The translations under genes and the position numbers were made by a program. The notes beneath the pieces are model-generated. The model was not told the origin of the DNA. It made no database searches and saw only the letters and a program-made list of their open reading frames with translations. DNA of 64,000 nt from Nocardioides mesophilus (lineage in GTDB: Bacteria; Actinomycetota; Actinomycetes; Propionibacteriales; Nocardioidaceae): contig NZ_CP060713.1 of assembly GCF_014395785.1 (NCBI RefSeq), positions 2,694,501 through 2,758,500 on the forward strand. The letters run 5' to 3'. Of this stretch, positions 1 through 64,000 are shown piece after piece; position 1 is the first letter of the stretch; every line of letters starts with the position of its first letter.

Positions 1-20
1 CGTCGAGAGCGAGGCACCCC

Positions 21-1400
21 ATGTCCGAGACCCAGGTCACCGACGCGAGAGGGGTCCCCGACGAGGAGACCGGCCTCAAGCGCTCGATCACCGGCCGGCT
101 GCTCTTCTTCTACGTCCTCGGTGACGTGCTCGGCTCGGGCATCTACGTCCTGATCGGCAGCGTCGCCGGTGCGGTGGGAGGCGCGTTCTGGATCGCCTTC
201 GCCGTCGGCGTCACGGTGGCCACCATCACCGGCCTCGCCTATGCGGAGCTGGTGACGAAGTACCCGAGGGCGGCCGGTGCCGCCCTCTTCGTGAACCTGG
301 CGTTCCGCAACCGGTTCCTCACCTTCCTGATCACGGTCTGCATGCTGTCGGCGAGCTTCGCGGCGGCCGGGTCGCTCGCGACCGGGTTCGCGGCCTACTT
401 CCAGCAGGTGTGGGCGCTGCCGCCGGCGCTGCTTCTCGGGCTCGCCTTCATCGTGGTGCTCGCAGTGGTGAACTTCATCGGCATCACCGAGTCGGTGGTG
501 GCCAACCTGGTGATGACGATCGTCGAGGTCGGTGGCCTGGTGATCATCATGGGCATCGGCGTGATGTACGTCGTCCAGGGCAAGGCCGACCTCGGCACGC
601 TGACCTCTTTCGACGCGGCCGGCAAGAGCCCGCTGTTCGCGGTGGTCGCCGGCGTCGCGCTGGCGTTCTTCGCCATGACCGGCTTCGAGAACGCCGCCAA
701 CGTCGCCGAGGAGACCGTGGAGCCGCACCGCACCTTCCCGCGGGCGCTCGTCGGCGGCATGGTGGTCGCCGGGGTGCTCTACGTGCTGGTCGCCATCACC
801 GCGGCACTGACGGTGCCGATCGGCACCCTGGCCGACTCCGACGCCGCGCTCCTCGAGGTGATCAAGGCTGACCTGCTGCCCGTCCCGGTCGGGATCATGA
901 CGATCGCCTTCGCGATCATCGCGATGATCGCCATCACCAACACCACCCTGGTCGCCCTCGTGACCGAGTCGCGGATCCTCTACGGCATGGCCCGCGAGGA
1001 CGTCGTCCCGGGTGCCTTCGCCAGGATCCACCGCTCCCGTCGGAGTCCGTGGGTGGCGCTGATCTTCTCCGCCGTCGTGGTGGCCGGCCTGCTGCTCTCC
1101 CCGGCCGACCTGGAGCGTCTCGTGGCGGTCACCGTGGTCTTCACCCTCTTCATCTACGGGCTGGTCATCGTCGCCGCGATGAAGCTGCGCGGCCACGACG
1201 AGGACGAGCACACCTTCCGGCCGCCGGTGCCGTTGCTGGTGATCGGCCTGGTCGGCAACGCGGTGCTGCTCGGCTACGTCCTCTACACCGACCCGCGCTC
1301 CCTGATCTACTGCGCCGTCCTGCTGGCGCTCGGGCTCGCGCTGTTCGCCATCGAGCACTTCTTCGGCCGCCGGGACCGCCCGGTCGAGACGGGAGCCTGA
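21..1400 (+). CDS. APC-superfamily amino acid permease
   Basis: A 459-residue polytopic membrane protein that probably imports amino acids or a related amine by proton symport. The first membrane helix carries the GSGIYVLIGS stretch typical of the unwound TM1 substrate site of APC transporters, and about twelve hydrophobic segments follow up to a charged C-terminal tail (FGRRDRPVETGA). Length fits the family. The stop is two bases before the ATG of a universal stress protein, so the two are almost certainly co-transcribed; permease-USP pairs are a known arrangement in which the stress protein may modulate transport. Substrate cannot be read from the sequence. Only 20 bases precede the ATG, so the promoter lies outside the window. 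Confidence 0.88.
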   Translation: MSETQVTDARGVPDEETGLKRSITGRLLFFYVLGDVLGSGIYVLIGSVAGAVGGAFWIAFAVGVTVATITGLAYAELVTKYPRAAGAALFVNLAFRNRFLTFLITVCMLSASFAAAGSLATGFAAYFQQVWALPPALLLGLAFIVVLAVVNFIGITESVVANLVMTIVEVGGLVIIMGIGVMYVVQGKADLGTLTSFDAAGKSPLFAVVAGVALAFFAMTGFENAANVAEETVEPHRTFPRALVGGMVVAGVLYVLVAITAALTVPIGTLADSDAALLEVIKADLLPVPVGIMTIAFAIIAMIAITNTTLVALVTESRILYGMAREDVVPGAFARIHRSRRSPWVALIFSAVVVAGLLLSPADLERLVAVTVVFTLFIYGLVIVAAMKLRGHDEDEHTFRPPVPLLVIGLVGNAVLLGYVLYTDPRSLIYCAVLLALGLALFAIEHFFGRRDRPVETGA

Positions 1401-1402
1401 GC

Positions 1403-1885
1403 ATGCACGTGCTGATCGCCACCGACGGCTCCCGCCAGTCCCTGGCCGCCGCCAGGAAGCTGAAGTCGTTCGCGGACCCGACCAAGGTCACCGACGTCTC
1501 GATCGTCGCGGTGATCCGGCCGCTGGCCGCGGTCGCCTTCGCCGACGAGCTGTCCGGGACCGAGCAGCGCAGCGTCGACTCCGAGATGGGGTCGTTCCGC
1601 GAGTCCGCGCAGCGGGCCCTCGACGTGGTCGCCGGTGAGTTCGACGGCTGGGGGCCCCGGGTCCACAAGCGGTTGCGGAGCGGCTCGCCGGCCAACGAGA
1701 TCATCAAGGCCGCCAAGCAGCTCGACGCAGGTCTGCTGGTCGTCGCGGCCGGCGGCCGCGGGATCACCGACACGGTCCGGGTCGGCAGCACCGCCCAGCG
1801 GGTCCAGCACTACGCGCCGTGCCCGGTGCTGGTGGTGCGGCCGCCGCAGCGCAAGCGTCGTCTCGCGACCCGCAAGCGCGGCTGA
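1403..1885 (+). CDS. universal stress protein, single UspA domain
   Basis: A 160-residue cytosolic UspA-fold protein. It opens with the MHVLIATDGS beta-strand and contains the ATP-binding signature GGRGITDTVRVGS before the CPVLVVRP strand, so it is probably of the ATP-binding class. The ATG at 1403 directly follows the permease stop, giving a two-gene operon. The C-terminus is strongly basic (QRKRRLATRKRG). A likely role is stress-responsive modulation of the upstream transporter, inferred from context only. Confidence 0.88.
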   Translation: MHVLIATDGSRQSLAAARKLKSFADPTKVTDVSIVAVIRPLAAVAFADELSGTEQRSVDSEMGSFRESAQRALDVVAGEFDGWGPRVHKRLRSGSPANEIIKAAKQLDAGLLVVAAGGRGITDTVRVGSTAQRVQHYAPCPVLVVRPPQRKRRLATRKRG

Positions 1886-1922
1886 GCCCGGCGCCGGGGC
1901 GGTTCCGGTCGGTCCCGGGACG

Positions 1923-1928
1923 TAGGCT
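1923..1928 (+). promoter_or_regulatory. putative -10 box (TAGGCT) for pcrA
   Basis: TAGGCT lies nine bases before the pcrA ATG, so the message would have almost no leader. This is the actinobacterial TANNNT pattern; no good -35 is visible. Confidence 0.35.
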
Positions 1929-1937
1929 GGGCGGGAC

Positions 1938-4403
1938 ATGAGCGCGTTGTTCCCGATCCCCCAGGCCCCCTCCGACCACGAGGCCGCGCGGCCCTCCGAC
2001 CGGGAGGCCGAGCCCGGGGCGAGCGGTGAGCGACGCGGGCGTCGCGGCGTCACGCCGGAGCAGCTGCTGGAGGGCCTCAACGAGCCGCAGCGCCAGGCGG
2101 TCGTGCACGCCGGCACCCCGCTGCTCGTCGTCGCCGGCGCCGGGTCCGGCAAGACCCGCGTGCTGACCCGCCGGATCGCCTGGCTCATCGCGGAGCGCGA
2201 CGCGCACCCGGGGTCGATCCTGGCGATCACCTTCACCAACAAGGCCGCCGCCGAGATGCGCGAGCGGGTCGAGGAGCTGGTGGGGCGACGCGCGCGGATC
2301 ATGTGGGTCTCCACCTTCCACTCCGCCTGCGTGCGGATCCTGCGCAAGGAGATCGACCGGTTCGGCTACAAGTCGTCGTTCTCGATCTATGACGCCGCCG
2401 ACTCCAAGCGGCTGATGACCCTGGTGGCGCGCGACCTCGACCTCGACCCCAAGCGCTACCAGCCGCGGGCGATGCTCAACTGGGTCTCCAACCAGAAGAA
2501 CGAGCTGGTCGACCACGAGGACGCGGTCAAGAACGCCAAGAACCACCTGGAGGAGACCTACGCCGAGGCCTACACCCACTACCAGCGTCGGCTGCGCGAG
2601 GCCAACGCCCTCGACTTCGACGACCTGATCATGACGACGGTGCACCTGTTCCAGGCCTTCCCCGACGTCCGCGAGAACTACCGCCGCCGGTTCCGCCACG
2701 TGCTCGTCGACGAGTACCAAGACACCAACCACGCGCAGTACGCCCTGATCCGTGAGCTCTGCGGCCCGGTCACCGGGGCCGGCCCCGACAGCCCCGCGGG
2801 CGCCGGGGCCGCGGAGAAGGGCGTCGAGCCGTCCGAGCTGATGGTGGTCGGCGACGCGGACCAGTCGATCTACGCCTTCCGCGGCGCGAACATCCGCAAC
2901 ATCCTGCAGTTCGAGGAGGACTTCCCCTCGGCGCGGACGGTGCTGCTCGAGCAGAACTACCGCTCCACCCAGACCATCCTCACCGCGGCCAACGCGGTGA
3001 TCAGCCGCAACAAGGGCCGCAAGGCCAAGAACCTCTGGTCCGACGCCGGCGACGGCGAGCGGATGGTCGGCTACGTGGCCGACGACGAGCACGACGAGGC
3101 GAGGTTCGTCTCCGAGGAGATCGACAAGCTCAGCGACGCCGGAAGCGCGAAGCCGCGCGACGTGGCGATCTTCTACCGCACCAACGCCCAGTCCCGGGTG
3201 TTCGAGGAGGTGTTCATCCGGGTCGGCATGCCCTACAAGGTGGTCGGCGGGGTGCGCTTCTACGAGCGGCGCGAGGTCCGCGACGCGCTGGCCTACCTCC
3301 GGATGCTGGCCAACCCGGCAGACGAGATCTCGTTGCGCCGGATCCTCAACACCCCCAAGCGTGGTATCGGCGAGCGGGCCGAGGCCTGCGTCGAGGCGCT
3401 GGCGCAGCGCGAGCGGTTGAGCTTCTGGGAGGCGCTGCGGCGTGCCGAGGAGGCGCCCGGCATCGCCACCCGGTCGTTGACCTGCATCCGCGGCTTCGTG
3501 GAGATGGTCGAGGAGCTGCAGTCGATGGTCGCCGCCGACGAGCGCGCCGACGTGATCCTGGAGCAGGTGCTGACCCGCAGCGGCTACCTCGCCGAGCTGG
3601 AGGCCAGCGAGGACCCGCAGGACGAGACCCGGGTGGAGAACCTCGCCGAGCTGGTCGCCGTCGCCCGGGAGTTCGCCGACGAGCCGCAGCTCGGCCCCTC
3701 GGCCGATCCCGCCGACCCCGACCCGGCCACGCCCGGTCTCGGCGACTTCCTCGAGCGGGTCGCCCTGGTGGCCGACTCCGACCAGATCCCCGACCAGCCC
3801 GAGGACGGCGTGGACGACGGGGGCGTCGTCACGCTGATGACCCTGCACACCGCGAAGGGACTGGAGTTCCCGGTGGTCTTCCTGACCGGTCTGGAGGACG
3901 GCATCTTCCCGCACCAGCGGGCCCTCGGCGACCAGCACGAGCTCGAGGAGGAGCGCCGGCTCGCCTACGTCGGCCTCACCCGAGCGCAGCGACGGCTCTA
4001 CCTCTCCCGCGCGGTGGTGCGCTCCGCCTGGGGCGCGCCGGCGCACAACCCCGCCTCCCGGTTCCTCGACGAGCTTCCGGTCGACCTCGTCGACTGGCGG
4101 CGCACCGAGGCCGCGCAGACCTCCTGGAACCGGCCGGTGCAGTCGTCGCTGCCCAGCCGCACGGCGGGCCCGCCGACCCGGCGCTTCGGCAGCGCCGCCG
4201 TCCGCGCCGACGCGGACGCCAAGGCCCGCACCCGCGAGGTGCCTTCGCTGGCCCCGGGGGACCGGGTCCTGCACGACACCTTCGGGATGGGCAGCGTGGT
4301 GACGGTGGAGGGGGTCGCCGACAAGGCGGTCGCCTCGATCGACTTCGGCTCCCAGGGCGTCAAGCGGCTGCTGCTGCGCTACGCCCCGGTCGAGAAGCTC
4401 TGA
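1938..4403 (+). CDS. pcrA: ATP-dependent DNA helicase PcrA/UvrD
   Basis: An 821-residue superfamily 1A 3'-5' DNA helicase acting in nucleotide-excision and mismatch repair and in removal of RecA filaments or stalled polymerase. Walker A is GAGSGKTR near residues 67-74, motif II is VDEYQDTN near 256-263, and the later helicase motifs are visible as QNYRSTQ, TLHTAKGLEF and VGLTRAQRRL. The last 60 residues form the small Tudor-like domain (VLHDTFGMGSVV) that binds RNA polymerase in PcrA. A 45-residue disordered charged N-terminal extension precedes the catalytic core, common in actinobacterial PcrA. The ATG at 1938 is close to a -10 box. It stands alone and converges on the M23 peptidase gene. 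Confidence 0.95.
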   Translation: MSALFPIPQAPSDHEAARPSDREAEPGASGERRGRRGVTPEQLLEGLNEPQRQAVVHAGTPLLVVAGAGSGKTRVLTRRIAWLIAERDAHPGSILAITFTNKAAAEMRERVEELVGRRARIMWVSTFHSACVRILRKEIDRFGYKSSFSIYDAADSKRLMTLVARDLDLDPKRYQPRAMLNWVSNQKNELVDHEDAVKNAKNHLEETYAEAYTHYQRRLREANALDFDDLIMTTVHLFQAFPDVRENYRRRFRHVLVDEYQDTNHAQYALIRELCGPVTGAGPDSPAGAGAAEKGVEPSELMVVGDADQSIYAFRGANIRNILQFEEDFPSARTVLLEQNYRSTQTILTAANAVISRNKGRKAKNLWSDAGDGERMVGYVADDEHDEARFVSEEIDKLSDAGSAKPRDVAIFYRTNAQSRVFEEVFIRVGMPYKVVGGVRFYERREVRDALAYLRMLANPADEISLRRILNTPKRGIGERAEACVEALAQRERLSFWEALRRAEEAPGIATRSLTCIRGFVEMVEELQSMVAADERADVILEQVLTRSGYLAELEASEDPQDETRVENLAELVAVAREFADEPQLGPSADPADPDPATPGLGDFLERVALVADSDQIPDQPEDGVDDGGVVTLMTLHTAKGLEFPVVFLTGLEDGIFPHQRALGDQHELEEERRLAYVGLTRAQRRLYLSRAVVRSAWGAPAHNPASRFLDELPVDLVDWRRTEAAQTSWNRPVQSSLPSRTAGPPTRRFGSAAVRADADAKARTREVPSLAPGDRVLHDTFGMGSVVTVEGVADKAVASIDFGSQGVKRLLLRYAPVEKL

Positions 4404-4430
4404 CCCGCGGCGAGGCGGACGTCGCGGACG

Positions 4431-5372
4431 TCAGGGCTGGATGCCGTGGACCAGGAGCGCCTGGAACGGGTCCACCGGGTCACCGGCGCCGGGACGCACC
4501 TCGAGGTGCAGGTGCGGTCCGGTGACGTTGCCGGTGGAACCGACGTACCCGATCAGGTCCCCCGGGCGGACGGTGTCGCCGACCGAGACGCCGAAGCTGT
4601 TCTGGTGGCAGTACCACAGCTCGGTGCCGTCCTCGAGGGTGACGATCGTCCGGTTGCCGTAGGCGCCCGCGTAGCCGGCCTCGGTGACGGTGCCGGCCGC
4701 GACCGCGCTGATCGTGGTGCCGGTCGGAGCGGCGAAGTCCAGACCGGTGTGGCATCTCGACCAGAGGTAGGAGCACTCACCGAAGCGGGAGGTCAGGTGG
4801 TAGACGCCGGCGCTCACCGGCAGCTGCCAGGCATTGGCCGCGAGGTCGTCGGCGTGCCGCTCGGCGCTCTCGGCGAGCGCTGCGAGGGCGGCGTTGCGCT
4901 CCTTGGCCTGGCTTTCGGCGGCGGCCTGGAGCTTCGCGTCCGCGGCGTCGGCCTGCGCCTCGCGCTGGCTGTCACGGCTGATCGCCCGGGCTCGCCCGGC
5001 CAGCGGGTCGCTCGAGCCGGTGCTGCTGGCGGCACTGAGCACGCTGGCCTGGCTGTCGAACTTGGAGTAGTCACTGGCCGAGGCGGGGGTGCCCGGCTGG
5101 CTGGAGACGGCGCCCACGGCGGCCAGCGCGAGGGCGGCTGCGCCGAGCAGTGCGGGCGCCGACGGCAGGCCCTTGATCAGCTTCTTGCGGCCGCCGGTGT
5201 GCACGCCGAGGTCGGCCTCGCATGCAGCGACGGAAGCAGTCGCCCGCGCCGGCCGGTCGCTCTTCACGGCCTTGCGCTTGCCAGGTGCGGAAGCCCGCGA
5301 ACCAGTCGCCCCGTTCGAGATGGTCACGGACCGGCGAGAGGACGATTGCCTCTCAGCACGGTGGTCAGCCAC
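4431..5372 (-). CDS. M23 family (LytM-type) cell-wall peptidase
   Basis: A 313-residue exported or membrane-anchored peptidoglycan endopeptidase or LytM regulator. A positively charged N-terminal region of about 70 residues precedes one hydrophobic helix (LLGAAALALAAVGAV), followed by an alanine-rich helical segment that probably forms a coiled coil (residues ~110-170), then the M23 domain. The zinc ligands are present: HTGLDFAAP (HxxxD) and GPHLHLEV (HxH). It therefore looks catalytically competent. The long cytoplasmic-side N-terminus with RGS repeats is unusual and might be a start-site overcall. The upstream region shared with the B12-binding gene contains a repeated 12-mer (see 5456-5489). 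Confidence 0.9.
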   Translation of the reverse strand: MADHRAERQSSSRRSVTISNGATGSRASAPGKRKAVKSDRPARATASVAACEADLGVHTGGRKKLIKGLPSAPALLGAAALALAAVGAVSSQPGTPASASDYSKFDSQASVLSAASSTGSSDPLAGRARAISRDSQREAQADAADAKLQAAAESQAKERNAALAALAESAERHADDLAANAWQLPVSAGVYHLTSRFGECSYLWSRCHTGLDFAAPTGTTISAVAAGTVTEAGYAGAYGNRTIVTLEDGTELWYCHQNSFGVSVGDTVRPGDLIGYVGSTGNVTGPHLHLEVRPGAGDPVDPFQALLVHGIQP

Positions 5373-5455
5373 GGATAGGGATCCTTACGTCGGGGACACG
5401 CAAGAGGAAACCATAACGGAATAGTCACGCTAAGCGCACAACGGGTCCTGCCCCT

Positions 5456-5489
5456 GGGGGTGCCGTGGGTCACACCAGGGGGTGCCGTG
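5456..5489. repeat. direct repeat of GGGGGTGCCGTG with 22-bp period
   Basis: GGGGGTGCCGTG occurs at 5456-5467 and again at 5478-5489. The 22-bp spacing is about two helical turns, which would put both copies on the same DNA face. It lies between the divergent M23 peptidase and B12-binding genes, about 85-115 bases upstream of the peptidase start. A role as a regulator binding site is inference. Confidence 0.4.
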
Positions 5490-5582
5490 CGCCTGGTCGT
5501 ACGACGCACTCGAGCGGGTGGGTGCCCGATGTCACGCCGCGGCAAACCTCTGCGCGCCTGCCGGTCCGCGACGGGAGTCGGT

Positions 5583-5588
5583 TAGGGT
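5583..5588 (+). promoter_or_regulatory. putative -10 box (TAGGGT) for the B12-binding protein gene
   Basis: TAGGGT sits 38 bases before the ATG at 5627. It leaves room for a short leader containing the AAGGCAGG ribosome-binding sequence at about 5609-5616. Confidence 0.4.
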
Positions 5589-5626
5589 GCGAGCGTCCGA
5601 CTGGTGAGAAGGCAGGTGTGAGGACC

Positions 5627-6046
5627 ATGGTGGCTCCGATCCGGATCGTGGTGGCCAAGCCCGGGCTCGACGGGCACGACCGCGGCGCCAAGGTCATCGC
5701 GCGTGCGCTGCGCGACGCCGGTCACGAGGTGATCTACACCGGCCTGCACCAGACGCCCGAGCAGATCGTCGAGACCGCCATCCAGGAGGACGCCGACGTC
5801 ATCGGGCTGTCCGTGCTCTCCGGCGCGCACATGACCTTGTTCAAGAAGCTGCTCGACCTGCTCGACGAGCGCGATGCGCGCGACATCGTCGTGATCGGTG
5901 GCGGGATCATCCCCGAGGGCGACATCCCGCTGCTGAAGGAGATGGGGGTGGCCCAGGTGTTCACCCCGGGTGCCACCACCACCTCGATCGTCGACTGGGT
6001 GCGCGAGAACGTGCAGGACGAGTCGAGCTCGCCGGCGGACGCCTGA
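5627..6046 (+). CDS. stand-alone cobalamin-binding domain protein (methylmalonyl-CoA mutase C-terminal-domain type)
   Basis: A 139-residue protein consisting only of the Rossmann-like B12-binding fold found at the C-terminus of methylmalonyl-CoA mutase. The DxHxxG cobalamin motif is present as DGHDRG (residues ~14-19), followed by SVLSGAH and the GGGIIP loop. It may serve as the small subunit of a split acyl-CoA mutase whose large subunit is elsewhere, or as a B12-dependent partner protein; no mutase gene is in the window. I chose ATG 5627 because AAGGCAGG is about ten bases upstream and the protein starts as family members do ([18 protein letters not shown]); GTG 5618 in the same frame is the alternative. 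Confidence 0.9.
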
Positions 6047-6098
6047 CCGCCGACCGCTCGTCCGGTCGCGGGTCCGGTCGTCGGTCAGGCCCCGGCGG

Positions 6099-7955
6099 TC
6101 AGAACCGCAGCTCCCCGGTGAGCGGCAGCCGGAGGACGCTCGGCGCCGCCGGGCTGGTCGTCACCGTGACCGGCTGCGCCGTCGCGTTGCCGGCGTAGGC
6201 CGCGTCGCTGGCGGCGACCACGACCTGGAGCCGGTGGCCGGCCCGCAGCCTGTGCACGATCGCGGGCAGCGTGACCCGGACCGGTGCGGTGACGTCGCCG
6301 ACCCGCACGGGGGAGATCAGCCGGTTCTTCAACGTCGGGGTGCCGTCGGGGGCAACGTCGTACAGCTTCACGAACAGCACCAGCTGGCCGGCCGGGCCGG
6401 CGGCCTGCGACTGCGCGGCGACCGGGGCGTCGAGGTGCAGGGTCAGCCGCGGCGAGCCGACGACGGCCACACCGCGTGCCAGCGGTCGACTGGTGAAGGC
6501 GACGAACGTCCCGGGGGCGTCGGAGACCGGCTGGTTCACCTGGTTGCCCTCGAGGCCCGAGGTCTCGGAGTACGACGTGGGCGCCGGCCCGGCGTTGGCG
6601 TAGGACGCCGCGCCGCTGCGCACGGCCCCGGAGCGGCGGACCAGCCGGTCCGAGCCGGAGAGGTACAGCGTCCCGGTCTGCCCGGCGGAGAACGACGAAC
6701 GCTCGGCGTACGCCTTGGCCACCGCCCGTCCGGCCGCCCGCGGCGAGGTGTTGTAACGGACCCAGTCGCGGAAGTAGGAGAACGCCGGGCCGGCCGGCAC
6801 CGAACGGTCGCCGCGCACGTTGCGGTCCATCCACGCCAGGAACCGGCGCCCGAGGTAGGAGTCGCGCAGGGAGCCGGCCGACAGGTCCAGCTCGCCGGGG
6901 GCGGGGGTGCTGCCCGAGTGGCCCCAGGACTGCCAGACCATCGCGACCTCGGTGCCCTGGCGGCGCAGGCCGCGGTAGGTCGCGGCCGCCTCCTGCAGGT
7001 TAAACAGCGTGTCCTTCTGGCCCTGGACGAGCAGGGTGGGGGCTGAGATGCGGCGCAGGTAGTGCGCCACCGAGGCGCGCCGGGCGATGTCCTGCACGGT
7101 CTGGTCGGGGTAGCCGGCGGTGTTGAGGACGACCGCGGCCGGGCACACGTCGTCGGCGAAGTTCGGGCAGCCGACGTTGCGTGCCGGGTCCACCTGGGCG
7201 TCGTCGATGCCGTCGAGGATGCCGGCGCCGAAGAAGAGGTCGACCCACTCCTTCTTCGCCACTCCCGGGGTGGCGGAGGAGACGCCGGCCCGGTCACCGG
7301 TGAAGTCGGTGTTGTTCGGCGCCAGCGAGTAGGCCAGGTCGTTCCAGGTGATGATCGGGATCAGCGCGTCGATCCGCTTGTCCTGCATCGCGACGGCGTA
7401 CTGGACCTGACCGCCGTAGGAGCCGCCGATCATGCCGACCCTCGGGTCCCCGGCCCGCTCGCGGGCCACGGTGCGGACCCGGCCGCGCGTGCCGGTGGCC
7501 TCGTCGACGTAGGGTCGCTCGCCGGCCAGCACGTCGACCAGCTGCTTGCCGGCCTTCCCGTCCCAGGCCGGGTCGTCGAGGCGGATCTTGCACTCCGAGC
7601 CACCGAAGCCGAGGCCGGAGTAGGAGAGCACCACGTAGCCCTCGCGCACGAAGCCCCGGGCGGTCGCGGTCTGGTTGCCGTCGGCCTTGTCGCCGCCGAA
7701 GCCGTGGGTGGTGAGGATCGCCGGCTTGCGGTGCCGGCGCCCGGCGCCGTCGGGGGTGTACAGGTCGGCGCTGATCCGGCACGGCTGGTCGCCGGCGGGC
7801 CCGACCAGCGTGTCGACGAAGATGTGCCGCAGCGAGTAGCCCGGGGTGTCGTCCGCGGCCGCCGCCGCCTGCGGACCGGGGCCGGTGACACCCAGCCCCG
7901 CGCTGCCCAGGATCCCCGCCGCCGCTGCCAGGCCTGCTCGTCGTGCTCTGCCCAT
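6099..7955 (-). CDS. secreted CocE/NonD-type alpha/beta hydrolase (X-Pro dipeptidyl-peptidase-like)
   Basis: A 618-residue exported serine hydrolase. After a signal peptide (about 35 residues ending QAAAAAD) comes the S15 alpha/beta-hydrolase domain with nucleophile elbow GGSYGG, an acid in VQGQKDTLF and a histidine in WGHSGS, then the C-terminal jelly-roll domain typical of X-Pro dipeptidyl-peptidases and cocaine esterase (from about residue 430). It may cleave peptides or esters outside the cell; substrate is unknown. The start is ATG 7955, with GGGAGC six bases upstream; an open frame extends further but has no signal-peptide logic. It is followed on the same strand by no close gene. Confidence 0.85.
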   Translation of the reverse strand: MGRARRAGLAAAAGILGSAGLGVTGPGPQAAAAADDTPGYSLRHIFVDTLVGPAGDQPCRISADLYTPDGAGRRHRKPAILTTHGFGGDKADGNQTATARGFVREGYVVLSYSGLGFGGSECKIRLDDPAWDGKAGKQLVDVLAGERPYVDEATGTRGRVRTVARERAGDPRVGMIGGSYGGQVQYAVAMQDKRIDALIPIITWNDLAYSLAPNNTDFTGDRAGVSSATPGVAKKEWVDLFFGAGILDGIDDAQVDPARNVGCPNFADDVCPAAVVLNTAGYPDQTVQDIARRASVAHYLRRISAPTLLVQGQKDTLFNLQEAAATYRGLRRQGTEVAMVWQSWGHSGSTPAPGELDLSAGSLRDSYLGRRFLAWMDRNVRGDRSVPAGPAFSYFRDWVRYNTSPRAAGRAVAKAYAERSSFSAGQTGTLYLSGSDRLVRRSGAVRSGAASYANAGPAPTSYSETSGLEGNQVNQPVSDAPGTFVAFTSRPLARGVAVVGSPRLTLHLDAPVAAQSQAAGPAGQLVLFVKLYDVAPDGTPTLKNRLISPVRVGDVTAPVRVTLPAIVHRLRAGHRLQVVVAASDAAYAGNATAQPVTVTTSPAAPSVLRLPLTGELRF

Positions 7956-8055
7956 GGATGCTCCCGATGACTCGACCCGGTCCGGCGCCGGGTGCTGTTC
8001 TCGGGGAACAACGAGCCGCCGCGACTTTGGGTACGCCGGCCGGCTCACCCGGCGC

Positions 8056-8967
8056 TCAGGGGTGGGCCCGGACGTGCTCGAGGACGTGGGCGGCGACGGT
8101 GTCGGGATCGGTCCGGGCCACCCAGTGGCCGCCGTCCACCTCCTGGACGCGGACCTCGCCGCAGATCAGGTCGAGGTCCTCGAGGATCAGCGCGGTGAGG
8201 TAGTGGTCGTGCACCGGCCGGATCACCAGCACCGGGACGTCGGTGTGCGGCAGCTCGCGTCCGCGCTTCCTCGCCTCGGTCGCCGTCGGCCGGATCGGCA
8301 CGTTGGCGCGGTAGAGCCCCAGGCCGTGGGCGGCGTTGCGGCCGAGCTCGGGCCCCCAGTGGCCGCCGCCGAGCCGCTCCTGGGCGGCGACCAGCCGGCC
8401 GATGGCCGGGTGCAGGTGCCGCCAGGCCAGATCGGGCAGCACCGGGACCTGGAAGGCGGCGACGTACGTCGAGTGCAGGGCCTGCCGGAGCAGCCGGAGC
8501 CGCCGACCCCGGGGGTGCCGGGCCAACCAGGCGGTGTGGTCCAGCGAGGGCCCGCTGATCGAGGTGAACGAGGCGATCCGGCCATGCAGCCGCGGATCCG
8601 TGGCCTCGGTGGTCACGGCGTCCCAGAGCTGCACCGAGCCCCAGTCGTGCCCGACCAGGTGCGCCCGGCCACCGGCCGGCAGCACCGCGTCGAGGACCGC
8701 GCACAGGTCGTCGACGAGCAGCTCGGTGCGGTAGTCGCGGGTGGCTTCCGGCACCCCGGACGCTCCGGCGCCGCGGACGTCGTAGGTCACCAGGTGCAGG
8801 CTGCCGCCCGACGCCCGCTCCAGCCGGTCGACCAGCGGGTCCCACATCTCCTGCTGGTCCGGGTAGCCGTGGACCAGGACGACGGTGGCCCGGTCCGGCC
8901 CGGGCGGGGTGTGCTCGCGGACGGCGATCGAGAGGCCGGTGGACGGGATCAGCCGGGTGGGGGCCAC
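8056..8967 (-). CDS. alpha/beta hydrolase, epoxide hydrolase-like
   Basis: A 303-residue cytosolic alpha/beta hydrolase. The oxyanion motif is VLVHGYPDQ and the nucleophile elbow is GHDWGS, so the nucleophile is aspartate as in epoxide hydrolases and haloalkane dehalogenases rather than serine. The catalytic histidine is in GGHWVA near the C-terminus. I prefer GTG 8967 (VAPTRLIPSTG) because AGAGGAG lies about seven bases upstream, whereas the longer frame to 9042 adds a serine/threonine-rich stretch without a ribosome site. It ends about 100 bases upstream of the CocE-like gene on the same strand, so co-transcription is possible. Confidence 0.82.
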   Translation of the reverse strand: MAPTRLIPSTGLSIAVREHTPPGPDRATVVLVHGYPDQQEMWDPLVDRLERASGGSLHLVTYDVRGAGASGVPEATRDYRTELLVDDLCAVLDAVLPAGGRAHLVGHDWGSVQLWDAVTTEATDPRLHGRIASFTSISGPSLDHTAWLARHPRGRRLRLLRQALHSTYVAAFQVPVLPDLAWRHLHPAIGRLVAAQERLGGGHWGPELGRNAAHGLGLYRANVPIRPTATEARKRGRELPHTDVPVLVIRPVHDHYLTALILEDLDLICGEVRVQEVDGGHWVARTDPDTVAAHVLEHVRAHP

Positions 8968-9151
8968 GGTTGCGCTCCTCTTGGTGCGGGTAGACGTGTC
9001 GCGATGGTGTGACGGGACCGACGTGGTAGTGACGCGGCGCACAGGACTAGGGTCAGCCCAGGACCAGCGTGCCGGTCACGGCCCGGACCTTCCCGGGCTC
9101 GTGCGCGCCGACCGCCGATGAGGACCCAAACGGACAAGGACGGGTATACCT

Positions 9152-10321
9152 GTGGATCTGATGGAGTACCAGGCGAAGCAGCTCTTCGCCAAGCATGACG
9201 TGCCGGTCACGCTCGGCACCGTCGTCGAGAAGGCCGAGGACGCCGCCGCTGCCGCGGAGGCGCTGGGCGGCCGGGTGGTCGTCAAGGCACAGGTCAAGGT
9301 CGGTGGTCGCGGCAAGGCCGGTGGCGTCAAGCTCGCCAAGGACCCGCAGGAGGCCGTCGAGCTGGCCCGCGAGATCCTCGGCATGGACATCAAGGGCCAC
9401 ACGGTCCACCGCGTCCTGCTGGCGCCCGCCGCCGACATCGCGGAGGAGTACTACTTCTCGTTCCTCGTCGACCGGGCGCACCGCAACTACCTCTGCATCG
9501 CGAGCATCGAGGGCGGTGTCGAGATCGAGGAGGTCGCGCGCACCAACCCCGACGCGGTCGCGAAGGTCTCCATCGACCCGCAGACCGGCGTGGACGACGC
9601 CAAGGCCGCCGAGATCGTGGCCACCACCCGGTTCCCGGCGGAGGTCGCCGAGGAGGCGAAGGCCGTCGTCAAGAAGCTCTGGGACGTCTTCATCGCCGAG
9701 GACGCCTCGCTGGTCGAGGTGAACCCGCTGGTCCGTCTCGGTGACGGACACCTCGAGGCGCTCGACGGCAAGGTCACCCTCGACGAGAACGCCGCCTTCC
9801 GGCACCCCGACCACGCCGACTTCGACGTCGCCGACTCCGGCGCCGGCTCGCAGCTGGAGGCGCAGGCCAAGGAGAAGGGCCTGAACTACGTCAAGCTCGA
9901 CGGCGCGGTCGGGATCATCGGCAACGGTGCCGGACTGGTGATGTCCACGCTCGACGTGGTGGCCTACGCCGGCGAGGCGCACGACAACGTGGAGCCCGCC
10001 AACTTCCTCGACATCGGCGGCGGTGCCTCCGCGGAGGTGATGGCCAACGGTCTGCACGTCATCCTGGGCGACCCCCAGGTCAAGAGCGTGTTCGTGAACG
10101 TCTTCGGCGGCATCACCTCCTGCGACGCGGTGGCCAACGGCATCGTGCACGCTCTCGAGCTGCTCGGCGACGAGGCCAACAAGCCGCTCGTGGTGCGTCT
10201 GGACGGCAACAACGTGGAGGAGGGCCGTCGGATCCTGAACGAGGCCAACCACCCGCTGGTCACCCTGGTGGACACGATGGACGGCGCTGCGGACCGCGCT
10301 GCCGAGCTGGCTGCGAAGTAG
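9152..10321 (+). CDS. sucC: succinate-CoA ligase (ADP-forming) beta subunit
   Basis: The 389-residue beta subunit of succinyl-CoA synthetase, which couples succinyl-CoA cleavage to nucleoside-diphosphate phosphorylation in the TCA cycle. The N-terminus [15 protein letters not shown] is the family signature. An ATP-grasp domain occupies about residues 1-230, and the C-terminal CoA-ligase domain contains the [12 protein letters not shown] loop and the [16 protein letters not shown] region. GTG 9152 is chosen as start because it gives the canonical N-terminus and follows AAGGACGG. sucD follows 13 bases downstream, so the two subunits are co-expressed. Confidence 0.96.
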
Positions 10322-10334
10322 AGGACGAGAGAAC

Positions 10335-11221
10335 ATGTCGATTTTCCTGAATGAGAACAGCAAGGTCGTCGTCCAGGGCATGACCGGCTCGGAGGGCAAG
10401 AAGCACACGCAGCGGATGCTCGCCTCCGGGACGAACATCGTCGGCGGCGTGAACCCGAAGAAGGCCGGCCAGAGCGTCGACTTCGACGGCGGCACCTCGG
10501 TGCCGGTGTTCGGCTCGGTCAAGGAGGCCATGGACGCCACCGGTGCCGACGTCTCCGTCGTCTTCGTCCCCCGGCCGGCACCAAGGGTGCGGTCATCGAG
10601 GCCGTCGACGCGGGCATGCCGCTGGTCGTGGTGATCACCGAGGGCGTCCCCGTGCACGACACGGCGGAGTTCTTCTCCTACGCGCAGGCCAAGGGCACCA
10701 CCCGGATCATCGGGCCGAACTGCCCGGGCCTGATCAGCCCCGGGAAGTCGAACGCCGGCATCATCCCCGCCGACATCACCAAGGGCGGCCGCGTCGGTCT
10801 GGTGTCGAAGTCCGGCACCCTGACCTACCAGATGATGTACGAGCTGCGTGACTTCGGCTTCTCCTCCGCGGTCGGGATCGGCGGGGACCCGATCATCGGG
10901 ACCACCCACATCGACTGCCTCAAGGCGTTCGAGGAGGACCCGGACACCGACGCGATCGTGATGATCGGCGAGATCGGCGGCGACGCCGAGGAGCGGGCGG
11001 CGGCGTACATCAAGGACCACGTCACCAAGCCGGTCGTCGGTTACGTCGCGGGCTTCACCGCCCCCGAGGGCAAGACGATGGGCCACGCCGGTGCGATCGT
11101 GTCGGGCTCCTCCGGCACCGCGCAGGCCAAGCAGGAGGCGCTCGAGGCGGTCGGGGTCAAGGTCGGCAAGACGCCGTCGGCGACCGCGCAGCTGATGCGG
11201 GAGATCCTGCAGAACCTCTGA
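10335..11221 (+). CDS. sucD: succinate-CoA ligase alpha subunit, interrupted by one apparent frameshift
   Basis: The alpha subunit of succinyl-CoA synthetase, carrying the CoA-binding domain and the phosphohistidine. The first ~79 codons read in one frame ([19 protein letters not shown] to VSVVFVP) and the rest in another, from [20 protein letters not shown] to the end. The break falls in a run of five C at 10568-10572; a sixth C restores an unbroken 295-residue protein of normal length. The active-site histidine is present in [10 protein letters not shown]. The gene directly follows sucC and ends before a strong hairpin. Because both halves are perfectly conserved, I think the break is a sequence error. 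Confidence 0.93.
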
Positions 11222-11238
11222 GCAGGTCGAGACGTGCG

Positions 11239-11268
11239 AAGGCCCCCGGGAGTGATCCCGGGGGCCTT
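11239..11268 (+). terminator. intrinsic terminator-like hairpin after sucCD
   Basis: AAGGCCCCCGGGA at 11239-11251 pairs perfectly with TCCCGGGGGCCTT at 11256-11268 around a GTGA loop (13-bp stem). It starts 18 bases after the sucD stop. The 3' tract is CCTCTTCC with few T, as is usual in high-GC terminators. Confidence 0.8.
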
Positions 11269-11395
11269 CCTCTTCCGTCGGAGGGAGGGAGCCTGCGGGT
11301 TCACGTACCAGAGCGCTGGGGTGGTTGCCACGACGGCCCCGCACACCATGCGGGGGACGGCTGACACCCGGGTGGGCCGTGGCACAGTGCGTTCC

Positions 11396-11947
11396 ATGAC
11401 AGGCACCACGGAGCTGAGCCGGACCGACATCAGACCCGTCCTGGCCGCGGACTGGCGCGCCATCCACTCGTGGGCGGCCCTGGACCAGGTCTGCCGGTAT
11501 CAGGCGTGGGGACCCAATGACGAGAACCAGACCCGGACCTTCGTGGCGGATGCGGTCTCGGCCTGGAGTGAGCAGCCGCGGACGAGGTTCGTCTACGTCA
11601 TCACCTCTGGCGGTGCAGTCATCGGCAACTGCGAGCTCAATCTTCGCGGCCACGCCCAGGCCGAGATCGGCTACGGCCTCCACCCTGACCACTGGGGCCA
11701 TGGCCACGCCACGTCGGCCGTGCGGAAGCTGCTCGAGCTCGGCTTCGTCTCGCACGGGGTGCACCGGATCTTCGCGACCTGCGACCCACGCAACGTCGGG
11801 TCGGCCAGCGTGCTTCAACGCGTGGGGATGACCTACGAGGGTCGTCTTCGCGAGACCGTCCTCATCCGTGACGGTTGGCGAGACTCCGATGTGTACAGCC
11901 TGTTGGCCCCTGAGTGGCGCCCCGAGGACGCCGTAGCTCGGCCGTGA
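11396..11947 (+). CDS. GNAT acetyltransferase, RimJ/RimL type
   Basis: A 183-residue N-acetyltransferase. The acetyl-CoA binding region is visible as IGYGLHPDHWGHGHATSAV, followed by the RimJ-type C-terminal pattern NVGSASVLQRVGMTYEGRLRE. Substrate is unknown; RimJ/L relatives acetylate protein N-termini or small amines. ATG 11396 is chosen since the sequence upstream to 11234 covers the sucD terminator. Its G+C content appears a little lower than its neighbours, so past transfer is possible but not shown. Confidence 0.85.
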   Translation: MTGTTELSRTDIRPVLAADWRAIHSWAALDQVCRYQAWGPNDENQTRTFVADAVSAWSEQPRTRFVYVITSGGAVIGNCELNLRGHAQAEIGYGLHPDHWGHGHATSAVRKLLELGFVSHGVHRIFATCDPRNVGSASVLQRVGMTYEGRLRETVLIRDGWRDSDVYSLLAPEWRPEDAVARP

Positions 11948-12111
11948 GCCGAGGAACGCCGTCCGAGTAGGGCCCTGCCAGTGCCACGTCGGCCTGAGCT
12001 CCGACTCGTCGTGCACGGGGTCGCCGGTCGGTCGACGCCCCGGCCGACGACATGGTGGCACCGCGCGATCCGAGAAGCCCTCGGATCGCTCCGGCGTGCG
12101 AGACTCGCGGC

Positions 12112-12534
12112 ATGGAGCCGATCACCGAGACGGTGACTGTCACGTGCACGTGCGGGGAGGCGTTCGCCGCCTTCACCGACCGGATCGACGAGTGGTGGCC
12201 GCCGGCGTACAGCCCGGACCCCGACACCCTCGACACGGTGGTCCTCGAGCCGCACGTCGGGGGCCGGGTCTACCTGCGGATGTCCGACGGCGCCGAGCAC
12301 GCCATCGGCGAGGTGACCTCGTGGTCGCCGGGCGAGATCTACGGGCAGTCGTGGGTCCTCGCCCAGGATCCCGCTCAGCCCTCGTCGATCACGGTCACGT
12401 TCACGCCCACCGGGGAGGGCACCGAGGTGACGCTCCGTCACGACGGCTGGCACGACGGCAACGCCGCGTTCCGGGAGAAGTTCGGGGACTGGGCGCTGAT
12501 CCTGGAGCAGTACGCCGAAGCGGCTCAGGCCTGA
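12112..12534 (+). CDS. SRPBCC (AHSA1/START-like) domain protein
   Basis: A 140-residue single-domain protein of the SRPBCC helix-grip fold, which binds hydrophobic ligands in a deep cavity. The family features are the opening ETVTVTCTCGEAFAAFTD helix, the WWPP segment, VGGRVYLRMSDG, and the C-terminal WALILEQYAEAAQ helix. Ligand and function are unknown. The gene converges on the methyltransferase gene, and their 3' ends overlap by ten bases (12525-12534). Confidence 0.82.
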   Translation: MEPITETVTVTCTCGEAFAAFTDRIDEWWPPAYSPDPDTLDTVVLEPHVGGRVYLRMSDGAEHAIGEVTSWSPGEIYGQSWVLAQDPAQPSSITVTFTPTGEGTEVTLRHDGWHDGNAAFREKFGDWALILEQYAEAAQA

Positions 12535-13127
12535 CTGAGCGCGAGGTAGCGCTCGTCGCTGATCTCCCGGCCCCAGTACGCCGGCTCGGCCAGCGGCACG
12601 ACCTCGCAGTCGCGACCCGCCGCCGCGAGCAGCCGCCGGCACTCGGCGGCCGACAGCCCCGCGCCGTTGAACCAGTGCCCCTCGACCAGGAGCATCGCGC
12701 CGCCCGGGACGAGCAGCCCGGCCCAGCGGCGCAGCGCGGAGACCGGGTCCGGCAGCGCCCACAGCACGTGCCGGCACAGCACGACGTCGTAGCAACCTGC
12801 CTCCAGCCGTGGCGCCGACGCGTCGCCCTCGGCGAAGCTCACGAGCAGCTCGTCGGGGTGCTCGGCGGCCTTCGCCCGCGCCCGCGCGACCATCTCGGGG
12901 GAGAGGTCGATCCCGTCGACGACGTACCCCTGCTCGGCGAGCAGGACCGACAGCGTGCCGGTGCCGCAGCCGAGGTCGGCGACCCGCGCCGGCGCCGCCG
13001 GCAGGTGACGGGACAGAAGCTCTCGCCACACCTCGCGCACGGAGGTATCACGCAGCCCGTGGTCCGGCTCCTCGTCGAACGTGACTGCTTCGGCGTCCCA
13101 CGCGGCCCTGGTCTCCTCGATTCCCAT
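12525..13127 (-). CDS. class I SAM-dependent methyltransferase
   Basis: A 200-residue methyltransferase of the Methyltransf_11/25 type. Motif I is VADLGCGTGTLSVLL (SAM glycine loop), motif II is VVDGIDLSPEMV and the post-motif region is YDVVLCRHVLWALPDP. Substrate is not evident; a small molecule is likely. ATG 13127 (MGIEETRAAWDAEA) fits the family start and lies seven bases after a TAGGTT -10 box (13140-13135, minus strand), implying a leaderless message. Confidence 0.87.
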   Translation of the reverse strand: MGIEETRAAWDAEAVTFDEEPDHGLRDTSVREVWRELLSRHLPAAPARVADLGCGTGTLSVLLAEQGYVVDGIDLSPEMVARARAKAAEHPDELLVSFAEGDASAPRLEAGCYDVVLCRHVLWALPDPVSALRRWAGLLVPGGAMLLVEGHWFNGAGLSAAECRRLLAAAGRDCEVVPLAEPAYWGREISDERYLALSQA

Positions 13128-13134
13128 GACCGAC

Positions 13135-13140
13135 AACCTA
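13135..13140 (-). promoter_or_regulatory. putative -10 box (TAGGTT), leaderless start of the methyltransferase gene
   Basis: On the minus strand TAGGTT ends seven bases before the ATG at 13127. This is the spacing expected when transcription starts at the start codon. Confidence 0.45.
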
Positions 13141-13226
13141 GGTGAGCGCGCCGACACTTCGGATCGCCGGTGACACGGAACGGCCACAGGTCTATGTTGC
13201 GAGACAGCTGCTCAGGAGGGCACGAG

Positions 13227-14810
13227 ATGCACGCTCACGGTTCCGAGACCTACGTCATCATCGGTGAGAACGACGAGCCGGCCGGCGGGCCCGCCGCCGC
13301 CCGGGCCACCTCCGCCGCCGGCTCCGCTTCGCGGCTCGCACCGGCGGCGCCGTTCCGGTTCTCCCGGATCGGACCGAAGGGCAAGCCGCTCAGCACCCGG
13401 AGCAACACCAAGATCGCGGTCGCGATGATCAGCGGACGCGGCGGCTCCACCGGGGTGCCGGCCGGCTACACCTACCTCGGCCAGTTCCTCGACCACGACC
13501 TCACCTTCGACAGGACCCAGGTCATGCTCGGCACGGCGATCACCCCGGCCGAGCTGCTCCAGGGCCGCTCGCCGAGCCTCGACCTCGACTCGTTGTACGG
13601 CGCCGGGCCGCTCGACCCGGAGTCCGCCCGGTTCTACACCGACGACCGCCACCTCGCCCTCGGGCGCACCGTGGCCATCGGCCCGGACGCCGCCCGCGAC
13701 GGCTTCGACCTGCCGCGCGGCGCCGGACGCAGCAGCGCCGCGAAGCGCCGCGCGATCATCCCCGATCCCCGCAACGACGAGAACCTCGCCGTCGCGCAGA
13801 CGCACACCGCCATGATCCGCTTCCACAACCGGGTGGTGGACACGCTGCCGGCCTCGGTGCCGGCGGCGCAGCGGTTCGTCCGCGCCCGCGCCAAGGTCGT
13901 CAAGCACTACCAGTGGATGGTCCGCCACGACTACCTGCCGAGGATCTGCAAGGGCTCGGTCGTCGAGGACGTGTTCACCTCGGGCCGCAAGGTCTTCGAG
14001 GTCGGTGCCTCCGTGACGGACGTCCCGACGATGCCGGTCGAGTTCTCCGTGGCGGCCTTCCGGCTCGGGCACAGCATGGTGCGGTCGGCGTACAGCTGGA
14101 ACCGTCGCTTCCCCGACGGTGCCGGCAGCCTCGACCTGCTGTTCCTGTTCTCCGGCACCAGCGGCGACCTCGGCGGCGACGTGCGCCTGCCCAGCAACTG
14201 GATCTGCGACTTCCGGCGGCTGTACCCCTTCGCCGAGGCCGGCCGCCCCGACCTGGCCGCACCGGCGGGTCAGGAGAACCGGGCGATGCGCATCGACACG
14301 CTGCTCGTCGACCCGCTCCGCAACCTGCCCACCGGCTCCTTCGGCGGACCGGAGGTGCCCTTCGACGACCCCCGCGCGAACCTGGCCTTCCGCAACCTCA
14401 CCCGCGCCGCGATGCTCAGGCTCGCGACCGGGCAGCAGATGGCCGCCCTAATGCAGGCCCGCGGGGTCGGCGTCACCCCGCTGACCCGCGCGCAGATCCT
14501 CGACGGCCGCAAGGGCGCCGAGCTCGGCGCGCTCACCTCTGCGGAGAAGGACGCGCTGGCCACCCGGACGCCGCTGTGGTTCTACGTCCTGCGCGAGGCC
14601 GAGCTGAACCGGGGCAAGCTCGACGGGGTCGGGGCCCGCATCGTCGCGGAGACCTTCCACCGGGCGATGGAGGGCAGCTCCTCCTCGATCGTGCGCGACA
14701 CCGCGTTCCGGCCCACCCTCGGGCCGGACGACAGCACGTTCCGGATGACCGACCTGCTGCTGTTCGCCTTCCAGGGCAAGGCGAAGCTGCTCAACCCGCT
14801 CGGCCCGTGA
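13227..14810 (+). CDS. animal-type haem peroxidase family protein
   Basis: A 527-residue bacterial member of the peroxidase-cyclooxygenase (animal haem peroxidase) superfamily. The distal motif GQFLDHDLTF holds the distal histidine and the calcium-site aspartate, and the proximal histidine is in AFRLGHSMVRSAY. No signal peptide is evident; a short N-terminal segment MHAHGSETYVIIGENDE precedes an alanine-rich linker. It may oxidise halides or phenolic substrates with hydrogen peroxide, in defence or secondary metabolism. ATG 13227 is preceded by a strong CAGGAGGG. It converges on the citrate synthase gene with a nine-base gap. Confidence 0.88.
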   Translation: MHAHGSETYVIIGENDEPAGGPAAARATSAAGSASRLAPAAPFRFSRIGPKGKPLSTRSNTKIAVAMISGRGGSTGVPAGYTYLGQFLDHDLTFDRTQVMLGTAITPAELLQGRSPSLDLDSLYGAGPLDPESARFYTDDRHLALGRTVAIGPDAARDGFDLPRGAGRSSAAKRRAIIPDPRNDENLAVAQTHTAMIRFHNRVVDTLPASVPAAQRFVRARAKVVKHYQWMVRHDYLPRICKGSVVEDVFTSGRKVFEVGASVTDVPTMPVEFSVAAFRLGHSMVRSAYSWNRRFPDGAGSLDLLFLFSGTSGDLGGDVRLPSNWICDFRRLYPFAEAGRPDLAAPAGQENRAMRIDTLLVDPLRNLPTGSFGGPEVPFDDPRANLAFRNLTRAAMLRLATGQQMAALMQARGVGVTPLTRAQILDGRKGAELGALTSAEKDALATRTPLWFYVLREAELNRGKLDGVGARIVAETFHRAMEGSSSSIVRDTAFRPTLGPDDSTFRMTDLLLFAFQGKAKLLNPLGP

Positions 14811-14819
14811 CCCCCCGGG

Positions 14820-15928
14820 TCAGCTCCCGGTCGTCCAGGCCGCGTTGAACCCGGGTACGTCGTCGGCGGGTCGCGCCGCCGGACCGGTGTAGATCGCCGA
14901 GGGGCGGATCAGCCGCCCGGTCCGCTTCTGCTCCAGGATGTGCGCCGACCAGCCGGCGGTGCGCGCGCAGGTGAACATCGAGGTGAACATGTGCGGCGGC
15001 ACCTCGGCGAAGTCCAGGACGATCGCGGCCCAGAACTCCACGTTGGTCTCGAGGACCCGGTCGGGGCGCCGCTCGCGGAGCTCGGCCAGCGCGGCCTTCT
15101 CCAGCTCCTCGGCGACCTCGTAGCGCGGGGCGCCGAGCTCGCGGGCGGTGCGACGCAGCACCCGGGCCCGGGGGTCCTCGGCGCGGTAGACCCGGTGGCC
15201 GAAGCCCATCAGCCGCTCCTTGTTGTCGAGCAGCTCCTTGACGTAGGCGCGGGCGTCGCCCCGCTTCTCGACCTCGTCGATCATCCCCAGCACCCGTGAC
15301 GGCGCCCCGCCGTGCAGCGGCCCGCTCATCGCGCCGACGGCCGCGGAGAGCGCCGCCCCGACGTCGGCGCCGGTCGAGGTGACCACCCGGGCGGTGAACG
15401 TGGAGGCGTTCATGCCGTGCTCGGCGGCGGAGGCCCAGTAGGCGTCGACGGCGCGCACGTGTGCCGGGTCCGGCTCGCCCTTCCAGCGGATCATGAAGCG
15501 CTCGGCCAGCGTCGAGGCCTTGTCCACCTCGCGCTGCGGAACCATCGGCTGGCCGATGCCCGGGCGGCCTGGGCGACGTACGAGAGCACCATCACCGCGG
15601 CGCGGCCCAGGTCGCCACGGACCTGCTCGGCCTCCACGTCGTAGGTGGCCTGCAGGCCCCACATCGGCGCCAGCATCGCGATCGCGCTCTGCACGTCGAC
15701 GCGGATGTCGCCCGAGTGCACCGGGATCGGCAGCGGCTCGGCCGGCGGCAGCCCCGGTTCGTAGGCGCCGTCGACGAGCAGGCCCCAGACCTTCTCGAAC
15801 GGGATCCGGCCGACGATCTCCTCGATGTCCACGCCGCGGTAGCGCAGCGCCGACCCCTCCTTGTCGGGCTCGGCGATCTCGGTCTCGAACGCGATCACGC
15901 CCTCGAGGCCGTGGTGGATCTCCGTCAT
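14820..15928 (-). CDS. citrate synthase (citrate synthase 2 type), interrupted by one apparent frameshift
   Basis: Condenses oxaloacetate and acetyl-CoA to citrate. The N-terminal part (MTEIHHGLEGVIAFETEIAE to VMVLSYVAQAAR) and the C-terminal part (GIGQPMVPQREVDKA onward) are in different frames. The break lies in the CCC run at 15559-15561; one extra C (a G on the coding strand) gives a continuous 369-residue protein of normal family length. Active-site segments are intact: GPLHGGAPSRV, MGFGHRVYR and the C-terminal ARTAGWSAHILEQ. AAGGAG stands before ATG 15928. Citrate versus 2-methylcitrate synthase cannot be separated with certainty. With sucCD nearby it belongs to central carbon metabolism. 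Confidence 0.92.
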
Positions 15929-16055
15929 GCGCGACTCCTTCGTCGTGGCACCGCCCGCGGCGGTGAAACGTCCACATCATGCCTCCCGCCGTCCGCCGCC
16001 GTCACCCGGGCCGGGGGCGGTGGCCCCGCGCCGGGTCCGCCGGCGCGGGGCGGGC

Positions 16056-16061
16056 TAGATT
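16056..16061 (+). promoter_or_regulatory. putative -10 box (TAGATT), leaderless start of pdxH
   Basis: TAGATT ends six bases before the GTG at 16068, the typical leaderless spacing in actinobacteria. Confidence 0.5.
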
Positions 16062-16067
16062 CGGGGC

Positions 16068-16736
16068 GTGGCCGAGGACGGACGAGAGCTGGCAGAGCTG
16101 AGACGCGACTACGCCGCGGGCGGCCTGGCCGAGGCGGACCTGGAGCCGGAACCGGTGCCGATGTTCCGCCGCTGGCTCCGCGAGGCCACCGACGCCGGCC
16201 TGCACGAGCCCAACGCCATGGTGGTCGCCACCGCTGACGCCGAGGGGACCCCGTCGGCTCGTCTGGTGCTGCTCAAGGGCCTCGACGAGCGCGGCTTCGT
16301 CTTCTTCACCAACTACCGCTCCCGCAAGGGCACGGAGCTGTCCGCGCACCCGGCCTGCGCGCTGCTGTTCCCCTGGCACGACCTCGAGCGGCAGGTCCGC
16401 GTCGACGGTCGGGCCGCCCCGCTCGGTGAGGAGGAGAACATCGCCTACTTCCGCAGCCGGCCGCGGGCCTCGCAGATCGGCGCCTGGGCCTCGCCGCAGT
16501 CCAGCGTGGTCGCCTCGCGCGAGGAGCTCGACGCCGGGTACGCCGCCACCGAGGAGCGGTTCGCGGAGGTGGAGGAGATCCCGCTGCCGCCGAGCTGGGG
16601 CGGGTTCCGGGTGGCCCCCGAGGCGGTGGAGTTCTGGCAGGGCCGGCGCGGTCGCATGCACGACCGGCTCCGCTACCGCCGGGCCGGGGCCCGGGACGGC
16701 GACGCCGGCTGGGTCGTGGAGCGGCTGGCTCCCTGA
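16068..16736 (+). CDS. pdxH: pyridoxamine 5'-phosphate oxidase
   Basis: A 222-residue FMN-dependent oxidase that converts pyridoxamine or pyridoxine 5'-phosphate to pyridoxal 5'-phosphate. Family motifs are present throughout: [37 protein letters not shown] (FMN phosphate binding), QVRVDGRA, and the C-terminal [24 protein letters not shown] split here into [16 protein letters not shown] and RRGRMHDR. The GTG start is six bases behind a -10 box, so translation is probably leaderless. Single-gene unit. Confidence 0.95.
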
Positions 16737-16750
16737 CCGAACGAAAATGG

Positions 16751-16779
16751 TTGTGAGTGAGCGCTCACTCATTTAGCCT
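16751..16779 (+). promoter_or_regulatory. promoter (TTGTGA-N17-TAGCCT) with TetR operator palindrome inside
   Basis: An 18-bp perfect palindrome, TGAGTGAGCGCTCACTCA, spans 16754-16771. It sits between TTGTGA (16751-16756) and TAGCCT (16774-16779), so a bound repressor would block RNA polymerase. The ATG at 16786 is six bases after the -10, predicting a leaderless message. The next gene encodes a TetR regulator, so autoregulation of the whole TetR-ABC operon is the natural reading. Confidence 0.8.
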
Positions 16780-16785
16780 GGGGTG

Positions 16786-17430
16786 ATGGTCACCGCTCCG
16801 ACGCGCAGCCCGCGCCGTGCCGCCCCGCTGAGCGCCGAGGACCGCCGCAAGGCGATCGTCGACGCCGTCGTCCCGTTGCTCATCGAGCACGGCGAGTCGG
16901 TCAGCACCCGGCAGATCGCCCGGGCGGCCGGCATCGCCGAAGGCACGATCTTCCGGGTCTTCCCCGACAAGTCCGCGCTGCTGATGGCCGCCGCCGAGGA
17001 GACCCTCAACCCCTCCGACGGCCGCGAGGGTCTCGCCGCCGCGGTGGCCGGCCTCGACGACCTGCACGAGGTGGTCCGCGTGGTCACCGAGCAGATGTTC
17101 GTCCGCTCCGAGCAGGTGATGGCCGTGCTGATGGCGCTGCGCACCATGATGGCCACGGCGGCCCGGGCCGACCACGACCACGGCCGGGCCGGATCGCACG
17201 GGCCGCCAGGCTTCGTGGTCGAGGCCCACCGTGCGCTGCTCGAGCGGCTGACCGAGGTCTTCGAGCCGTTCCGGGACCAGCTCACGGTACCCCCGGAGCG
17301 GGCCGCGCTGCTGCTCCGCACGCTGGTGCTCGGCTCCCGGCACCCCGGCATGCAGGCCGAGGACCGACTCTCCGCCGACGAGGTGGCCGAGGTGCTGCTG
17401 CACGGGATCCGCCGCGAGGGAGGTCGCTGA
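16786..17430 (+). CDS. TetR family repressor of the adjacent ABC exporter
   Basis: A 214-residue TetR regulator. The helix-turn-helix is in residues ~35-75 (STRQIARAAGIAEGTIFRVF), followed by an all-helical ligand domain (HHGRAG-type linker, then VPPERAALLLRTLVLGSRHPG). It directly precedes two ABC half-transporter genes, its stop overlapping the first one's start (TGATG at 17428-17432 region). It probably represses the operon through the palindrome at 16754-16771. ATG 16786 is preferred for the leaderless spacing; GTG 16783 is the alternative. Confidence 0.9.
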   Translation: MVTAPTRSPRRAAPLSAEDRRKAIVDAVVPLLIEHGESVSTRQIARAAGIAEGTIFRVFPDKSALLMAAAEETLNPSDGREGLAAAVAGLDDLHEVVRVVTEQMFVRSEQVMAVLMALRTMMATAARADHDHGRAGSHGPPGFVVEAHRALLERLTEVFEPFRDQLTVPPERAALLLRTLVLGSRHPGMQAEDRLSADEVAEVLLHGIRREGGR

Positions 17431-19169
17431 TGCTGTTGCGTCTGCTCCGTGAACGGCTCGCGCCGTACCGTCGCGACCTCGTGGTCATCGTGGTGCTGCA
17501 GTTCGTCGCCACGATGGCCGCGCTCTACCTGCCCAGCCTCAACGCCAACATCATCGACAACGGCGTCGCCCGCGGGGACACCGGCTACATCATCCGCACC
17601 GGCGGGGTGATGCTGACGGTGTCGCTGGTCCAGATCGTCTGCAGCGTCGGCGCGGTGTACGTCGGCGCCCGCACCGCCATGGCGTTCGCCCGCGACCTCC
17701 GCGCCGGGATCTTCCACCGGGTCGGGGCGTTCTCCTCGCGCGAGCTCGCCGCCTTCGGAGCACCCTCGCTGATCACCCGGAACACCAACGACGTGCAGCA
17801 GGTCGGCATGTTGGTGCTGATGGGCGCCACCATGATGGTGACCGCGCCGATCATGATGGTGGGCGGCGTGCTGATGGCGGTCCGTGAGGACGTCGGGCTC
17901 TCCTGGCTGGTCGCCGTCGCGGTGCCGCTGCTGTTCGCCGCCGTCGGCCTGATCGCCTCGCGGATGGTGCCCGGCTTCCGGCTGATGCAGGTCCGCATCG
18001 ACGGGGTCAACCGGATCCTGCGCGAGCAGATCACCGGCATCCGGGTGGTGCGCGCCTTCGTCCGCGAGCCGGTCGAGGAGGCCCGGTTCCAGCGCGCCAA
18101 CGAGGACCTCAGCGACGTCGCGGTCCGGGTCGGCCGCTGGATGGCCACCATGTTCCCCACGGTGATGCTGATCCTCAACGTCTCCAGCGTCGCGGTGCTC
18201 TGGTTCGGCGCGCACCGGGTGGACGCGGGGGAGATGCAGGTCGGCTCGCTGACCGCGTTCCTGGCCTACCTCGTGCAGATCCTGATGGCGGTGATGATGG
18301 CCAGCTTCATGCTGATGATGATCCCGCGGGCGGCGGTCTGCGCCGACCGGATCGTCGAGGTGCTCGACACCGACTCCTCCGTGGTGCCGCCCCTCGCGCC
18401 GGTCCGCCCCGACCCGTCGGCCGGCCGCGGGGCGCTCGCGATGCGCGGGGTCACCTTCACCTACCCGGGCGCCGAGGAGCCGGTCCTGCGCGGCATCGAC
18501 CTCGACGCCACCGCCGGGCGCACCCTGGCCGTGATCGGCTCCACCGGGGCCGGCAAGAGCACCCTGCTCAACCTCGTGCCGCGGCTCTTCGACGTCAGCT
18601 CCGGGACGGTCAGCGTCGACGGCGTCGACGTGCGCGACCTGGACCCCGACGAGCTGTGGAGCCGGATCGGGCTGGTGCCGCAGCGGGCGTTCCTGTTCTC
18701 CGGGACGGTGGCCGACAACCTCCGCTACGGCAAGTCCGACGCCACCGAGGCGGAGATGTGGGAGGCGCTCGAGATCGCCCAGGCCCGCGACTTCGTCGAG
18801 CGGATGCCGGGCGGGCTGGACGCGCCGATCAGCCAGGGCGGCGGCAACGTCTCGGGAGGCCAGCGGCAGCGGCTCGCGATCGCGCGCGCGGTGATCCGGC
18901 GCCCGGAGATCTACCTCTTCGACGACGCGTTCTCCGCCCTCGACCTGGCCACCGACGCGCGGCTGCGGGCGGCGCTGCGTCCGGTGACCAGGGCCTCGAC
19001 GGTCGTGATCGTCGCGCAGCGGGTCTCCACGATCATCTCCGCCGAGCAGATCCTGGTCCTCGAGGACGGCGCGGTGGTCGGCCGCGGCACCCATGAGGAG
19101 CTGCTGGCCACGTGCGCGACCTACCAGGAGATCGTCGCCTCGCAGCTGACCCCGGAGGAGGCGGCATGA
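17430..19169 (+). CDS. ABC exporter half-transporter, degenerate-site subunit
   Basis: A 579-residue fused permease-ATPase: six membrane helices in about residues 1-310 and the nucleotide-binding domain from ~330. Walker A is GSTGAGKST, the signature is NVSGGQRQ, and Walker B is [12 protein letters not shown]. The residue after the Walker B aspartate is Asp instead of the catalytic Glu, the hallmark of the degenerate site in heterodimeric exporters such as TM287/288 and BmrCD. It pairs with the next gene, whose start overlaps this stop (ATGA at 19166-19169). Probably exports drugs or lipids. Confidence 0.92.
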
Positions 19170-21178
19170 ACGAGAAGAAGCCGCCGGCGCGGCTCAAGGA
19201 GACCGAGCGGGTCCAGCTCGGGCACGGGCCCGGGCGCGGGCCCATGGGCGGCGGCATGGTCGGCCAGAAGTCGATGGACTTCGGACCGTCCGCCCGGCGG
19301 CTGGTGGCCCGGCTGCGTCCCGAGCGCCTCAAGGTCGCCGCCGTGCTGCTGCTCGCCGTCGGCGGGGTCGCGCTCAGCGTCGTCGGGCCCAAGATCCTCG
19401 GCCGGGCGACGGACCTGATCTTCTCCGGCGTCTTCGGCCGCCGGCTCGAGGGCACGACCCAGGCCGACGCCGTCGCCGGGCTGCGGGCCCGCGGCGAGGA
19501 CGGGCTCGCCGACATGCTCGCCGGCATGAACGTCCGCCCCGGCCAGGGCGTGGACTTCGAGGCCGTCGCCCAGGTGCTGATGCTGGCGCTCGCGGTGTAC
19601 GTCGGCGCCGCGGTGCTGATGTGGCTGCAGGGCTACATCCTCAATGACGTCGTGCAGTCCGCGGTCCGGCGGATGCGCCGCGACGTCGAGGAGAAGATCA
19701 ACCGGCTGCCGCTGAGCTACTTCGACCGGCAGCCCCGCGGGGAGCTGCTGTCGCGCGTCACCAACGACATCGACAACGTCAGCCAGACCCTGCAGCAGAC
19801 CATGAGCCAGCTGCTGGTCTCGCTGCTCACGGTGGTCGGCGTGCTGGCGATGATGTTCTCGATCTCCCCGACGCTGGCGCTGATCGCGTTGGTCACCGTC
19901 CCGGTCGGCATGTTGCTCACCGGGCAGATCATGAAGCGCTCGCAGGGGATGTTCATCGACCAGTGGCGGCGTACCGGCACCCTCAACGCCCACATCGAGG
20001 AGACGTTCACCGGGCACGCGCTGGTGAAGGTGTTCGGCCGTCAGCACGAGGTCGAGGAGGTGTTCGCCCGGGAGAACGACGAGCTGTTCCGGGCCGGCTT
20101 CGGGGCGCAGTTCGTCTCCGGGCTGATCATGCCGATCATGATGTTCCTGGGGAACCTCAACTACGTCGTGATCGCGGTGCTCGGCGGGCTCCGGGTCGCC
20201 AACGGGTCGATGAGCCTCGGCGACGTGCAGGCGTTCATCCAGTACTCCCGGCAGTTCACCCAGCCGCTCACCCAGCTCGCCTCGATGGTGAACCTGCTGC
20301 AGTCCGGGGTGGCCTCGGCCGAGCGCGTCTTCGAGCTGCTCGACGCCGAGGAGGAGCCGGTCGAGCAGGCCGAGCCGCTGGCCGTCGGCGGCCGCGGCGA
20401 GGTCGTCTTCGACCACGTCTCGTTCCGCTACGAGGCGGACCGGCCGTTGATCGAGGACCTCTCGCTGGTGGCCCGCCCCGGCCGCACCGTCGCGATCGTC
20501 GGGCCCACCGGCGCCGGCAAGACCACGCTGGTCAACCTGGTGATGCGGTTCTACGACGTGGACGCCGGCCGGATCACCCTGGACGGCGTGGACGTCGCCA
20601 CCATGCGCCGCTCGGACCTGCGCGGCCGCACCGGGATGGTGCTCCAGGACACCTGGCTGTTCGAGGGCACGATCCGCGACAACATCGCCTACGGCCGGCC
20701 GACGGCGACCGAGGAGGAGATCCACCAGGCCGCCCGGGCCACCTTCGTGGACCGCTTCGTGCACAACCTGCCCGACGGCTACGACACCGTGCTGGACGAG
20801 GAGGGCGGCTCGCTGAGCGCCGGCGAGCGGCAGCTGGTCACGATCGCGCGGGCCTTCCTGGCCGACCCGGCGCTGCTGATCCTCGACGAGGCGACCAGCT
20901 CGGTGGACACCCGCACCGAGCTGCTGGTGCAGAAGGCGATGGCCGCGCTGCGCAGCGACCGGACCAGCTTCGTGATCGCCCACCGGCTCTCGACGGTCCG
21001 CGACGCCGACCTGATCCTGATGATGGAGGACGGCCGGATCGTGGAGCAGGGCAGCCACGACGAGCTGCTCGCCGCGCACGGCGCGTACGCCGCGCTCTAC
21101 CAGGCGCAGTTCGCGGCGCCGGCCGCCGAGGAGCCGGCCGAGGCCGCGGCGGCGCCGGCGGGCCAGCCGGTCGGCTGA
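19166..21178 (+). CDS. ABC exporter half-transporter, catalytic subunit
   Basis: A 670-residue permease-ATPase, longer than its partner because of an N-terminal extension and an inserted loop between the first two membrane helices (about residues 85-135). Walker A is GPTGAGKTT, Walker B is [12 protein letters not shown] with the catalytic Glu, and the signature is LSAGERQ, which departs from LSGGQ. This is complementary to the partner: consensus Walker B here, degenerate signature here, the reverse there. ATG 19166 overlaps the upstream stop, ensuring coupled translation. The C-terminus is alanine-rich and disordered. Confidence 0.92.
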
Positions 21179-21217
21179 GCGGCCGGGAGGGTTCGAGCAG
21201 CGGCCGGCAGGGGGCCG

Positions 21218-21302
21218 GGAGACGCAGACGGCCCGTGGGCGGTACGACCTCTCAGACAGAGGCCCGCGTCTCCGGTCGGACTTCCGGAGCGCCCACGGGC
21301 CG
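21218..21302. ncRNA. candidate structured RNA or attenuator with two mutually exclusive folds
   Basis: This lies in the 322-base gap between the ABC operon and an MFS gene. CGGCCCGTGGGCG (21229-21241) pairs perfectly with CGCCCACGGGCCG (21290-21302), enclosing two hairpins: CCTCT/AGAGG (21248-21262, 5-base loop) and CTCCGG/CCGGAG (21270-21289, 8-base loop). Together they form a three-way junction. A competing helix, GGAGACGC (21218-21225) with GCGTCTCC (21266-21273), crosses the long stem and consumes one arm of the second hairpin. No T-tract follows. I do not recognise a known riboswitch class; a decorated terminator is possible. Otherwise the gap 21179-21500 shows nothing I can name. Confidence 0.5.
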
Positions 21303-21500
21303 GGTGACTGCTCGGTATTCCAGCGCGCTGACCGCCACCGTGGCGGATCGCCGGGCCGGACGGTGCGCTGCTAGGGAGCAGCCACCTCACGAGTCCGCAA
21401 AGAATTCACTTCTGGACCACCTCCTTTCCCGTGTGCTCCAACGCTACGACGACTCCGGGGCACCGACAAGGGAGTTTTCACCGTTTGGCACTCTTGCGAC

Positions 21501-22744
21501 GTGCAGGGACGGGTGCGGGGGCTGCTGACCGACGTCCGGCCGCTCCAGGCGTCGCCCGCCTACCGCCGGCTCTTCATCGGCTCCACGGTCTCGCAGCTTG
21601 GTCAGCAGATGACCAACGTGGCGGTCGCGATCCAGGTCTACACGCTCACCGGGTCCTCGTTCTACGTCGGCCTGGTCGGGGTCTTCGGGCTCGGCCCGCT
21701 GGTGGTGCTCGGCCTCTACGGCGGCGCGATCGCCGACGCCGTCGACCGGCGCCGGCTCGCCCTGGCCGCCTCCGCCGGGCTGTGGGCGGTCTCGGTGGCC
21801 TTCGCCGCCCAGGCCTTCGCCGGGAGCACCTCGGTCTGGCTGCTGCTGGTCCTGGTCGCGGTGCAGTCGGGCTTCTACGCGGTGAACAACCCGGCCCGGT
21901 CGGCGATGCTGCCGCGGCTGCTGGCCCCGAGCTGCTGCCGGCGGCGAGCGCGCTGAACATGGCGTCGTTCAACCTCGGCTTCACCGCCGGCCCGGTGCTC
22001 GGCGCCCTGCTGATCAGCTGGCACGGCTTCGAGGCGGCGTACACGCTGGACGTGCTGACCTTCACCGCCAGCTACTACGCGCTGCTGAGGCTCCCGGCGA
22101 TGCCGCCCCTGGAGCACAGCCCGCGTGCCGGCGTGCGGTCGGTGCTCGACGGGCTGGCGTTCCTGCGCCGCTCGCCGAACCTGCGGATGACGTTCGTCCT
22201 CGACCTCTGCGCGATGGTGCTCGCCCAGCCCCGCGCGCTGTTCCCGGCCCTCGCCTACAAGGTCTACGGCGCCGGGGCGGCTGCCGTCGGCATCCTCCAG
22301 GCAGCGCCCGCGATCGGCGCGCTCGCGGCCTTCCTGTTCTCCGGCTGGGTGAGCAAGGTGCGGCTGCAGGGCCTCGCGGTGGCGCTCTCGGTGCTGGCGT
22401 ACGGCGTCGCGGTGGGCGGCGCGGGGCTCTCGACCGCCCTGTGGGGAGCGGTGATCTTCCTGGCGGTCTCGGGAGCGGCCGACATGGTGAGCTCGGCCTA
22501 CCGCAACACGATCCTCCAGGTCGCGGCCCCGGACCACCTGCGCGGCCGGTTGCAGGGCGTCTTCATCGTCGTGGTCGCCGGCGGCCCGCGGGCCGGAGAC
22601 TTCGTGTCCGGCTCCGTGGCCAGCCAGGTGGGCGAGCGGACCGCGATGGTGGTCGGGGGAGCCGCCTGCGTGCTGGCGGTGCTGCTGGTGGTGGCCGTGC
22701 AGCGGCGGTTCCTGCGCTATGACGCAGAACACCCCACTCCCTGA
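21501..22744 (+). CDS. MFS transporter, interrupted by one apparent frameshift
   Basis: A major facilitator exporter of the enterobactin/MFS_3 exporter type. The first ~143 codons (TVSQLGQQMTNVAVAIQVY, then LGPLVVLGLYGGAIADAVDR, the motif-A-like loop) are in one frame and the rest (ELLPAASALNMASFNLGFTA to the end) in another. The break maps to the CCCC run at 21925-21928; a fifth C gives a 414-residue protein with about twelve membrane helices. The GTG start is a guess from the family-like N-terminus. Substrate is unknown. It is followed by a MarR-type regulated export operon. Confidence 0.83.
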
Positions 22745-22750
22745 GCAGGG

Positions 22751-22795
22751 ATGGTTGTCATGCGCAACCATTGGCGTATAGTTGTCTTTTGCAAC
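22751..22795 (+). promoter_or_regulatory. MarR-type operator pair overlapping a promoter
   Basis: Two inverted repeats of the same form occur: ATGGTTG-N7-CAACCAT (22751-22771) and GTTG-N7-CAAC (22781-22795), centres about 27 bp apart. A promoter TTGTCA (22755-22760), 16-bp spacer, TATAGT (22777-22782) is embedded, so the first site covers the -35 and spacer and the second runs from the -10 into the start region. The downstream operon ends in a MarR gene, which is the likely ligand of these sites. Confidence 0.75.
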
Positions 22796-22828
22796 CAATC
22801 CCCCAGCTCTCTCGAGGTTCCGCACCAG

Positions 22829-24427
22829 ATGTCAACGCTCACTGCTCCCGGGACGACCGACGTCCCGCAGATGTCGCACCGCCAGGTGCTCGAGGCGCTC
22901 TCCGGCCTGCTGCTCGCGATGTTCGTCGCGATGCTGTCCTCGACCGTCGTCTCCAACGCCCTGCCGATCATCGTGGCCGACCTGGAGGGCACCGAGTCCG
23001 GCTACACCTGGGTGGTCGTCGCCACCCTGCTGACGCTGACCGCCACCACCCCGATCTGGGGCAAGCTGGCCGACCTGTTCAGCAAGAAGCTGCTCGTGCA
23101 GCTGGCGCTGCTGATCTACGTGATCGGCTCGTTCATCGCCGGCTTCGCCCCGTCGATGGGCGTGCTGATCGGAGCCCGGGCCCTGCAGGGGGTGGGCGTG
23201 GGCGGCCTCACCGCGCTGGTGCAGATCGTGATCGCCTCGATGGTCTCCCCGCGGGAGCGCGGCCGCTACTTCGGCTACCTCGGTGCCGTCTTCGCGGTCG
23301 CCACCGTCAGCGGACCGCTCATCGGCGGACTGATCGTGGACACCTCCTGGCTGGGCTGGCGCTGGTGCTTCTTCGTCGGGGTGCCGGTCGCCGCCGTCGC
23401 GGTCGTGGTGCTGCAGAAGACGCTGCACCTGCCCACCGTGCGTCGTGACGTCTCCATCGACTACCTCGGCGCCACCCTGATCGCCTCGGGCGTCTCGGTG
23501 CTGCTGATCTGGGTCTCGCTCGCCGGTCACCAGTTCGAGTGGGTCTCGGCGATCACGGTGCTGATGATCCTCGGCGGGCTGCTGCTGCTGGCTCTCGCCG
23601 TTCTGGTCGAGGCCCGGGCCGCGGAGCCGGTGATCCCGCTGCACCTGTTCCGCAACCGCACGATCAGCCTCGCCTCCGCCGCCAGCCTCATGGTCGGTGT
23701 CGCGATGTTCGGGTCCACGGTCTTCCTGGCGCAGTACTTCCAGCTCTCGCGCGGCATGTCGCCCACCCGGGCCGGCCTGATGACCCTGCCGATGGTGCTC
23801 GGCCTGCTCGCGTCGAGCATCGCCACGGGTCGACTGATCGCCCGCTACGGCCGCTGGAAGGTCTACCTCGTCGCCGGCGGCACCCTGATGACCCTCGGAC
23901 TGCTGCTGCTCAGCCGCCTGGACCACCAGACCCCGCTGGTGGCCGCGGGCGCCTACATGACCGTGCTCGGCATCGGCCTGGGCGCCGTCAACCAGAACCT
24001 CGTGCTGGCGGTGCAGAACTCCGCGGCCCAGCGCGACATGGGCGTGGCCAGCTCGCTTGCGGCGTTCTTCCGGACCATGGGCGGCTCCATCGGCGTCTCC
24101 GCGCTCGGCGCGGTGCTCGGGCACCGGGTCGCCCAGCAGGTCTCGACCGGGCTGGCCGGCCTCGGCATCAGCCCGGCAAAGGGCGGTGGCAGCTCGATCC
24201 CGGACCTCGACGCCCTGCCGCCCGCGGTGCGCGAGGTGGTGGTGACCGCCTACGGCGACGCCATCGGCCACATCTTCCTGCTCGCGGTGCCGTTCTGCCT
24301 GATCGCGCTGGCCTGCATCGTGGCGATCCGGGAGACCCCGCTGCGCACCACGCTCGCCCGCGAGGACGAGCTGACGGCTCCGGCGCCCGAGGCGCCCGAG
24401 GGCGCCGAGGTGGCGGGCGTCCGGTGA
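22829..24427 (+). CDS. EmrB/QacA-type 14-helix MFS drug exporter
   Basis: A 532-residue DHA2-family proton-coupled multidrug exporter. The first helix contains LLLAMFVAMLSSTVVSNALP, and motif C-like glycine/proline signatures follow (SGPLIGGLIVDTSWLGWRWCFF). About fourteen hydrophobic segments are visible, ending with a charged tail. ATG 22829 is preferred over the upstream in-frame ATG at 22751 because that would lie inside the promoter/operator. Its stop overlaps the GTG of the MarR gene (GTGA at 24424-24427), so the exporter and its probable repressor are translated together. Confidence 0.9.
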   Translation: MSTLTAPGTTDVPQMSHRQVLEALSGLLLAMFVAMLSSTVVSNALPIIVADLEGTESGYTWVVVATLLTLTATTPIWGKLADLFSKKLLVQLALLIYVIGSFIAGFAPSMGVLIGARALQGVGVGGLTALVQIVIASMVSPRERGRYFGYLGAVFAVATVSGPLIGGLIVDTSWLGWRWCFFVGVPVAAVAVVVLQKTLHLPTVRRDVSIDYLGATLIASGVSVLLIWVSLAGHQFEWVSAITVLMILGGLLLLALAVLVEARAAEPVIPLHLFRNRTISLASAASLMVGVAMFGSTVFLAQYFQLSRGMSPTRAGLMTLPMVLGLLASSIATGRLIARYGRWKVYLVAGGTLMTLGLLLLSRLDHQTPLVAAGAYMTVLGIGLGAVNQNLVLAVQNSAAQRDMGVASSLAAFFRTMGGSIGVSALGAVLGHRVAQQVSTGLAGLGISPAKGGGSSIPDLDALPPAVREVVVTAYGDAIGHIFLLAVPFCLIALACIVAIRETPLRTTLAREDELTAPAPEAPEGAEVAGVR

Positions 24428-24882
24428 GTCGCACCAGCGTGCTCGCCGCCAAGGCCGAGGTGATCCGTTCGCTCGAGGGCGAGGTGGTGGCGCTGCTGCG
24501 CCGGGCCCGGCGCGCCACCGACGAGCGGGCCCGGGTCATCGACCCGTCGCTGACCGCCGCCGGCTTCCAGGTGCTCGCGCACCTGCGTGAGCACGGTGGC
24601 GGCTCGCAGACCCAGATCGGCGACGCCCTCGGCATGGACAAGGGGACGGTGAGCCGCCAGGTGCAGGTGCTCTGCGAGCTCGGCCTGGTCGGCCGCACCG
24701 AGGACCCCACCGACCGGCGGGCCCTGGTGGTGCGGCTCTCCGACGAGGGCGAGCAGCGGATCGCCCAGCTCGAGCGGAGCCGGCGGGCGGCGTACGTCGC
24801 GCGCTTCGACACCTGGACGACCGAGGAGCTCGGCGACCTCGTCGAGCAGCTCAGCCGCTACAACCACACCCTCGGCCGGTGA
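24424..24882 (+). CDS. MarR family regulator
   Basis: A 152-residue winged-helix regulator. The recognition region is SQTQIGDALGMDKGTVSRQ and the wing is TEDPTDRRALVVRLSDEGE, with dimerisation helices at both ends. The GTG start overlaps the stop of the upstream MFS exporter. It most likely binds the two GTTG-N7-CAAC sites in front of that exporter and releases them on binding the exported compound; this is inference from arrangement. Confidence 0.9.
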   Translation: MSRTSVLAAKAEVIRSLEGEVVALLRRARRATDERARVIDPSLTAAGFQVLAHLREHGGGSQTQIGDALGMDKGTVSRQVQVLCELGLVGRTEDPTDRRALVVRLSDEGEQRIAQLERSRRAAYVARFDTWTTEELGDLVEQLSRYNHTLGR

Positions 24883-24912
24883 CCCCCGGCCCGGGCGAGC
24901 GGCCGGCCCGGG

Positions 24913-26496
24913 TCAGGCGTGGCGGAACCAGGCGGCGGTGTCCGGCGGCAGCAGCCGCTCGGAGCCGTCCCCGGACACCCCGGCCCCGCTGCTCATCAAG
25001 AGCTCGCCGGCCCGGTCGGGGACGGCGACCGCGGCGGTGCCGCAGTTGACCACGCAGACCAGCTGCGCCTCGTCGTCGCCCCCGCGCCGGAACGCCAGGC
25101 TCCCGGAGGGGGAGTCCACGAGCGCGACGCGGTGGTCCAGCCCCGCGGCCAGCTCGCGACGCATCGCGAGCAGCGCCTTGTAGAAGCTCAGCGTCGAGGC
25201 CGGGTCGTCCTCCTGGACCTCCACGCTCTGCGAGGCGAACACCTCCGGCATCGGCAGCCACGGCTGGCCGGCGCCGGGGCCGAAGCCGAAGGGCGCGGTG
25301 CTGCCCGACCACGGGATCGGCACCCGGCATCCGTCCCGCCCCGGCTCCTCCCCGCCGGTGCGGTGGAAGCTGGGGTCCTGCCGGTGCTGCGGCTCGAGGT
25401 CCACCTGCTCCAGGCCCAGTTCCTCGCCCTGGTAGACGTAGGCCGATCCCGGCAGCGCCATCATCGTCAGCACGGCCGCGCGAGCCCGGTCCAGGCCGAC
25501 CGCGCCGCCGCCGTACCGGGTGGTGTGCCGCTCCACGTCGTGGTTCGAGAGCACCCAGGTGGGGGACGCGCCCACCAGGCCGACGGCGTCGAGGGTCTCG
25601 GTGATCACCCGGCCGAACGCCTCGGCCGACCACTCCGCCTCCAGCCACTGGAAGTTGAAGCTCTGCTGGAGCTCGTCGGGCCGGATGTAGCGCGACATCG
25701 ACTCGGCGGAGTCGACCCACGCCTCCGCGACCGCCATCCGCTCGCCGTCGTACTCCCCGAGCACCTTGTGCCAGCGCCGGTAGACCTCGTGCACCTCCGG
25801 CTGGTCCCACATCGGGTGCGGGGGCTTGTCGTCGGGCTCGCGCGGGGTCAGGTCGAGCGGCTTGTAGAGACCGTGCGCGACGTCGATCCGGAAACCGTCG
25901 ACGCCCCGGTCGAGCCAGAACCGCAGCACCGACTCGAACTCGTCGCCGACCTCGTCGTTCCACCAGTTGAGGTCCGGCTGGCTGGAGTCGAAGAGGTGCA
26001 GGTACCACTGGCCGTCCTCGAGGCGGCTCCAGGCGCAGCCACCGAACATCGAGACCCAGTTGTTCGGCGGCTCCGCGCCGTCCGGTCCGCTGCCGTCACG
26101 GAAGACGTAGCGGTCACGCGCCGGTGAGCCGGGCGGGGCGGCCAGCGCCTCCTGGAACCAGGGGTGCCGGCTCGAGGTGTGGTTCGGGACGACGTCGACG
26201 ATCACCCGGATCCCGAGGTCGTGCGCCGTGGCCAGCATCGTGTCGAAGTCGGCCAGGGTGCCGAACATCGGGTCGACGTCGCGGTAGTCCGCCACGTCGT
26301 AGCCGTGGTCGAGCTGGGGCGAGGTGTAGAACGGCGTGATCCACACCGAGTCGACCCCGAGCCGGGCCAGGTAGGGCAGCCGCTCGCGGATCCCGACGAG
26401 GTCGCCGACCCCGTCGCCGTCGCCGTCGGCGAAGCTGCGGACGTAGATCTGGTAGCAGACGGAGTCGCGCCACCAGGGCGACGGAGTGATTTGCAC
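24913..26496 (-). CDS. GH13 alpha-glucosidase (oligo-1,6-glucosidase / maltase type)
   Basis: A 527-residue cytosolic alpha-amylase-superfamily glucosidase that hydrolyses maltose, isomaltose, trehalose-like or sucrose-like substrates. Conserved region I is VDVVPNHTS, the nucleophile region is GFRIDVAHGL, the acid/base Glu is in VAEAWV, and the transition-state Asp is in LSNHDVERH. The protein begins ITPSPWWRDSVCYQIYVRSF as family members do. GTG 26496 is chosen because a TTGACA-N17-TCGAAT promoter ends six bases earlier on the minus strand, implying a leaderless message; the longer open frame to 27312 is antisense to other genes. Confidence 0.9.
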   Translation of the reverse strand: MQITPSPWWRDSVCYQIYVRSFADGDGDGVGDLVGIRERLPYLARLGVDSVWITPFYTSPQLDHGYDVADYRDVDPMFGTLADFDTMLATAHDLGIRVIVDVVPNHTSSRHPWFQEALAAPPGSPARDRYVFRDGSGPDGAEPPNNWVSMFGGCAWSRLEDGQWYLHLFDSSQPDLNWWNDEVGDEFESVLRFWLDRGVDGFRIDVAHGLYKPLDLTPREPDDKPPHPMWDQPEVHEVYRRWHKVLGEYDGERMAVAEAWVDSAESMSRYIRPDELQQSFNFQWLEAEWSAEAFGRVITETLDAVGLVGASPTWVLSNHDVERHTTRYGGGAVGLDRARAAVLTMMALPGSAYVYQGEELGLEQVDLEPQHRQDPSFHRTGGEEPGRDGCRVPIPWSGSTAPFGFGPGAGQPWLPMPEVFASQSVEVQEDDPASTLSFYKALLAMRRELAAGLDHRVALVDSPSGSLAFRRGGDDEAQLVCVVNCGTAAVAVPDRAGELLMSSGAGVSGDGSERLLPPDTAAWFRHA

Positions 26497-26502
26497 GTTC
26501 CA

Positions 26503-26531
26503 ATTCGAAGCCCTGCTGGGTTCTGTGTCAA
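26503..26531 (-). promoter_or_regulatory. promoter of the GH13 gene (TTGACA-N17-TCGAAT)
   Basis: On the minus strand TTGACA (26531-26526) and TCGAAT (26508-26503) are separated by exactly 17 bases. The GTG start at 26496 is six bases further, so transcription probably begins at the start codon. Confidence 0.55.
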
Positions 26532-26606
26532 CTCGGCGTGCCTCGCCGGGCGGGGACGGGTCGCTGCGGCCGCCGTCGAGGACGCTCCACATGGCCCGGG
26601 CCAGAG

Positions 26607-26655
26607 GGGACCATCGACCCATCCCCCCGCAGTCGCCAGCCGGGACCCTTGAGGT
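26607..26655 (+). promoter_or_regulatory. DosR/DevR-like box pair upstream of the FMN-binding protein gene
   Basis: GGGACCATCGACCC (26607-26620) fits the core of the mycobacterial DosR box (GGGACNNTNGNCCC) at every defined position. A second, half-conserved copy, GGGACCCTTGAGGT (26642-26655), starts 35 bases later. The pair lies 25-73 bases before the ATG at 26680, as is usual for DosR targets. A nearly identical box precedes the doxX-usp-flavodoxin operon. Confidence 0.6.
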
Positions 26656-26679
26656 CAGACGGGGAGGTGGGAGGGCCTG

Positions 26680-27123
26680 ATGAACAACACGCCGTTCGAG
26701 ATGACCGTGGACGAGTGCCTCGAGCAGCTGCATGCCGGTGTGATCGGACGGGTGGCGATGTCCACGCCGGTCGGTCCGCGGATCCTGCCGGTCAACTACG
26801 CGATGTACGGCGACGCCATCGTCTTCCGCACCTCTCCCTACAGCGAGCTCGGCACCTACGGCTGGAACAGCGAGCTGGCCTTCGAGATCGACCACATCGA
26901 CTACGAGCGCCACCAGGGATGGAGCGTCATCGCGATCGGTCGCTCCGAGCTCGTGGAGGACCCGGACGACGTCGCCGACATCCGGCGCACCTGGGACCCC
27001 CGTCCATGGGCCGCGGGACAGCGCAACCTCTACATCAAGCTGACCTGGCGCGACATCTCCGGGCGCCGGCTGGGCACCGACTGGGGCACCGCGGGGATGA
27101 GCCCGGTGACCCGGACGGTGTGA
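26680..27123 (+). CDS. PPOX-class FMN-binding protein (pyridoxamine-phosphate-oxidase-like, dormancy-associated)
   Basis: A 147-residue split-barrel flavoprotein of the pyridoxamine 5'-phosphate oxidase-like superfamily. The pattern VGRVAMSTPVGPRILPVNYAMYG followed by IVFRTSPYSEL is typical of small proteins found in DosR regulons and of nitroreductase-type FMN or F420 binders; it lacks pdxH-specific C-terminal motifs. An in vivo role in flavin reduction or redox sensing is plausible but not proven. GGGAGG stands before the ATG. It has a DosR-like box pair upstream and the sensor kinase gene downstream. Confidence 0.8.
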   Translation: MNNTPFEMTVDECLEQLHAGVIGRVAMSTPVGPRILPVNYAMYGDAIVFRTSPYSELGTYGWNSELAFEIDHIDYERHQGWSVIAIGRSELVEDPDDVADIRRTWDPRPWAAGQRNLYIKLTWRDISGRRLGTDWGTAGMSPVTRTV

Positions 27124-27126
27124 GCC

Positions 27127-27140
27127 GGGACTCGTCACCC
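27127..27140 (+). promoter_or_regulatory. weak DosR-like site upstream of the sensor kinase
   Basis: GGGACTCGTCACCC has the outer GGGAC and ACCC of the boxes at 26607 and 30843, but its centre differs. It lies 51 bases before the kinase start. Confidence 0.3.
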
Positions 27141-27177
27141 GCGGCGCCGGTCTGCCTCCCGGAGGCGTTGCGCTCGG

Positions 27178-27183
27178 TAGGGT
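27178..27183 (+). promoter_or_regulatory. putative -10 box (TAGGGT), leaderless start of the sensor kinase gene
   Basis: TAGGGT ends seven bases before the ATG at 27191. Confidence 0.45.
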
Positions 27184-27190
27184 TCGGAGC

Positions 27191-28768
27191 ATGACGCGTC
27201 CCGACCTCCCGGCGAACGTGCACGCGTTGCTGGACGCCGTCGTCGCGATCAGCACCGACCTGGACCCGCACTCCGTGCTCGACCGGATCGTCGCCGCCGC
27301 GTGCCAGATCACCGGGGCCCGTTACGGCGCGCTCGGGGTGGTGGCCAGCGAGGGCGGGCTCTCGGACTTCATCACCCACGGACTCACCGAGGCCGAGCAC
27401 CGTGCCATCGGTCCGCTGCCGCGCGGCCTCGGGCTGCTGGGCCACATCATCGACCACCCCGAGCCGCTCCGGCTGCGGGTGCTGAAGGACCATCCGCAGT
27501 CGGCCGGGTTCCCGCAGCACCACCCGGTGATGACCAGCTTCCTCGGCGTCCCGGTCCGGGTCCGCGGCACCGTGTTCGGCAACCTCTACCTGACCGACAA
27601 GCAGGGAGCCGACGAGTTCACCGACTCCGACGAGATGCTCGTCGAGGCGCTGGCGACGGCGGCCGGCTCGGTCATCGACAACGCCCGCAACTACGCCCGC
27701 AACGAGCGTCGCCGGCAGTGGCTCGCGGCCTCGGAGCAGATCCTGGCGGCACTGCAGCCACCCGTCGACCTGGAGGAGGCGCTCAGCCAGGTCGCGATCG
27801 TGGCCCGGCGGGTGACCACCGCCGCGGTGGCCGCGGTCGTGCAGCGGTCCGACGGCCGGCACAGCGTCGTGGCGGCGGACGGGCCGCAGGTCACCGCGGT
27901 CGCCGAGCTGGTCGAGAGCCTGCAGGAGCAGATCGACGAGGTCGAGACGAACCCGAGCCACCCGGTGGTGACCCGGTCCGTGCCCGGCGGCGGGCACTGC
28001 ATGATCGTGCCGCTCCGCTCGCACCTGGCAGCCGGTGGTGTGCTGCTGGTCTACCTCGACCGTGAGCGCGGCGCCCTCGAACGCGACGAGTCCGAGCTGC
28101 TGCTCTCCTTCGCCGACCAGGCCGGCCTCGCCCTGGACCGGGCCCAGGCGATGGCGGACCGCGAGGAGCTGATGCTGGTCGCCGACCGGGACCGGATCGC
28201 GCGCGACCTGCACGACCTGGTGATCCAGCGGCTCTTCGCGACCGGCCTGCAGCTGCAGGGGTTGCGCCGGCGGGTGGGGGACGGCGACGTCCGCTCCCGC
28301 ATCGACCACGCGGTCGCCGACCTCGACGTGACGATCCGCGACATCCGCTCCACGATCTTCGAGCTGCAGCACGCCTTCGAGTCCTCGCTGCGCGCCGACG
28401 TGCGCGGTGTGGTGAAGGAGTACGTCCCGGTGCTCGGCTTCTCTCCGCTGGTCCGCAGCTCCGGTCCCGTCGACACCGCGGTGCCGCAGTCGGTGGCCGA
28501 GCAGCTGCTGGCCGTGCTGCGCGAGTCGCTGTCCAACGTCGCCCGGCACGCGGAGGCCAACGCCGCGGTGGTGGAGGTGGAGGCGACCGAGGACTCGGTC
28601 TGGCTGCGGGTCACCGACAACGGACGGGGCCTGCCGGGCGAGCGGCACGAGAGCGGGCTGCGCAACGTACGGCGCCGTGCCCGCGACCTCGGCGGTGAGG
28701 TCCGGCTGCTGCCCGAGGAGCCGCACGGCACCCGGCTGGAGTGGCGCGTGCCGTTCGGCGAGGGCTAG
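27191..28768 (+). CDS. two-GAF histidine kinase of the DevS/DosS type
   Basis: A 525-residue soluble sensor kinase. Two GAF domains fill about residues 15-165 (including ITGARYGALGVV and FLGVPVRVRGTVFGNLYLTDK) and 180-330. They are followed by a HisKA_3 dimerisation helix with the phospho-acceptor histidine in RIARDLHDLVIQRLFATGL, and a HATPase_c domain with NVARHAEA (N-box) and DNGRGLPG (G1). In mycobacterial DosS the first GAF binds haem and senses O2, NO and CO; whether this one does cannot be decided here. The probable partner is the NarL-type regulator at 30884-31525. The last four bases overlap the convergent flavodoxin gene. Confidence 0.9.
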   Translation: MTRPDLPANVHALLDAVVAISTDLDPHSVLDRIVAAACQITGARYGALGVVASEGGLSDFITHGLTEAEHRAIGPLPRGLGLLGHIIDHPEPLRLRVLKDHPQSAGFPQHHPVMTSFLGVPVRVRGTVFGNLYLTDKQGADEFTDSDEMLVEALATAAGSVIDNARNYARNERRRQWLAASEQILAALQPPVDLEEALSQVAIVARRVTTAAVAAVVQRSDGRHSVVAADGPQVTAVAELVESLQEQIDEVETNPSHPVVTRSVPGGGHCMIVPLRSHLAAGGVLLVYLDRERGALERDESELLLSFADQAGLALDRAQAMADREELMLVADRDRIARDLHDLVIQRLFATGLQLQGLRRRVGDGDVRSRIDHAVADLDVTIRDIRSTIFELQHAFESSLRADVRGVVKEYVPVLGFSPLVRSSGPVDTAVPQSVAEQLLAVLRESLSNVARHAEANAAVVEVEATEDSVWLRVTDNGRGLPGERHESGLRNVRRRARDLGGEVRLLPEEPHGTRLEWRVPFGEG

Positions 28769-29256
28769 CTGCTCGAGTCGTCGGGCAGCACCTCGGCCGC
28801 GAACTGCTCGACCTTGCCCTGCCAGCCGTCCTCCAGGGGCCCCTTCAGCCCGGTGACGAGGACCGTGCCCTCCGCCACCTTCTCGAGGTGCTTGGGTGCG
28901 AGCAGCTCGTCCATCACCGGCCTGACCCGCTGCCACTTGTCCTGCTCCTCGGCAGACGGCAGCTCGCCGGTCTTCTTGTCCGGTCGCGGCGCGGCCTCGG
29001 TGGTGAGGAGGGCGTACCGCGCGTGCGGCGGCAGCTCGGCCTTCTTCAGGAACCGGCGCATCCCGCCGATCGGCTTGCCCATCCGTCCCGGCGAGCTGAA
29101 GACGTAGAGGTCCGCGGGGGGCAGCCGCCGGGGGTCCGCGTCGTGGATGTGGTGGACGTCCACCCGGTTGCCGCGGGCCTCCACCAGCCGCCGGAACTCC
29201 TCGGCCACGGCCTCGCCGTTGCCGAACTTGGAGGCGTGGAGGTACTCGATCTGCAT
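28765..29256 (-). CDS. flavodoxin-like protein
   Basis: A 163-residue FMN-binding flavodoxin-fold protein. It begins MQIEYLHASKFGNGEAVAEEF, matching the phosphate-binding first loop of flavodoxins, and has the SSPGRMGKPIGGMRRFL loop expected near the isoalloxazine. It is the third gene of a doxX-usp-flavodoxin operon with a 23-base gap after the USP gene. An electron-carrier role during hypoxia is inferred. Its 3' end overlaps the kinase gene from the opposite strand by four bases. Confidence 0.8.
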   Translation of the reverse strand: MQIEYLHASKFGNGEAVAEEFRRLVEARGNRVDVHHIHDADPRRLPPADLYVFSSPGRMGKPIGGMRRFLKKAELPPHARYALLTTEAAPRPDKKTGELPSAEEQDKWQRVRPVMDELLAPKHLEKVAEGTVLVTGLKGPLEDGWQGKVEQFAAEVLPDDSSS

Positions 29257-29279
29257 GATGACTCCTCAGGGGATGAGGC

Positions 29280-30146
29280 TCAGTCCGCGTCGGTGGGGAC
29301 CACGAGGACCGGGCACTCGGCGTAGTGCAGGACGGCGCGGGTCACCGAGCCGAACCCGAAGCCGCTGAACCGGCTGCTGTTGCGCCGGCCGAGGATGACG
29401 AGCTGGGCGTCCGCTGCGGCGTCGAGCACCACGACCGCGGGGTGCCCGGCACGGTCGTGCGCGCTCACCTCGACCTCGGGGAACCGGTGGCGCCACGCCT
29501 CCAGGAACCCCTCCAGCGCGGCGGGCTCGGCCTCGGTGCCCACCGGTACGTCGTCGTGCTGCTCGCGCCCGTGGACGACGACCAGAGGCGTCTTCAGCCG
29601 GTGCGCCCGGTGGAAGGCGAGGTGCAGCAGCCGCGACGCCGGCTGGTCCGGGTGCACACCGACGACGACGGCTCCGTGCTCGTGGGCCCGCTGGTCCCAG
29701 CTGTCGGGGACGACCGCCACCGGCACGGGGCTGCGCCCGGCGACGGCGAGCGAGGTGGAGCCGACCAGCATCCGGGGGATCGCGTGCCGGCCGCGCTTGC
29801 CGACCACGAGCAGGCGGGCCCCGGCGGAGCGTTCGAGCAACGCCTCCTCGACGGGACCGCTGGCCACCTCGGAGGCCAGGTGCTCGGGCCCGACGTACTG
29901 CTTCGCCGTCTCGAGCGCGTCGTCGACGGCGTGCCGGGCGGCGGAGCGGGGAGCCGGGTGGGACAGGTGCGGGATCAGGGTGAGCTCCGAGACGCCGACG
30001 AGGCGGAGGTCGCAGCCGGACCGGCCGGCCTCCTGCGCGGCCCAGGCGATCGCGGCGCGGTTGCGCTCGGAGCCGTCCACACCGACGACCACCGGTGAGT
30101 GGTCTTCCCACTCACCGGCGGCCGGTGATGCCTGGTGCTCGATCAC
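29280..30146 (-). CDS. tandem-domain universal stress protein
   Basis: A 288-residue protein with two UspA domains. The first (SPVVVGVDGSERNRAAIAWA to SPVPVAVVPDSW) contains VVGKRGRHAIPRMLVGSTS, fitting the ATP-binding signature GxxG-x(8-9)-GS; the second begins GAVVVGVHPDQPASRLL and has VILGRRNSSRFSGFGFGSVT. Such double-domain USPs are abundant in DosR regulons. Its ATG overlaps the stop of the DoxX gene by four bases (ATGA), so translation is coupled. Confidence 0.92.
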   Translation of the reverse strand: MIEHQASPAAGEWEDHSPVVVGVDGSERNRAAIAWAAQEAGRSGCDLRLVGVSELTLIPHLSHPAPRSAARHAVDDALETAKQYVGPEHLASEVASGPVEEALLERSAGARLLVVGKRGRHAIPRMLVGSTSLAVAGRSPVPVAVVPDSWDQRAHEHGAVVVGVHPDQPASRLLHLAFHRAHRLKTPLVVVHGREQHDDVPVGTEAEPAALEGFLEAWRHRFPEVEVSAHDRAGHPAVVVLDAAADAQLVILGRRNSSRFSGFGFGSVTRAVLHYAECPVLVVPTDAD

Positions 30147-30748
30147 CTCAGGACCGGGAACCGACGGACCAGGTGGGTACGAGCCCAGACACGTCCGGCA
30201 CCGAGCGTGTCGCCGGCCAGGGTCAGCGCGAGGACGATCACGACGATCGCGCCGATGAGGTGGTCATCGATGACCGGGTTGTTCTCGAGGGGCAGCGAGG
30301 CGGCCCACATCATCGCGTAGAGCAGTGCGCCGGCAGCGGCGGCGATGCGCATCGTGATGCCGAGGGTGAGGGCGAGGCCGATGCCGAGCAGGCCGAGCAT
30401 GAACAGCCAGTCCACCCAGGCGTTGCCGGCCAGGCCGTTGAAGAAGTCCTTGAAGGGGTTGTCCGCGGGGACACCGAACTTCAAGAAGCCCTCGGTGGGG
30501 CTGCCGCCGTTGATCCAGGCTGCGTCCCCGAACCGGTCGACGGTGCCGTCCTCGGCGACGCCGGTGTGGAAGCCCAGGGCGAGCAGCTTGTCGAAGAAGG
30601 CCCAGAGGAAGGTGAGGCCGTAGGCGAGGCGAAGGACGCCGAGCCCGTTCCGTGCTGCGGTGGTGGTGACGATGTCGGTCTCGACGAGCATCGGGGCCGT
30701 CTCACCCCGCTGGGTCGTATCGCTGTTCTGGTGCCGGGTGACGTTCAT
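30143..30748 (-). CDS. DoxX-family membrane protein
   Basis: A 201-residue protein with about four membrane helices and the DoxX pattern (LGVLRLAYGLTFLWAFFDKL, then GLLGIGLALTLGITMRIAAAAGALLYAMMW). DoxX-like proteins take part in redox or thiol-stress membrane complexes; a quinone link is known in some. It leads the operon doxX-usp-flavodoxin and has a DosR-like box about 95 bases upstream. CAGGAGGG precedes the ATG on the coding strand. Confidence 0.87.
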   Translation of the reverse strand: MNVTRHQNSDTTQRGETAPMLVETDIVTTTAARNGLGVLRLAYGLTFLWAFFDKLLALGFHTGVAEDGTVDRFGDAAWINGGSPTEGFLKFGVPADNPFKDFFNGLAGNAWVDWLFMLGLLGIGLALTLGITMRIAAAAGALLYAMMWAASLPLENNPVIDDHLIGAIVVIVLALTLAGDTLGAGRVWARTHLVRRFPVLR

Positions 30749-30806
30749 GATGACCCTCCTGGTCGGTTCCCGTCTGTTCTGACGAGTCCAGACTGCGGCA
30801 GGAGGG

Positions 30807-30856
30807 ATGTCCCGGTTCAGGGCCGCTGGGCATGACTTCGCGGGGTCGTTGGTCCC
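30807..30856 (-). promoter_or_regulatory. DosR/DevR-like box upstream of the doxX-usp-flavodoxin operon
   Basis: On the minus strand GGGACCAACGACCC (30856-30843) differs by one base from GGGACCATCGACCC at 26607, a position where the mycobacterial consensus has T. A second GGGAC half-site starts at 30813 (CCGGGACATCCC). The box lies about 95 bases before the DoxX start. Confidence 0.55.
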
Positions 30857-30883
30857 CCGGCGACGGGACCCCGCGCGGGCCGG

Positions 30884-31525
30884 TCAGCCGAGCAGCTTGG
30901 AGGCGAGCACGGCCGCCTGGGTCCGGCGCTCGAGGCCGAGCTTCGAGAGGATGCTGGAGACGTAGTTCTTCACGGTCTTCTCGGCGAGGAACATCCGCTC
31001 GCCGATCTGCCGGTTGGTGAGCCCCTCGGCGATCAGCGCCAGGATCTTGCGCTCCTGGTCGGTCAGCCGGGTCAGCTCCTCGGGCTCCTCCGGGCCGTTG
31101 CGGACCCGCTCGAGCACCTTGGCGGTCAGCGACGGGTCGATCAGCGACTGGCCGCCGGCGACCCGGCGGACGCCGTCGACGAGGTCGTTGCCGCCGATCT
31201 GCTTGAGCACGTAGCCCGCCGCCCCGGCGAGGATCGCCGCGAACAGCGCCTCGTCGTCGTCGTAGCTGGTGAGGATGAGGGCCTTGATCTCGGGGTCGAC
31301 GGAGCGGATCTCGCGGCACACGTCGATGCCGGAGCCGTCGGGGAGCCGGGCGTCGAGGACGGCCACGTGCGGCCGCAGCGCCGGGATCCGCGCCGCCGCC
31401 TCGTGGGCCAGGCCGGACTCGCCGACCACCTCGATGTCGTCCTCGGCCTCCAGCAGGTCACGCAGCCCGCGCCGGACCACCTCGTGGTCGTCGAGCAGGA
31501 ACACGCGGATCTTCTCGTCACTCAT
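30884..31525 (-). CDS. NarL/FixJ response regulator of the DevR/DosR type
   Basis: A 213-residue response regulator. The receiver domain shows the acidic pair LLDDHE and the phospho-acceptor aspartate at about residue 58 in VAVLDARLPDGSG, with the switch Thr/Ser and Lys in LILTSYDDDE and YVLKQI. The C-terminal LuxR helix-turn-helix reads LTDQERKILALIAEGLTNRQIGERMFLAEKTVKNYVSSILSK across two motifs, ending in LGLERRTQAA, strongly like mycobacterial DevR. It is the best candidate to bind the DosR-like boxes nearby. ATG 31525 is six bases after a TACGGT -10 box; the longer frame is rejected. Confidence 0.9.
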   Translation of the reverse strand: MSDEKIRVFLLDDHEVVRRGLRDLLEAEDDIEVVGESGLAHEAAARIPALRPHVAVLDARLPDGSGIDVCREIRSVDPEIKALILTSYDDDEALFAAILAGAAGYVLKQIGGNDLVDGVRRVAGGQSLIDPSLTAKVLERVRNGPEEPEELTRLTDQERKILALIAEGLTNRQIGERMFLAEKTVKNYVSSILSKLGLERRTQAAVLASKLLG

Positions 31526-31531
31526 GCCGCA

Positions 31532-31537
31532 ACCGTA
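31532..31537 (-). promoter_or_regulatory. putative -10 box (TACGGT), leaderless start of the regulator gene
   Basis: On the minus strand TACGGT (31537-31532) ends six bases before ATG 31525. Confidence 0.45.
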
Positions 31538-31611
31538 GTCACCCGCACCCGCAACGTCTCGTATCTGCCGCACGCGGGGCGGCGTGGGCGGGCGGTCCGG
31601 GCGAGGCCGGG

Positions 31612-32448
31612 TCAGTTGAAGACCGCGGGGTCCACGGCCAGCCACACGTGCTCGGCGGTCGCCACGACCCGGCCGTCGGCGTCGTAGAGGGTGCTCGCGG
31701 TGAACGTCTTGCGGCCCTCGCTGCGCAGCCGGCGACCGACCACCACGTGCGGCTCACCCACCACGGGGCGGGCGTCGACGCGGGCGGTCATCCGTCCCAG
31801 CACCATCGGCCGGCCCTCGAGGTCCTCCGACCAGCCGCCCACGCAGTCCAGCGCCGCCCACGTGGTGCCCGAGCCGACCCGCTCCACTCCCGGGTCGACG
31901 ACGTCGCCGGACTCGGCGAGCGAGGCGTGCGGCACCCACAGCGAGGCCACCGTGTCCGGGCCGACCGGCCCCGGGAAGATGTGCAGCCCGTCGCCTGCGG
32001 CACGGTCCGGCCCGCAGGCGAAGCAGCCGGGGAACGGGTGCGAGCGCAGCCCGGGGTACGTCGTCATGGCGGCGGCGGCCTCGTCGGGCCCGACGGCCTC
32101 GACCGGGGTCAGCGCCGTGCCGACCGCGCGGGCCTCGGCGACCCGTTCGCCCTGGTGGCACAGCACGGTCACCGCCGCGTGGTCGCCGGTGGCCGCGAGG
32201 TGGTCGACGGTCAGCGTCACCTCCAGCGGCGGCGGCATCCGGAGCGTCACCTCGACGGTGGCGGGGCTGGTGTCGACCGGCACCCGCTCCGCCAGCGTCC
32301 CGGCGGTCCAGCCGCCGTTGCCGGACCGGGCCGGGCCCCGGAACCGGTGGGGGACCACCAGGACCGCGTCGTGCGCGGACAGGTCGGCGGGGTCGGGCCG
32401 GTCGCGAGACTCGGGAGGGAGAGGCTGGTCGGGAGGGGGCACGCTCAT
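31612..32448 (-). CDS. hot-dog-fold thioesterase-like protein, function unknown
   Basis: A 278-residue protein with two halves. Each resembles a hot-dog acyl-CoA thioesterase-type domain: GNGGWTAGTLAERV near the start, then PFPGCFACGPDRAAGDGLHIFPG in the middle, and WAALDCVGGWS and TLYDADGRVVATAEHVWLAVD near the end. The cysteine pair FPGCFACG recurs in related actinobacterial proteins and could bind metal. It starts eleven bases after the photolyase stop on the same strand, so it is likely in one operon with it. Activity is not established. Confidence 0.7.
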   Translation of the reverse strand: MSVPPPDQPLPPESRDRPDPADLSAHDAVLVVPHRFRGPARSGNGGWTAGTLAERVPVDTSPATVEVTLRMPPPLEVTLTVDHLAATGDHAAVTVLCHQGERVAEARAVGTALTPVEAVGPDEAAAAMTTYPGLRSHPFPGCFACGPDRAAGDGLHIFPGPVGPDTVASLWVPHASLAESGDVVDPGVERVGSGTTWAALDCVGGWSEDLEGRPMVLGRMTARVDARPVVGEPHVVVGRRLRSEGRKTFTASTLYDADGRVVATAEHVWLAVDPAVFN

Positions 32449-32458
32449 GCGGGTCTGC

Positions 32459-33835
32459 TCACTTCTTGATCTCTTCGAGCCGGTCGAGCGCCTCGCGACG
32501 TTCCTCGGCATGGTCCACGATCCGCCCGGGATAGCCCTCCGGCAGCCCGGCGGGGTCCTCCCACGGCTCGTGGACGTAGCGGGGGTCGACGTCACGCAGC
32601 GCTGGCACCCACCGTCGCACGTAGGCGCCGTCCGGGTCGAACTTCTTGCCCTGCGTCACCGGGTTGAAGACCCGGAAGTACGGCGACGCGTCGGTGCCCG
32701 ACCCGGCGACCCACTGCCAGCCGTGCTGGTTGGAGGCGAGGTCGCCGTCGACCAGCCAGTGCATGAAGTGCCTCGCGCCGTGCTGCCACTCGATGTGCAG
32801 GTCCTTGACCAGGAAGCTCGCGACGATCATCCGCACCCGGTTGTGCATCCAGCCGATCGAGCGCAGCTGGCGCATCCCGGCGTCGACGACCGGGTAGCCG
32901 GTGCGGCCCTCCTGCCAGGCGCTCAACCGGTCGGCGGGCTCGTCGTACCGCATCCGGGCGAACTCGGGACGCAGGTAGTCCCGGGCGCTGTCGGGCCGGG
33001 CGAACAGCACGTCGGCGTAGAACTCGCGCCAGGCCAGCTCCTTGCGGTACGTCGTCGCGGCCTCGCTGCGGTGGGCGGCCAGGTCGGCCAGCAGCGTGCG
33101 GGGGTGCACCTCGCCCCACTTGAGGTGCACCGACATCCGGCTGGTGGCGTCGCGGTCGGGCCGGTCCCGGTCGCCGTAGTGGGCCAGCCCGTCGTCGAGG
33201 AACGCAGCCCAGCGGCGCCGGGCGGCCTCCTCGCCCGCGTCGGGGAGCTCCAGCCCCTCCGGCAGGTCCACCTCGGGGACCTTCACGGGCTCCTCGAACG
33301 TGAGCCAGTGAGCGGCGTCCGGCGGGTCGACCGGCTGCCGCCAGCCGTGCTCGGCCCACGCCTTCGAGAACGGGGTGTAGACCTTGAACGGCTGCCCCGA
33401 GCCGTTGCGGACCCGGCCCGGCGCGACGGCGTACGGCGACCCGGTGCGCGCCAGCTCGATGCCGTGCCCGGCCAGGGCCGCCTCGACCTCCGCGTCGCGG
33501 GCGTGTCCGTAGGGGCCGTAGTCGGCCGCCACGTGCACCCGGCTCGCGCCGACCTCGCGCGCGGCCCGGACGACCTCCCGCGCCGGATCCCCGTGGAGCA
33601 CGGCGAGGCGGCCGCGGTGCCGGCGCAACGACGCGTCGAGCGAGCGGAGGCTGGCGGCGAGGTAGGCCCGGCGGCTCGGGCCCGCCGGCCCCCAGAGGCG
33701 GTCGTCGAGGACGAAGAGCGGCAGCACCCCCTCGGCCGCGCAGGCCTCGAGCAGGGCGGGGTTGTCGGCGAGCCGGAGGTCGCGCCGGAACCACATGACG
33801 GTGTGCAGCCGGGAGCCGGTCGGTGCGGGAGCCAC
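32459..33835 (-). CDS. phr: deoxyribodipyrimidine photo-lyase
   Basis: A 458-residue class I CPD photolyase/cryptochrome-family protein that repairs UV dimers using light. The N-terminal photolyase domain starts [17 protein letters not shown]. The C-terminal FAD domain contains the FAD-contacting [30 protein letters not shown], and the signature [23 protein letters not shown] split as [14 protein letters not shown] and [13 protein letters not shown]. The DNA/FAD region [12 protein letters not shown] is also present. GTG 33835 is chosen with a weak AGGTGG upstream. It is divergent from ideR, 55 bases apart. Confidence 0.93.
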
Positions 33836-33890
33836 GGGTCCACCTTGCCAGGCGGCCGGTGAACGACCGGGGGTACGGCAGAATGGCCAG

Positions 33891-34595
33891 GTGAGCGACC
33901 TGATCGACACCACCGAGATGTACCTCCGCACGATCTACGAGCTCGTCGAGGAGGGGATCGTCCCGCTGCGTGCCCGGATCGCCGAGCGGCTGCACCAGAG
34001 CGGACCCACCGTCAGCCAGACCGTCGCCCGGATGGAGCGCGACGGCTTGCTCACCGTCCAGGGCGACCGGCACCTCGAGCTCACCGTCGAGGGCAACCGG
34101 CTCGCGACCCGGGTGATGCGCAAGCACCGGCTGGCCGAGCGGCTGCTCACCGACGTGATCGGCCTGGACTGGGAGCTGGTGCACGCCGAGGCCTGCCGCT
34201 GGGAGCACGTGATGTCAGAGACCGTCGAGCGCCGGCTGGTGGAGCTGCTCGGGCATCCCACCGAGTCGCCCTACGGCAACCCGATCCCCGGCCTCGACGA
34301 GCTCGGCGAGGTCGCGGAGGGCGAGGAGTTCATGACCGACGTCGAGCCGCTGGACCGGGTGGTGCTCGACGGCGACGGGATCGACGGCGCCGAGACGCGG
34401 GTGATGATCCGGCGGATCAGCGAGGAGGTCCAGAAGGACGAGCCGGTGATGGGGGCGCTGCGCCGGGTGGGCGCGTTGCCGGACAAGGTGATCACCGTCG
34501 CCCGCGGCGCCGAGGGCGTCCTGATCGGCAGCGGCGGGGAGACCGCCGAGATCGAGCTCGACCTCGCCAGCCACCTGTTCGTGCGCCGCCTCTGA
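33891..34595 (+). CDS. ideR: iron-dependent repressor IdeR/DtxR
   Basis: A 234-residue metal-dependent transcriptional repressor of iron uptake. The helix-turn-helix reads [20 protein letters not shown]. All DtxR metal ligands are in place: Met10, His79, Glu83, His98, Cys102, Glu105 and His106. The C-terminal SH3-like domain (residues ~150-234) is present, so this is the full-length IdeR rather than a short MntR. GTG 33891 gives the canonical start [28 protein letters not shown] six bases upstream may be the -10 of a leaderless message. Confidence 0.95.
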
Positions 34596-34676
34596 TACGT
34601 GGCGGTCCCTGCCGCGTGCTCGAGCGCGAGCGTGGCGGTTTGCGGACCGCCGGGTCCGGATGGTTCGATTCTCGGC

Positions 34677-35576
34677 ATGGGGCTGGAGGGGCATCGGATC
34701 GACGTGGTCGGTCTCACCAAGACGTTCGGCACCACCAAGGCCCTCGACGACCTGACCTTCTCGGTCACGCCCGGCACCGTCACCGGCTTCCTCGGGCCCA
34801 ACGGTGCCGGCAAGACCACCACGCTGCGCTGCCTGCTCGGCCTGGTGGCGCCGGACAGCGGCACCGCGACCGTCGACGGTCGGGCCTACCGCGACCTCGA
34901 CGACCCGATCCGGACGGTGGGCGCAGCCCTGGAGGCGTCGGACTTCCACCCCGGCCGCACCGCCCGCGACCACCTGCTGGTGATGGCGCTCGGCGCCGGT
35001 CTCGACACCGGCCGGGTCGACGCGATGCTCGCCCAGGTCGGGCTCACCGACTCCGCGCGACGCCGGGTCGGCGGCTTCTCGCTCGGTATGCGCCAACGGC
35101 TCGCCCTGGCGGCTGCTCTGCTCGGCGACCCGCGCGTGCTGATCCTCGACGAACCGGCCAACGGGCTGGACCCGGCCGGGATCGCGTGGCTGCGCGGCTT
35201 CCTGCGCGCGCTGGCCGCCGAGGGGCGCACCGTGCTGGTCTCCAGCCACGTGCTGAGCGAGGTGCAGCAGACCGTGGACGAGGTCGTGGTGATCAGCCGG
35301 GGCCGGCTGGTCCGCCAGGGCCGGCTCGAGGACCTCGACACCGGCCCGTCGGCGGTGCTGGTGCGCACCCCGACCCCGGACCTGCTCCGGCAGGCGCTGG
35401 CGGGGGCCGCCGTCGAGGCGCTGCCCGGGGGAGCGCTCCGGGTCTCCGACCGGAGTACCGCGGAGGTCGGCCACGCGGCCTTCGCCTCCGGGGTCGAGCT
35501 GCACGAGCTGACCCCCGAGCCGGACGACCTCGAACGGCTGTTCCTGGACATGACCGGTGAAGGAGCCGCGCCGTGA
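34677..35576 (+). CDS. ABC transporter ATP-binding protein (drug/antibiotic type)
   Basis: A 299-residue ATPase. Walker A is GPNGAGKTTT, the signature is FSLGMRQRL, Walker B is VLILDEPANGLDP and the H-loop is SSHVLSE; about 80 residues of DrrA-type C-terminal extension follow. It pairs with the permease whose GTG overlaps its stop (GTGA, 35573-35576). The substrate is unknown; peptide, lantibiotic or daunorubicin-like exporters share this form. Confidence 0.92.
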   Translation: MGLEGHRIDVVGLTKTFGTTKALDDLTFSVTPGTVTGFLGPNGAGKTTTLRCLLGLVAPDSGTATVDGRAYRDLDDPIRTVGAALEASDFHPGRTARDHLLVMALGAGLDTGRVDAMLAQVGLTDSARRRVGGFSLGMRQRLALAAALLGDPRVLILDEPANGLDPAGIAWLRGFLRALAAEGRTVLVSSHVLSEVQQTVDEVVVISRGRLVRQGRLEDLDTGPSAVLVRTPTPDLLRQALAGAAVEALPGGALRVSDRSTAEVGHAAFASGVELHELTPEPDDLERLFLDMTGEGAAP

Positions 35577-36364
35577 CGCTCGCCCTGGTGCGCTCGGAGC
35601 TGCACAAGATCTTCTCCACCCGGCTGTGGTGGGGGCTGCTGCTCGGCGCTGTCGTCTACACCGGCCTCTCCGCGGTGGCCGCCGCGGCGACCGCCGGGAT
35701 GGAGCCCGGCGCCGGCCAGGCGGCCAGCCCGCCGCTGGGCACCGCGGCCGCCTACCGCGGCGTCTACGCCTCCAGCATGTTCGGCGGCGCCTACATCTTC
35801 GCGATGATCCTCGGGATCACCGGCATGACGGGGGAGTACCGCTACCAGACGATCACGCCGACCTTCCTGGTGACGCCGCGCCGGTCCCGGGTGGTCGCGG
35901 CCAAGATGGTGGCGAACCTGCTGGTCGGCCTCGGGTACGCCGCCGCGGCGCTGCTCTCCGCGCTGGCCTTCGGTGCCCTCACCATCACGATCCGCGGCGA
36001 GGCGCTCGGGCTCGGCGCGGACCGGCTCTGGTCCAGCGTGGCCCTCGCCGCGCTGGCGATCGCGCTGTGGACGCTGCTCGGGATCGGCATCGGCACGCTG
36101 ATCCGGAACCAGGTCGCGGCCATCCTGATCGCGGTGTTCGTGACGTTCCTCGTCGAGCCGCTGGCGACGTACTTCCTCAGCGCAGCGGACCTCGACGCGG
36201 TCGTGAAGTGGCTGCCCACCAACGCCTCCGCCGCGCTGACCTCGCCGGCGAGCACGATCCTGGACTACCTGGACTGGTGGGTGGGCGGGATCGTGCTGCT
36301 CGGCTACGCGGCTCTGCTGGCCGGCCTGGGGATGCTCCTCTCGGTCCGCCGCGACATCACCTGA
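35573..36364 (+). CDS. ABC-2 type permease
   Basis: A 263-residue integral membrane protein with about six hydrophobic segments, beginning with an amphipathic ALVRSELHKIFSTRLWWGL helix typical of ABC-2 permeases of DrrB or lantibiotic-immunity type. TPTFLVTPRRSRVVAAKMVANL is the usual cytoplasmic loop. It is coupled to the preceding ATPase. Confidence 0.88.
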   Translation: MTLALVRSELHKIFSTRLWWGLLLGAVVYTGLSAVAAAATAGMEPGAGQAASPPLGTAAAYRGVYASSMFGGAYIFAMILGITGMTGEYRYQTITPTFLVTPRRSRVVAAKMVANLLVGLGYAAAALLSALAFGALTITIRGEALGLGADRLWSSVALAALAIALWTLLGIGIGTLIRNQVAAILIAVFVTFLVEPLATYFLSAADLDAVVKWLPTNASAALTSPASTILDYLDWWVGGIVLLGYAALLAGLGMLLSVRRDIT

Positions 36365-36409
36365 GCCCCGGGTGCGGGGCGTCGGACGCACCGGGGCAGG
36401 GTGTGCGCC

Positions 36410-37168
36410 ATGGACTTCGACGATCAAGTGATCCTGGTGACCGGGGCCTCGCGCGGGATCGGTCGCGCCGTGGCGCTCCGGTTCGCCGAGCAGGGCGGCA
36501 CGGTGGTCGTGCACTACGCCTCCGACCACGCCGCCGCCGAGGCGACGCTGGCCGCCCTGCCCGGCGAGGGGCACCGCACGGCGGCCGCGGACCTCGCCGA
36601 CCCCGACGCGGTCGAGCGGCTGGTGGCCGATGTCGTCGGCACGCACGGACGCGTCGACGTGCTGGTCAACAACGCCGGCATCTTCGAGGAGCACCCGGTG
36701 CTGGGCACCGACTACCGGCAGTGGCGCGAGAGCTGGCGGCGCACCCTCGACACCAACCTCGTCGGACCGGCGAACCTCATCCACGAGGTGGTGCCGCAGA
36801 TGGTGGCCCGCGGCGGCGGCCGGATCGTCAACGTCTCCTCCCGGGGAGCCTTCCGCGGCGAGCCCGAGCACACGGCGTACGGCGCCAGCAAGGCGGGCCT
36901 GAACAGCCTCGGCCAGTCACTGGCCCAGGAGCTCGCGCCGCACGGCGTCTACGTGACCACGGTCGCGCCGGGCTTCGTCGAGACCGACATGACCACCTCG
37001 CACCTCGACGGACCCAGGGGCGACGCGATCCGGGCCCAGAGCCCGATGGGGCGCACCGCGACGGCCCAGGAGGTGGCCCGGGTGGTCGTGTTCCTCGCCG
37101 CGCCCGGCGCGGAGGCGATGACCGGGGCGATCGTCGACGTCAACGGCGCGTCCTACCTGCGCACCTGA
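36410..37168 (+). CDS. short-chain dehydrogenase/reductase
   Basis: A 252-residue classical SDR. The cofactor loop is TGASRGIG, the structural motif NNAGIFEEH, the catalytic Ser in VNVSSRG and the catalytic YxxxK in YGASKAG. The C-terminus (TGAIVDVNGASYL) follows the FabG-like pattern. Substrate unknown. ATG 36410 is chosen; GTG 36401 is possible. Convergent with the sirtuin gene, two bases apart. Confidence 0.9.
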   Translation: MDFDDQVILVTGASRGIGRAVALRFAEQGGTVVVHYASDHAAAEATLAALPGEGHRTAAADLADPDAVERLVADVVGTHGRVDVLVNNAGIFEEHPVLGTDYRQWRESWRRTLDTNLVGPANLIHEVVPQMVARGGGRIVNVSSRGAFRGEPEHTAYGASKAGLNSLGQSLAQELAPHGVYVTTVAPGFVETDMTTSHLDGPRGDAIRAQSPMGRTATAQEVARVVVFLAAPGAEAMTGAIVDVNGASYLRT

Positions 37169-37170
37169 GC

Positions 37171-38058
37171 TCAGGCGCCGGGGCCGGCCAGCGCGGCGAG
37201 GAACTCCGAGGTGCCGGCCTCGAGCTTGGCGGTGGCCAGGTCGTCGCCGCGGGTGCCGCCGCGGTTGACGATGACCACCGGGACGGCGAGCTTGGCGGCC
37301 CTGCGGACGAACCGCAGTCCGGACATGACGGTGAGCGAGGAGCCGAGGACCAGCAGCGCCCCGCCGAGGCCGGCGGCCTCCTCGACGGCGTCGTAGCAGC
37401 GCTGCACCCGGGTCTTGGGCACGTTCTCGCCGAAGAAGACGACGTCCGGCTTCAGCACGCCGCCGCAGCTCTCGCAGCCGGGGACGACGAAGTCGTGCGT
37501 GCCGTCGAGGTCCACGTCGCCGTCGGGGCGGGCGGCGGCCTCGCCGTGCCGGGCCAGCCAGTCCGGGTTCAGCTCGGTCATCCGCGCGGCCAGCCGCAGC
37601 CGGCTGGTCACCTCCCGGCAGCCGAGGCAGACCACCTCGGCGATCCGGCCGTGCAGCGCGCACAGCTGCCGTGAGCCGGCGGACTCGTGCAGGCCGTCGA
37701 CGTTCTGGGTGATGGTCATCCGGACCCGGCCGCGCGCCTCCAGCCGGGCCAGCGCGAGGTGTCCGGCGTTCGGCTGCGCTTGCCCCATCCGGGACCAGCC
37801 GACGTGGGAGCGGGCCCAGTAGCGGCGCTGCGGCTCCGGCCCGGAGACGAACTCCTGGTAGGTCATCGGGGCCCGGGTCGGCGCGCCCGGACCGCGGTAG
37901 TCGGGGATCCCGGAGTCGGTGCTCAGCCCGGCGCCGGTGAGCGCCACCAGCGGCCGGTCCGCGAGCACCTCGTGCACCCGGTCCGGAGTCACGGCGGGCG
38001 CGGCGCCCGGTGGGGCGGGTGCGTCGGCGTACGACGGGACGCGCTGGGCCAGGCTCAC
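37171..38058 (-). CDS. NAD-dependent protein deacetylase, Sir2 family
   Basis: A 295-residue sirtuin that removes acyl groups from lysines using NAD. Motifs: GAGLSTDSGIPDYRG, TQNVDGLHESAG, the catalytic histidine in LHGRIAEV, and zinc cysteines CLGC and CESC. VVFFGENVP and LGSSLTVMSG complete the Rossmann domain. Residues between the two zinc pairs form a long insert (about 45 residues). GTG 38058 is preferred: a TACGCT -10 (38071-38066, minus strand) ends seven bases before it. Confidence 0.92.
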   Translation of the reverse strand: MSLAQRVPSYADAPAPPGAAPAVTPDRVHEVLADRPLVALTGAGLSTDSGIPDYRGPGAPTRAPMTYQEFVSGPEPQRRYWARSHVGWSRMGQAQPNAGHLALARLEARGRVRMTITQNVDGLHESAGSRQLCALHGRIAEVVCLGCREVTSRLRLAARMTELNPDWLARHGEAAARPDGDVDLDGTHDFVVPGCESCGGVLKPDVVFFGENVPKTRVQRCYDAVEEAAGLGGALLVLGSSLTVMSGLRFVRRAAKLAVPVVIVNRGGTRGDDLATAKLEAGTSEFLAALAGPGA

Positions 38059-38078
38059 GTCGAAAAGCGTACGACGCG

Positions 38079-38119
38079 GTCGATGACCAGGTCCTGTCCC
38101 GGTATTGCAGTTCATCGAC
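38079..38119. repeat. inverted repeat GTCGATGA / TCATCGAC in a divergent promoter region
   Basis: GTCGATGA at 38079-38086 and TCATCGAC at 38112-38119 form an inverted repeat with a 25-base spacer. They lie between the divergent sirtuin and membrane-protein genes. Long spacers are not typical for one operator; two half-sites or chance are equally possible. Confidence 0.25.
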
Positions 38120-38138
38120 CAGTCCGCAACAGAACGTC

Positions 38139-38144
38139 TACGGT
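38139..38144 (+). promoter_or_regulatory. putative -10 box (TACGGT), leaderless start
   Basis: TACGGT ends six bases before GTG 38151, which is why I place the start of the following membrane protein there. Confidence 0.4.
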
Positions 38145-38150
38145 GTGCGG

Positions 38151-38807
38151 GTGCGACAGGACCTGATCCCCCTCTCCGCGTCCGCCCTCGTGGTCGGCGC
38201 GATGTGCCTGGTGCTCGGCTCCGCGCTCAGCCCGATCGACGGAGGCGGCACCGCCGACACGATCCGCGCCGTCCAGGAGCAGGGAGGCCGTTGGCTGGCG
38301 ATGGCGGTGATGTACTTCTGCGCCTCGGTGGCGCTGACCCTGGGCCTGCCGGCGCTGCTGTCGGTGTTCGTGGACCGCGGCCGCCGCCTGGGCGCGCTGG
38401 CCGTGGCGGTCTTCTCGGTGGGCGTCCTGGGCACCACCGGCTTCGCGATGCTGCTGGTCTTCTACCGCGCCCTCGTCGAGTCGGCGAGCATCAGCGAGTC
38501 CTCGCTGGACCGGGCGATCGGCGACCTCGGCCTGTCCGTCTTCCTCAACGGCTGGGTCGGCAGCTTCTACCTCGGCGTGCTGCTGCTCGGGATCGCTCTG
38601 CTGGTCGCCCGGCGTACCCCCCGCTGGTCGTCGCTGCTGCTGTTCGCGTTCGTGCTCGGGCTGCCGCTCGGGTCGGCGCTGGGCAAGGTCGGCTCGGTCG
38701 TGCAGGTGATGCTGCTGGCGGTCTCCTTCACCGCCATCGCGATCGCCGCCGTCCAGCAGAGCCAGGAGAAGGTCGTCACCTCCCCGGCGCGCAGCCACGC
38801 CTACTGA
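38151..38807 (+). CDS. four- to six-helix membrane protein of unknown function
   Basis: A 218-residue hydrophobic protein with several strong membrane segments (LSASALVVGAMCLVLGSAL, WLAMAVMYFCASVALTLGLP, LGALAVAVFSVGVLGTTGFAML and others). I recognise no catalytic motif. Sequence pattern resembles DUF-type integral membrane proteins of actinobacteria; no function can be given. It is divergent from the sirtuin gene with about 90 bases between. Confidence 0.75.
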   Translation: MRQDLIPLSASALVVGAMCLVLGSALSPIDGGGTADTIRAVQEQGGRWLAMAVMYFCASVALTLGLPALLSVFVDRGRRLGALAVAVFSVGVLGTTGFAMLLVFYRALVESASISESSLDRAIGDLGLSVFLNGWVGSFYLGVLLLGIALLVARRTPRWSSLLLFAFVLGLPLGSALGKVGSVVQVMLLAVSFTAIAIAAVQQSQEKVVTSPARSHAY

Positions 38808-38834
38808 GCCGAGCCGCCACGGGCGAGCGCCCGC

Positions 38835-39101
38835 TCAGCCGTAGCGCACCGCGGCCCGGGCCCGCGCCTTGGCGGCCTCGACCTCGCGGTCCTTGTGCGG
38901 CGCGGAGGTGGTCAAGCCGTCGAGGAGCCTCTGGGTGGCCGCCGCGACCTCGGCGACGGCCGCATCGAACGCCTCCTGGTTGGCCTGGGAGGGCCGGGTG
39001 CTGCCGCTGACCTTGCGGACGTACTGCAGGGCCGCGGCCTGCACCTCCTCCCGGGTCGCCGGAGGCGCGAAGTTGTGGAGCTGGCGGATGTTGCGGCACA
39101 T
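38835..39101 (-). CDS. DUF2277 family protein
   Basis: An 88-residue protein beginning MCRNIRQLHNFAPPATREEV, the signature of the uncharacterised DUF2277 family, and continuing AAALQYVRKVSGSTRPSQAN. Often encoded near growth or DNA-metabolism genes; function unknown. ATG 39101 lies six bases after a TACGGT box (39113-39108, minus strand). The last part is lysine/arginine-rich. Confidence 0.87.
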   Translation of the reverse strand: MCRNIRQLHNFAPPATREEVQAAALQYVRKVSGSTRPSQANQEAFDAAVAEVAAATQRLLDGLTTSAPHKDREVEAAKARARAAVRYG

Positions 39102-39107
39102 GCCAGA

Positions 39108-39113
39108 ACCGTA
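39108..39113 (-). promoter_or_regulatory. putative -10 box (TACGGT), leaderless DUF2277 gene
   Basis: On the minus strand TACGGT ends six bases before ATG 39101. Confidence 0.45.
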
Positions 39114-39206
39114 CGCCGCCCGGGCCGCCCGGTCAGCGGCTCGCAGGACACTGGCACAGTGGGTCGGAGAGCACCATCGCATCCCGAGCACGAGACGAGA
39201 CCGAGC

Positions 39207-40448
39207 ATGACCCCTCACCTGGAACCCGCCGCGACCCCCGGTGCGCAGGCCGGGCCCGACACCGGTTCGGGGGACCGCGCCTACGACCTGGTGCTCCTCG
39301 GTGCCACCGGGTTCACCGGCCGGCTGACCGCGGAGTACCTCGCCGAGCACGTGCCCGCGGACTGCCGCTGGGCGCTGGCCGGTCGCAACACCGCGAAGCT
39401 GGAGGAGGTCCGTGCCGGGCTGGCCCGGATCGACGAGCGCTGGACCCACCTGCCGCTGCTGGCCGCGGACGTGGAGGATGCCGCGTCGCTGCGCCGGCTC
39501 GCCGGGTCGTCCCGGGTCGTGATCACCACGGTGGGTCCCTACCTGACCTACGGCGAGGGCGTCGTGGCCGCGTGTGCGGAGGCCGGGACCGACTACGTCG
39601 ACCTCACCGGGGAGGCGGAGTTCGTGGACCGGATGTACCTCGCCCACCACGAACGTGCCGTGCAGACCGGTGCCCGACTGGTGCACGCCTGCGGGTTCGA
39701 CTCGGTGCCGCACGACCTCGGCGTGCTGTTCACCGTGCAGCAGCTGCCGGAGGGAGTGCCGTTGCGGATCCGCGGGATGGTGCGCAGCAACGCCACCTTC
39801 TCCGGCGGCACCTTCGCCTCGGCGATGACGGCGTTCTCCCGGGTCCGGCAGATGTACGCCGCGGCCGCCGAGCGCCGCCGCCGCGAGGGCCGGCCCGTGG
39901 ACCGCCGGGTGCGGGTCTCCGCCGGGCGCCCGCACCACGACGGGGACACCGGCTTCTGGCTGGTGCCGCTGCCGACGATCGACCCGCTCGTCGTCGGGCG
40001 GTCGGCCGCCGCGCTGGACCGGTACGGCCCCGACTTCAGCTATGGCCACTACGCCGCCGTACGCCGGCTGCCGGTCGCGCTCGGCGGCATCGCCGGGGCC
40101 GGGATGCTCGCCGTCACCGCCCAGCTCGCGCCGCTGCGGCAGCAGCTGCTCAAGCGGGTGCCGGCCGGGCAGGGACCCGACGCGGAGCGCCGCGCGAAGT
40201 CCTGGTTCACCGTGCACTTCATCGCCGAGGGAGGCGGTCAGCGGGTGCACACCGAGGTGGCCGGCGGCGACCCGGGCTACACCGAGACTGCCAAGATGCT
40301 CGCCGAGTCGGCGCTCTGCCTGGCCTTCGACGAGAACCCGGCGACCAGGGGCCAGGTGACCACCGCGGTGGCCATGGGGCAGAACCTCCTCGAACGTCTG
40401 CAGCGCGCCGGGATGGTGTTCCGGGTGGTCCCGGACCGCCCGTCCTGA
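39207..40448 (+). CDS. saccharopine dehydrogenase-like oxidoreductase (trans-acting enoyl reductase type)
   Basis: A 413-residue NAD(P)-dependent reductase of the saccharopine-dehydrogenase-like family. The Rossmann loop is LVLLGATGFTGRLTAEYL, followed by CRWALAGRNTAKLE, ITTVGPYLTYGEGVVAACAE, and YVDLTGEAEFVDRM. Mycobacterial relatives act as trans-acting enoyl reductases for lipid synthesis; other members are uncharacterised. The substrate here is unknown. ATG 39207 follows a GACGAGACCGAGC segment without a strong ribosome site. Confidence 0.85.
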   Translation: MTPHLEPAATPGAQAGPDTGSGDRAYDLVLLGATGFTGRLTAEYLAEHVPADCRWALAGRNTAKLEEVRAGLARIDERWTHLPLLAADVEDAASLRRLAGSSRVVITTVGPYLTYGEGVVAACAEAGTDYVDLTGEAEFVDRMYLAHHERAVQTGARLVHACGFDSVPHDLGVLFTVQQLPEGVPLRIRGMVRSNATFSGGTFASAMTAFSRVRQMYAAAAERRRREGRPVDRRVRVSAGRPHHDGDTGFWLVPLPTIDPLVVGRSAAALDRYGPDFSYGHYAAVRRLPVALGGIAGAGMLAVTAQLAPLRQQLLKRVPAGQGPDAERRAKSWFTVHFIAEGGGQRVHTEVAGGDPGYTETAKMLAESALCLAFDENPATRGQVTTAVAMGQNLLERLQRAGMVFRVVPDRPS

Positions 40449-40605
40449 CGGTTGCGGCACCACCCGGCAGAGCCATTTGGCGCTCCCCGGGGGACCACTT
40501 CCGGCGAACCCACCTGTGCGGGCCTCCGCCCGGCTAGCGTCGGCACCCGGACGGTCCCTCGACCTCGCCGACGGGCCGGCTCGCACCGAGGGGAAGGCAC
40601 ATCTG

Positions 40606-42051
40606 ATGGGCAAGCGGTTCCGTCGACCGTCCAGGCTGGCTGCGCTCGTCGGCGCGCTCGCCGCGTCGCTGACGTTGGGCCCGCTGATCCCGGCCGCGCT
40701 GGCCGCGGTGGTGGACCTGCCCACGGAGCAGGTGGTGGCGGCGGCCGACGGCCCGGTGCTCGGCGGGCACCGGGAGACGCTGCTCGACGACCACCCGTGG
40801 CTCGTCGAGCCGCAGACCACCTTGGTCTGGCGGGCGGACCGGAACCGCAAGGTGCGCGTGGACAGCGCCAAGGGCTCCCGGGTGTGGACGGTCAGCGCGC
40901 TCGCGTCGCACGATCTCCCCCAGGCGGCCATGCGGGCCTACCAGGACGCGGCGGCGACGATGGCGCGCACCGATCCCTCCTGCCAGCTGCCCTGGACCCT
41001 GCTCGCCGGGATCGGTCGCGTGGAGTCCGACCACGGCCGGTACGGCGGCTCCGTGCTCAGCACCGACGGGATCTCGCGGCCGGCGATCATCGGCGTGGCG
41101 CTCAACGGTGCCGGCCCGGTGGCCGCCATCCGCGACACCGACGGTGGCCGCTGGGACGGCGACAAGGTCTGGGACCGCGCCGTCGGGCCGATGCAGTTCA
41201 TCCCGTCCACCTGGACCGGGGCGGGACGCGACGGGGACGGCGACGGCAAGGCCGACCCCAACGACCTCGACGACGCGGCGCTGGCCGCGGCCGGCTACCT
41301 CTGCTCCGGCTCGGGCAGCCTGCTCGACCCGGCCGCGATGGCCGCCGCGATCCTGCGCTACAACCCCTCGGACTACTACGTCGCCCTCGTCATGGCCTTC
41401 GAGCGCGGCTACCGCACCGGCGTCTTCATCATCCCGTCGCCCACCCCGCCCGCCGCCGAGCAGGGCCCCGCAGCCCGGCACCGACACCAGCACCGCGCCG
41501 ACGGCGCCCGGTCGGCGCACGGCGGCCGTCACGGCACGTCGGACGGCCCGGGGCCGAGCGCGAGCGCGGGCGGCTCGGGAGGGTCCGGCTCCGGTGGCTC
41601 GGGCGGTGGCTCCGCGGCCGGCCCCAAGCCGGCCCCCCAGCCGGCACCGAAGCCGTCGCCCAAGCCGTCACCGAGTCCGACGCCGACCCCGACGCCGACC
41701 CCGACGCCCTCGCCGTCACCGAGCGTTCCGCAGATGGTCACCCTGGCCGGGACCCTGACGCAGCCCGCGTCCGGCGGCTGGTTCGTCGGCGGGACCCCGC
41801 TCGACCTCGGGCCGGCCGGGCAGCTGTCCGCGGGCGCGGCGTACGACTTCGACGGTGACGGCGCCGTCGAGGCCAACAGCGAGGAGCTCGCCGGCCTGGC
41901 CGGGAAGGACGTCACCCTGCAGGTCGGCGCCGGGACGAGCCCGGCGGTGGTCTACCTGATCAACGACAAGGGCTACCGCAACGCCGACGGCGGCTTCGTG
42001 CGCCCGGCCGCGGCCTCGCCGAGTGCGGCCGGCACCACGACGACCGGCTGA
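40606..42051 (+). CDS. secreted lytic murein transglycosylase domain protein with proline-rich linker
   Basis: A 481-residue secreted protein. A signal peptide (AALVGALAASLTLGPLIPAALA) is followed by an unknown segment and an SLT domain (residues ~115-290): the catalytic Glu is in IGRVESDHGRYGGS and the conserved AVGPMQFIPSTW follows. Inside the domain, DGDGDGKADPNDLDD resembles a calcium-binding EF-hand or dockerin loop. A disordered Ser/Gly/Pro-rich region with repeated TP/SP dipeptides (encoded by ~41670-41715) leads to a C-terminal ~110-residue domain of unknown type. A GAGGGGAAGG ribosome site precedes ATG 40606. It probably remodels peptidoglycan. Confidence 0.86.
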   Translation: MGKRFRRPSRLAALVGALAASLTLGPLIPAALAAVVDLPTEQVVAAADGPVLGGHRETLLDDHPWLVEPQTTLVWRADRNRKVRVDSAKGSRVWTVSALASHDLPQAAMRAYQDAAATMARTDPSCQLPWTLLAGIGRVESDHGRYGGSVLSTDGISRPAIIGVALNGAGPVAAIRDTDGGRWDGDKVWDRAVGPMQFIPSTWTGAGRDGDGDGKADPNDLDDAALAAAGYLCSGSGSLLDPAAMAAAILRYNPSDYYVALVMAFERGYRTGVFIIPSPTPPAAEQGPAARHRHQHRADGARSAHGGRHGTSDGPGPSASAGGSGGSGSGGSGGGSAAGPKPAPQPAPKPSPKPSPSPTPTPTPTPTPSPSPSVPQMVTLAGTLTQPASGGWFVGGTPLDLGPAGQLSAGAAYDFDGDGAVEANSEELAGLAGKDVTLQVGAGTSPAVVYLINDKGYRNADGGFVRPAAASPSAAGTTTTG

Positions 42052-42076
42052 CCGTTCGCGGCGGCGGGGCCGTCGC

Positions 42077-42322
42077 TCAGAACGCGTCGCGCTCGGTCGT
42101 CGTCTCCCGGACGGTGTGCGTCGAGGTCGCGGGGTCGGTCTGCTCCTCGACCCGGACGACCTCCTCCTCGTGGACGCGGTCGCGGCGGGCGTAGGCGATG
42201 ACCGCCGCGCCCGCGACGATGAGGATCACCCCGACCGTCTGGATGTCGATCCCGGGCGCCTCGCCCCGGACCGCGAAGGTCAAGATCGCGCCCAGCACCA
42301 CCAGAGCGATTCCGGCTCCCAC
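42077..42322 (-). CDS. small two-helix membrane protein (DUF6458-like)
   Basis: An 81-residue protein with two membrane helices (GAGIALVVLGAILTFAV and VGVILIVAGAAVIAYA) and an acidic cytoplasmic tail. Resembles the small DUF6458-type proteins common in actinobacteria; function unknown. GTG 42322 is chosen because GGAGG sits five bases upstream and the protein then starts as family members do; a longer frame to 42370 or 42454 is less likely. Confidence 0.72.
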   Translation of the reverse strand: MGAGIALVVLGAILTFAVRGEAPGIDIQTVGVILIVAGAAVIAYARRDRVHEEEVVRVEEQTDPATSTHTVRETTTERDAF

Positions 42323-42410
42323 GATGTGCCTCCGACCCGTCGACGTCCCAGCTGTCCCAGAAGCCTTCATTGTCCCCAGCGGTGCGGTCCGGAAACGTCG
42401 GACGACCCGC

Positions 42411-43628
42411 TCAGGGAAGGACGACCTGACCCTTGCCGAGCACCGTGATGCCACCCTCGCTCACGGTGAAGCCGCGGCGGCGGTCCTCCTCGTGGTCCAC
42501 CCCGATCAGGCAGCCGTCGGGGACCACCACGTTCTTGTCGATGATCGCGTTGCGCACCACTGCGCCGCGGCCGATCGTGACGTTGTCCAGCAGCACGCTG
42601 CGCTGGACGTAGGCACCGTCCGCGACGTGGTCGTGCACGCCGATCACGGAGCTGTCCACGGTGGCCGCGGAGACGATCGAGCCGGCGCAGACGATGGAGT
42701 CCCGGACGCTGGCGCCCGAGGTGAACTTGGCCCCGGGCAGCTGGGAGTTCGAGGTGAAGATCGGCCAGTCGGTGTTGTAGAGGTTGAACACCGGCAGCGC
42801 GGACACCAGGTCGAGGTGCGCCTCGTGGTAGCTGTCGAGAGTCCCCACGTCACGCCAGTAGTCCTTGTCCCGGTCGGTGGAGCCCGGGACCTGGTTGCGC
42901 TTGAAGTCGTAGACGCAGGCGCGCTTCTGGTCGACCAGCATCGGGATGATGTCGCCACCCATGTCGTGGCGGGACTTGGGGTTCGCGGAGTCCTTCTCGA
43001 GCGCCTCGACCAGCACGTCGGCGCTGAACACGTAGTTGCCCATCGAGGCGAACGACTCGTCGGGGGAGTCCAGCAGACCCGGGGGATTCTCGGGCTTCTC
43101 GAGGAACTCCTCGATGGTCTCGCCGTCGGGCCCGGTCTTGATGACGCCGAACTGCCACGCCTCGTGCCGCGGGACGCGGATGCCGGCCACGGTCACGCCG
43201 GCGCCGCTGTCGATGTGCGCCTGCACCATCTGCGAGGCGTCCATGCGATAGACGTGGTCGGCGCCGAAGACGACGATGATGTCGGGCCGCTCGTCGTTGA
43301 TCAGGTTCATCGACTGGTAGATCGCGTCCGCGCTGCCTTGGTACCACTTCGGTCCCCGGCGCTGCTGGGCCGGCACCGGGGCGACGTAGTTGCCCAGCAT
43401 GGAGTTCAGCCGCCAGGTCAGCGAGATGTGCCGGTCCAGGGAGTGCGACTTGTACTGCGTCAGCACGGCGCAGTTGAGGTAGCCGGCGTTGACGATGTTG
43501 GACAGGGCGAAGTCGATGAGGCGGTAGGAGCCGCCGAACGGGACCGCGGGTTTGGCGCGGTCCACTGTCAGCGGCATCAGCCGCTTGCCCTCGCCACCGG
43601 CCATAACGATGCTCAGCACTCGCGCCAT
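42411..43628 (-). CDS. glgC: glucose-1-phosphate adenylyltransferase
   Basis: A 405-residue ADP-glucose pyrophosphorylase, which makes ADP-glucose for glycogen. The nucleotidyl-transfer motif is [20 protein letters not shown], the sugar-phosphate region includes [14 protein letters not shown] and [12 protein letters not shown], and the C-terminal left-handed beta-helix (residues ~300-405) carries the hexapeptide repeats ([15 protein letters not shown] and following). Divergent from glgA across 46 bases; the ATG is six bases after a TAGGGT box (43640-43635, minus strand), so it is probably leaderless. Confidence 0.95.
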
Positions 43629-43634
43629 GTCTGC

Positions 43635-43668
43635 ACCCTAGGACCAAGCGGGGCAGATCCCCTAGCCT
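43635..43668. promoter_or_regulatory. divergent leaderless promoters of glgC and glgA
   Basis: TAGGGT on the minus strand (43640-43635) precedes the glgC ATG by six bases, and TAGCCT on the plus strand (43663-43668) precedes the glgA ATG by six. The whole intergenic region is 46 bases, so the two promoters must interfere or be co-regulated. Confidence 0.55.
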
Positions 43669-43674
43669 GCGTCC

Positions 43675-44827
43675 ATGAAGGTCTCCGTGCTGACTCGCGA
43701 GTTCCCCCGGACGTCTACGGCGGCGCCGGTGTCCACGTCGACTTCCTGGTGCGCGAGCTCAGGCGGCTGGTCGACGTCGACGTGCAGTGCATGGGGGCCC
43801 CCGGGAAGGGGCCCACGCGCACTCCGAGGACGATCCGCGGCTGGCCGGGGCCAACGCCGCCCTGCGGATCCTGTCCACGGACCTGGCGATGACCGCGGCG
43901 GTGGCGGACGCCGACCTGGTGCACGCGCACACCTGGTACGCCGCGATGGCCGGCCACTGGGCGAAGCTGTTGTACGGCGTGCCGCACGTCGTCACCGCCC
44001 ACTCGTTGGAGCCGCAGCGGCCGTGGAAGGCCGAGCAGCTCGGCGGCGGCTACCAGCTCTCGTCGTGGGCGGAGCGGACGGCGATGGAGGCGGCCGACGC
44101 GGTCGTCGCGGTCAGCCACGGGATGCGCGAGGACGTGCTGGCGGCGTACCCCGCCATCGACCCGGCCCGGGTGCACGTGATCCACAACGGGATCGACGCC
44201 GACTTCTACCGCCCCGACCCGGCCACCGACGTGCTGGACCGGCTGGGCGTGGACCTGACCCGTCCCTACGTCGCCTTCGTCGGCCGGATCACCCGGCAGA
44301 AGGGCGTGCCGCACCTGCTCCGTGCCGGACTGCACCTCCACCCCGCGGTCCAGCTGGTGCTGCTGGCCGGCGCCGCGGACACCCCCGAGCTCAAGGAGGA
44401 GACCGACGTCGCGATCGCCGAGCTGCGGGCCAGCCGCGACGGGATCTTCGTGGTCTCGGAGATGCTGCCGCGCGAGGAGGTCCGACAGGTGCTCAGCCAC
44501 GCGCTCGCGTTCTGCTGCCCCTCGGTCTACGAGCCGCTGGGCATCGTCAACCTCGAGGCGATGGCCTGCGAGACCGCGGTCGTCGCCAGCCGGGTCGGCG
44601 GCATCCCCGAGGTGGTCGCCGACGGCGAGACCGGGCTGCTGGTCGACTACACCCCCGAGGACCCCGCCGGCTTCGAGCGCCGCTTCGCCGAGGCCGTGAA
44701 CCGGCTGGCCGACGACCCTGCGCTGGCGACGCGGATGGGCCGCACCGGTCGCGTCCGGGCGGTCGAGGAGTTCGCCTGGGACGCGGTCGCGGGCCGCACG
44801 GTGGAGCTCTACGGCTCACTGCTCTGA
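43675..44827 (+). CDS. glgA: glycogen synthase, interrupted by two apparent frameshifts
   Basis: A GT4-family ADP-glucose/maltose-1-phosphate-forming or glycogen-extending glycosyltransferase of the short actinobacterial GlgA type. Three reading frames follow one another: MKVSVLTREFP, then DVYGGAGVHVDFLVRELRR to VQCMGAP, then REGAHAHSEDDPRL to the end. The breaks are in C5 runs at 43704-43708 and 43798-43802; a sixth C in each gives a continuous 384-residue protein of the expected size. GT4 motifs are intact downstream (VHVIHNGIDADFY, FVGRITRQKGVPHLL, YEPLGIVNLEAMAC). Double loss in a conserved gene argues for sequence error. Confidence 0.93.
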
Positions 44828-44990
44828 CCCCGGGTGCGGAGCCGGAGGTGTGACGCAGGTCGGGTCGTTGTGCGGATCCGGGTCGGGGTCGGCGGGTCAA
44901 GGCGGGCTCTCAGGCTGCCGATACCTGAGGTGTGGCGGTCGTGGACCGCTGCGCGGGGAACCAGACACGGCTGACCGAGGAGCCTGCGGC

Positions 44991-45998
44991 ATGCGCACCA
45001 CCCACTCGTCCGGACGAGAGACGTCGGCGGCCCTGCGGAGACTCGCAGTGCTGCTGCTCGCGCTCGCCACGGTGGCGCTCGGCAGCGTCGGCAGCGCCGC
45101 CGCAGCGCGCCCGGGCGGCGCGAGCGTCACGGGAGCGACGACCGTGAGCGCCGACCAGACCTTCGGCGTCGCGATGCCCGATGTCCCGTGGACCATGGCG
45201 CCGCTGTCCGCGCTCACCGCCTCCGTGGGCCGCGCCCCGACCAGCGTGATGTGGTACGCCGCCTGGAGCGACAACGCCGCCTTCCCGGCCGCCCAGGCGG
45301 CGGACGTCGCGGCCACCGGCGCCACCCCGACGATCACCTGGGAGCCGTGGAACCCGGCCGGCGGCGCCACCCAGCCGGCGTACACGCTGGACCGGATCAC
45401 GGCCGGAGCCTTCGACTCCTACCTCACCAGCTGGGCCAGGCAGATCCGCAGCTACGGCAAGCCGGTGGTGCTGCGCTTCGCGCACGAGATGAACGGCAGC
45501 TGGTACCCCTGGTCGGCGCAGGCCAACGGCAACACCGCCGGCGACTACGTCGCCGCGTGGAAGCACGTGCGCTCGGTCTTCTCCAAGCAGCGCACGTCCA
45601 ACGTCGTGTGGTCGTGGTCCCCGAACGTCCCCTACCCCGGCTCCACCGCACTGGGCGCGGTCTACCCCGGCGACGGCTACGTCGACCAGGTGGCGCTGGA
45701 CGGCTACAACTGGGCGACCCTGCAGGGCGGCTCGTGGCAGTCGTTCTGGGAGGTGTTCGGCAGCGGGGTGGCCCAGCTGACGGCGCTCACCAGCAAGCCG
45801 CTGTACCTCGGTGAGGTGGGCTGTCCCGAGGACGGCGGCGACAAGGCGGCCTGGGTGGCGGACATGTTCAGCACCCTCGCCACTCACCAGGAGATCCGCG
45901 GCTTCACCTGGTTCGACTTCCAGAAGGAGGCGGACTGGCGCATCGAAAGCTCGACGGCCACCCTGGACGCCTTCCGGGCCGGCCTGTCGACCTACTGA
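44991..45998 (+). CDS. secreted glycoside hydrolase family 26-like enzyme (beta-mannanase type)
   Basis: A 335-residue secreted protein. A signal peptide (RRLAVLLLALATVALGSVGSAAAA) is followed by a GH26-like barrel. The acid/base Glu is in RFAHEMNGSWYPW, the nucleophile in LYLGEVGCPEDGG, and the WSWSPNVPYPG loop is family-typical. It may cut beta-mannan or related plant polysaccharides outside the cell. GAGGAG lies before the ATG. Confidence 0.87.
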   Translation: MRTTHSSGRETSAALRRLAVLLLALATVALGSVGSAAAARPGGASVTGATTVSADQTFGVAMPDVPWTMAPLSALTASVGRAPTSVMWYAAWSDNAAFPAAQAADVAATGATPTITWEPWNPAGGATQPAYTLDRITAGAFDSYLTSWARQIRSYGKPVVLRFAHEMNGSWYPWSAQANGNTAGDYVAAWKHVRSVFSKQRTSNVVWSWSPNVPYPGSTALGAVYPGDGYVDQVALDGYNWATLQGGSWQSFWEVFGSGVAQLTALTSKPLYLGEVGCPEDGGDKAAWVADMFSTLATHQEIRGFTWFDFQKEADWRIESSTATLDAFRAGLSTY

Positions 45999-46057
45999 GG
46001 GAGCTGCGGGCCGCAGGGCGGCCCCACTGGGCGCGCGACCCGGGCCCCAGGGTTGGT

Positions 46058-46264
46058 TCAGCGTGCTGCGCGGTGCGAGCGCGAGGAGCGGCGCTGCTGC
46101 GGGAACGGCAGGCCGTCGTCGGCCTGGTCGGCGAACATCGCCCGGAGGGTGGAGATCCCGCCCAGCTCGTGGGACGCGTCGTACCCCACGTCGGGGACGG
46201 CGGGCTCCTCGATGCGGCCGGTGATGGCGCCGAGGAACTGCGTGATGCCTTGCCCGAGCGGCAT
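46058..46264 (-). CDS. small hypothetical protein
   Basis: A 68-residue protein (MPLGQGITQFLGAITGRIEE start) with a basic, serine/arginine-rich C-terminus. AGGGAG stands six bases before the ATG on the minus strand, and codon use looks like its neighbours, so I think it is real. No family recognised. It is divergent from the lipoprotein gene. Confidence 0.5.
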   Translation of the reverse strand: MPLGQGITQFLGAITGRIEEPAVPDVGYDASHELGGISTLRAMFADQADDGLPFPQQRRSSRSHRAAR

Positions 46265-46354
46265 GGTGACTCCCTGTCGTCGAAACGGTGTCCAGGACGC
46301 TAGCGGACGCAGGGCCGCCGGTGCGGGACCCGAGCACGCGGCGGCGCCACGACG

Positions 46355-46360
46355 TAGGGT
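46355..46360 (+). promoter_or_regulatory. putative -10 box (TAGGGT), leaderless lipoprotein gene
   Basis: TAGGGT ends six bases before ATG 46367. Confidence 0.45.
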
Positions 46361-46366
46361 GCGCTC

Positions 46367-46735
46367 ATGCGTCGCCTCGCTCTCGTCCTGGCCGCCGCCC
46401 TGCTGGCCGGCGGATGCTCCGGCACCGGCGAGCAGGCGCCGTCGAGCGACCAGGGCGCCGACCGCGGCAGCGACCGCCAGTTCCTCGACGCGCTGGTCCA
46501 GTCCGGTGTCATGCAGCCGCAGGCCGACGACGCGGCGCGCCGGCAGGCCGTCCGGGAGGGACGAGAGTGGTGCGCGAAGCTCACCGACCCTGCGACCACT
46601 CGCGAGGACGTGGCGCGGGCCCTGGCCAAGCTGCTGCGTGACTCCGACACCCGGTTCGCCCAGCGGGCGACCGCGTTCTACGGCACCGCCGCCCAGACCT
46701 ACTGCCCGGAGGCGGCCGCCCGGCTCCAGGGCTGA
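46367..46735 (+). CDS. small lipoprotein, DUF732-like
   Basis: A 122-residue lipoprotein: signal peptide with lipobox LLAGGCSG and a mature helical domain with two cysteines (EWCAKL and TYCPEA) as in the DUF732 family of secreted actinobacterial proteins. Function unknown; likely anchored on the outer face of the membrane. A TAGGGT box six bases before the ATG implies a leaderless message. Confidence 0.78.
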   Translation: MRRLALVLAAALLAGGCSGTGEQAPSSDQGADRGSDRQFLDALVQSGVMQPQADDAARRQAVREGREWCAKLTDPATTREDVARALAKLLRDSDTRFAQRATAFYGTAAQTYCPEAAARLQG

Positions 46736-46889
46736 GCCCTGCCCCACAAGGGCCCGGGTCGCGCTCGCGCGGAGGAGCGCCGTCGCGGTTTCGGCCGCCG
46801 GCCGGCTGGCTGCCACGTCGCGTCCACCCGGGGGCCATCTAGGGGCGCGAGCGTCGGGGACGTCAGGTCACCGTGCCCAGGAGGCCCCC

Positions 46890-47702
46890 GTGCGTGCCCA
46901 GCTCGCCACCCTCGTCCGCCGCCCCACCGCCACCCCGTGCCGGGTCCAGACCATCGCCCACCGCGGAGCCAGCGCCTACGCGCCGGAGAACACGCTCGCC
47001 GCGCTGCGCAAGGCGATCGCCCGCGACGCCGACCTGGCCGAGTTCGACGTCCAGCGCACGCGTGACGGCGCGGTGGTCCTCCTGCACGACGCGACGCTTG
47101 AGCGCACCACCGACGTCCGCCGGGTCTTTCCCGACCGCGGGCCGTGGCGGGTGGGCGACTTCTCCTACGCCGAGATCGCCCGGCTCGACGCCGGCTCGTG
47201 GAAGGGCCCGGAGTACGCCGGGGAGCGGATCCCGCTGCTCACGGAGGCCCTCGAGGTGCTGCGCCCGAGCGGCCTGGGCGCCCTGGTGGAGCTGAAGCAC
47301 CCCCGCCTGTACCCGGGCCTCGTGGCTGAGCTGGCCACCCTGCTCGACGAGGACCGCAGGGGACCGGCCGCCCCCGGGAGCGTGATCGTCCAGTCGTTCG
47401 ACGAGTCAGCCGCGCGCGAGCTCAAGGGTCGGGTGCCGTCGGTCCCGGTGGGTGTCCTCGGGAGTCCCGCCCGGGACCGGTTGGCGTCGATCGCCTCGTG
47501 GGCCGATCTCGTCAACCCGCACCACCACCGCGCCGACCGGTCCTACGTCGACGAGGTCCGCCGCCACGGGCTGCAGTGCTTCGTCTGGACCGTCGACCGG
47601 CCGGTGGCGATGCGGCGGGCGGTCCGGGCCGGCGTCGACGGCGTGATCACCAACCGGCCCGACGTGTTCCGTCGCTTCGCCGCGGAGGCTCCGGCGAGCT
47701 GA
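46890..47702 (+). CDS. glycerophosphodiester phosphodiesterase
   Basis: A 270-residue GDPD-family TIM-barrel enzyme cleaving glycerophosphodiesters to glycerol-3-phosphate and alcohols. The catalytic first histidine and Glu/Asp pair are in IAHRGASAYAPENTLAAL and AEFDVQRTRDGAVVLLHDATLERTT (split across the sites). CFVWTVDRP and GVDGVITNRPD end the barrel. No signal peptide, so probably cytosolic. AGGAGG stands six bases before GTG 46890. Confidence 0.9.
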   Translation: MRAQLATLVRRPTATPCRVQTIAHRGASAYAPENTLAALRKAIARDADLAEFDVQRTRDGAVVLLHDATLERTTDVRRVFPDRGPWRVGDFSYAEIARLDAGSWKGPEYAGERIPLLTEALEVLRPSGLGALVELKHPRLYPGLVAELATLLDEDRRGPAAPGSVIVQSFDESAARELKGRVPSVPVGVLGSPARDRLASIASWADLVNPHHHRADRSYVDEVRRHGLQCFVWTVDRPVAMRRAVRAGVDGVITNRPDVFRRFAAEAPAS

Positions 47703-48086
47703 GTCCGGTCGCAATCCGGTCCGGGCCGGCGCTGGTCGGCCGATCGCGCCGGTTCCGCGCCGACTCAGCCCGGCCCCCTCCGCCTCCGTGCAGGTCCGAC
47801 GACACGCGGAGATCATCGCGGTTGAGAGAGTCGTTCGTACAGCGAGGTTGAGAACGGAGTGCACCATTTCCGGTCTGGACCAGCCGATGTGGTGTCGAAA
47901 ATTTTCGGACCGTCGGTCCGTCGGGTTCGCCCGATCCGTCCCCCCGGTTTGTACAGATTCCCGCGACTTGTCACCAGGGCTCGCCTTACGAGACCCGGAG
48001 GTCCCGCTGATAGCGCCGGTGCGCGGGGGTACGCGCGAACGACAGGAGAGATGTTCGAGGCGTTCATCTCGGAGGGAGATTCGACC
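47703..48086. other. 384-base non-coding leader region of the gas-vesicle cluster
   Basis: No convincing gene here. It holds two adjacent palindromes, CGAAAATTTTCG (47896-47907) and GGACCGTCGGTCC (47907-47919), about 170-190 bases before the first gas-vesicle gene. The sequence is locally A/T-rich around the first palindrome, unusual for this genome, so this is the likely regulatory region of the cluster. Confidence 0.5.
47906..47919. promoter_or_regulatory. possible DosR-like box before the gas-vesicle cluster
   Basis: CGGACCGTCGGTCC matches the DosR core GGGACNNTNGNCCC except at the first and the twelfth base, and shares its middle with the boxes at 26607 and 30843 (GGGACCATCGACCC, GGGACCAACGACCC). 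It is a near-perfect palindrome. Function unproven. Confidence 0.3.
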
Positions 48087-48935
48087 ATGTCGGTTTCAAC
48101 GCGCGTAGGAACGGCCCTGGCGGCCGGGTACGTCCTCGGCCGGTTCAAGAAGCTGAGGTTCGCCATCGTCGTCGGGTCCACCTTGGCCAACAAGAACGTG
48201 CGGGACTCCGGTCTCGGGATGCTGCAGAAGAGCACCCAGGGGCTGACCAGCTCCCCGGAGGTGCAGAAGCTCACCGGACAGGTCACCTCCCAGCTCGCCG
48301 GTGCGGGAAAGGCCGCCGCGGTGACGGCGGCTTCCGCCGGGATCAACCGGCTGAGCGACCGGCTCAACGAGCGCGGTGAGGCGCTCCGCTCAGGCGTCCG
48401 GAAGGAGTCCGACGAGGCCGAGGACCAGGAGCAGGAGCAGCCGGACCAGGACCAGGACCAGCAGGACCAGGACCAGGAGAAGCAGCAGAAGCAGCGGGCC
48501 GACCAGAAGGAGTCGGACGAAGGCCCGGACGACGAGTACGAGGACGAGTACGAGGACGAGGACGAGGAAGAGTCCGACGAGGAAGAGTCCGACGAGGGCC
48601 CGGAGGACGAGTACGAGGACGAGGAAGGGTCCGACGAGGGCCCGGAGGACGAGTACGAGGAGTCCGACGAGGAAGGGTCCGACGAGGGCCCGGAGGACGA
48701 GTACGAGGAGTCCGACGAGGAGGAGTCCGACGAGGAAGAGTCCGACGAGGGCCCGGAGGACGAGTACGACGAGGAGTCCGACGAGCAGGAGCCCCAAGAG
48801 CCGGAGCAGGACCAGCCCGCTCAGCAGCGCGGTGCGAGGGAGAACGGAAGCCGTCGGGAGGCCCCTCGCGGGCGTCGCCCGCAGGCCGCCCGCCGCCGTC
48901 GCTCCCAGACGCCGGCCCGGACCGGAGGTGCGTGA
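48087..48935 (+). CDS. gas-vesicle-associated protein with long acidic repeat tail (GvpY-like)
   Basis: A 282-residue protein. The N-terminal ~105 residues (ALAAGYVLGRFKKLRFAIVVG, then AGINRLSDRLNERGEAL) resemble the small GvpY-type protein encoded in Streptomyces gas-vesicle clusters, with a possible hydrophobic helix. From ~110 to ~260 the chain is almost entirely Glu, Asp, Gln and Ser in repeated units around SDEGPEDEYEE, then a short basic C-terminal tail (RRRSQTPARTGGA). The function of GvpY is unknown; the tail may crowd or solubilise vesicle proteins. GGAGGGAG precedes ATG 48087; a start at ATG 48051 is possible. First gene of the cluster. Confidence 0.75.
   Translation: MSVSTRVGTALAAGYVLGRFKKLRFAIVVGSTLANKNVRDSGLGMLQKSTQGLTSSPEVQKLTGQVTSQLAGAGKAAAVTAASAGINRLSDRLNERGEALRSGVRKESDEAEDQEQEQPDQDQDQQDQDQEKQQKQRADQKESDEGPDDEYEDEYEDEDEEESDEEESDEGPEDEYEDEEGSDEGPEDEYEESDEEGSDEGPEDEYEESDEEESDEEESDEGPEDEYDEESDEQEPQEPEQDQPAQQRGARENGSRREAPRGRRPQAARRRRSQTPARTGGA
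48505..48785 (+). repeat. tandem acidic-codon repeats inside the GvpY-like gene
   Basis: Imperfect units centred on GAGGGCCCGGAGGACGAGTA recur here and encode EGPEDEY. The units are near-identical at DNA level, so copy number may vary between strains. Confidence 0.75.
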
Positions 48936-48938
48936 GCG

Positions 48939-50138
48939 ATGACCGAGACTGCGACCAAGAAGGTGGCCGGGACGGCCAAGGGGGTCACCGGCCAGCTACC
49001 GCTCGACCGGCTCAAGCAGGAGGCACGAGGCCTCGGCGGAGCGCTCGCCCAGCGGGGCGTGTCGGCCGCCCAGGGTCGGGTGGACTCCCTGACCGACCGG
49101 CTCAACGACTACGCGGAGGGCAAGCCAGGCCCCAAGATGGCGATGAACGTCGCCGAGGGCGACTCGCCTGCCAAGGCGGGGGTCAAGGCGATGGCCGGGT
49201 CCGTGAAGGACAAGGTGGGCGAGAAGGTGGGCGACGTCGTCGGCACGCTCACCGGCAGCAAGGGCGGCAAGGGCGGCAAGCTCAAGGTCACCAACATCGT
49301 CGAGAGCATCGACCTGCCGGTCGGCCGCGAGGTGGCCTACGCGCAGTGGACCCAGTTCGAGGACTTTCCCTCGTTCATGAAGAAGGTCGAGCGCGTCAGC
49401 CAGGACGAGGACGAGGTCACGACGTGGAAGGCGCAGATCTTCCTGTCCCACCGCACCTGGAAGGCGACGATCGTCGACCAGGTGTCCCCCGAGCGCATCG
49501 TGTGGAAGTCCGAGGGGGCGAAGGGGCATGTCGACGGCGCGGTCACGTTCCACGAGCTCGCCCCTGACCTGACCCGCGTCCTGGTGGTGCTGGAGTACTA
49601 CCCGCAGGGTCTGTTCGAGCACACCGGGAACATCTGGCGGGCCCCGGGGCGCCGTGCCCGGCTGGAGCTGAAGCACTTCCGACGGCACGTGGCCACCCAC
49701 ACCTTGCTGCACCAGGACGAGGTCGAGGGCTGGCAGGGCACCATCCACGACGAGCACATGGTCGACGACGGGAGCGAGCGCGAGCAGGACGACCAGGAAC
49801 CCGAGGAGGGTGCCGAGGCCGCCGCGCAGCAGCCGGAGGACGAGGCCGGCGAGGACCAGCCCGAGGACGAGGCCGGCGAGGACCAGCCCGAGGAGCGGAC
49901 GCAGGACGAGGGCGAGCGCGCCGAGCCGGACGAGAACAAGTCGAACGGGGAGCAGAAGCGCCGGCCGCGACAGTCCCAGCGGGAGGCTCCCCGGACACGT
50001 CCTTCCTCGGAGCGCGAGGGCGCAGAGTCACGCCGCAGGTCCTCGCACGGCTCCAACAGCCGGTCCGGCTCACGACCCGCGAAGCGCCCTGCGCACAGCT
50101 CGGGCGGCTCCGGACGCGAGGACGGGTCCGGCCAGTGA
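48939..50138 (+). CDS. gas-vesicle-associated SRPBCC domain protein with disordered tail (GvpZ-like)
   Basis: A 399-residue protein with three parts: an N-terminal helical segment (LKQEARGLGGALAQRG, AQGRVDSLTDRLNDYAEG), an SRPBCC/polyketide-cyclase-like domain at about residues 120-270 (VGREVAYAQWTQFEDFPSFM, TWKATIVDQVSPERIVWKS), and a C-terminal ~130-residue tail that is first acidic, then Arg/Ser-rich. The tail holds a perfect 27-bp duplication (49836-49862 and 49863-49889) coding EDEAGEDQP twice. Relatives occur in actinobacterial gas-vesicle clusters (GvpZ of Streptomyces). It starts three bases after the preceding stop. Role unknown. Confidence 0.78.
   Translation: MTETATKKVAGTAKGVTGQLPLDRLKQEARGLGGALAQRGVSAAQGRVDSLTDRLNDYAEGKPGPKMAMNVAEGDSPAKAGVKAMAGSVKDKVGEKVGDVVGTLTGSKGGKGGKLKVTNIVESIDLPVGREVAYAQWTQFEDFPSFMKKVERVSQDEDEVTTWKAQIFLSHRTWKATIVDQVSPERIVWKSEGAKGHVDGAVTFHELAPDLTRVLVVLEYYPQGLFEHTGNIWRAPGRRARLELKHFRRHVATHTLLHQDEVEGWQGTIHDEHMVDDGSEREQDDQEPEEGAEAAAQQPEDEAGEDQPEDEAGEDQPEERTQDEGERAEPDENKSNGEQKRRPRQSQREAPRTRPSSEREGAESRRRSSHGSNSRSGSRPAKRPAHSSGGSGREDGSGQ
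49836..49889 (+). repeat. perfect 27-bp tandem duplication in the SRPBCC protein tail
   Basis: 49836-49862 and 49863-49889 are identical and code for EDEAGEDQP twice. It looks like a recent slippage event in a disordered tail. Confidence 0.85.
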
Positions 50139-50296
50139 GTACGGCCGACACGCAGGTCCGCGAGCCCGGGGCCAGCGGTCCCGGGCCCGCGGGGCGGCCG
50201 GCGCCGCACTCGCCGGCATCCGCACGAACCTGAGCATCCTGGCGGGGGAGCAGCGGGATCGCGGTCTCCTCCGCCCGACTCCTCGAAGGGCACACC

Positions 50297-50757
50297 ATGA
50301 CCGTTGCGCAGCAGTCCAACCGGTACCTCGACCGGCCGGCTCCGAGCAGCCTGGCAGACGTGATCAACACGATCCTGGACAAGGGTCTGGTCATCGACGT
50401 CTACATCCGGGTCTCGCTCGTCGGGATCGAGCTCCTGACCATCGACGCCCGGATCGTGATCGCCAGCGTCGACACCTACCTCCGCTTCGCAGAGGCGGTC
50501 AACCGCCTCGACCTCAACGACACCCAGACCCACGGGATCCCCGAGCTGATGGAGGACCTCACCGAGTCAGGGGCGAAGGGCAAGACCTCCGGTGCCCTCG
50601 AGGGAGTGAAGGAGAAGGTGACCGACTTCCTCGGGACGGTGAGGACGGGGAGCGCAAGCACCGCCAGACCGCGCCGCGGCAGCAACAGCGGCATCCCACG
50701 AGCCGGACCCGGGAGAAGAGCCACAGCAGCCAGAGCCGCTCGAGGGAGGAGGAGTGA
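50297..50757 (+). CDS. gvpA: gas vesicle structural protein GvpA with charged tail, tail read through an apparent frameshift
   Basis: The main shell protein of gas vesicles. The GvpA core is clear: [55 protein letters not shown]. After DFLG the annotated frame continues into gvpF for 150 codons, which is implausible. One extra G in the GGG run at 50633-50635 would give a hydrophilic tail ([14 protein letters not shown] to SRSREEE) ending at 50757, next to the gvpF start, a 153-residue protein like the tailed GvpA proteins of Streptomyces. The exact break could be elsewhere within ~50620-50690. Confidence 0.85.
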
Positions 50758-50759
50758 CC

Positions 50760-51500
50760 ATGCCCGTCCACTTGTACGGCGTCGTGGCCGCCGGGCCCTC
50801 GCCCCCGCAGGGACTGGTCGGGCTCGAGGGCCGGCCGGTCCGCTGGATCGGCGACGACCACCTGAAGGTGGCCGCCGGCGACGTCGAGGAGGGAGCCCGG
50901 GTGCGGCGTGCGCACCTGCTCGCCCACGCGCACGTCCTGGAGCGCCTCGCTGCGCAGATGAGCGTGGTGCCGGTTCGGTTCGCGATGGTGCTTCCCGACG
51001 ACGCCACCGTGCGCAGCGAGGTGCTCGAGGCGCGGCGCGCCCACCTCACCGAGCTGCTCCAGGCCTTCGACGGGCTGGTGCAGCTGACGGTGCACGCCGA
51101 CCACGTCGAGGAAGCCGCGCTGCGCGAGGTCCTGGCCCGGCACCCGGAGCTGGTCGAGCTGCGGGACGCGGCCCGGGCGAGCGCCGACCCCGCGGTGCAG
51201 GTCCGCCTCGGTGAGCAGGTCACCCAGGCGCTGGAGGAGCTGCAGCGCGAGGACGCCGGCTCCCTGCTGGACCGGGTCTCGCCGCACGCGCGCGCGGTCG
51301 CCGTCAACGACCGGCGTGGGGGCCTGGAGGTCCTCGACGCGGCCTTGCTGGTGGACCGACGGGTGCAGCCCCGGCTCGACGAGGCGGTGGCCACGGCCCG
51401 CGAGGAGCTGGCGGGGCGGTTGAGCCTGCGCTACGTGGGACCTCAGCCGCCGTACTCGTTCCTGGAGGCGGTGCGGGACGGAGGAGCGGTATGGGGTTGA
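50760..51500 (+). CDS. gvpF: gas vesicle protein GvpF/GvpL family, first copy
   Basis: A 246-residue GvpL/GvpF-family assembly protein (two-domain ferredoxin-like plus helical). It starts [12 protein letters not shown], has [21 protein letters not shown] in the middle and the C-terminal signature [10 protein letters not shown] seen in all three paralogs of this cluster (compare GPWPPYNF and GPWPPYSF). GvpF binds GvpA during assembly. AGGAGG precedes ATG 50760; GTG 50754, overlapping the upstream stop, is an alternative. Its 3' end overlaps gvpG by ten bases. Confidence 0.92.
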
Positions 51501-51727
51501 TCAGCGGACTGCTCACCTGGCCGGTGGCGCCGGTCCGGGGCGTCGTGTGGGTTGCCGAGCAGGTGCAGGCGGAGGCCGAGCGGCAGTGGTACGACCCGCA
51601 GAGGATCCAGGAGGAGCTCGACGCGCTGGAGGCGCGGCGGCAGGCCGGACTGATTACCCAGGCCGAGGCGGAGGAGGCGGAGGAGGCGCTGGTGCAGCGG
51701 CTGCTGGAGGGTCCGCGCCATGGCTGA
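51491..51727 (+). CDS. gvpG: gas vesicle protein GvpG
   Basis: A 78-residue protein of the GvpG family: [20 protein letters not shown], then a helical WYDPQRIQEELDALEARRQAG region. Needed in small amounts for vesicle assembly. GGAGGAG stands upstream of the ATG; both its ends overlap neighbours (gvpF by ten bases, gvpO by eight), so the genes are translationally coupled. Confidence 0.92.
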   Translation: MGLISGLLTWPVAPVRGVVWVAEQVQAEAERQWYDPQRIQEELDALEARRQAGLITQAEAEEAEEALVQRLLEGPRHG

Positions 51728-51983
51728 GACGAGCCTGCGTGCCGTGGGACGCCGCGCCCTCGAAGATCTCGAGGAGCTGGTCGGCTGCCCGGCCGAGGGC
51801 CTGGTCGGGGTGCAGCGCACCGAGCAGGGCTGGCTGGTGACCGCCGAGCTGCTCGAGGTGCAGCGGGTCCCCGAGACCACCGACGTGCTGGCCAGTTACG
51901 AGGTGAGCGTCAACGCCGCCGGCGAGGTGGAGTCCTACCACCGGGTGGGTCGCTACCTGCGTGCGCAGGTGGATCAGTCATGA
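51720..51983 (+). CDS. gvpO: gas vesicle protein GvpO
   Basis: An 87-residue GvpO-family protein: DLEELVGCPAEGLVGVQRTE, then GWLVTAELLEVQRVPETTDVLA and YEVSVNAAGEVESYHRVGRY. GvpO is required for vesicle formation and is a possible regulator in haloarchaea; its usual disordered N-terminal part is missing here, so only the conserved domain is encoded. ATG overlaps the gvpG end by eight bases. Confidence 0.9.
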   Translation: MAETSLRAVGRRALEDLEELVGCPAEGLVGVQRTEQGWLVTAELLEVQRVPETTDVLASYEVSVNAAGEVESYHRVGRYLRAQVDQS

Positions 51984-52363
51984 GCACCACCCCGAACCGC
52001 GGCGCCTCGCAGTCTCCGGTGTTCGTGGGCAACGGCGGGCACCCGGCCTCGCAGAACCTGGCCGACATCCTCGAACGCGTGCTGGACAAGGGCATCGTGA
52101 TCGTGGGGGACATCCAGGTCCGGCTGCTCGACATCGAGCTGCTCACGATCAAGCTCCGGCTGATGGTGGCCTCGGTCGACCGGGCCCGGGAGATGGGCAT
52201 CGACTGGTGGGAGGGCGACCCGTTCGTCAGCACGTCGGCCAGTGAGCGCCAGGACCGGCAGGCGCTGGACGCGAACGGGCAGCGCGAGCTCGAGCTGGAG
52301 CGCCGCCTGGAGGCGCTGGAGCAGCAGGTGGGCGCGAGGGAGGTCTCACATGAGCCGCGGTGA
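51980..52363 (+). CDS. gvpJ: gas vesicle protein GvpJ (GvpA paralog)
   Basis: A 127-residue GvpA/GvpJ-family minor shell protein. The core LADILERVLDKGIVIVGDIQV, RLLDIELLTIKLRLMVAS, VDRAREMGIDWW is the GvpJ form. A charged helical tail follows. The first four bases overlap gvpO (ATGA). Confidence 0.92.
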   Translation: MSTTPNRGASQSPVFVGNGGHPASQNLADILERVLDKGIVIVGDIQVRLLDIELLTIKLRLMVASVDRAREMGIDWWEGDPFVSTSASERQDRQALDANGQRELELERRLEALEQQVGAREVSHEPR

Positions 52364-53135
52364 GGGCAAGGTGCTGCACGCCTACGGCGTGATGGACAAC
52401 GTCGACGTACCGCTGCCGGGCGCCGGGATCGCCGACACACCCGTGGACGTGCTCGACCTGGGGCCGGTGGCGGTGGTCACCGGGCGCCTGGACGGCGCCG
52501 AGTTCGGGGAGGCGCGGTGGGAGGCCCAGGGTCGCGACCCGGCCTGGATCGCGCCGCTCGCGCGCCGGCACCACGAGGTCGTGCAGCAGCTGTGCTCCGT
52601 GGACGGCGTCGCAGTCGTGCCGTGGCGGCTGCCGGGGATCTATGCCGACGACGCCGCTCTGGAGTCGGCCGTCCGCGATCGTCTCGACGACGTGCTCGAG
52701 GTGCTGGACCGGGTGCGGGGCCACGCCGAGTGGGGGCTGAAGGTCTATCTCGTCGACCCGGGGATGCCGGCCGCCCCCGCCGCTCCGACATCCGGGCGCG
52801 ACTACCTGCGGCAGCGGGCGGCCGAGGCCGAGGCACGCGCCCGCGGCAGCGCCGGTCGCCTGCAGCAGGTGCTCGAGGCCTACGAGACGGTGGCGACCGT
52901 GTCGGCCCGCAGCGTCGCCAACGCGGTGCAGGACGAGGCGCTGACCGGACGGCACGAGCCGATGCTGCTCAACAGCGCTCACCTGGTGGCGTCCGGGCAC
53001 GAGGACGCGTTCTTCGTGACAGTCCGGGAGCAGGCGGAGATGCTGTCGGGCGCCGGCATGCGCCTGGAGGTGAGCGGACCCTGGCCGCCGTACAACTTCA
53101 CCGAGCCGGATCGGCCGGGAGGGGAGGAGGAGTGA
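52350..53135 (+). CDS. gvpL: gas vesicle protein GvpL/GvpF family, second copy
   Basis: A 261-residue GvpF/GvpL paralog: VLHAYGVMDNVDVPLPGAGI start, RHHEVVQQLCSVDGVAVVPWRL in the middle, a helical GRDYLRQRAAEAEARARGSA segment and the C-terminal SGPWPPYNFTEPD. Probably cooperates with the other copies in assembly. ATG 52350 lies within the last 14 bases of gvpJ and follows GGGAGG. Confidence 0.9.
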   Translation: MSRGEGKVLHAYGVMDNVDVPLPGAGIADTPVDVLDLGPVAVVTGRLDGAEFGEARWEAQGRDPAWIAPLARRHHEVVQQLCSVDGVAVVPWRLPGIYADDAALESAVRDRLDDVLEVLDRVRGHAEWGLKVYLVDPGMPAAPAAPTSGRDYLRQRAAEAEARARGSAGRLQQVLEAYETVATVSARSVANAVQDEALTGRHEPMLLNSAHLVASGHEDAFFVTVREQAEMLSGAGMRLEVSGPWPPYNFTEPDRPGGEEE

Positions 53136-53347
53136 GCCAGACGCCCGTGAACGCCGGCGACCAGGTCGCGCTGGTGGACCTGCTGGACCGTCTCATCGGG
53201 GGAGGCGTGGTGGTCGGAGGGGACATCATGCTGTCGATGGCGGGCATCGACCTGGTCCACCTCGGGCTGCGGCTGGTCCTCGCTCCGGCGCACCTCGGGG
53301 AAGGCCAGGTCGGGTCCGGTCCTCCGGCCGCGGGGCGAACGCCGTGA
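53132..53347 (+). CDS. gvpS: short GvpA-like protein, GvpS type
   Basis: A 71-residue protein: VALVDLLDRLIGGGVVVGGDIM, then LSMAGIDLVHLGLRLVLAP. It is a GvpA-family fold with a truncated C-terminus, matching GvpS of Streptomyces clusters. GTG start overlaps the gvpL stop (GTGA). A minor shell or cap function is plausible. Confidence 0.82.
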   Translation: MSQTPVNAGDQVALVDLLDRLIGGGVVVGGDIMLSMAGIDLVHLGLRLVLAPAHLGEGQVGSGPPAAGRTP

Positions 53348-53994
53348 TGGTCCTGCACGCGGTCGTCCCGCGCGACGCCTCGCCGGTGGCCGGGCTCGAC
53401 CTGTTCCCCGGAACCGCCGTGGGCGTCCTCTATGAGACCCGGGACCAGCGCCCGGCGCCGACGACCGGGGAGGTGCTGGCCTTCGGGCACAGGATCCACC
53501 TCGCCGCCGGCGCCGGCCCGGTGCTGCCGGTCCGGTTCGGCACCGTGGCCGCCGACGCCGACGAGCTCGGCCGGCTGGTCCGTGACTCCGGGCCGCGGTG
53601 GGCCGACCGGCTGCAGCGGGTCGCCGGTCACCGGGAGCTGATCGTGCACCGCCCGGGCACCCCGGAATCCTCTGCTACCTGCGGCGTCTCCCCGCTCGCC
53701 GCTGCGGGTACGGCGGCCGCCGGGGCCGACTACCTGCGGGCCCGGGTCTCCTCGGCCCGCGCCGCCGCCGCGGCCTGGGAGGAGCTGCTGGCCCCGGTCC
53801 GGGACCGGGTCGCCGAGCAACGGGTCCTGCCCGGTCCGCCCGGCCCCCGGCTGGCTCTCCTGGTGCGTGCGCACGATGTCGAGCCGGTCCGGGCCGCGCT
53901 GGAGCGTCCGGGCTCCGGGGCCGGCGGCGCGGCGCAGGTGACCGGTCCCTGGCCGCCGTACAGCTTCAGCGAGGAGGTGCTCGATGTCGGCTGA
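53344..53994 (+). CDS. gas vesicle protein GvpF/GvpL family, third copy
   Basis: A 216-residue GvpF/L paralog, the most divergent of three. HAVVPRDASPVAGLDLFPGT opens it, VLPVRFGTVAADADELGRLV is in the middle and GPWPPYSFSEEVLDVG ends it. GTG 53344 overlaps the gvpS stop; ATG 53347 is an alternative. Overlaps gvpK by eleven bases. Confidence 0.85.
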   Translation: MMVLHAVVPRDASPVAGLDLFPGTAVGVLYETRDQRPAPTTGEVLAFGHRIHLAAGAGPVLPVRFGTVAADADELGRLVRDSGPRWADRLQRVAGHRELIVHRPGTPESSATCGVSPLAAAGTAAAGADYLRARVSSARAAAAAWEELLAPVRDRVAEQRVLPGPPGPRLALLVRAHDVEPVRAALERPGSGAGGAAQVTGPWPPYSFSEEVLDVG

Positions 53995-54379
53995 GGAGCG
54001 CGACCTGTTCTGGCCCCTGGACGACTGGCCGCCCGACGGTCCGAGCGCGCCGGGGCAGGGTGCGGAGGCGGCAGCGGAGGGGCTCGACGGGCTCTCCTCG
54101 GCGCTGAGCCGGCACGTGGACGCGGACGCCGACGACCCTGCGAAGGTGGAGAAGGGCCTGGTCCAGCTGGTGCTGACGCTGGTGGAGCTGCTGCGCCAGC
54201 TGATGGAGCGTCAGGCGGTCCGGCGGGTGGAGGCCGGTGGCCTCTCCGAGGACGAGGTGGAACGGCTGGGCCGGACGCTGATGCTCCTCGACCAGCGCAT
54301 GACCGAGCTGCGCGAGCACTTCGGGCTGACCCCGGAGGACCTCAACCTCGATCTCGGGCCGCTCGGCCGGCTGCTCTGA
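53984..54379 (+). CDS. gvpK: gas vesicle protein GvpK
   Basis: A 131-residue GvpK-family protein: DDPAKVEKGLVQLVLTLVEL, LLRQLMERQAVRRVEAGGLS, EDEVERLGRTLMLLDQRM, then LREHFGLTPEDLNLDLGP. Required for vesicle assembly. The N-terminal ~40 residues are disordered and acidic. Last gene of the cluster, ending 19 bases from the convergent kinase gene. No gvpN-like AAA gene is present in the window. Confidence 0.92.
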   Translation: MSAEERDLFWPLDDWPPDGPSAPGQGAEAAAEGLDGLSSALSRHVDADADDPAKVEKGLVQLVLTLVELLRQLMERQAVRRVEAGGLSEDEVERLGRTLMLLDQRMTELREHFGLTPEDLNLDLGPLGRLL

Positions 54380-54398
54380 CCCCGGGCCGGCCGTCGCC

Positions 54399-57300
54399 TC
54401 AGTCGACCGCCGGCCGGCCCCGGCCACGGGTGAACCACACGCACTTGCCGGCGCCGCTGGCCCGGCTGCCCCAGCTGTCGGCCAGGGTGGAGACGATCTG
54501 CAGCCCGCGACCGTGCTCGTCCTCCTCGGTGGGCCGCTGCCGACGCGGCCGGTAGGCGCCGCGGTCGTGCACCTCGACGGTCAGCTCCTCGCCCGACAGC
54601 CGCAGCCGCAGGTCGATCGGCGGTCTGCCGTGCAGGTAGGCGTTGGTCACCACCTCGCTGACCATCAGCACCACGTCGTGGGTGACGTCGGTCGCGACCT
54701 CCCAGTCGCGCAGCCGCTCGCGCACCATCCGGCGGGCGGTGGCCGGCATCGACTCGTCGATCGGGAGCTGGTAGGCGGCGGTGGTGCCGAGCGGCGTCGT
54801 GTCCACCCGGGTGACCAGGACCGCCACGTCGTCCTCGGGCCCGTCGGGCAGCAGTGCCGACACCAGGGTGGCCGGCAGGTCCTGCACGTCGGCATCCGCG
54901 TGCTGCAGCAGCTGGGCGCCCAGCGCGTCGATGCCGACGTCGAGGTCGCGGTCGCGGCGCTCGACCAGGCCGTCGGTGTAGAAGGTGACCGTCGCGCCGG
55001 CGGCCAGCTGGACGAGGTCGGTCGACATGCCGAAGTAGCCGGCCCCCAGCGGCGGTCCCGTGGTGCCGACCAGCTCCAGGTCGCGGTCGGCGGTGACCAG
55101 CAACGGCGGGAGGTGGCCGGCGTTGGCGACCCGGAGGCTCTGGTCGCCGGAGTCGAAGACGGCGTAGACGCAGGTGACCATCTGGTCGCCGTCCAGGTCC
55201 TGCACCACTCCGTCGACGTGCTCCAGGATGTCGCTCGGCGGCAGGTCGAGCTTGGCGAAGGCGCGTACGGCGGACCGCAGCTGACCCATCACCGACGCGG
55301 CCCGCACGCCCCGGCCCATCACGTCGCCGACGACGAAGGCGGTGCGCCCGGCGCCGAGGTCGATGATGTCGTACCAGTCGCCGCCCACCTGCGTGCCCTC
55401 GACGCCGGCCCGGTAGTAGGTGGCCACGTCGAGGTGCTCGAGGTCGTAGGAGCGTTCGGGAAGCAGGCTGCGCTGGAGCTCGTCGGCGATGGTGTGCTCC
55501 CGGGTGGCCGCCTCCATCCGGGCGGCCGCCTCGGCGAGGCTGCGCTCGGCGGCCCGCTGCTCGGTGATGTCCTGGGCCGAGCCCCGCAGCACGCGGCCGC
55601 GGTCGGCGTCCTTGACCACCTCGCCGCGGACGCTGAGCAGGATCTCCTCGCCCGAGGGCGGGGTCAGCCGGACCTCGTAGTCGACGGTGCCGGTCTCGGC
55701 GCCCTCGGCCAGCGCCGCCAGAAGATGCCGGCGGTCCTCGGGGTGGATCAGGGTGTCGACCACGCCGCCGAATCCTCGCCGTTCGATCTCGCTGCGGCTG
55801 ACGCCGAACAGCCGCGACAGCTCGTCGGAGACGTGGACCGTGTCGGTGTCCAGGTCGATCTCCCAGCTGCCGACCCGGGCCAGGCTCTCGGCCCGGTCGA
55901 GCAGCTCCTGGCTGCGCTCCAACGCGGTGCGCAGCCGACGCTGGCGGTCCAGCTCGACGTTGACGCGAACCCGGGCGAGCAGCTCCCGGGCCGAGAACGG
56001 CTTGCTGAGGTAGTCGTCGGCGCCCGCCTCCAGTCCCTCCAGCGTGCCCTCCTCGCCGGCGCGCGCAGAGAGCATGATCACCGGCAGGTCGGCCGTCGCC
56101 GGGTGGGACTGGATCCTGGCGAGCAGGCCGAAGCCGTCCAGCCGGGGCATCATCACGTCGGTCAGCACCAGGTCCGGCAGGTGGGCCGCCATCCGGTCGA
56201 GGGCGTCCAGGCCGTCGACGGCCGTGTCGACGACGTACTCGGCGGCGAGCAGGGAGGCGACGTAGGCCCGCATGTCGACGTTGTCGTCCACGACCAGCAC
56301 CCGGGCCCGTCGCTTCCCGTCGGACTCCGCGAGCGGCACGTCCGCCGGGGCCAGGAGGTCCTCGCCGCTCACCCATCGGGTCGTCTCCGCCACGAACCCG
56401 GCGGCGAGACGGGCTCCGTCGAGCTGCGCCAGACCGGTGCCGAGCTGGTCCGCGGGCAGGTGCGAGGTGCCGAACGGCACGCGCACGGTGAAGGTGCTTC
56501 CCTCGTTCACCGTGCTGTCCGCCGTGACCTCGCCGCCATGCAGGGCGGCGAGCTCGGCGACCAGCGCGAGTCCGATGCCCGAGCCCTCGTGGGTCCGCGA
56601 GCGCGCGCCCCGGACCCGGTGGAACCGCTCGAACAGGTGCGCGGTCTCCTGCGGGGGAATGCCGATCCCGGTGTCGCGGACGCGGAGCACCGCGGTGCCG
56701 TCCTCCTCGGTGACCGAGACCAGGATCGAGCCGGAGAAGGTGAACTTCAGCGCGTTCGAGACGAGGTTGAGCACGATCTTGGCCCAGTGCTCGGGGTCGA
56801 CGTGCACCGGCGACGACAGCGGCTCGCAGTCCACCTCGAGCCGGAGTCCGGCACGCTCCGCCGAGGACCGGAACATGCTGACGAGCTCGGCGGTGTAGCC
56901 GGAGAGGTCCACCGGCTCGAACCGCGACGTGATCCGACCGGACTCGAGCCGGGAGAAGTCCAGGAGGCTGTTGACGAGCTTCAGCAGTCGCTGGCCGTTG
57001 CGGTGGATGACCTCCGTCCGGGCCCGTTGCCGTGGCGGCAGCGGCTCCTCCTCGTCGGCGAGCGCGTCCTCGGCCGGGCCGAGCAGCAGCGTAAGCGGAG
57101 TGCGGAACTCGTGGCTGACGTTGGTGAAGAAGTCGGTCTTGGCCTGGTCGATGCGGGCGAGGCTCTCGGCACGCCGGCGCTCGAACTCGTAGGCCCGGGC
57201 ATCGGTCAGAGCAGCCGCCAGCTGACCGGCGACCAGCTGCACGAAGGAGCGGTAGCCCTCGTCGAGCGGCCGGTAGCGGTTCAGCCCGACGACCAGGAAG

Positions 57301-58223
57301 CCGTACGGCGAGGTCTGCGACGGGGCCAGCAGCTGCACCGCCAGGGCCCGCAGCGGCGGCTCGGGCCAGGCGCCGCTCGGCAGCTCGGGGAAGCCCTCGG
57401 CGGTGAGGTCGATGTCGACGAGGTCGCCGGTGAGCAGCTCGCGGGCCGGCCAGAGCGCCCGCGCATCGTCCGTCCTGAGCAGCCGGGGAGCGGCCGGGTG
57501 CTCGCCGGTGAAGCCGGCGGTGCCGGCCAGCCGTGCCGTGCCCCCGTCCTCGTCGAAGAGGTAGAGCATGGAGAACGGCAGCGAGTCCTGGTTGGCGCCC
57601 AGGCGCTCGCACGCGGCGGCGATCATCTCGGTCTCGGAGAGCTCGCCCATCGTGCGGACACCGAGGTCGCGCAAGGTGGCCATCCGGCGCGCCGCGATCA
57701 CCTGCTCGGTGTCCTCCTTGACCACGCACAGCATGCCGGCGATCGAGCCCGCGTCGTCGGTCAACGGGCTGTAGGAGAACGTGTGGTAGGTCTCCTCGAC
57801 GTAGCCGCTGCGTTCGAGGAACAGCTGCAGCTGCTCGTCCCAGGTGGCCTCACCGGTGGTGATCACCCGGTCGATGCGCGGCCCGATGTCGGCCCAGATC
57901 TCCGACCAGACCTCGGAGGCGGGCCGACCCAGCGCCCAGGGGTACTTGGTGCCCAGGGTGTCGCGGCGGTAGGCCTCGTTGCAGAAGAAGACCAGCTCCG
58001 GACCCCAGGCCATCCACATCGAGAACTTCGAGGTGAGCACCAGGCGCACGGTGGTCCGCAGGCTGTTCGGCCACGTCTCCGGCGGGCCGAGGGAGGTGGC
58101 GTCCCAGTCGACTGCAAGCAGGTCACGACCGACCCCGCCCATGTCGTTCAATGCGTCGCGCACCCGTGCCGGTCCCCGCCCTCGACTTCTTGCTTCCTCG
58201 CGGCGGTGCCGCGTTCTGGACAC
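54399..58223 (-). CDS. hybrid sensor kinase fused to receiver, PAS, PP2C phosphatase and RsbW-like ATPase domains
   Basis: A 1274-residue cytosolic signalling protein. Domains by rough position: PAS (35-165), GAF (165-345), HisKA with phospho-His in FFTNVSHEFRTPLT (~371), HATPase_c (440-570: LNLVSNALKFT, DTGIGIPP), receiver with Asp ~689 in LVLTDVMMPRLDGFG, PAS (775-890), SpoIIE/PP2C phosphatase (905-1105: VGGDWYDIIDL, VVGDVMGRGVRAASVM, NAGHLPPLL) and RsbW-like HATPase (1125-1265: MVSEVVTNAYLHG, GRGLQIVSTLADSWG). It both phosphorylates and dephosphorylates, so may control an anti-sigma switch. GTG 58223 is used; ATG 58142 (MGGVGRDLLAVDWD) is equally plausible. Convergent with gvpK. Confidence 0.9.
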   Translation of the reverse strand: MSRTRHRREEARSRGRGPARVRDALNDMGGVGRDLLAVDWDATSLGPPETWPNSLRTTVRLVLTSKFSMWMAWGPELVFFCNEAYRRDTLGTKYPWALGRPASEVWSEIWADIGPRIDRVITTGEATWDEQLQLFLERSGYVEETYHTFSYSPLTDDAGSIAGMLCVVKEDTEQVIAARRMATLRDLGVRTMGELSETEMIAAACERLGANQDSLPFSMLYLFDEDGGTARLAGTAGFTGEHPAAPRLLRTDDARALWPARELLTGDLVDIDLTAEGFPELPSGAWPEPPLRALAVQLLAPSQTSPYGFLVVGLNRYRPLDEGYRSFVQLVAGQLAAALTDARAYEFERRRAESLARIDQAKTDFFTNVSHEFRTPLTLLLGPAEDALADEEEPLPPRQRARTEVIHRNGQRLLKLVNSLLDFSRLESGRITSRFEPVDLSGYTAELVSMFRSSAERAGLRLEVDCEPLSSPVHVDPEHWAKIVLNLVSNALKFTFSGSILVSVTEEDGTAVLRVRDTGIGIPPQETAHLFERFHRVRGARSRTHEGSGIGLALVAELAALHGGEVTADSTVNEGSTFTVRVPFGTSHLPADQLGTGLAQLDGARLAAGFVAETTRWVSGEDLLAPADVPLAESDGKRRARVLVVDDNVDMRAYVASLLAAEYVVDTAVDGLDALDRMAAHLPDLVLTDVMMPRLDGFGLLARIQSHPATADLPVIMLSARAGEEGTLEGLEAGADDYLSKPFSARELLARVRVNVELDRQRRLRTALERSQELLDRAESLARVGSWEIDLDTDTVHVSDELSRLFGVSRSEIERRGFGGVVDTLIHPEDRRHLLAALAEGAETGTVDYEVRLTPPSGEEILLSVRGEVVKDADRGRVLRGSAQDITEQRAAERSLAEAAARMEAATREHTIADELQRSLLPERSYDLEHLDVATYYRAGVEGTQVGGDWYDIIDLGAGRTAFVVGDVMGRGVRAASVMGQLRSAVRAFAKLDLPPSDILEHVDGVVQDLDGDQMVTCVYAVFDSGDQSLRVANAGHLPPLLVTADRDLELVGTTGPPLGAGYFGMSTDLVQLAAGATVTFYTDGLVERRDRDLDVGIDALGAQLLQHADADVQDLPATLVSALLPDGPEDDVAVLVTRVDTTPLGTTAAYQLPIDESMPATARRMVRERLRDWEVATDVTHDVVLMVSEVVTNAYLHGRPPIDLRLRLSGEELTVEVHDRGAYRPRRQRPTEEDEHGRGLQIVSTLADSWGSRASGAGKCVWFTRGRGRPAVD

Positions 58224-58294
58224 CCTCGCAAACCCTAGCCGACGAGAACTGGTCGGTCTCGCTGAACGAGGCCCATCGGTCCAGACAGCCCGGC

Positions 58295-58873
58295 TCAGGC
58301 CAGTGTGCGTCGCGGGGTGCGGGCGCCGCTCGGGCGCAGCTCGATGGTCACGGGCAGACCAGGGTCACCGACCCCCTCACGCAGGTGCGCCACCACGTCG
58401 CTCTCGAGCCGGGCTCGCACCTCCGGGATGTCGGCGGAGTCGGCCAGCTCCACGCGGAGGAACACATGCTGGCCATGGCGGTCACGCACGTGCGCCGAGA
58501 CGCCGGTCACCCCGGTGATGCTGACCGCCTCGTCCTCCACCGCATCGGTGAGGGCGCTCGCATGGAGCGTGGTGAAGCCCTCCCGAGCGTTGGTCGTCCG
58601 GTCCCACCGGCTCGTCCGATGAGTCCTGAGCTGGCTGAACAGCCACAGCAGGGCGAGCACCGCGATCAGGAGGAGGACCCCGGCGACCGCCCACCAGAAC
58701 CAGGGGCGCCCGTCGGGAAAGGTGCTCACCCGCTGTGGCAGCACCGGGTAGGTCGCCCGCCACGCCCCGAAGGCCCCGAGGCTGAGGGCCAGCCCGAGAC
58801 CGCCAGCCGCGAGCAGGAGCAGTCCCAGCAGGGTCAGCACGACCCGGTTGACGGCGTCCGCGCGGCTGCTCAT
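58295..58873 (-). CDS. amaP: AmaP-like membrane anchor of the Asp23 system
   Basis: A 192-residue protein with two N-terminal membrane helices (VVLTLLGLLLLAAGGLGLAL and WFWWAVAGVLLLIAVLALLW) joined by an exported loop, and a cytosolic ~95-residue domain. This is the AmaP layout, which ties Asp23 to the membrane in Gram-positives. Its ATG overlaps the preceding gene's stop by four bases; it is the last gene of the Asp23 operon. Confidence 0.78.
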   Translation of the reverse strand: MSSRADAVNRVVLTLLGLLLLAAGGLGLALSLGAFGAWRATYPVLPQRVSTFPDGRPWFWWAVAGVLLLIAVLALLWLFSQLRTHRTSRWDRTTNAREGFTTLHASALTDAVEDEAVSITGVTGVSAHVRDRHGQHVFLRVELADSADIPEVRARLESDVVAHLREGVGDPGLPVTIELRPSGARTPRRTLA

Positions 58874-59409
58874 CGCGTGTCCTTGGTGGTGAGCTCGACC
58901 CGGGTCCGCATCGGGCGCTCGAGGCCGAGCGCGTCGAGGCGCGCTCTCACAGCGGACTCGACCTCCTCGCGGACACCGGGCTGTGACGGGGCCACCGTCT
59001 GCGCATCCACGCGTGCGGTACGCCGGCTGACGGAGGCGCTCGCTCCGACGATGCCGGTCGTGCGGGTGGCGGCAGCCGCGAGCGACTTCTCCAGGCTGCG
59101 TCGCGAGGCGGTGACGTCCACGCCACCGGACTCACTCCTGAGAGCCAGCGACGCCGGCTTGCCCCGCCGGAAGGCAAGGAGCAGGAGCAGCAGCCCCAGG
59201 ATCACGAGCCCGACGAGAACCGTGTTGACGATCCAGTCGTTCCAGCTGTGCGTCCGCAGCCAGCTGGTCCAATCGGAGTAGGGAAGCACTGCCGGGGCGC
59301 GGCCCAGCGCGGCGGCGACGATCTCCACGACCACCAGCAGTGAGCCGAGGAAGAGGGCCAGTGCCAGCAGGGCGGAGACGACTCGGGTGATCCACTTCGT
59401 GGCCGTCAT
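58870..59409 (-). CDS. two-helix membrane protein, DUF6286-like
   Basis: A 179-residue protein with two membrane helices (VVSALLALALFLGSLLVVV and WIVNTVLVGLVILGLLLLLL) and a cytosolic C-terminal domain like that of the following AmaP. The two look like paralogs. Overlapping starts and stops with both neighbours (ATGA) place it firmly in the Asp23 operon. Confidence 0.75.
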   Translation of the reverse strand: MTATKWITRVVSALLALALFLGSLLVVVEIVAAALGRAPAVLPYSDWTSWLRTHSWNDWIVNTVLVGLVILGLLLLLLAFRRGKPASLALRSESGGVDVTASRRSLEKSLAAAATRTTGIVGASASVSRRTARVDAQTVAPSQPGVREEVESAVRARLDALGLERPMRTRVELTTKDTR

Positions 59410-59840
59410 GTGACTCTCCGTTGTGCTGGGTCCGGCAGCGTCATCGAGACCACCTCCACGTCGACGTGGTCAACGCGAACTCCGGTGAGGGACGTGACCT
59501 GCGACCGGATGCGCTCCCGGACCTCGTCGGCGACCTGCTGGACCGACCTCGGCCAGCGCACCGCGATGGAGACATGCACGCTCGCGAGGTCGTCCTGGAC
59601 CTGCGCCTGGACGCTTGCGGCGTCGTCGGGCCTGGCCCCACCGATCCTCATGCCGAGCACGCGGCGGGGCGCCGCGGCGGCATCCTTGACGGACATGACG
59701 GCGTACCCGGCGACCTTCTCGACGACCCGGTCGTCCACCGTCAGCCGCCCGCGGTCCTCCGGGCGGACGGGCGCGCGATGCTCGGTGCGCGCCGCGGGGT
59801 CCGTTCCGGGCACGGACCCACCGAAGGCGGTGGCGTTCAT
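59406..59840 (-). CDS. Asp23/Gls24 family envelope-stress protein, second copy
   Basis: A 144-residue protein with an extended N-terminus and the Asp23 domain: LTVDDRVVEKVAGYAVMSV, then VQAQVQDDLASVHVSIAVRWPR, SVQQVADEVRERIRSQVTSLTGVRVDHVDV in two parts. Asp23 proteins line the membrane in Gram-positive stress responses. Translation is coupled to both neighbours by 4-base overlaps. Confidence 0.88.
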   Translation of the reverse strand: MNATAFGGSVPGTDPAARTEHRAPVRPEDRGRLTVDDRVVEKVAGYAVMSVKDAAAAPRRVLGMRIGGARPDDAASVQAQVQDDLASVHVSIAVRWPRSVQQVADEVRERIRSQVTSLTGVRVDHVDVEVVSMTLPDPAQRRVT

Positions 59841-60022
59841 CGCGACGAGCGGTTGGATCCGCCGAGGTACTGGTTGAGATCGACCTCACCGGCGGTCACC
59901 TTGCCGACGACGAAGCCGATGATGCCCAACGCCGCTGTGATGACGAGTCCCCCGAACCCGCCCGTCGTCCAGGCGAGGCCGAGGAGCAGGCCGCAGAAGA
60001 GTCCGATGACAGTGGGATGCAT
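59837..60022 (-). CDS. small two-helix membrane protein, DUF2273 type
   Basis: A 61-residue protein: VIGLFCGLLLGLAWTTGG and FGGLVITAALGIIGFVVGKV are two membrane helices, and the tail contains DLNQYLGG, matching DUF2273 proteins that accompany Asp23 genes. ATG 60022 has GGAGG six bases upstream (minus strand), better than the longer frame. Confidence 0.83.
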   Translation of the reverse strand: MHPTVIGLFCGLLLGLAWTTGGFGGLVITAALGIIGFVVGKVTAGEVDLNQYLGGSNRSSR

Positions 60023-60071
60023 GGCAACCTCCAAAGGCAAACGAGCTGGGCGGACTCGCGCCCGCCGCGGG

Positions 60072-60338
60072 TCAGACGACGCGGCTGGGTCGTCGTCGGG
60101 TACGTCGGAACCGAGGGATCGACACCGTCCCCTGCCACCAGCGGCGTCGGCGGACGAACCTCACCTCCGGCCAGCTCCCGTTCGAGCGCTCCTCCTGGTC
60201 GAGCTGGTGGAGGGCTCTGATGAGCTCGGCAGCGTCCCCACCCCTGTCGGGGTGGTGCGCCCGGATCAGCGCCCGCCGTCGACGCCGACGTTCCTCGTCC
60301 GGTCCGCCCGACGCAGGCATCGGGCTCACGCGGGTCAC
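60072..60338 (-). CDS. small basic protein with J-domain-like HPD motif
   Basis: An 88-residue protein. RRRRRRALIRAHHPDRGGDAAELIRALHQLD looks like helices II-III of a DnaJ J-domain with the HPD tripeptide (split here as ALIRAHHPDRGGDAAELI). The C-terminus is extremely basic (FRRTRRRPSRVV). GTG 60338 overlaps the stop of the previous gene (GTGA), as elsewhere in this operon; ATG 60320 is the alternative. If it is a truncated J-protein it could direct Hsp70 to the stressed envelope. Confidence 0.65.
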   Translation of the reverse strand: MTRVSPMPASGGPDEERRRRRRALIRAHHPDRGGDAAELIRALHQLDQEERSNGSWPEVRFVRRRRWWQGTVSIPRFRRTRRRPSRVV

Positions 60339-60646
60339 GTGAGGTCCGTCGCGGTTCGTACGTCGGCGACGTGCACGTCGACCCGGGCCCCCTCGACGAG
60401 CGGCGCCAGCGCGCTGCGCACCTGAGCCTCGAGCGACCGTACCGAGGAGCCGTAGGCCAGCACGACCGACACGAGCACGCGGCGATCCTCGACCCGGACA
60501 CCGACCACCCGACGTCGCGGAAGGTACGTAGCCACCGCCCAGGTCCCGCCCTCGTGCAGTCCCGCCACCGCAGGACAGGCCAGCACCGCCGCCGCGATGC
60601 TGTCGACCTTGGCGTCGAGCGCAGGCGCGCCGCCGGAGACGCTCAC
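60335..60646 (-). CDS. Asp23-like small protein
   Basis: A 103-residue protein: LDAKVDSIAAAVLACPAVAG, VVGVRVEDRRVLVSVVLAYG, SSVRSLEAQVRSALAPLVEG and ARVDVHVADV. It follows the same alternation as the Asp23 domain but shorter. GTG 60646 overlaps the stop of the first asp23 gene. Confidence 0.75.
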   Translation of the reverse strand: MSVSGGAPALDAKVDSIAAAVLACPAVAGLHEGGTWAVATYLPRRRVVGVRVEDRRVLVSVVLAYGSSVRSLEAQVRSALAPLVEGARVDVHVADVRTATDLT

Positions 60647-61086
60647 TGGACCCGGGACTCCTGGGCATCCTGCTGGTCGTCGGTCGGCAGATGGATGTCG
60701 TTCACGGAGACGTTCACCTCCGTCACCTCCAGACCGGTCATCCCTTCGACCGCCGAGATCACGTTGCGCCGCACCGAGCGACTCAGCTCGACGATGGAGA
60801 CGCCGTACTCCGCCACCAGGTCGAGGTCGATCGCTGCCTGCCGCTCGCCGACCTCGACCGCGACCCCCTGCCCGACCGACTGGGAGGAGCCAGGGATCCG
60901 GTCCCGGATGGCGCCGATCGTCCTTGCCGTTCCACCGCCGAGTGCGTACACCCCGGAGACCTCCCGGGCCGAGACACCGGCGATCTTCTGGACCACGCCG
61001 TCGGCGATGGTGGTGTTGCCCTTGGAGGTCTGGAGCTCTGAAGCCCCGGACTCGCGGGGGCTGATCGAGCTTGAGGGATTGCTCAT
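60643..61086 (-). CDS. Asp23/Gls24 family envelope-stress protein, first gene of the operon
   Basis: A 147-residue Asp23 protein: TTIADGVVQKIAGVSAREV, GVYALGGGTARTIGAI, VEVGERQAAIDLDLVAEYGV, SIVELSRSVRRNVISAVEGM and LEVTEVNVSVNDIHL. A low-complexity 20-residue N-terminus precedes the domain. GAGGAGGAC stands just before ATG 61086. Behind it lies a sigma-B-like promoter. The operon continues with six coupled genes to 58295. Confidence 0.92.
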   Translation of the reverse strand: MSNPSSSISPRESGASELQTSKGNTTIADGVVQKIAGVSAREVSGVYALGGGTARTIGAIRDRIPGSSQSVGQGVAVEVGERQAAIDLDLVAEYGVSIVELSRSVRRNVISAVEGMTGLEVTEVNVSVNDIHLPTDDQQDAQESRVQ

Positions 61087-61124
61087 GTGTCCTCCTCGTG
61101 GGAGCTCGAGTGTTCCCTTCAAAA

Positions 61125-61150
61125 GTACCCGCGGAAGGAGGATCGGATGC
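61125..61150 (-). promoter_or_regulatory. sigma-B/SigF-type stress promoter of the Asp23 operon
   Basis: On the minus strand GCAT (61150-61147), 16 bases, GGGTAC (61130-61125) fit the actinobacterial stress-sigma consensus GnnT-N14-16-GGGTAC/T. The leader to ATG 61086 would be about 30 bases and includes the ribosome site. Confidence 0.55.
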
Positions 61151-61779
61151 GTCGTGCGGCGGCTGTTTACCACAGCGGTCAGAGAAGCCTTGCACCGGCC
61201 CTTCCGACCGCCGACAATTCGCCGGAACGAGACCAGGCGTGTTCCTCCCCGCTCGCGTACGCGGGGCGCCGACAGCGGCTCAACCGGGACCCACGCAACG
61301 CCAACGGTGACCCGCAGCCCTCCCTGAGATAGGAGGCCACGCCGCGCGACAACTGTCGTGTCAGGCCCCCTCGTAGTTTGCAGGAAACGGCGAACCCGTC
61401 GGTGCCGCTACCGTTGCCGGCTTGCAGCCGAGCCGCCCCGGGACCTTCCTGATCTTGCCACCACGGGAAGCGAGCCCGCGCCCTCGGTCTGTGTGAGATG
61501 TTCCTCGACACCGCGACGAATCAACCCGAGTCGGGGAGGTGTCGTCGAGGTCGCGATGCCGAGTCCGGCAAAGGCATCGAAGAGGCGTGGCACCTCACCG
61601 CGGATGGGCGCCTGAAGTCGGCACCACCAGTCCTCCGCATGCTCCTGCACGCTGGTACAGGTCAACCGCGAACATGGGCTATCGCACACGCTCAGGGGCT
61701 GAGTTCGTCATGTCCAGCGGCTGCTGACAAAATGACCTTTGCCGGTGGACGTCTCTCAACACGAATGTGCACATGGCCC
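61151..61779. other. long non-coding region before tRNA-Arg
   Basis: About 630 bases without a convincing gene. Open frames here look unlike the genome's codon use, and the last ~150 bases (61640-61780) are lower in GC than the rest of the window. A short hairpin with stem CCCCGC/GCGGGG spans 61247-61266. I see no transposase, integrase or repeat. Confidence 0.55.
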
Positions 61780-61852
61780 GCCCCAGTAGCTCAGTGGATA
61801 GAGCAGCCGCCTCCTAAGCGAAAGGTCGCCAGTTCGACTCTGGCCTGGGGCA
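61780..61852 (+). tRNA. tRNA-Arg (anticodon CCU)
   Basis: A 73-base cloverleaf: acceptor GCCCCAG/CTGGGGC, D-arm GCTC/GAGC, anticodon loop CTCCTAA with anticodon CCT at 61813-61815, T-arm GCCAG TTCGACT CTGGC, discriminator A. The CCA end is not encoded. The anticodon stem pairs only in its three loop-proximal positions: GCCGC faces GCGAA, with C-A and G-A mismatches at the top. Confidence 0.9.
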
Positions 61853-61889
61853 CCTCCGAACACCCGATCCGGCCCGTCTCCCGACCGAC

Positions 61890-62489
61890 GTGAGGAGCTT
61901 CGTCATCCGCACGACCACCACCCGACTCGGGGTGCTGCTCTCAGGCCTGCTGCTGGCCGGCTGCGGCACCGGCGAGGACCACAACGACGCGGACGTGGAG
62001 TTCGCGACGGACATGATCGGTCACCACGCCCAGGCCATCGAGATGGCCAACTACACGATCGGCCGCGACGGGCTCGATCCGCGGATCACCGAGCTCGCCG
62101 AGGACATCCGGGTCTCGCAGACCGAGGAGATCGACGCGATGTCGGCCTGGCTCGAGGAGTGGGAGGAGCCGGTCCCCGAGACGGGGTTCGCCACAGGCGA
62201 CGGTCACTCGCACTCGGAGGGCGGCCACGACGACGGGGGCGACGGGACGACCGGCATGCCCGGGATGATGGGGGAGGCCGAGATGGAGCGCCTGGCGCAG
62301 GCCCCGGACCGGGTCTTCGAGGACCTCTGGCTGCAGATGATGATCGCCCACCACGAGGGGGCGGTCGAGATGGCCGGACGGGTCCTGGAGCAGGGCGAGA
62401 GCGAGGACGTCGCCACGCTGGCGAGCGACGTGCGCACCGCCCAGGCCGAGGAGATCGAGGCCATGCGCGGGTGGCGGACGGCCGGCTGA
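61890..62489 (+). CDS. DUF305 lipoprotein with two histidine-rich motifs
   Basis: A 199-residue lipoprotein. Lipobox LLAGCGTG, then a DUF305 four-helix domain with two copies of the HH motif: DMIGHHAQAIEMAN and MMIAHHEGAVEMAG. Between them is a His/Asp-rich loop (GDGHSHSEGGHDDGGDG). The pattern suggests metal binding (copper or similar) on the outer membrane face; function is unproven. GTG 61890 start with uncertain ribosome site. It follows the tRNA by 37 bases. Confidence 0.82.
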   Translation: MRSFVIRTTTTRLGVLLSGLLLAGCGTGEDHNDADVEFATDMIGHHAQAIEMANYTIGRDGLDPRITELAEDIRVSQTEEIDAMSAWLEEWEEPVPETGFATGDGHSHSEGGHDDGGDGTTGMPGMMGEAEMERLAQAPDRVFEDLWLQMMIAHHEGAVEMAGRVLEQGESEDVATLASDVRTAQAEEIEAMRGWRTAG

Positions 62490-62666
62490 GCCCGGCGGCG
62501 ATTTCCCCCGACCCGTCCGATCTTGGCATCATGGGCGTTGGTTGCCCTGGCTTGGGTTGCGGTGTCACCCGATCGAAGCGCGGTGGTGTTTGCGGCTTAC
62601 TGGGTACTCTGAGAGTCAGCCCACACCGTCGTGGGAGCCCGCTCATGTCGTCGACGCAGGACTGCC

Positions 62667-63851
62667 ATGTCTGTCATTCACCCGCGCCACCGGCACCATC
62701 CGCCGGGGAAGCACCGGGTCGTTCGAGCTCTGATGATCTCGTTGGCCGCGGTGCTGGTCGTCGCGCTCACCGGCGGGTTCTTCGTCTACCGGCACCTCGA
62801 GGGCAACATCACCGCGGTCGACGTCACGTCGGCGCTCGGCACCGACCGTCCGAGCGAGGTCGTGCCGCCCGACGTCGAGCACACGCCGATGAACGTGCTG
62901 CTGCTCGGCTCCGACACCCGTGAGGGCGTCGGCAACGGCATCGGCGGCGAGACCCCCGGACTGAGCGACACCACGATCCTGCTGCACCTCTCCGCGAACC
63001 GCGACCGGGCGTACGGCGTCAGCATCCCCCGCGACACGATGGTCGACCGGCCGGAGTGCGAGCGCAAGGACGGGCAGGGCACCGACCCCGGCGGGCTGAG
63101 CATGTTCAACGCCGCCTATGCCGTCGGCGGCCCCGCCTGCACGATCAAGACCGTCGAGTCGATCACCGACATCCGGATCAACCACTTCGTGGTCGTCGAC
63201 TTCAACGGGTTCAAGACCATGGTGGACGCGCTCGGCGGCGTCCCGGTGTGCATCCCCCAGGAGGTGCACGACGACATCGGCAACATCGACCTGCCGGCCG
63301 GCTCATACGACATCGAGGGCCAGCAGGCGCTGAACTACGTCCGGCTGCGGCACGTGCTCTCCGAGAACGGCGACATCGGCCGGATGAAGCGCCAGCAGGC
63401 GTTCCTGGCGGCGATGGCGAACAAGGCGATCTCCGCGGGCACGCTGGCCAACCCGGTGCGCCTCTACAACTTCCTCGACGCGGCCACCAAGTCGCTCACC
63501 ACCGACCCCGAGCTGGCGAGCCTGCAGAAGCTGGCCGGCCTGGCCAAGCAGCTCAAGGACATCGGGCTGGAGCAGATCCAGTTCCTGACGGTCCCGTTCG
63601 AGACCTACGAACCCGACCCGAACCGGTTGCAGCTGGCCCCGGAGGCGGAGCGGCTGTGGAAGCGGCTGCGCAACGACGAGCCGCTCGGCGAGCAGCTCGC
63701 CAAGACCGTGACCACTGCCGCGGACAAGCCGGGTGGCGCGTCCAAGGGTCCGCGTCCCAGCGGCGGCGCCAGCCCCTCTCCGAGCACGGGATCCTCCAAG
63801 AGCGCCGAGGCCAGGGCGGAGCAAGCGGCCGAGTACGGCCTCTGCGCCTGA
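62667..63851 (+). CDS. LytR-CpsA-Psr (LCP) family cell-wall glycopolymer ligase
   Basis: A 394-residue type II membrane protein. A short basic N-terminus, one helix (ALMISLAAVLVVALTGGFFVY), then the LCP domain: NVLLLGSDTRE, SDTTILLHLSANRDRAYGVS, the active-site IPRDTMVD, NAAYAVGGPACTIKTVESITDI and QALNYVRLRH. LCP enzymes attach teichoic acid or arabinogalactan-type polymers to peptidoglycan. The tail is Ser/Gly/Pro-rich and ends AEYGLCA, resembling the conserved C-terminus of actinobacterial LCPs. GCAGGA precedes ATG 62667. Confidence 0.93.
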   Translation: MSVIHPRHRHHPPGKHRVVRALMISLAAVLVVALTGGFFVYRHLEGNITAVDVTSALGTDRPSEVVPPDVEHTPMNVLLLGSDTREGVGNGIGGETPGLSDTTILLHLSANRDRAYGVSIPRDTMVDRPECERKDGQGTDPGGLSMFNAAYAVGGPACTIKTVESITDIRINHFVVVDFNGFKTMVDALGGVPVCIPQEVHDDIGNIDLPAGSYDIEGQQALNYVRLRHVLSENGDIGRMKRQQAFLAAMANKAISAGTLANPVRLYNFLDAATKSLTTDPELASLQKLAGLAKQLKDIGLEQIQFLTVPFETYEPDPNRLQLAPEAERLWKRLRNDEPLGEQLAKTVTTAADKPGGASKGPRPSGGASPSPSTGSSKSAEARAEQAAEYGLCA

Positions 63852-63917
63852 CGGAAGACGTCCGTTCACCGGACGGTGGAACCGCAGATTTGTCGGTGTT
63901 TCGCGACGTTGGGCTTG

Positions 63918-63937
63918 CCGTTACCGATCCGTTACCG
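63918..63937. repeat. direct repeat CCGTTACCG with 11-bp period downstream of the LCP gene
   Basis: CCGTTACCG occurs at 63918-63926 and again at 63929-63937. An 11-bp period is typical of response-regulator sites such as those of MtrA or PhoP, which also control cell-wall genes; the link is speculative. The region 63852-64000 holds no complete gene and may be the promoter of a gene beyond the window. Confidence 0.4.
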
Positions 63938-64000
63938 GACACTGGGGCGGGGTCCCACGCTGAGGCGTGCGCGGGCCCGTGCGTTCTCGGGGGGAGTCCG

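What the first reader, a model, noticed from the sequence alone, without database searches (positions are those of the whole stretch)
21218..21302. Pseudoknot-like or switch RNA between the ABC exporter and the MFS gene
A perfect 13-bp stem encloses two perfect hairpins, forming a three-way junction, while an 8-bp perfect competing helix crosses it and uses part of the second hairpin. Mutually exclusive perfect helices in an intergenic region are the hallmark of attenuators and riboswitches. I cannot match it to a known class, and it lies between two exporters.
Basis: partly seen in the sequence, partly recalled or inferred. Interest (0 to 1): 0.6.

Follow-up and report, generated by a model that had tools for sequence, protein, structure and literature searches.

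The report
Ribosome-gripping mini-mRNA of actinobacteria
The folded spot between two exporter genes is the tail end of a small RNA on the opposite strand, found across the actinobacterial phylum, that matches the tail of the ribosome's own RNA, seems to encode a peptide of about a dozen amino acids, and folds into a pseudoknot that a translating ribosome would have to break.

Summary
The 13-bp stem and crossing 8-bp helix exist as written, but the + strand fold is at chance level. The RNA is on the minus strand: a full-length Rfam Ms_IGR-5 hit (RF02471, 96.5 bits, 21434 to 21226), apparently freestanding with its own promoter. The 8-bp helix is not conserved; a different pseudoknot is: that hairpin's apical loop pairs with bases about 115 nt upstream, with compensatory changes.

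In 279 unique RNAs across Actinomycetota I find features absent from Rfam's model and from the papers I could search: an unbroken complement (median 17 nt; 18 here) to the 16S rRNA 3' tail, far stronger than at gene starts; a 10-18-codon ORF whose stop sits at a near-fixed distance from an internal GAGGUG in 278 of 279, with a minority using another frame but nearly the same stop position; and ORF codons that form helices P1, P2 and the pseudoknot, so folding and translation should exclude each other.

Exporter switch: not supported. Likely mechanism (inferred, about 0.4): a slow-cycling mini-mRNA that traps or gauges ribosomes.

The parts
21226..21434 (-). Ms_IGR-5 RNA (RF02471), whole model 1-184; the 3' end is not mapped
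   Evidence: cmscan 96.5 bits, gathering score 45, E 2.2e-20; only match in the own genome
21464..21469 (-). -35-like TTGTCG
   Evidence: sequence; inferred promoter
21441..21446 (-). -10-like TAGCGT, 17-bp spacer, 6 nt before the first base of the RNA
   Evidence: sequence; TANNNT 5-9 nt upstream in 191 of 275 RNAs, 6 of 1360 control sites
21412..21429 (-). SD1: 18 nt complementary without a break to the 3' end of 16S rRNA (G-U allowed)
   Evidence: duplex -33.7 kcal/mol
21371..21409 (-). ORF GTG...TAG, 12 codons plus stop, peptide MNSLRTREVAAP
   Evidence: translation itself not tested
21383..21388 (-). SD2: internal GAGGUG, 9 nt before the stop codon
   Evidence: stop at +15 from its first G
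21430..21433 (-). P1, 5' strand (pairs with 21388-21391)
21388..21391 (-). P1, 3' strand
21392..21397 (-). pseudoknot, 5' strand CGGACU, inside the ORF
21277..21282 (-). pseudoknot, 3' strand AGUCCG, in the apical loop of P4
21378..21386 (-). P2, 5' strand GGUGGCUGC, overlapping SD2
21303..21311 (-). P2, 3' strand GCAGUCACC
21312..21377 (-). P3 region, variable hairpin inside P2 (also holds the last ORF codon and stop)
   Evidence: alignments A1, A3; fold
21290..21302 (-).
21229..21241 (-). P4, 3' strand
21270..21289 (-). apical hairpin of P4 (CUCCGG/CCGGAG) with loop AAGUCCGA
   Evidence: paired in only 61% of cells in this family alignment

Best explanation
A freestanding, structured mini-mRNA of the Ms_IGR-5 family. 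Shown by sequence comparison: near its 5' end lies a stretch complementary to the 3' tail of 16S rRNA (SD1), then a 12-codon ORF, an internal SD-like GAGGUG (SD2) 9 nt before the stop, and helices P1, pseudoknot and P2 in which one strand of each lies in the ORF. Inferred: the free RNA folds with P1 and pseudoknot closed; a 30S subunit captures it by the unusually strong pairing with SD1; translation of the rare-codon ORF unzips pseudoknot, P1 and P2; at the stop codon SD2 sits at an initiation-like spacing from the P site and holds the ribosome or 30S. Each step favours slow release, so the RNA acts as a trap or gauge for ribosomes with a free anti-SD tail, its folded and ribosome-bound states excluding each other. 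The peptide is probably not the product that matters.
For: RF02471 match. Complement to the 16S end: median 17 nt (12-20) in 279 unique RNAs and also in the 203 not found by a pattern that fixes it; duplex -33.7 kcal/mol in the window, median -31.3, against median -11.6 at 596 called gene starts and -16.0 when each gene is given its best in-frame start in its first third; 2 of 596 then reach the weakest RNA, 0 the median RNA. Stop at GAGGUG +15 in 265, +14 in 12, +17 in 1, none in 1 of 279; ATG/GTG/TTG after SD1 in frame 220 times, other frames 64 and 10. Frame-switched RNAs keep nearly the same stop position. N-terminal codons end in T in 56.5% of 1093 codons against 6.2% in genes. P1, pseudoknot. 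Ribosome footprints on the homologues in M. abscessus and M. smegmatis are reported in PMC4974804 (section 9 read).
Against: No direct test of translation, 30S binding or effect. PMC4974804 itself warns that non-coding RNAs also give footprints. Of 275 ORFs 57 use CTG, ATC, ATT or ATA as the assigned start, 3 RNAs with a stop have none of these, and L069 lacks the stop. The frame-switched RNAs seem to lack P4 and the pseudoknot, so the pseudoknot is not essential everywhere. A local GGUCC:GGAC hairpin competes with the pseudoknot, and RNAalifold prefers it and another pairing of the 5' end. P2 is weak outside the family: 90 of 276 below 4 of 5 pairs. NNT codons may only keep the start region unstructured. 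Part of the conservation of SD1 and GAGGUG is ascertained: the parsing pattern fixes them.
Confidence: 0.4

Rival explanations
1. Translation-gated regulatory RNA: ribosome passage is only the input. When ribosomes are scarce or stalled, the pseudoknotted form persists and acts in trans through P3, P4 or a bound protein.
For: Pseudoknot and P1 have one strand in the ORF and are conserved with compensatory changes; freestanding gene.
Against: P3 is variable; frame-switched RNAs seem to lack P4 and the pseudoknot; no target search was run.
Confidence: 0.25
2. The 10-18-residue peptide is the product, and the RNA is simply its mRNA.
For: Stop and start frames are conserved; E-V residues recur in the common type.
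Against: N-terminal residues vary freely; a minority reads the conserved RNA in another frame and makes an unrelated peptide; GAG GTG is also constrained as RNA and was fixed by the parsing pattern.
Confidence: 0.1
3. A guide or shield for the 3' end of 16S rRNA: the RNA pairs with the tail during maturation or protects it from nucleases; the ORF is a release device.
For: The complement covers essentially the end of 16S, last base included in the window.
Against: Start codons at normal distance from SD1 and a conserved stop point to ordinary initiation; no maturation data.
Confidence: 0.08
4. Switch or attenuator for the flanking exporters.
For: It lies between an ABC exporter and an MFS gene; mutually exclusive helices exist.
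Against: Opposite strand; neighbours differ between lineages; the competing helix is not conserved.
Confidence: 0.03

Closest known systems
Rfam RF02471 Ms_IGR-5 (Actinobacteria sRNA)
   Same: Full-length match above the gathering score; homologues are transcribed in Streptomyces and M. smegmatis (PMC8079986, PMC8780764, PMC10454040; passages)
   Different: Rfam's consensus, as printed, shows neither P1, P2 nor the pseudoknot, and pairs SD1 bases with 55-60; no ORF or 16S complement is mentioned in the passages seen
Ms1 / 6S RNA
   Same: Widespread small RNA gene of actinobacteria that acts on a core machine (for Ms1, RNA polymerase; PMC9130861, passages)
   Different: Only RF02471 matches here at E up to 1; gene neighbours differ from the Ms1 synteny; the complement here is to rRNA
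Dual-function sRNAs such as SgrS/SgrT, RNAIII, SR1 (recalled)
   Same: A small RNA that also holds a short ORF
   Different: The ORF is 10-18 codons, overlaps the conserved helices, and its peptide is not kept when the frame changes; mRNA targets not tested
rpsO mRNA pseudoknot / ribosome entrapment by S15 (recalled)
   Same: A pseudoknot near a start codon that competes with or holds the 30S subunit
   Different: Freestanding RNA without a protein-coding gene; pseudoknot partner lies about 115 nt downstream
Translated leader attenuators such as those of whiB7 or erm genes (recalled)
   Same: Very short ORF overlapping alternative RNA helices
   Different: No conserved downstream gene

Membership tests
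RF02471 Ms_IGR-5 | Covariance-model match above the gathering score over the whole model | tested here: met
   96.5 bits against 45, model 1-184
RF02471 Ms_IGR-5 | Freestanding small transcript | tested here: inconclusive
   Intergenic with a conserved promoter-like -10 and no conserved downstream gene; expression in this organism not testable
Riboswitch / attenuator of the exporters | The named alternative helices are conserved | tested here: not met
   8 or more pairs in 4 of 13 relatives
Riboswitch / attenuator of the exporters | Lies upstream of the regulated gene on the same strand | tested here: not met
   RNA on minus strand, both flanking genes on plus
Intrinsic terminator | G+C-rich hairpin followed by a run of U | tested here: not met
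   13-bp hairpin present, but it is followed by UCUGCGUCUCCCGG on the minus strand
Dual-function sRNA | ORF is translated | tested here: inconclusive
   Comparative support only
Dual-function sRNA | Base-pairs with target mRNAs | not tested
   No target search was run
Ms1 / 6S RNA | Match to a 6S-type Rfam model | tested here: not met
   Only RF02471 at E up to 1 in 21000-21700
tmRNA | Match to a tmRNA Rfam model | tested here: not met
   Only RF02471 at E up to 1; ARAGORN was not run
Type I toxin mRNA | Short hydrophobic membrane peptide | tested here: not met
   Peptide MNSLRTREVAAP is not hydrophobic (by eye)
Type I toxin mRNA | Antisense antitoxin RNA | not tested
   No transcript data

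The most novel reading that the evidence does not exclude
A phylum-wide RNA that caps the anti-Shine-Dalgarno tail of the 30S subunit: a self-translated decoy, reset by its pseudoknot, that shifts the ribosome pool away from SD-led mRNAs and towards the leaderless mRNAs common in actinobacteria. This would be a new kind of global translation regulator.
Probability: 0.15. Interest if true: 0.9.

Novelty: new variant of a known kind. Interest (0 to 1): 0.7.

Why it matters
Ms_IGR-5 has been filed as a non-coding sRNA without a known function in the papers I could find. If it is a mini-mRNA complementary to the 16S tail, whose fold and translation exclude each other, a widespread actinobacterial RNA gets a direct, testable link to ribosome supply, and its Rfam structure needs correcting. 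Mycobacteria make many leaderless mRNAs (PMC4633059, passages), so an RNA aimed at the anti-SD tail would bear on how such cells choose between mRNA classes.

Tried and rejected
Plus-strand reading: fold at chance. Exporter attenuator: neighbours not conserved. Phage-borne RNA: the viral-contig pattern scan gave 2 matches; they score 13.5 and 19 bits with the RNA model, the one in L228 lies inside longer ORFs, and for L229 only the sequence was looked at; both judged chance. The one hit in the phage collection (MT835602, 'unverified', no annotation) is surrounded by ORFs that look bacterial by eye, so it is probably a mislabelled bacterial contig. An internal copy of the 16S tail as a general OFF switch: GGAYCACCTCC downstream in 6 of 276 RNAs; the longest-match lengths overlap shuffles, so lineage-specific at most. 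scr4389 as the Streptomyces name: not established.

Literature searches. No title or abstract start listed there describes the ORF, the 16S complement or the pseudoknot of this RNA; full texts were not read through, and most subscription papers are not held, so this is not proof of absence.

Rows dropped and limits: parsing by pattern fixed GGAGGUG-like cores at both ends (SD1 positions 6-11 of 20, largely 14, and the GAGGUG of the ORF); 76 of the 279 unique RNAs came from a scan whose pattern fixes more, and the main counts were redone without them. The stop was looked for at +15 first, then at 14, 16, 13, 17, 12, 18. L166, L167 and L369 are dummy stretches; L370 is a weak second match; L361 and L364 are RNAs read by eye that the pattern missed; L228 and L229 were left out. 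3 of 279 lacked a 5' AC and were left out of P1, whose first pair is fixed by the parsing; 1 of 279 was too short for the pseudoknot test, 4 for the promoter count, 3. The class search did not list all its matches, so I chose fetched class loci from the listed part. A3 holds 42 family RNAs that I chose; the script was set to skip RNAs without a clear P4 and printed no such skip, but dropped identical rows. Neighbour analysis rests on rough ORF calling.

Full report
1. What is there. The minus strand folds better than its shuffles (z -3.00 and -3.55) and matches Rfam RF02471 Ms_IGR-5 end to end at 21434..21226 (96.5 bits, cut-off 45). It is the only match found in the 4.49-Mb genome.

2. Distribution. 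With RF02471, 57 of 296 phylum genomes match at E <= 0.001 and 26 of 296 pass the cut-off. With a model of the 5' 74 nt (R1, from 30 loci): 79 of 100 family genomes, 192 of 296 class genomes and 141 of 396 phylum genomes (searches over 40 genomes use stricter filters that lose weak matches). One match per genome is the rule; two are listed for G472, G357, G366, G057 and G224. In the family sample, genus g2 has it in 1 of 16 genomes. Named records in the listed part include Acidimicrobiia, Solirubrobacterales, Conexibacter, Patulibacter, Svornostia, Ca. Microthrix, Ilumatobacter and Tsukamurella; Nocardia farcinica has it too. No convincing phage copy was found in the scans made.

3. A freestanding gene. 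TANNNT lies 5-9 nt before the conserved first base in 191 of 275 RNAs, against 6 of 1360 control sites; an A-rich stretch near -42 is also common. Neighbouring genes cluster by lineage and differ between lineages, with no conserved co-directional downstream gene seen (rough gene calling, names judged by eye).

4. Complementarity to the 16S tail. The own genome's 16S ends GGCTGGATCACCTCCTTTCT. In 279 unique RNAs the stretch before the ORF pairs with it without a break over a median of 17 nt (12-20; 18 in the window). At 13 of 20 positions all 279 pair; six of these (6-11) are fixed by the parsing pattern, and 14 largely so. At the free positions 1-5 and 13 all pair, with A/G exchanges opposite U; at 12, 15, 16 and 0, 278, 277, 260 and 264 of 279 pair. 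Without the 76 RNAs from the pattern scan the picture is the same: 203 RNAs, median 17 nt. Duplex energy is -33.7 kcal/mol in the window and -31.3 in the median. At 596 called gene starts the median is -11.6 and 1 of 596 reaches the weakest RNA. Because called starts may be wrong, each gene was then given its best in-frame start in its first third: median -16.0, 2 of 596 reach the weakest RNA, 0 the median RNA. In the own genome the 15-base pattern occurs 3 times: this RNA, the antisense strand of the 16S end, and one other place; the reversed control pattern occurs twice. That the stretch equals the single-stranded tail beyond helix 45 is recalled.

5. A very short ORF. In the window: GTG AAT TCT TTG CGG ACT CGT GAG GTG GCT GCT CCC TAG. 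In 279 unique RNAs a stop stands at +15 from the first G of GAGGUG in 265, +14 in 12, +17 in 1, none in 1 (L069); TAG 222, TGA 43, TAA 13. ATG, GTG or TTG codons 5-15 nt after AGGAGG are in frame with that stop 220 times, in the other frames 64 and 10 times. Without the pattern-scan RNAs: 189, 12, 1 and 1 of 203; 179 in frame, 46 and 10 in the others. An ORF was assigned in 275 of 279 (TTG 99, ATG 85, CTG 36, GTG 34, ATC 12, ATT 7, ATA 2), 10-18 residues. N-terminal codons end in T in 56.5% of 1093 codons against 6.2% in called genes; called genes stop with TAG in 167 of 596.

6. Two frames, one stop position. In 12 RNAs (L153, L155, L351-L357, L359, L360, L363) the stop lies at +14: GGAGGUG is read as GGA GGU, and the peptide differs altogether from the common ...EV... 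type. By eye L351-L360 have a terminator-like hairpin soon after the P2 3' strand and no P4 loop motif. This argues that ORF geometry rather than the peptide is under selection. At the stop the SD-like element lies at an initiation-like spacing from the P site (inference).

7. Structure. P1 pairs the 5' end with bases just before GAGGUG: 97.6% of cells paired in 276 RNAs, shuffled mean 65.7%, maximum 69.9% (the first of its four pairs is fixed by the parsing; the others pair in 268, 270 and 264 of 276 with several pair types). The pseudoknot pairs the ORF's GGAC region with the apical loop of P4: own complement in one of the 8 best hairpin loops in 238 of 278 RNAs, swapped mean 154, maximum 174. 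Variants with an exactly matching loop: GGAU 8 of 10, CGAC 7 of 8, UGAC 7 of 7, GAAC 1 of 1, AGAC 3 of 6, CGAU 0 of 1, AAGAC 0 of 3; among the 236 GGAC RNAs, 219 have GUCC in such a loop, and complements of the other cores occur in 16-53 of them by chance, so the test is permissive. On 42 family RNAs 20 of 38 pairs change on both sides (shuffled mean 11.4, 0 of 500 reach it; slides at most 11): P4 8 of 13, pseudoknot 3 of 6, P2 2 of 9, P1 1 of 4, apical stem 6 of 6 but only 61% paired in this alignment. The alignment was read with the window's structure, which favours it against slides. RNAalifold, which cannot show pseudoknots, prefers a local GGUCC:GGAC hairpin and another pairing of the 5' end, so a local alternative exists. 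P2 outside the family is weaker: own mean 3.96 of 5, swapped 3.35 (maximum 3.45), 90 of 276 below 4. Rfam's consensus shows neither P1, P2 nor the pseudoknot.

8. Literature. PMC8079986 and PMC8780764 (passages): transcript support in Streptomyces. PMC10454040 (passages): IGR-5 overlaps ncMSMEG15794c. PMC4974804 (passage; section 9 read): ribosome-protected reads in M. abscessus and M. smegmatis, with a warning about non-coding RNAs. PMC3828370 (passages, outline): the term IGR-5 does not occur in the main text held. PMC11077062 (passages): no 'IGR'. PMC9130861 (passages): Ms1 only. PMC8388888 (passages): names scr4389 only. PMC4633059 (passages): anti-SD and leaderless translation in mycobacteria.

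9. Mechanism. Shown: anatomy, conservation, covariation. Inferred: capture of 30S by SD1, slow decoding, holding at the stop by GAGGUG, unfolding by the ribosome, and any effect on global translation. My confidence: RF02471 membership about 0.98; pseudoknot about 0.95; ORF really translated about 0.85; trap-or-gauge mechanism about 0.4.

10. Novelty. The family is known. The ORF, the 16S complement, P1, the pseudoknot and the frame-switched type were not met in the searches named in Tried and rejected. I rate it a new variant of a known kind.

Noticed in passing
window 21501-22744 (+): The MFS-like gene seems, by eye, to be read in two frames (ORFs 21501-21956 and 21431-22744); sequencing error or a broken gene, not resolved.
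   Followed up: no
window 16783-24882 (+): Cluster that by eye holds a TetR-like regulator, two ABC exporter halves, two MFS-like genes and a MarR-like regulator.
   Followed up: no
L019, L118, L137, L144, L160, L163, downstream of the ORF: These RNAs carry GGAYCACCTCC, a copy of the 16S tail core that could pair with their own SD1 (6 of 276 RNAs).
   Followed up: partly
L349 (MT835602.1 12373-18428): A record named Bacteriophage sp. holds this RNA among bacterial-looking ORFs; probably a mislabelled bacterial contig.
   Followed up: partly
L247, L291, L305: Metagenome bins titled Acidobacteriota, Acidobacteria and Chlamydiae hold the RNA; mislabelled bins or a wider range.
   Followed up: no
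L069 (1501-1729): The only one of 279 RNAs without a stop codon at the usual place; start, SD1 and P4 look normal.
   Followed up: no
L236 (Tsukamurella conjunctivitidis): SD1 and an ORF of the common type are kept, but the 5' end differs and a terminator-like hairpin follows soon, with no P4 apparent by eye.
   Followed up: no
L226 (2501-2662): A family member whose pseudoknot core reads AAGAC and whose loop lacks the partner.
   Followed up: no
L350 (NZ_LN868939.1 129490-137654): A 2.66-Mb Nocardia farcinica record filed as plasmid 2 carries the RNA; its size suggests chromosomal sequence.
   Followed up: no
family genus g2: Only 1 of 16 genomes of this genus has the RNA while 78 of the other 84 family genomes do: a recent loss worth comparing.
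   Followed up: no
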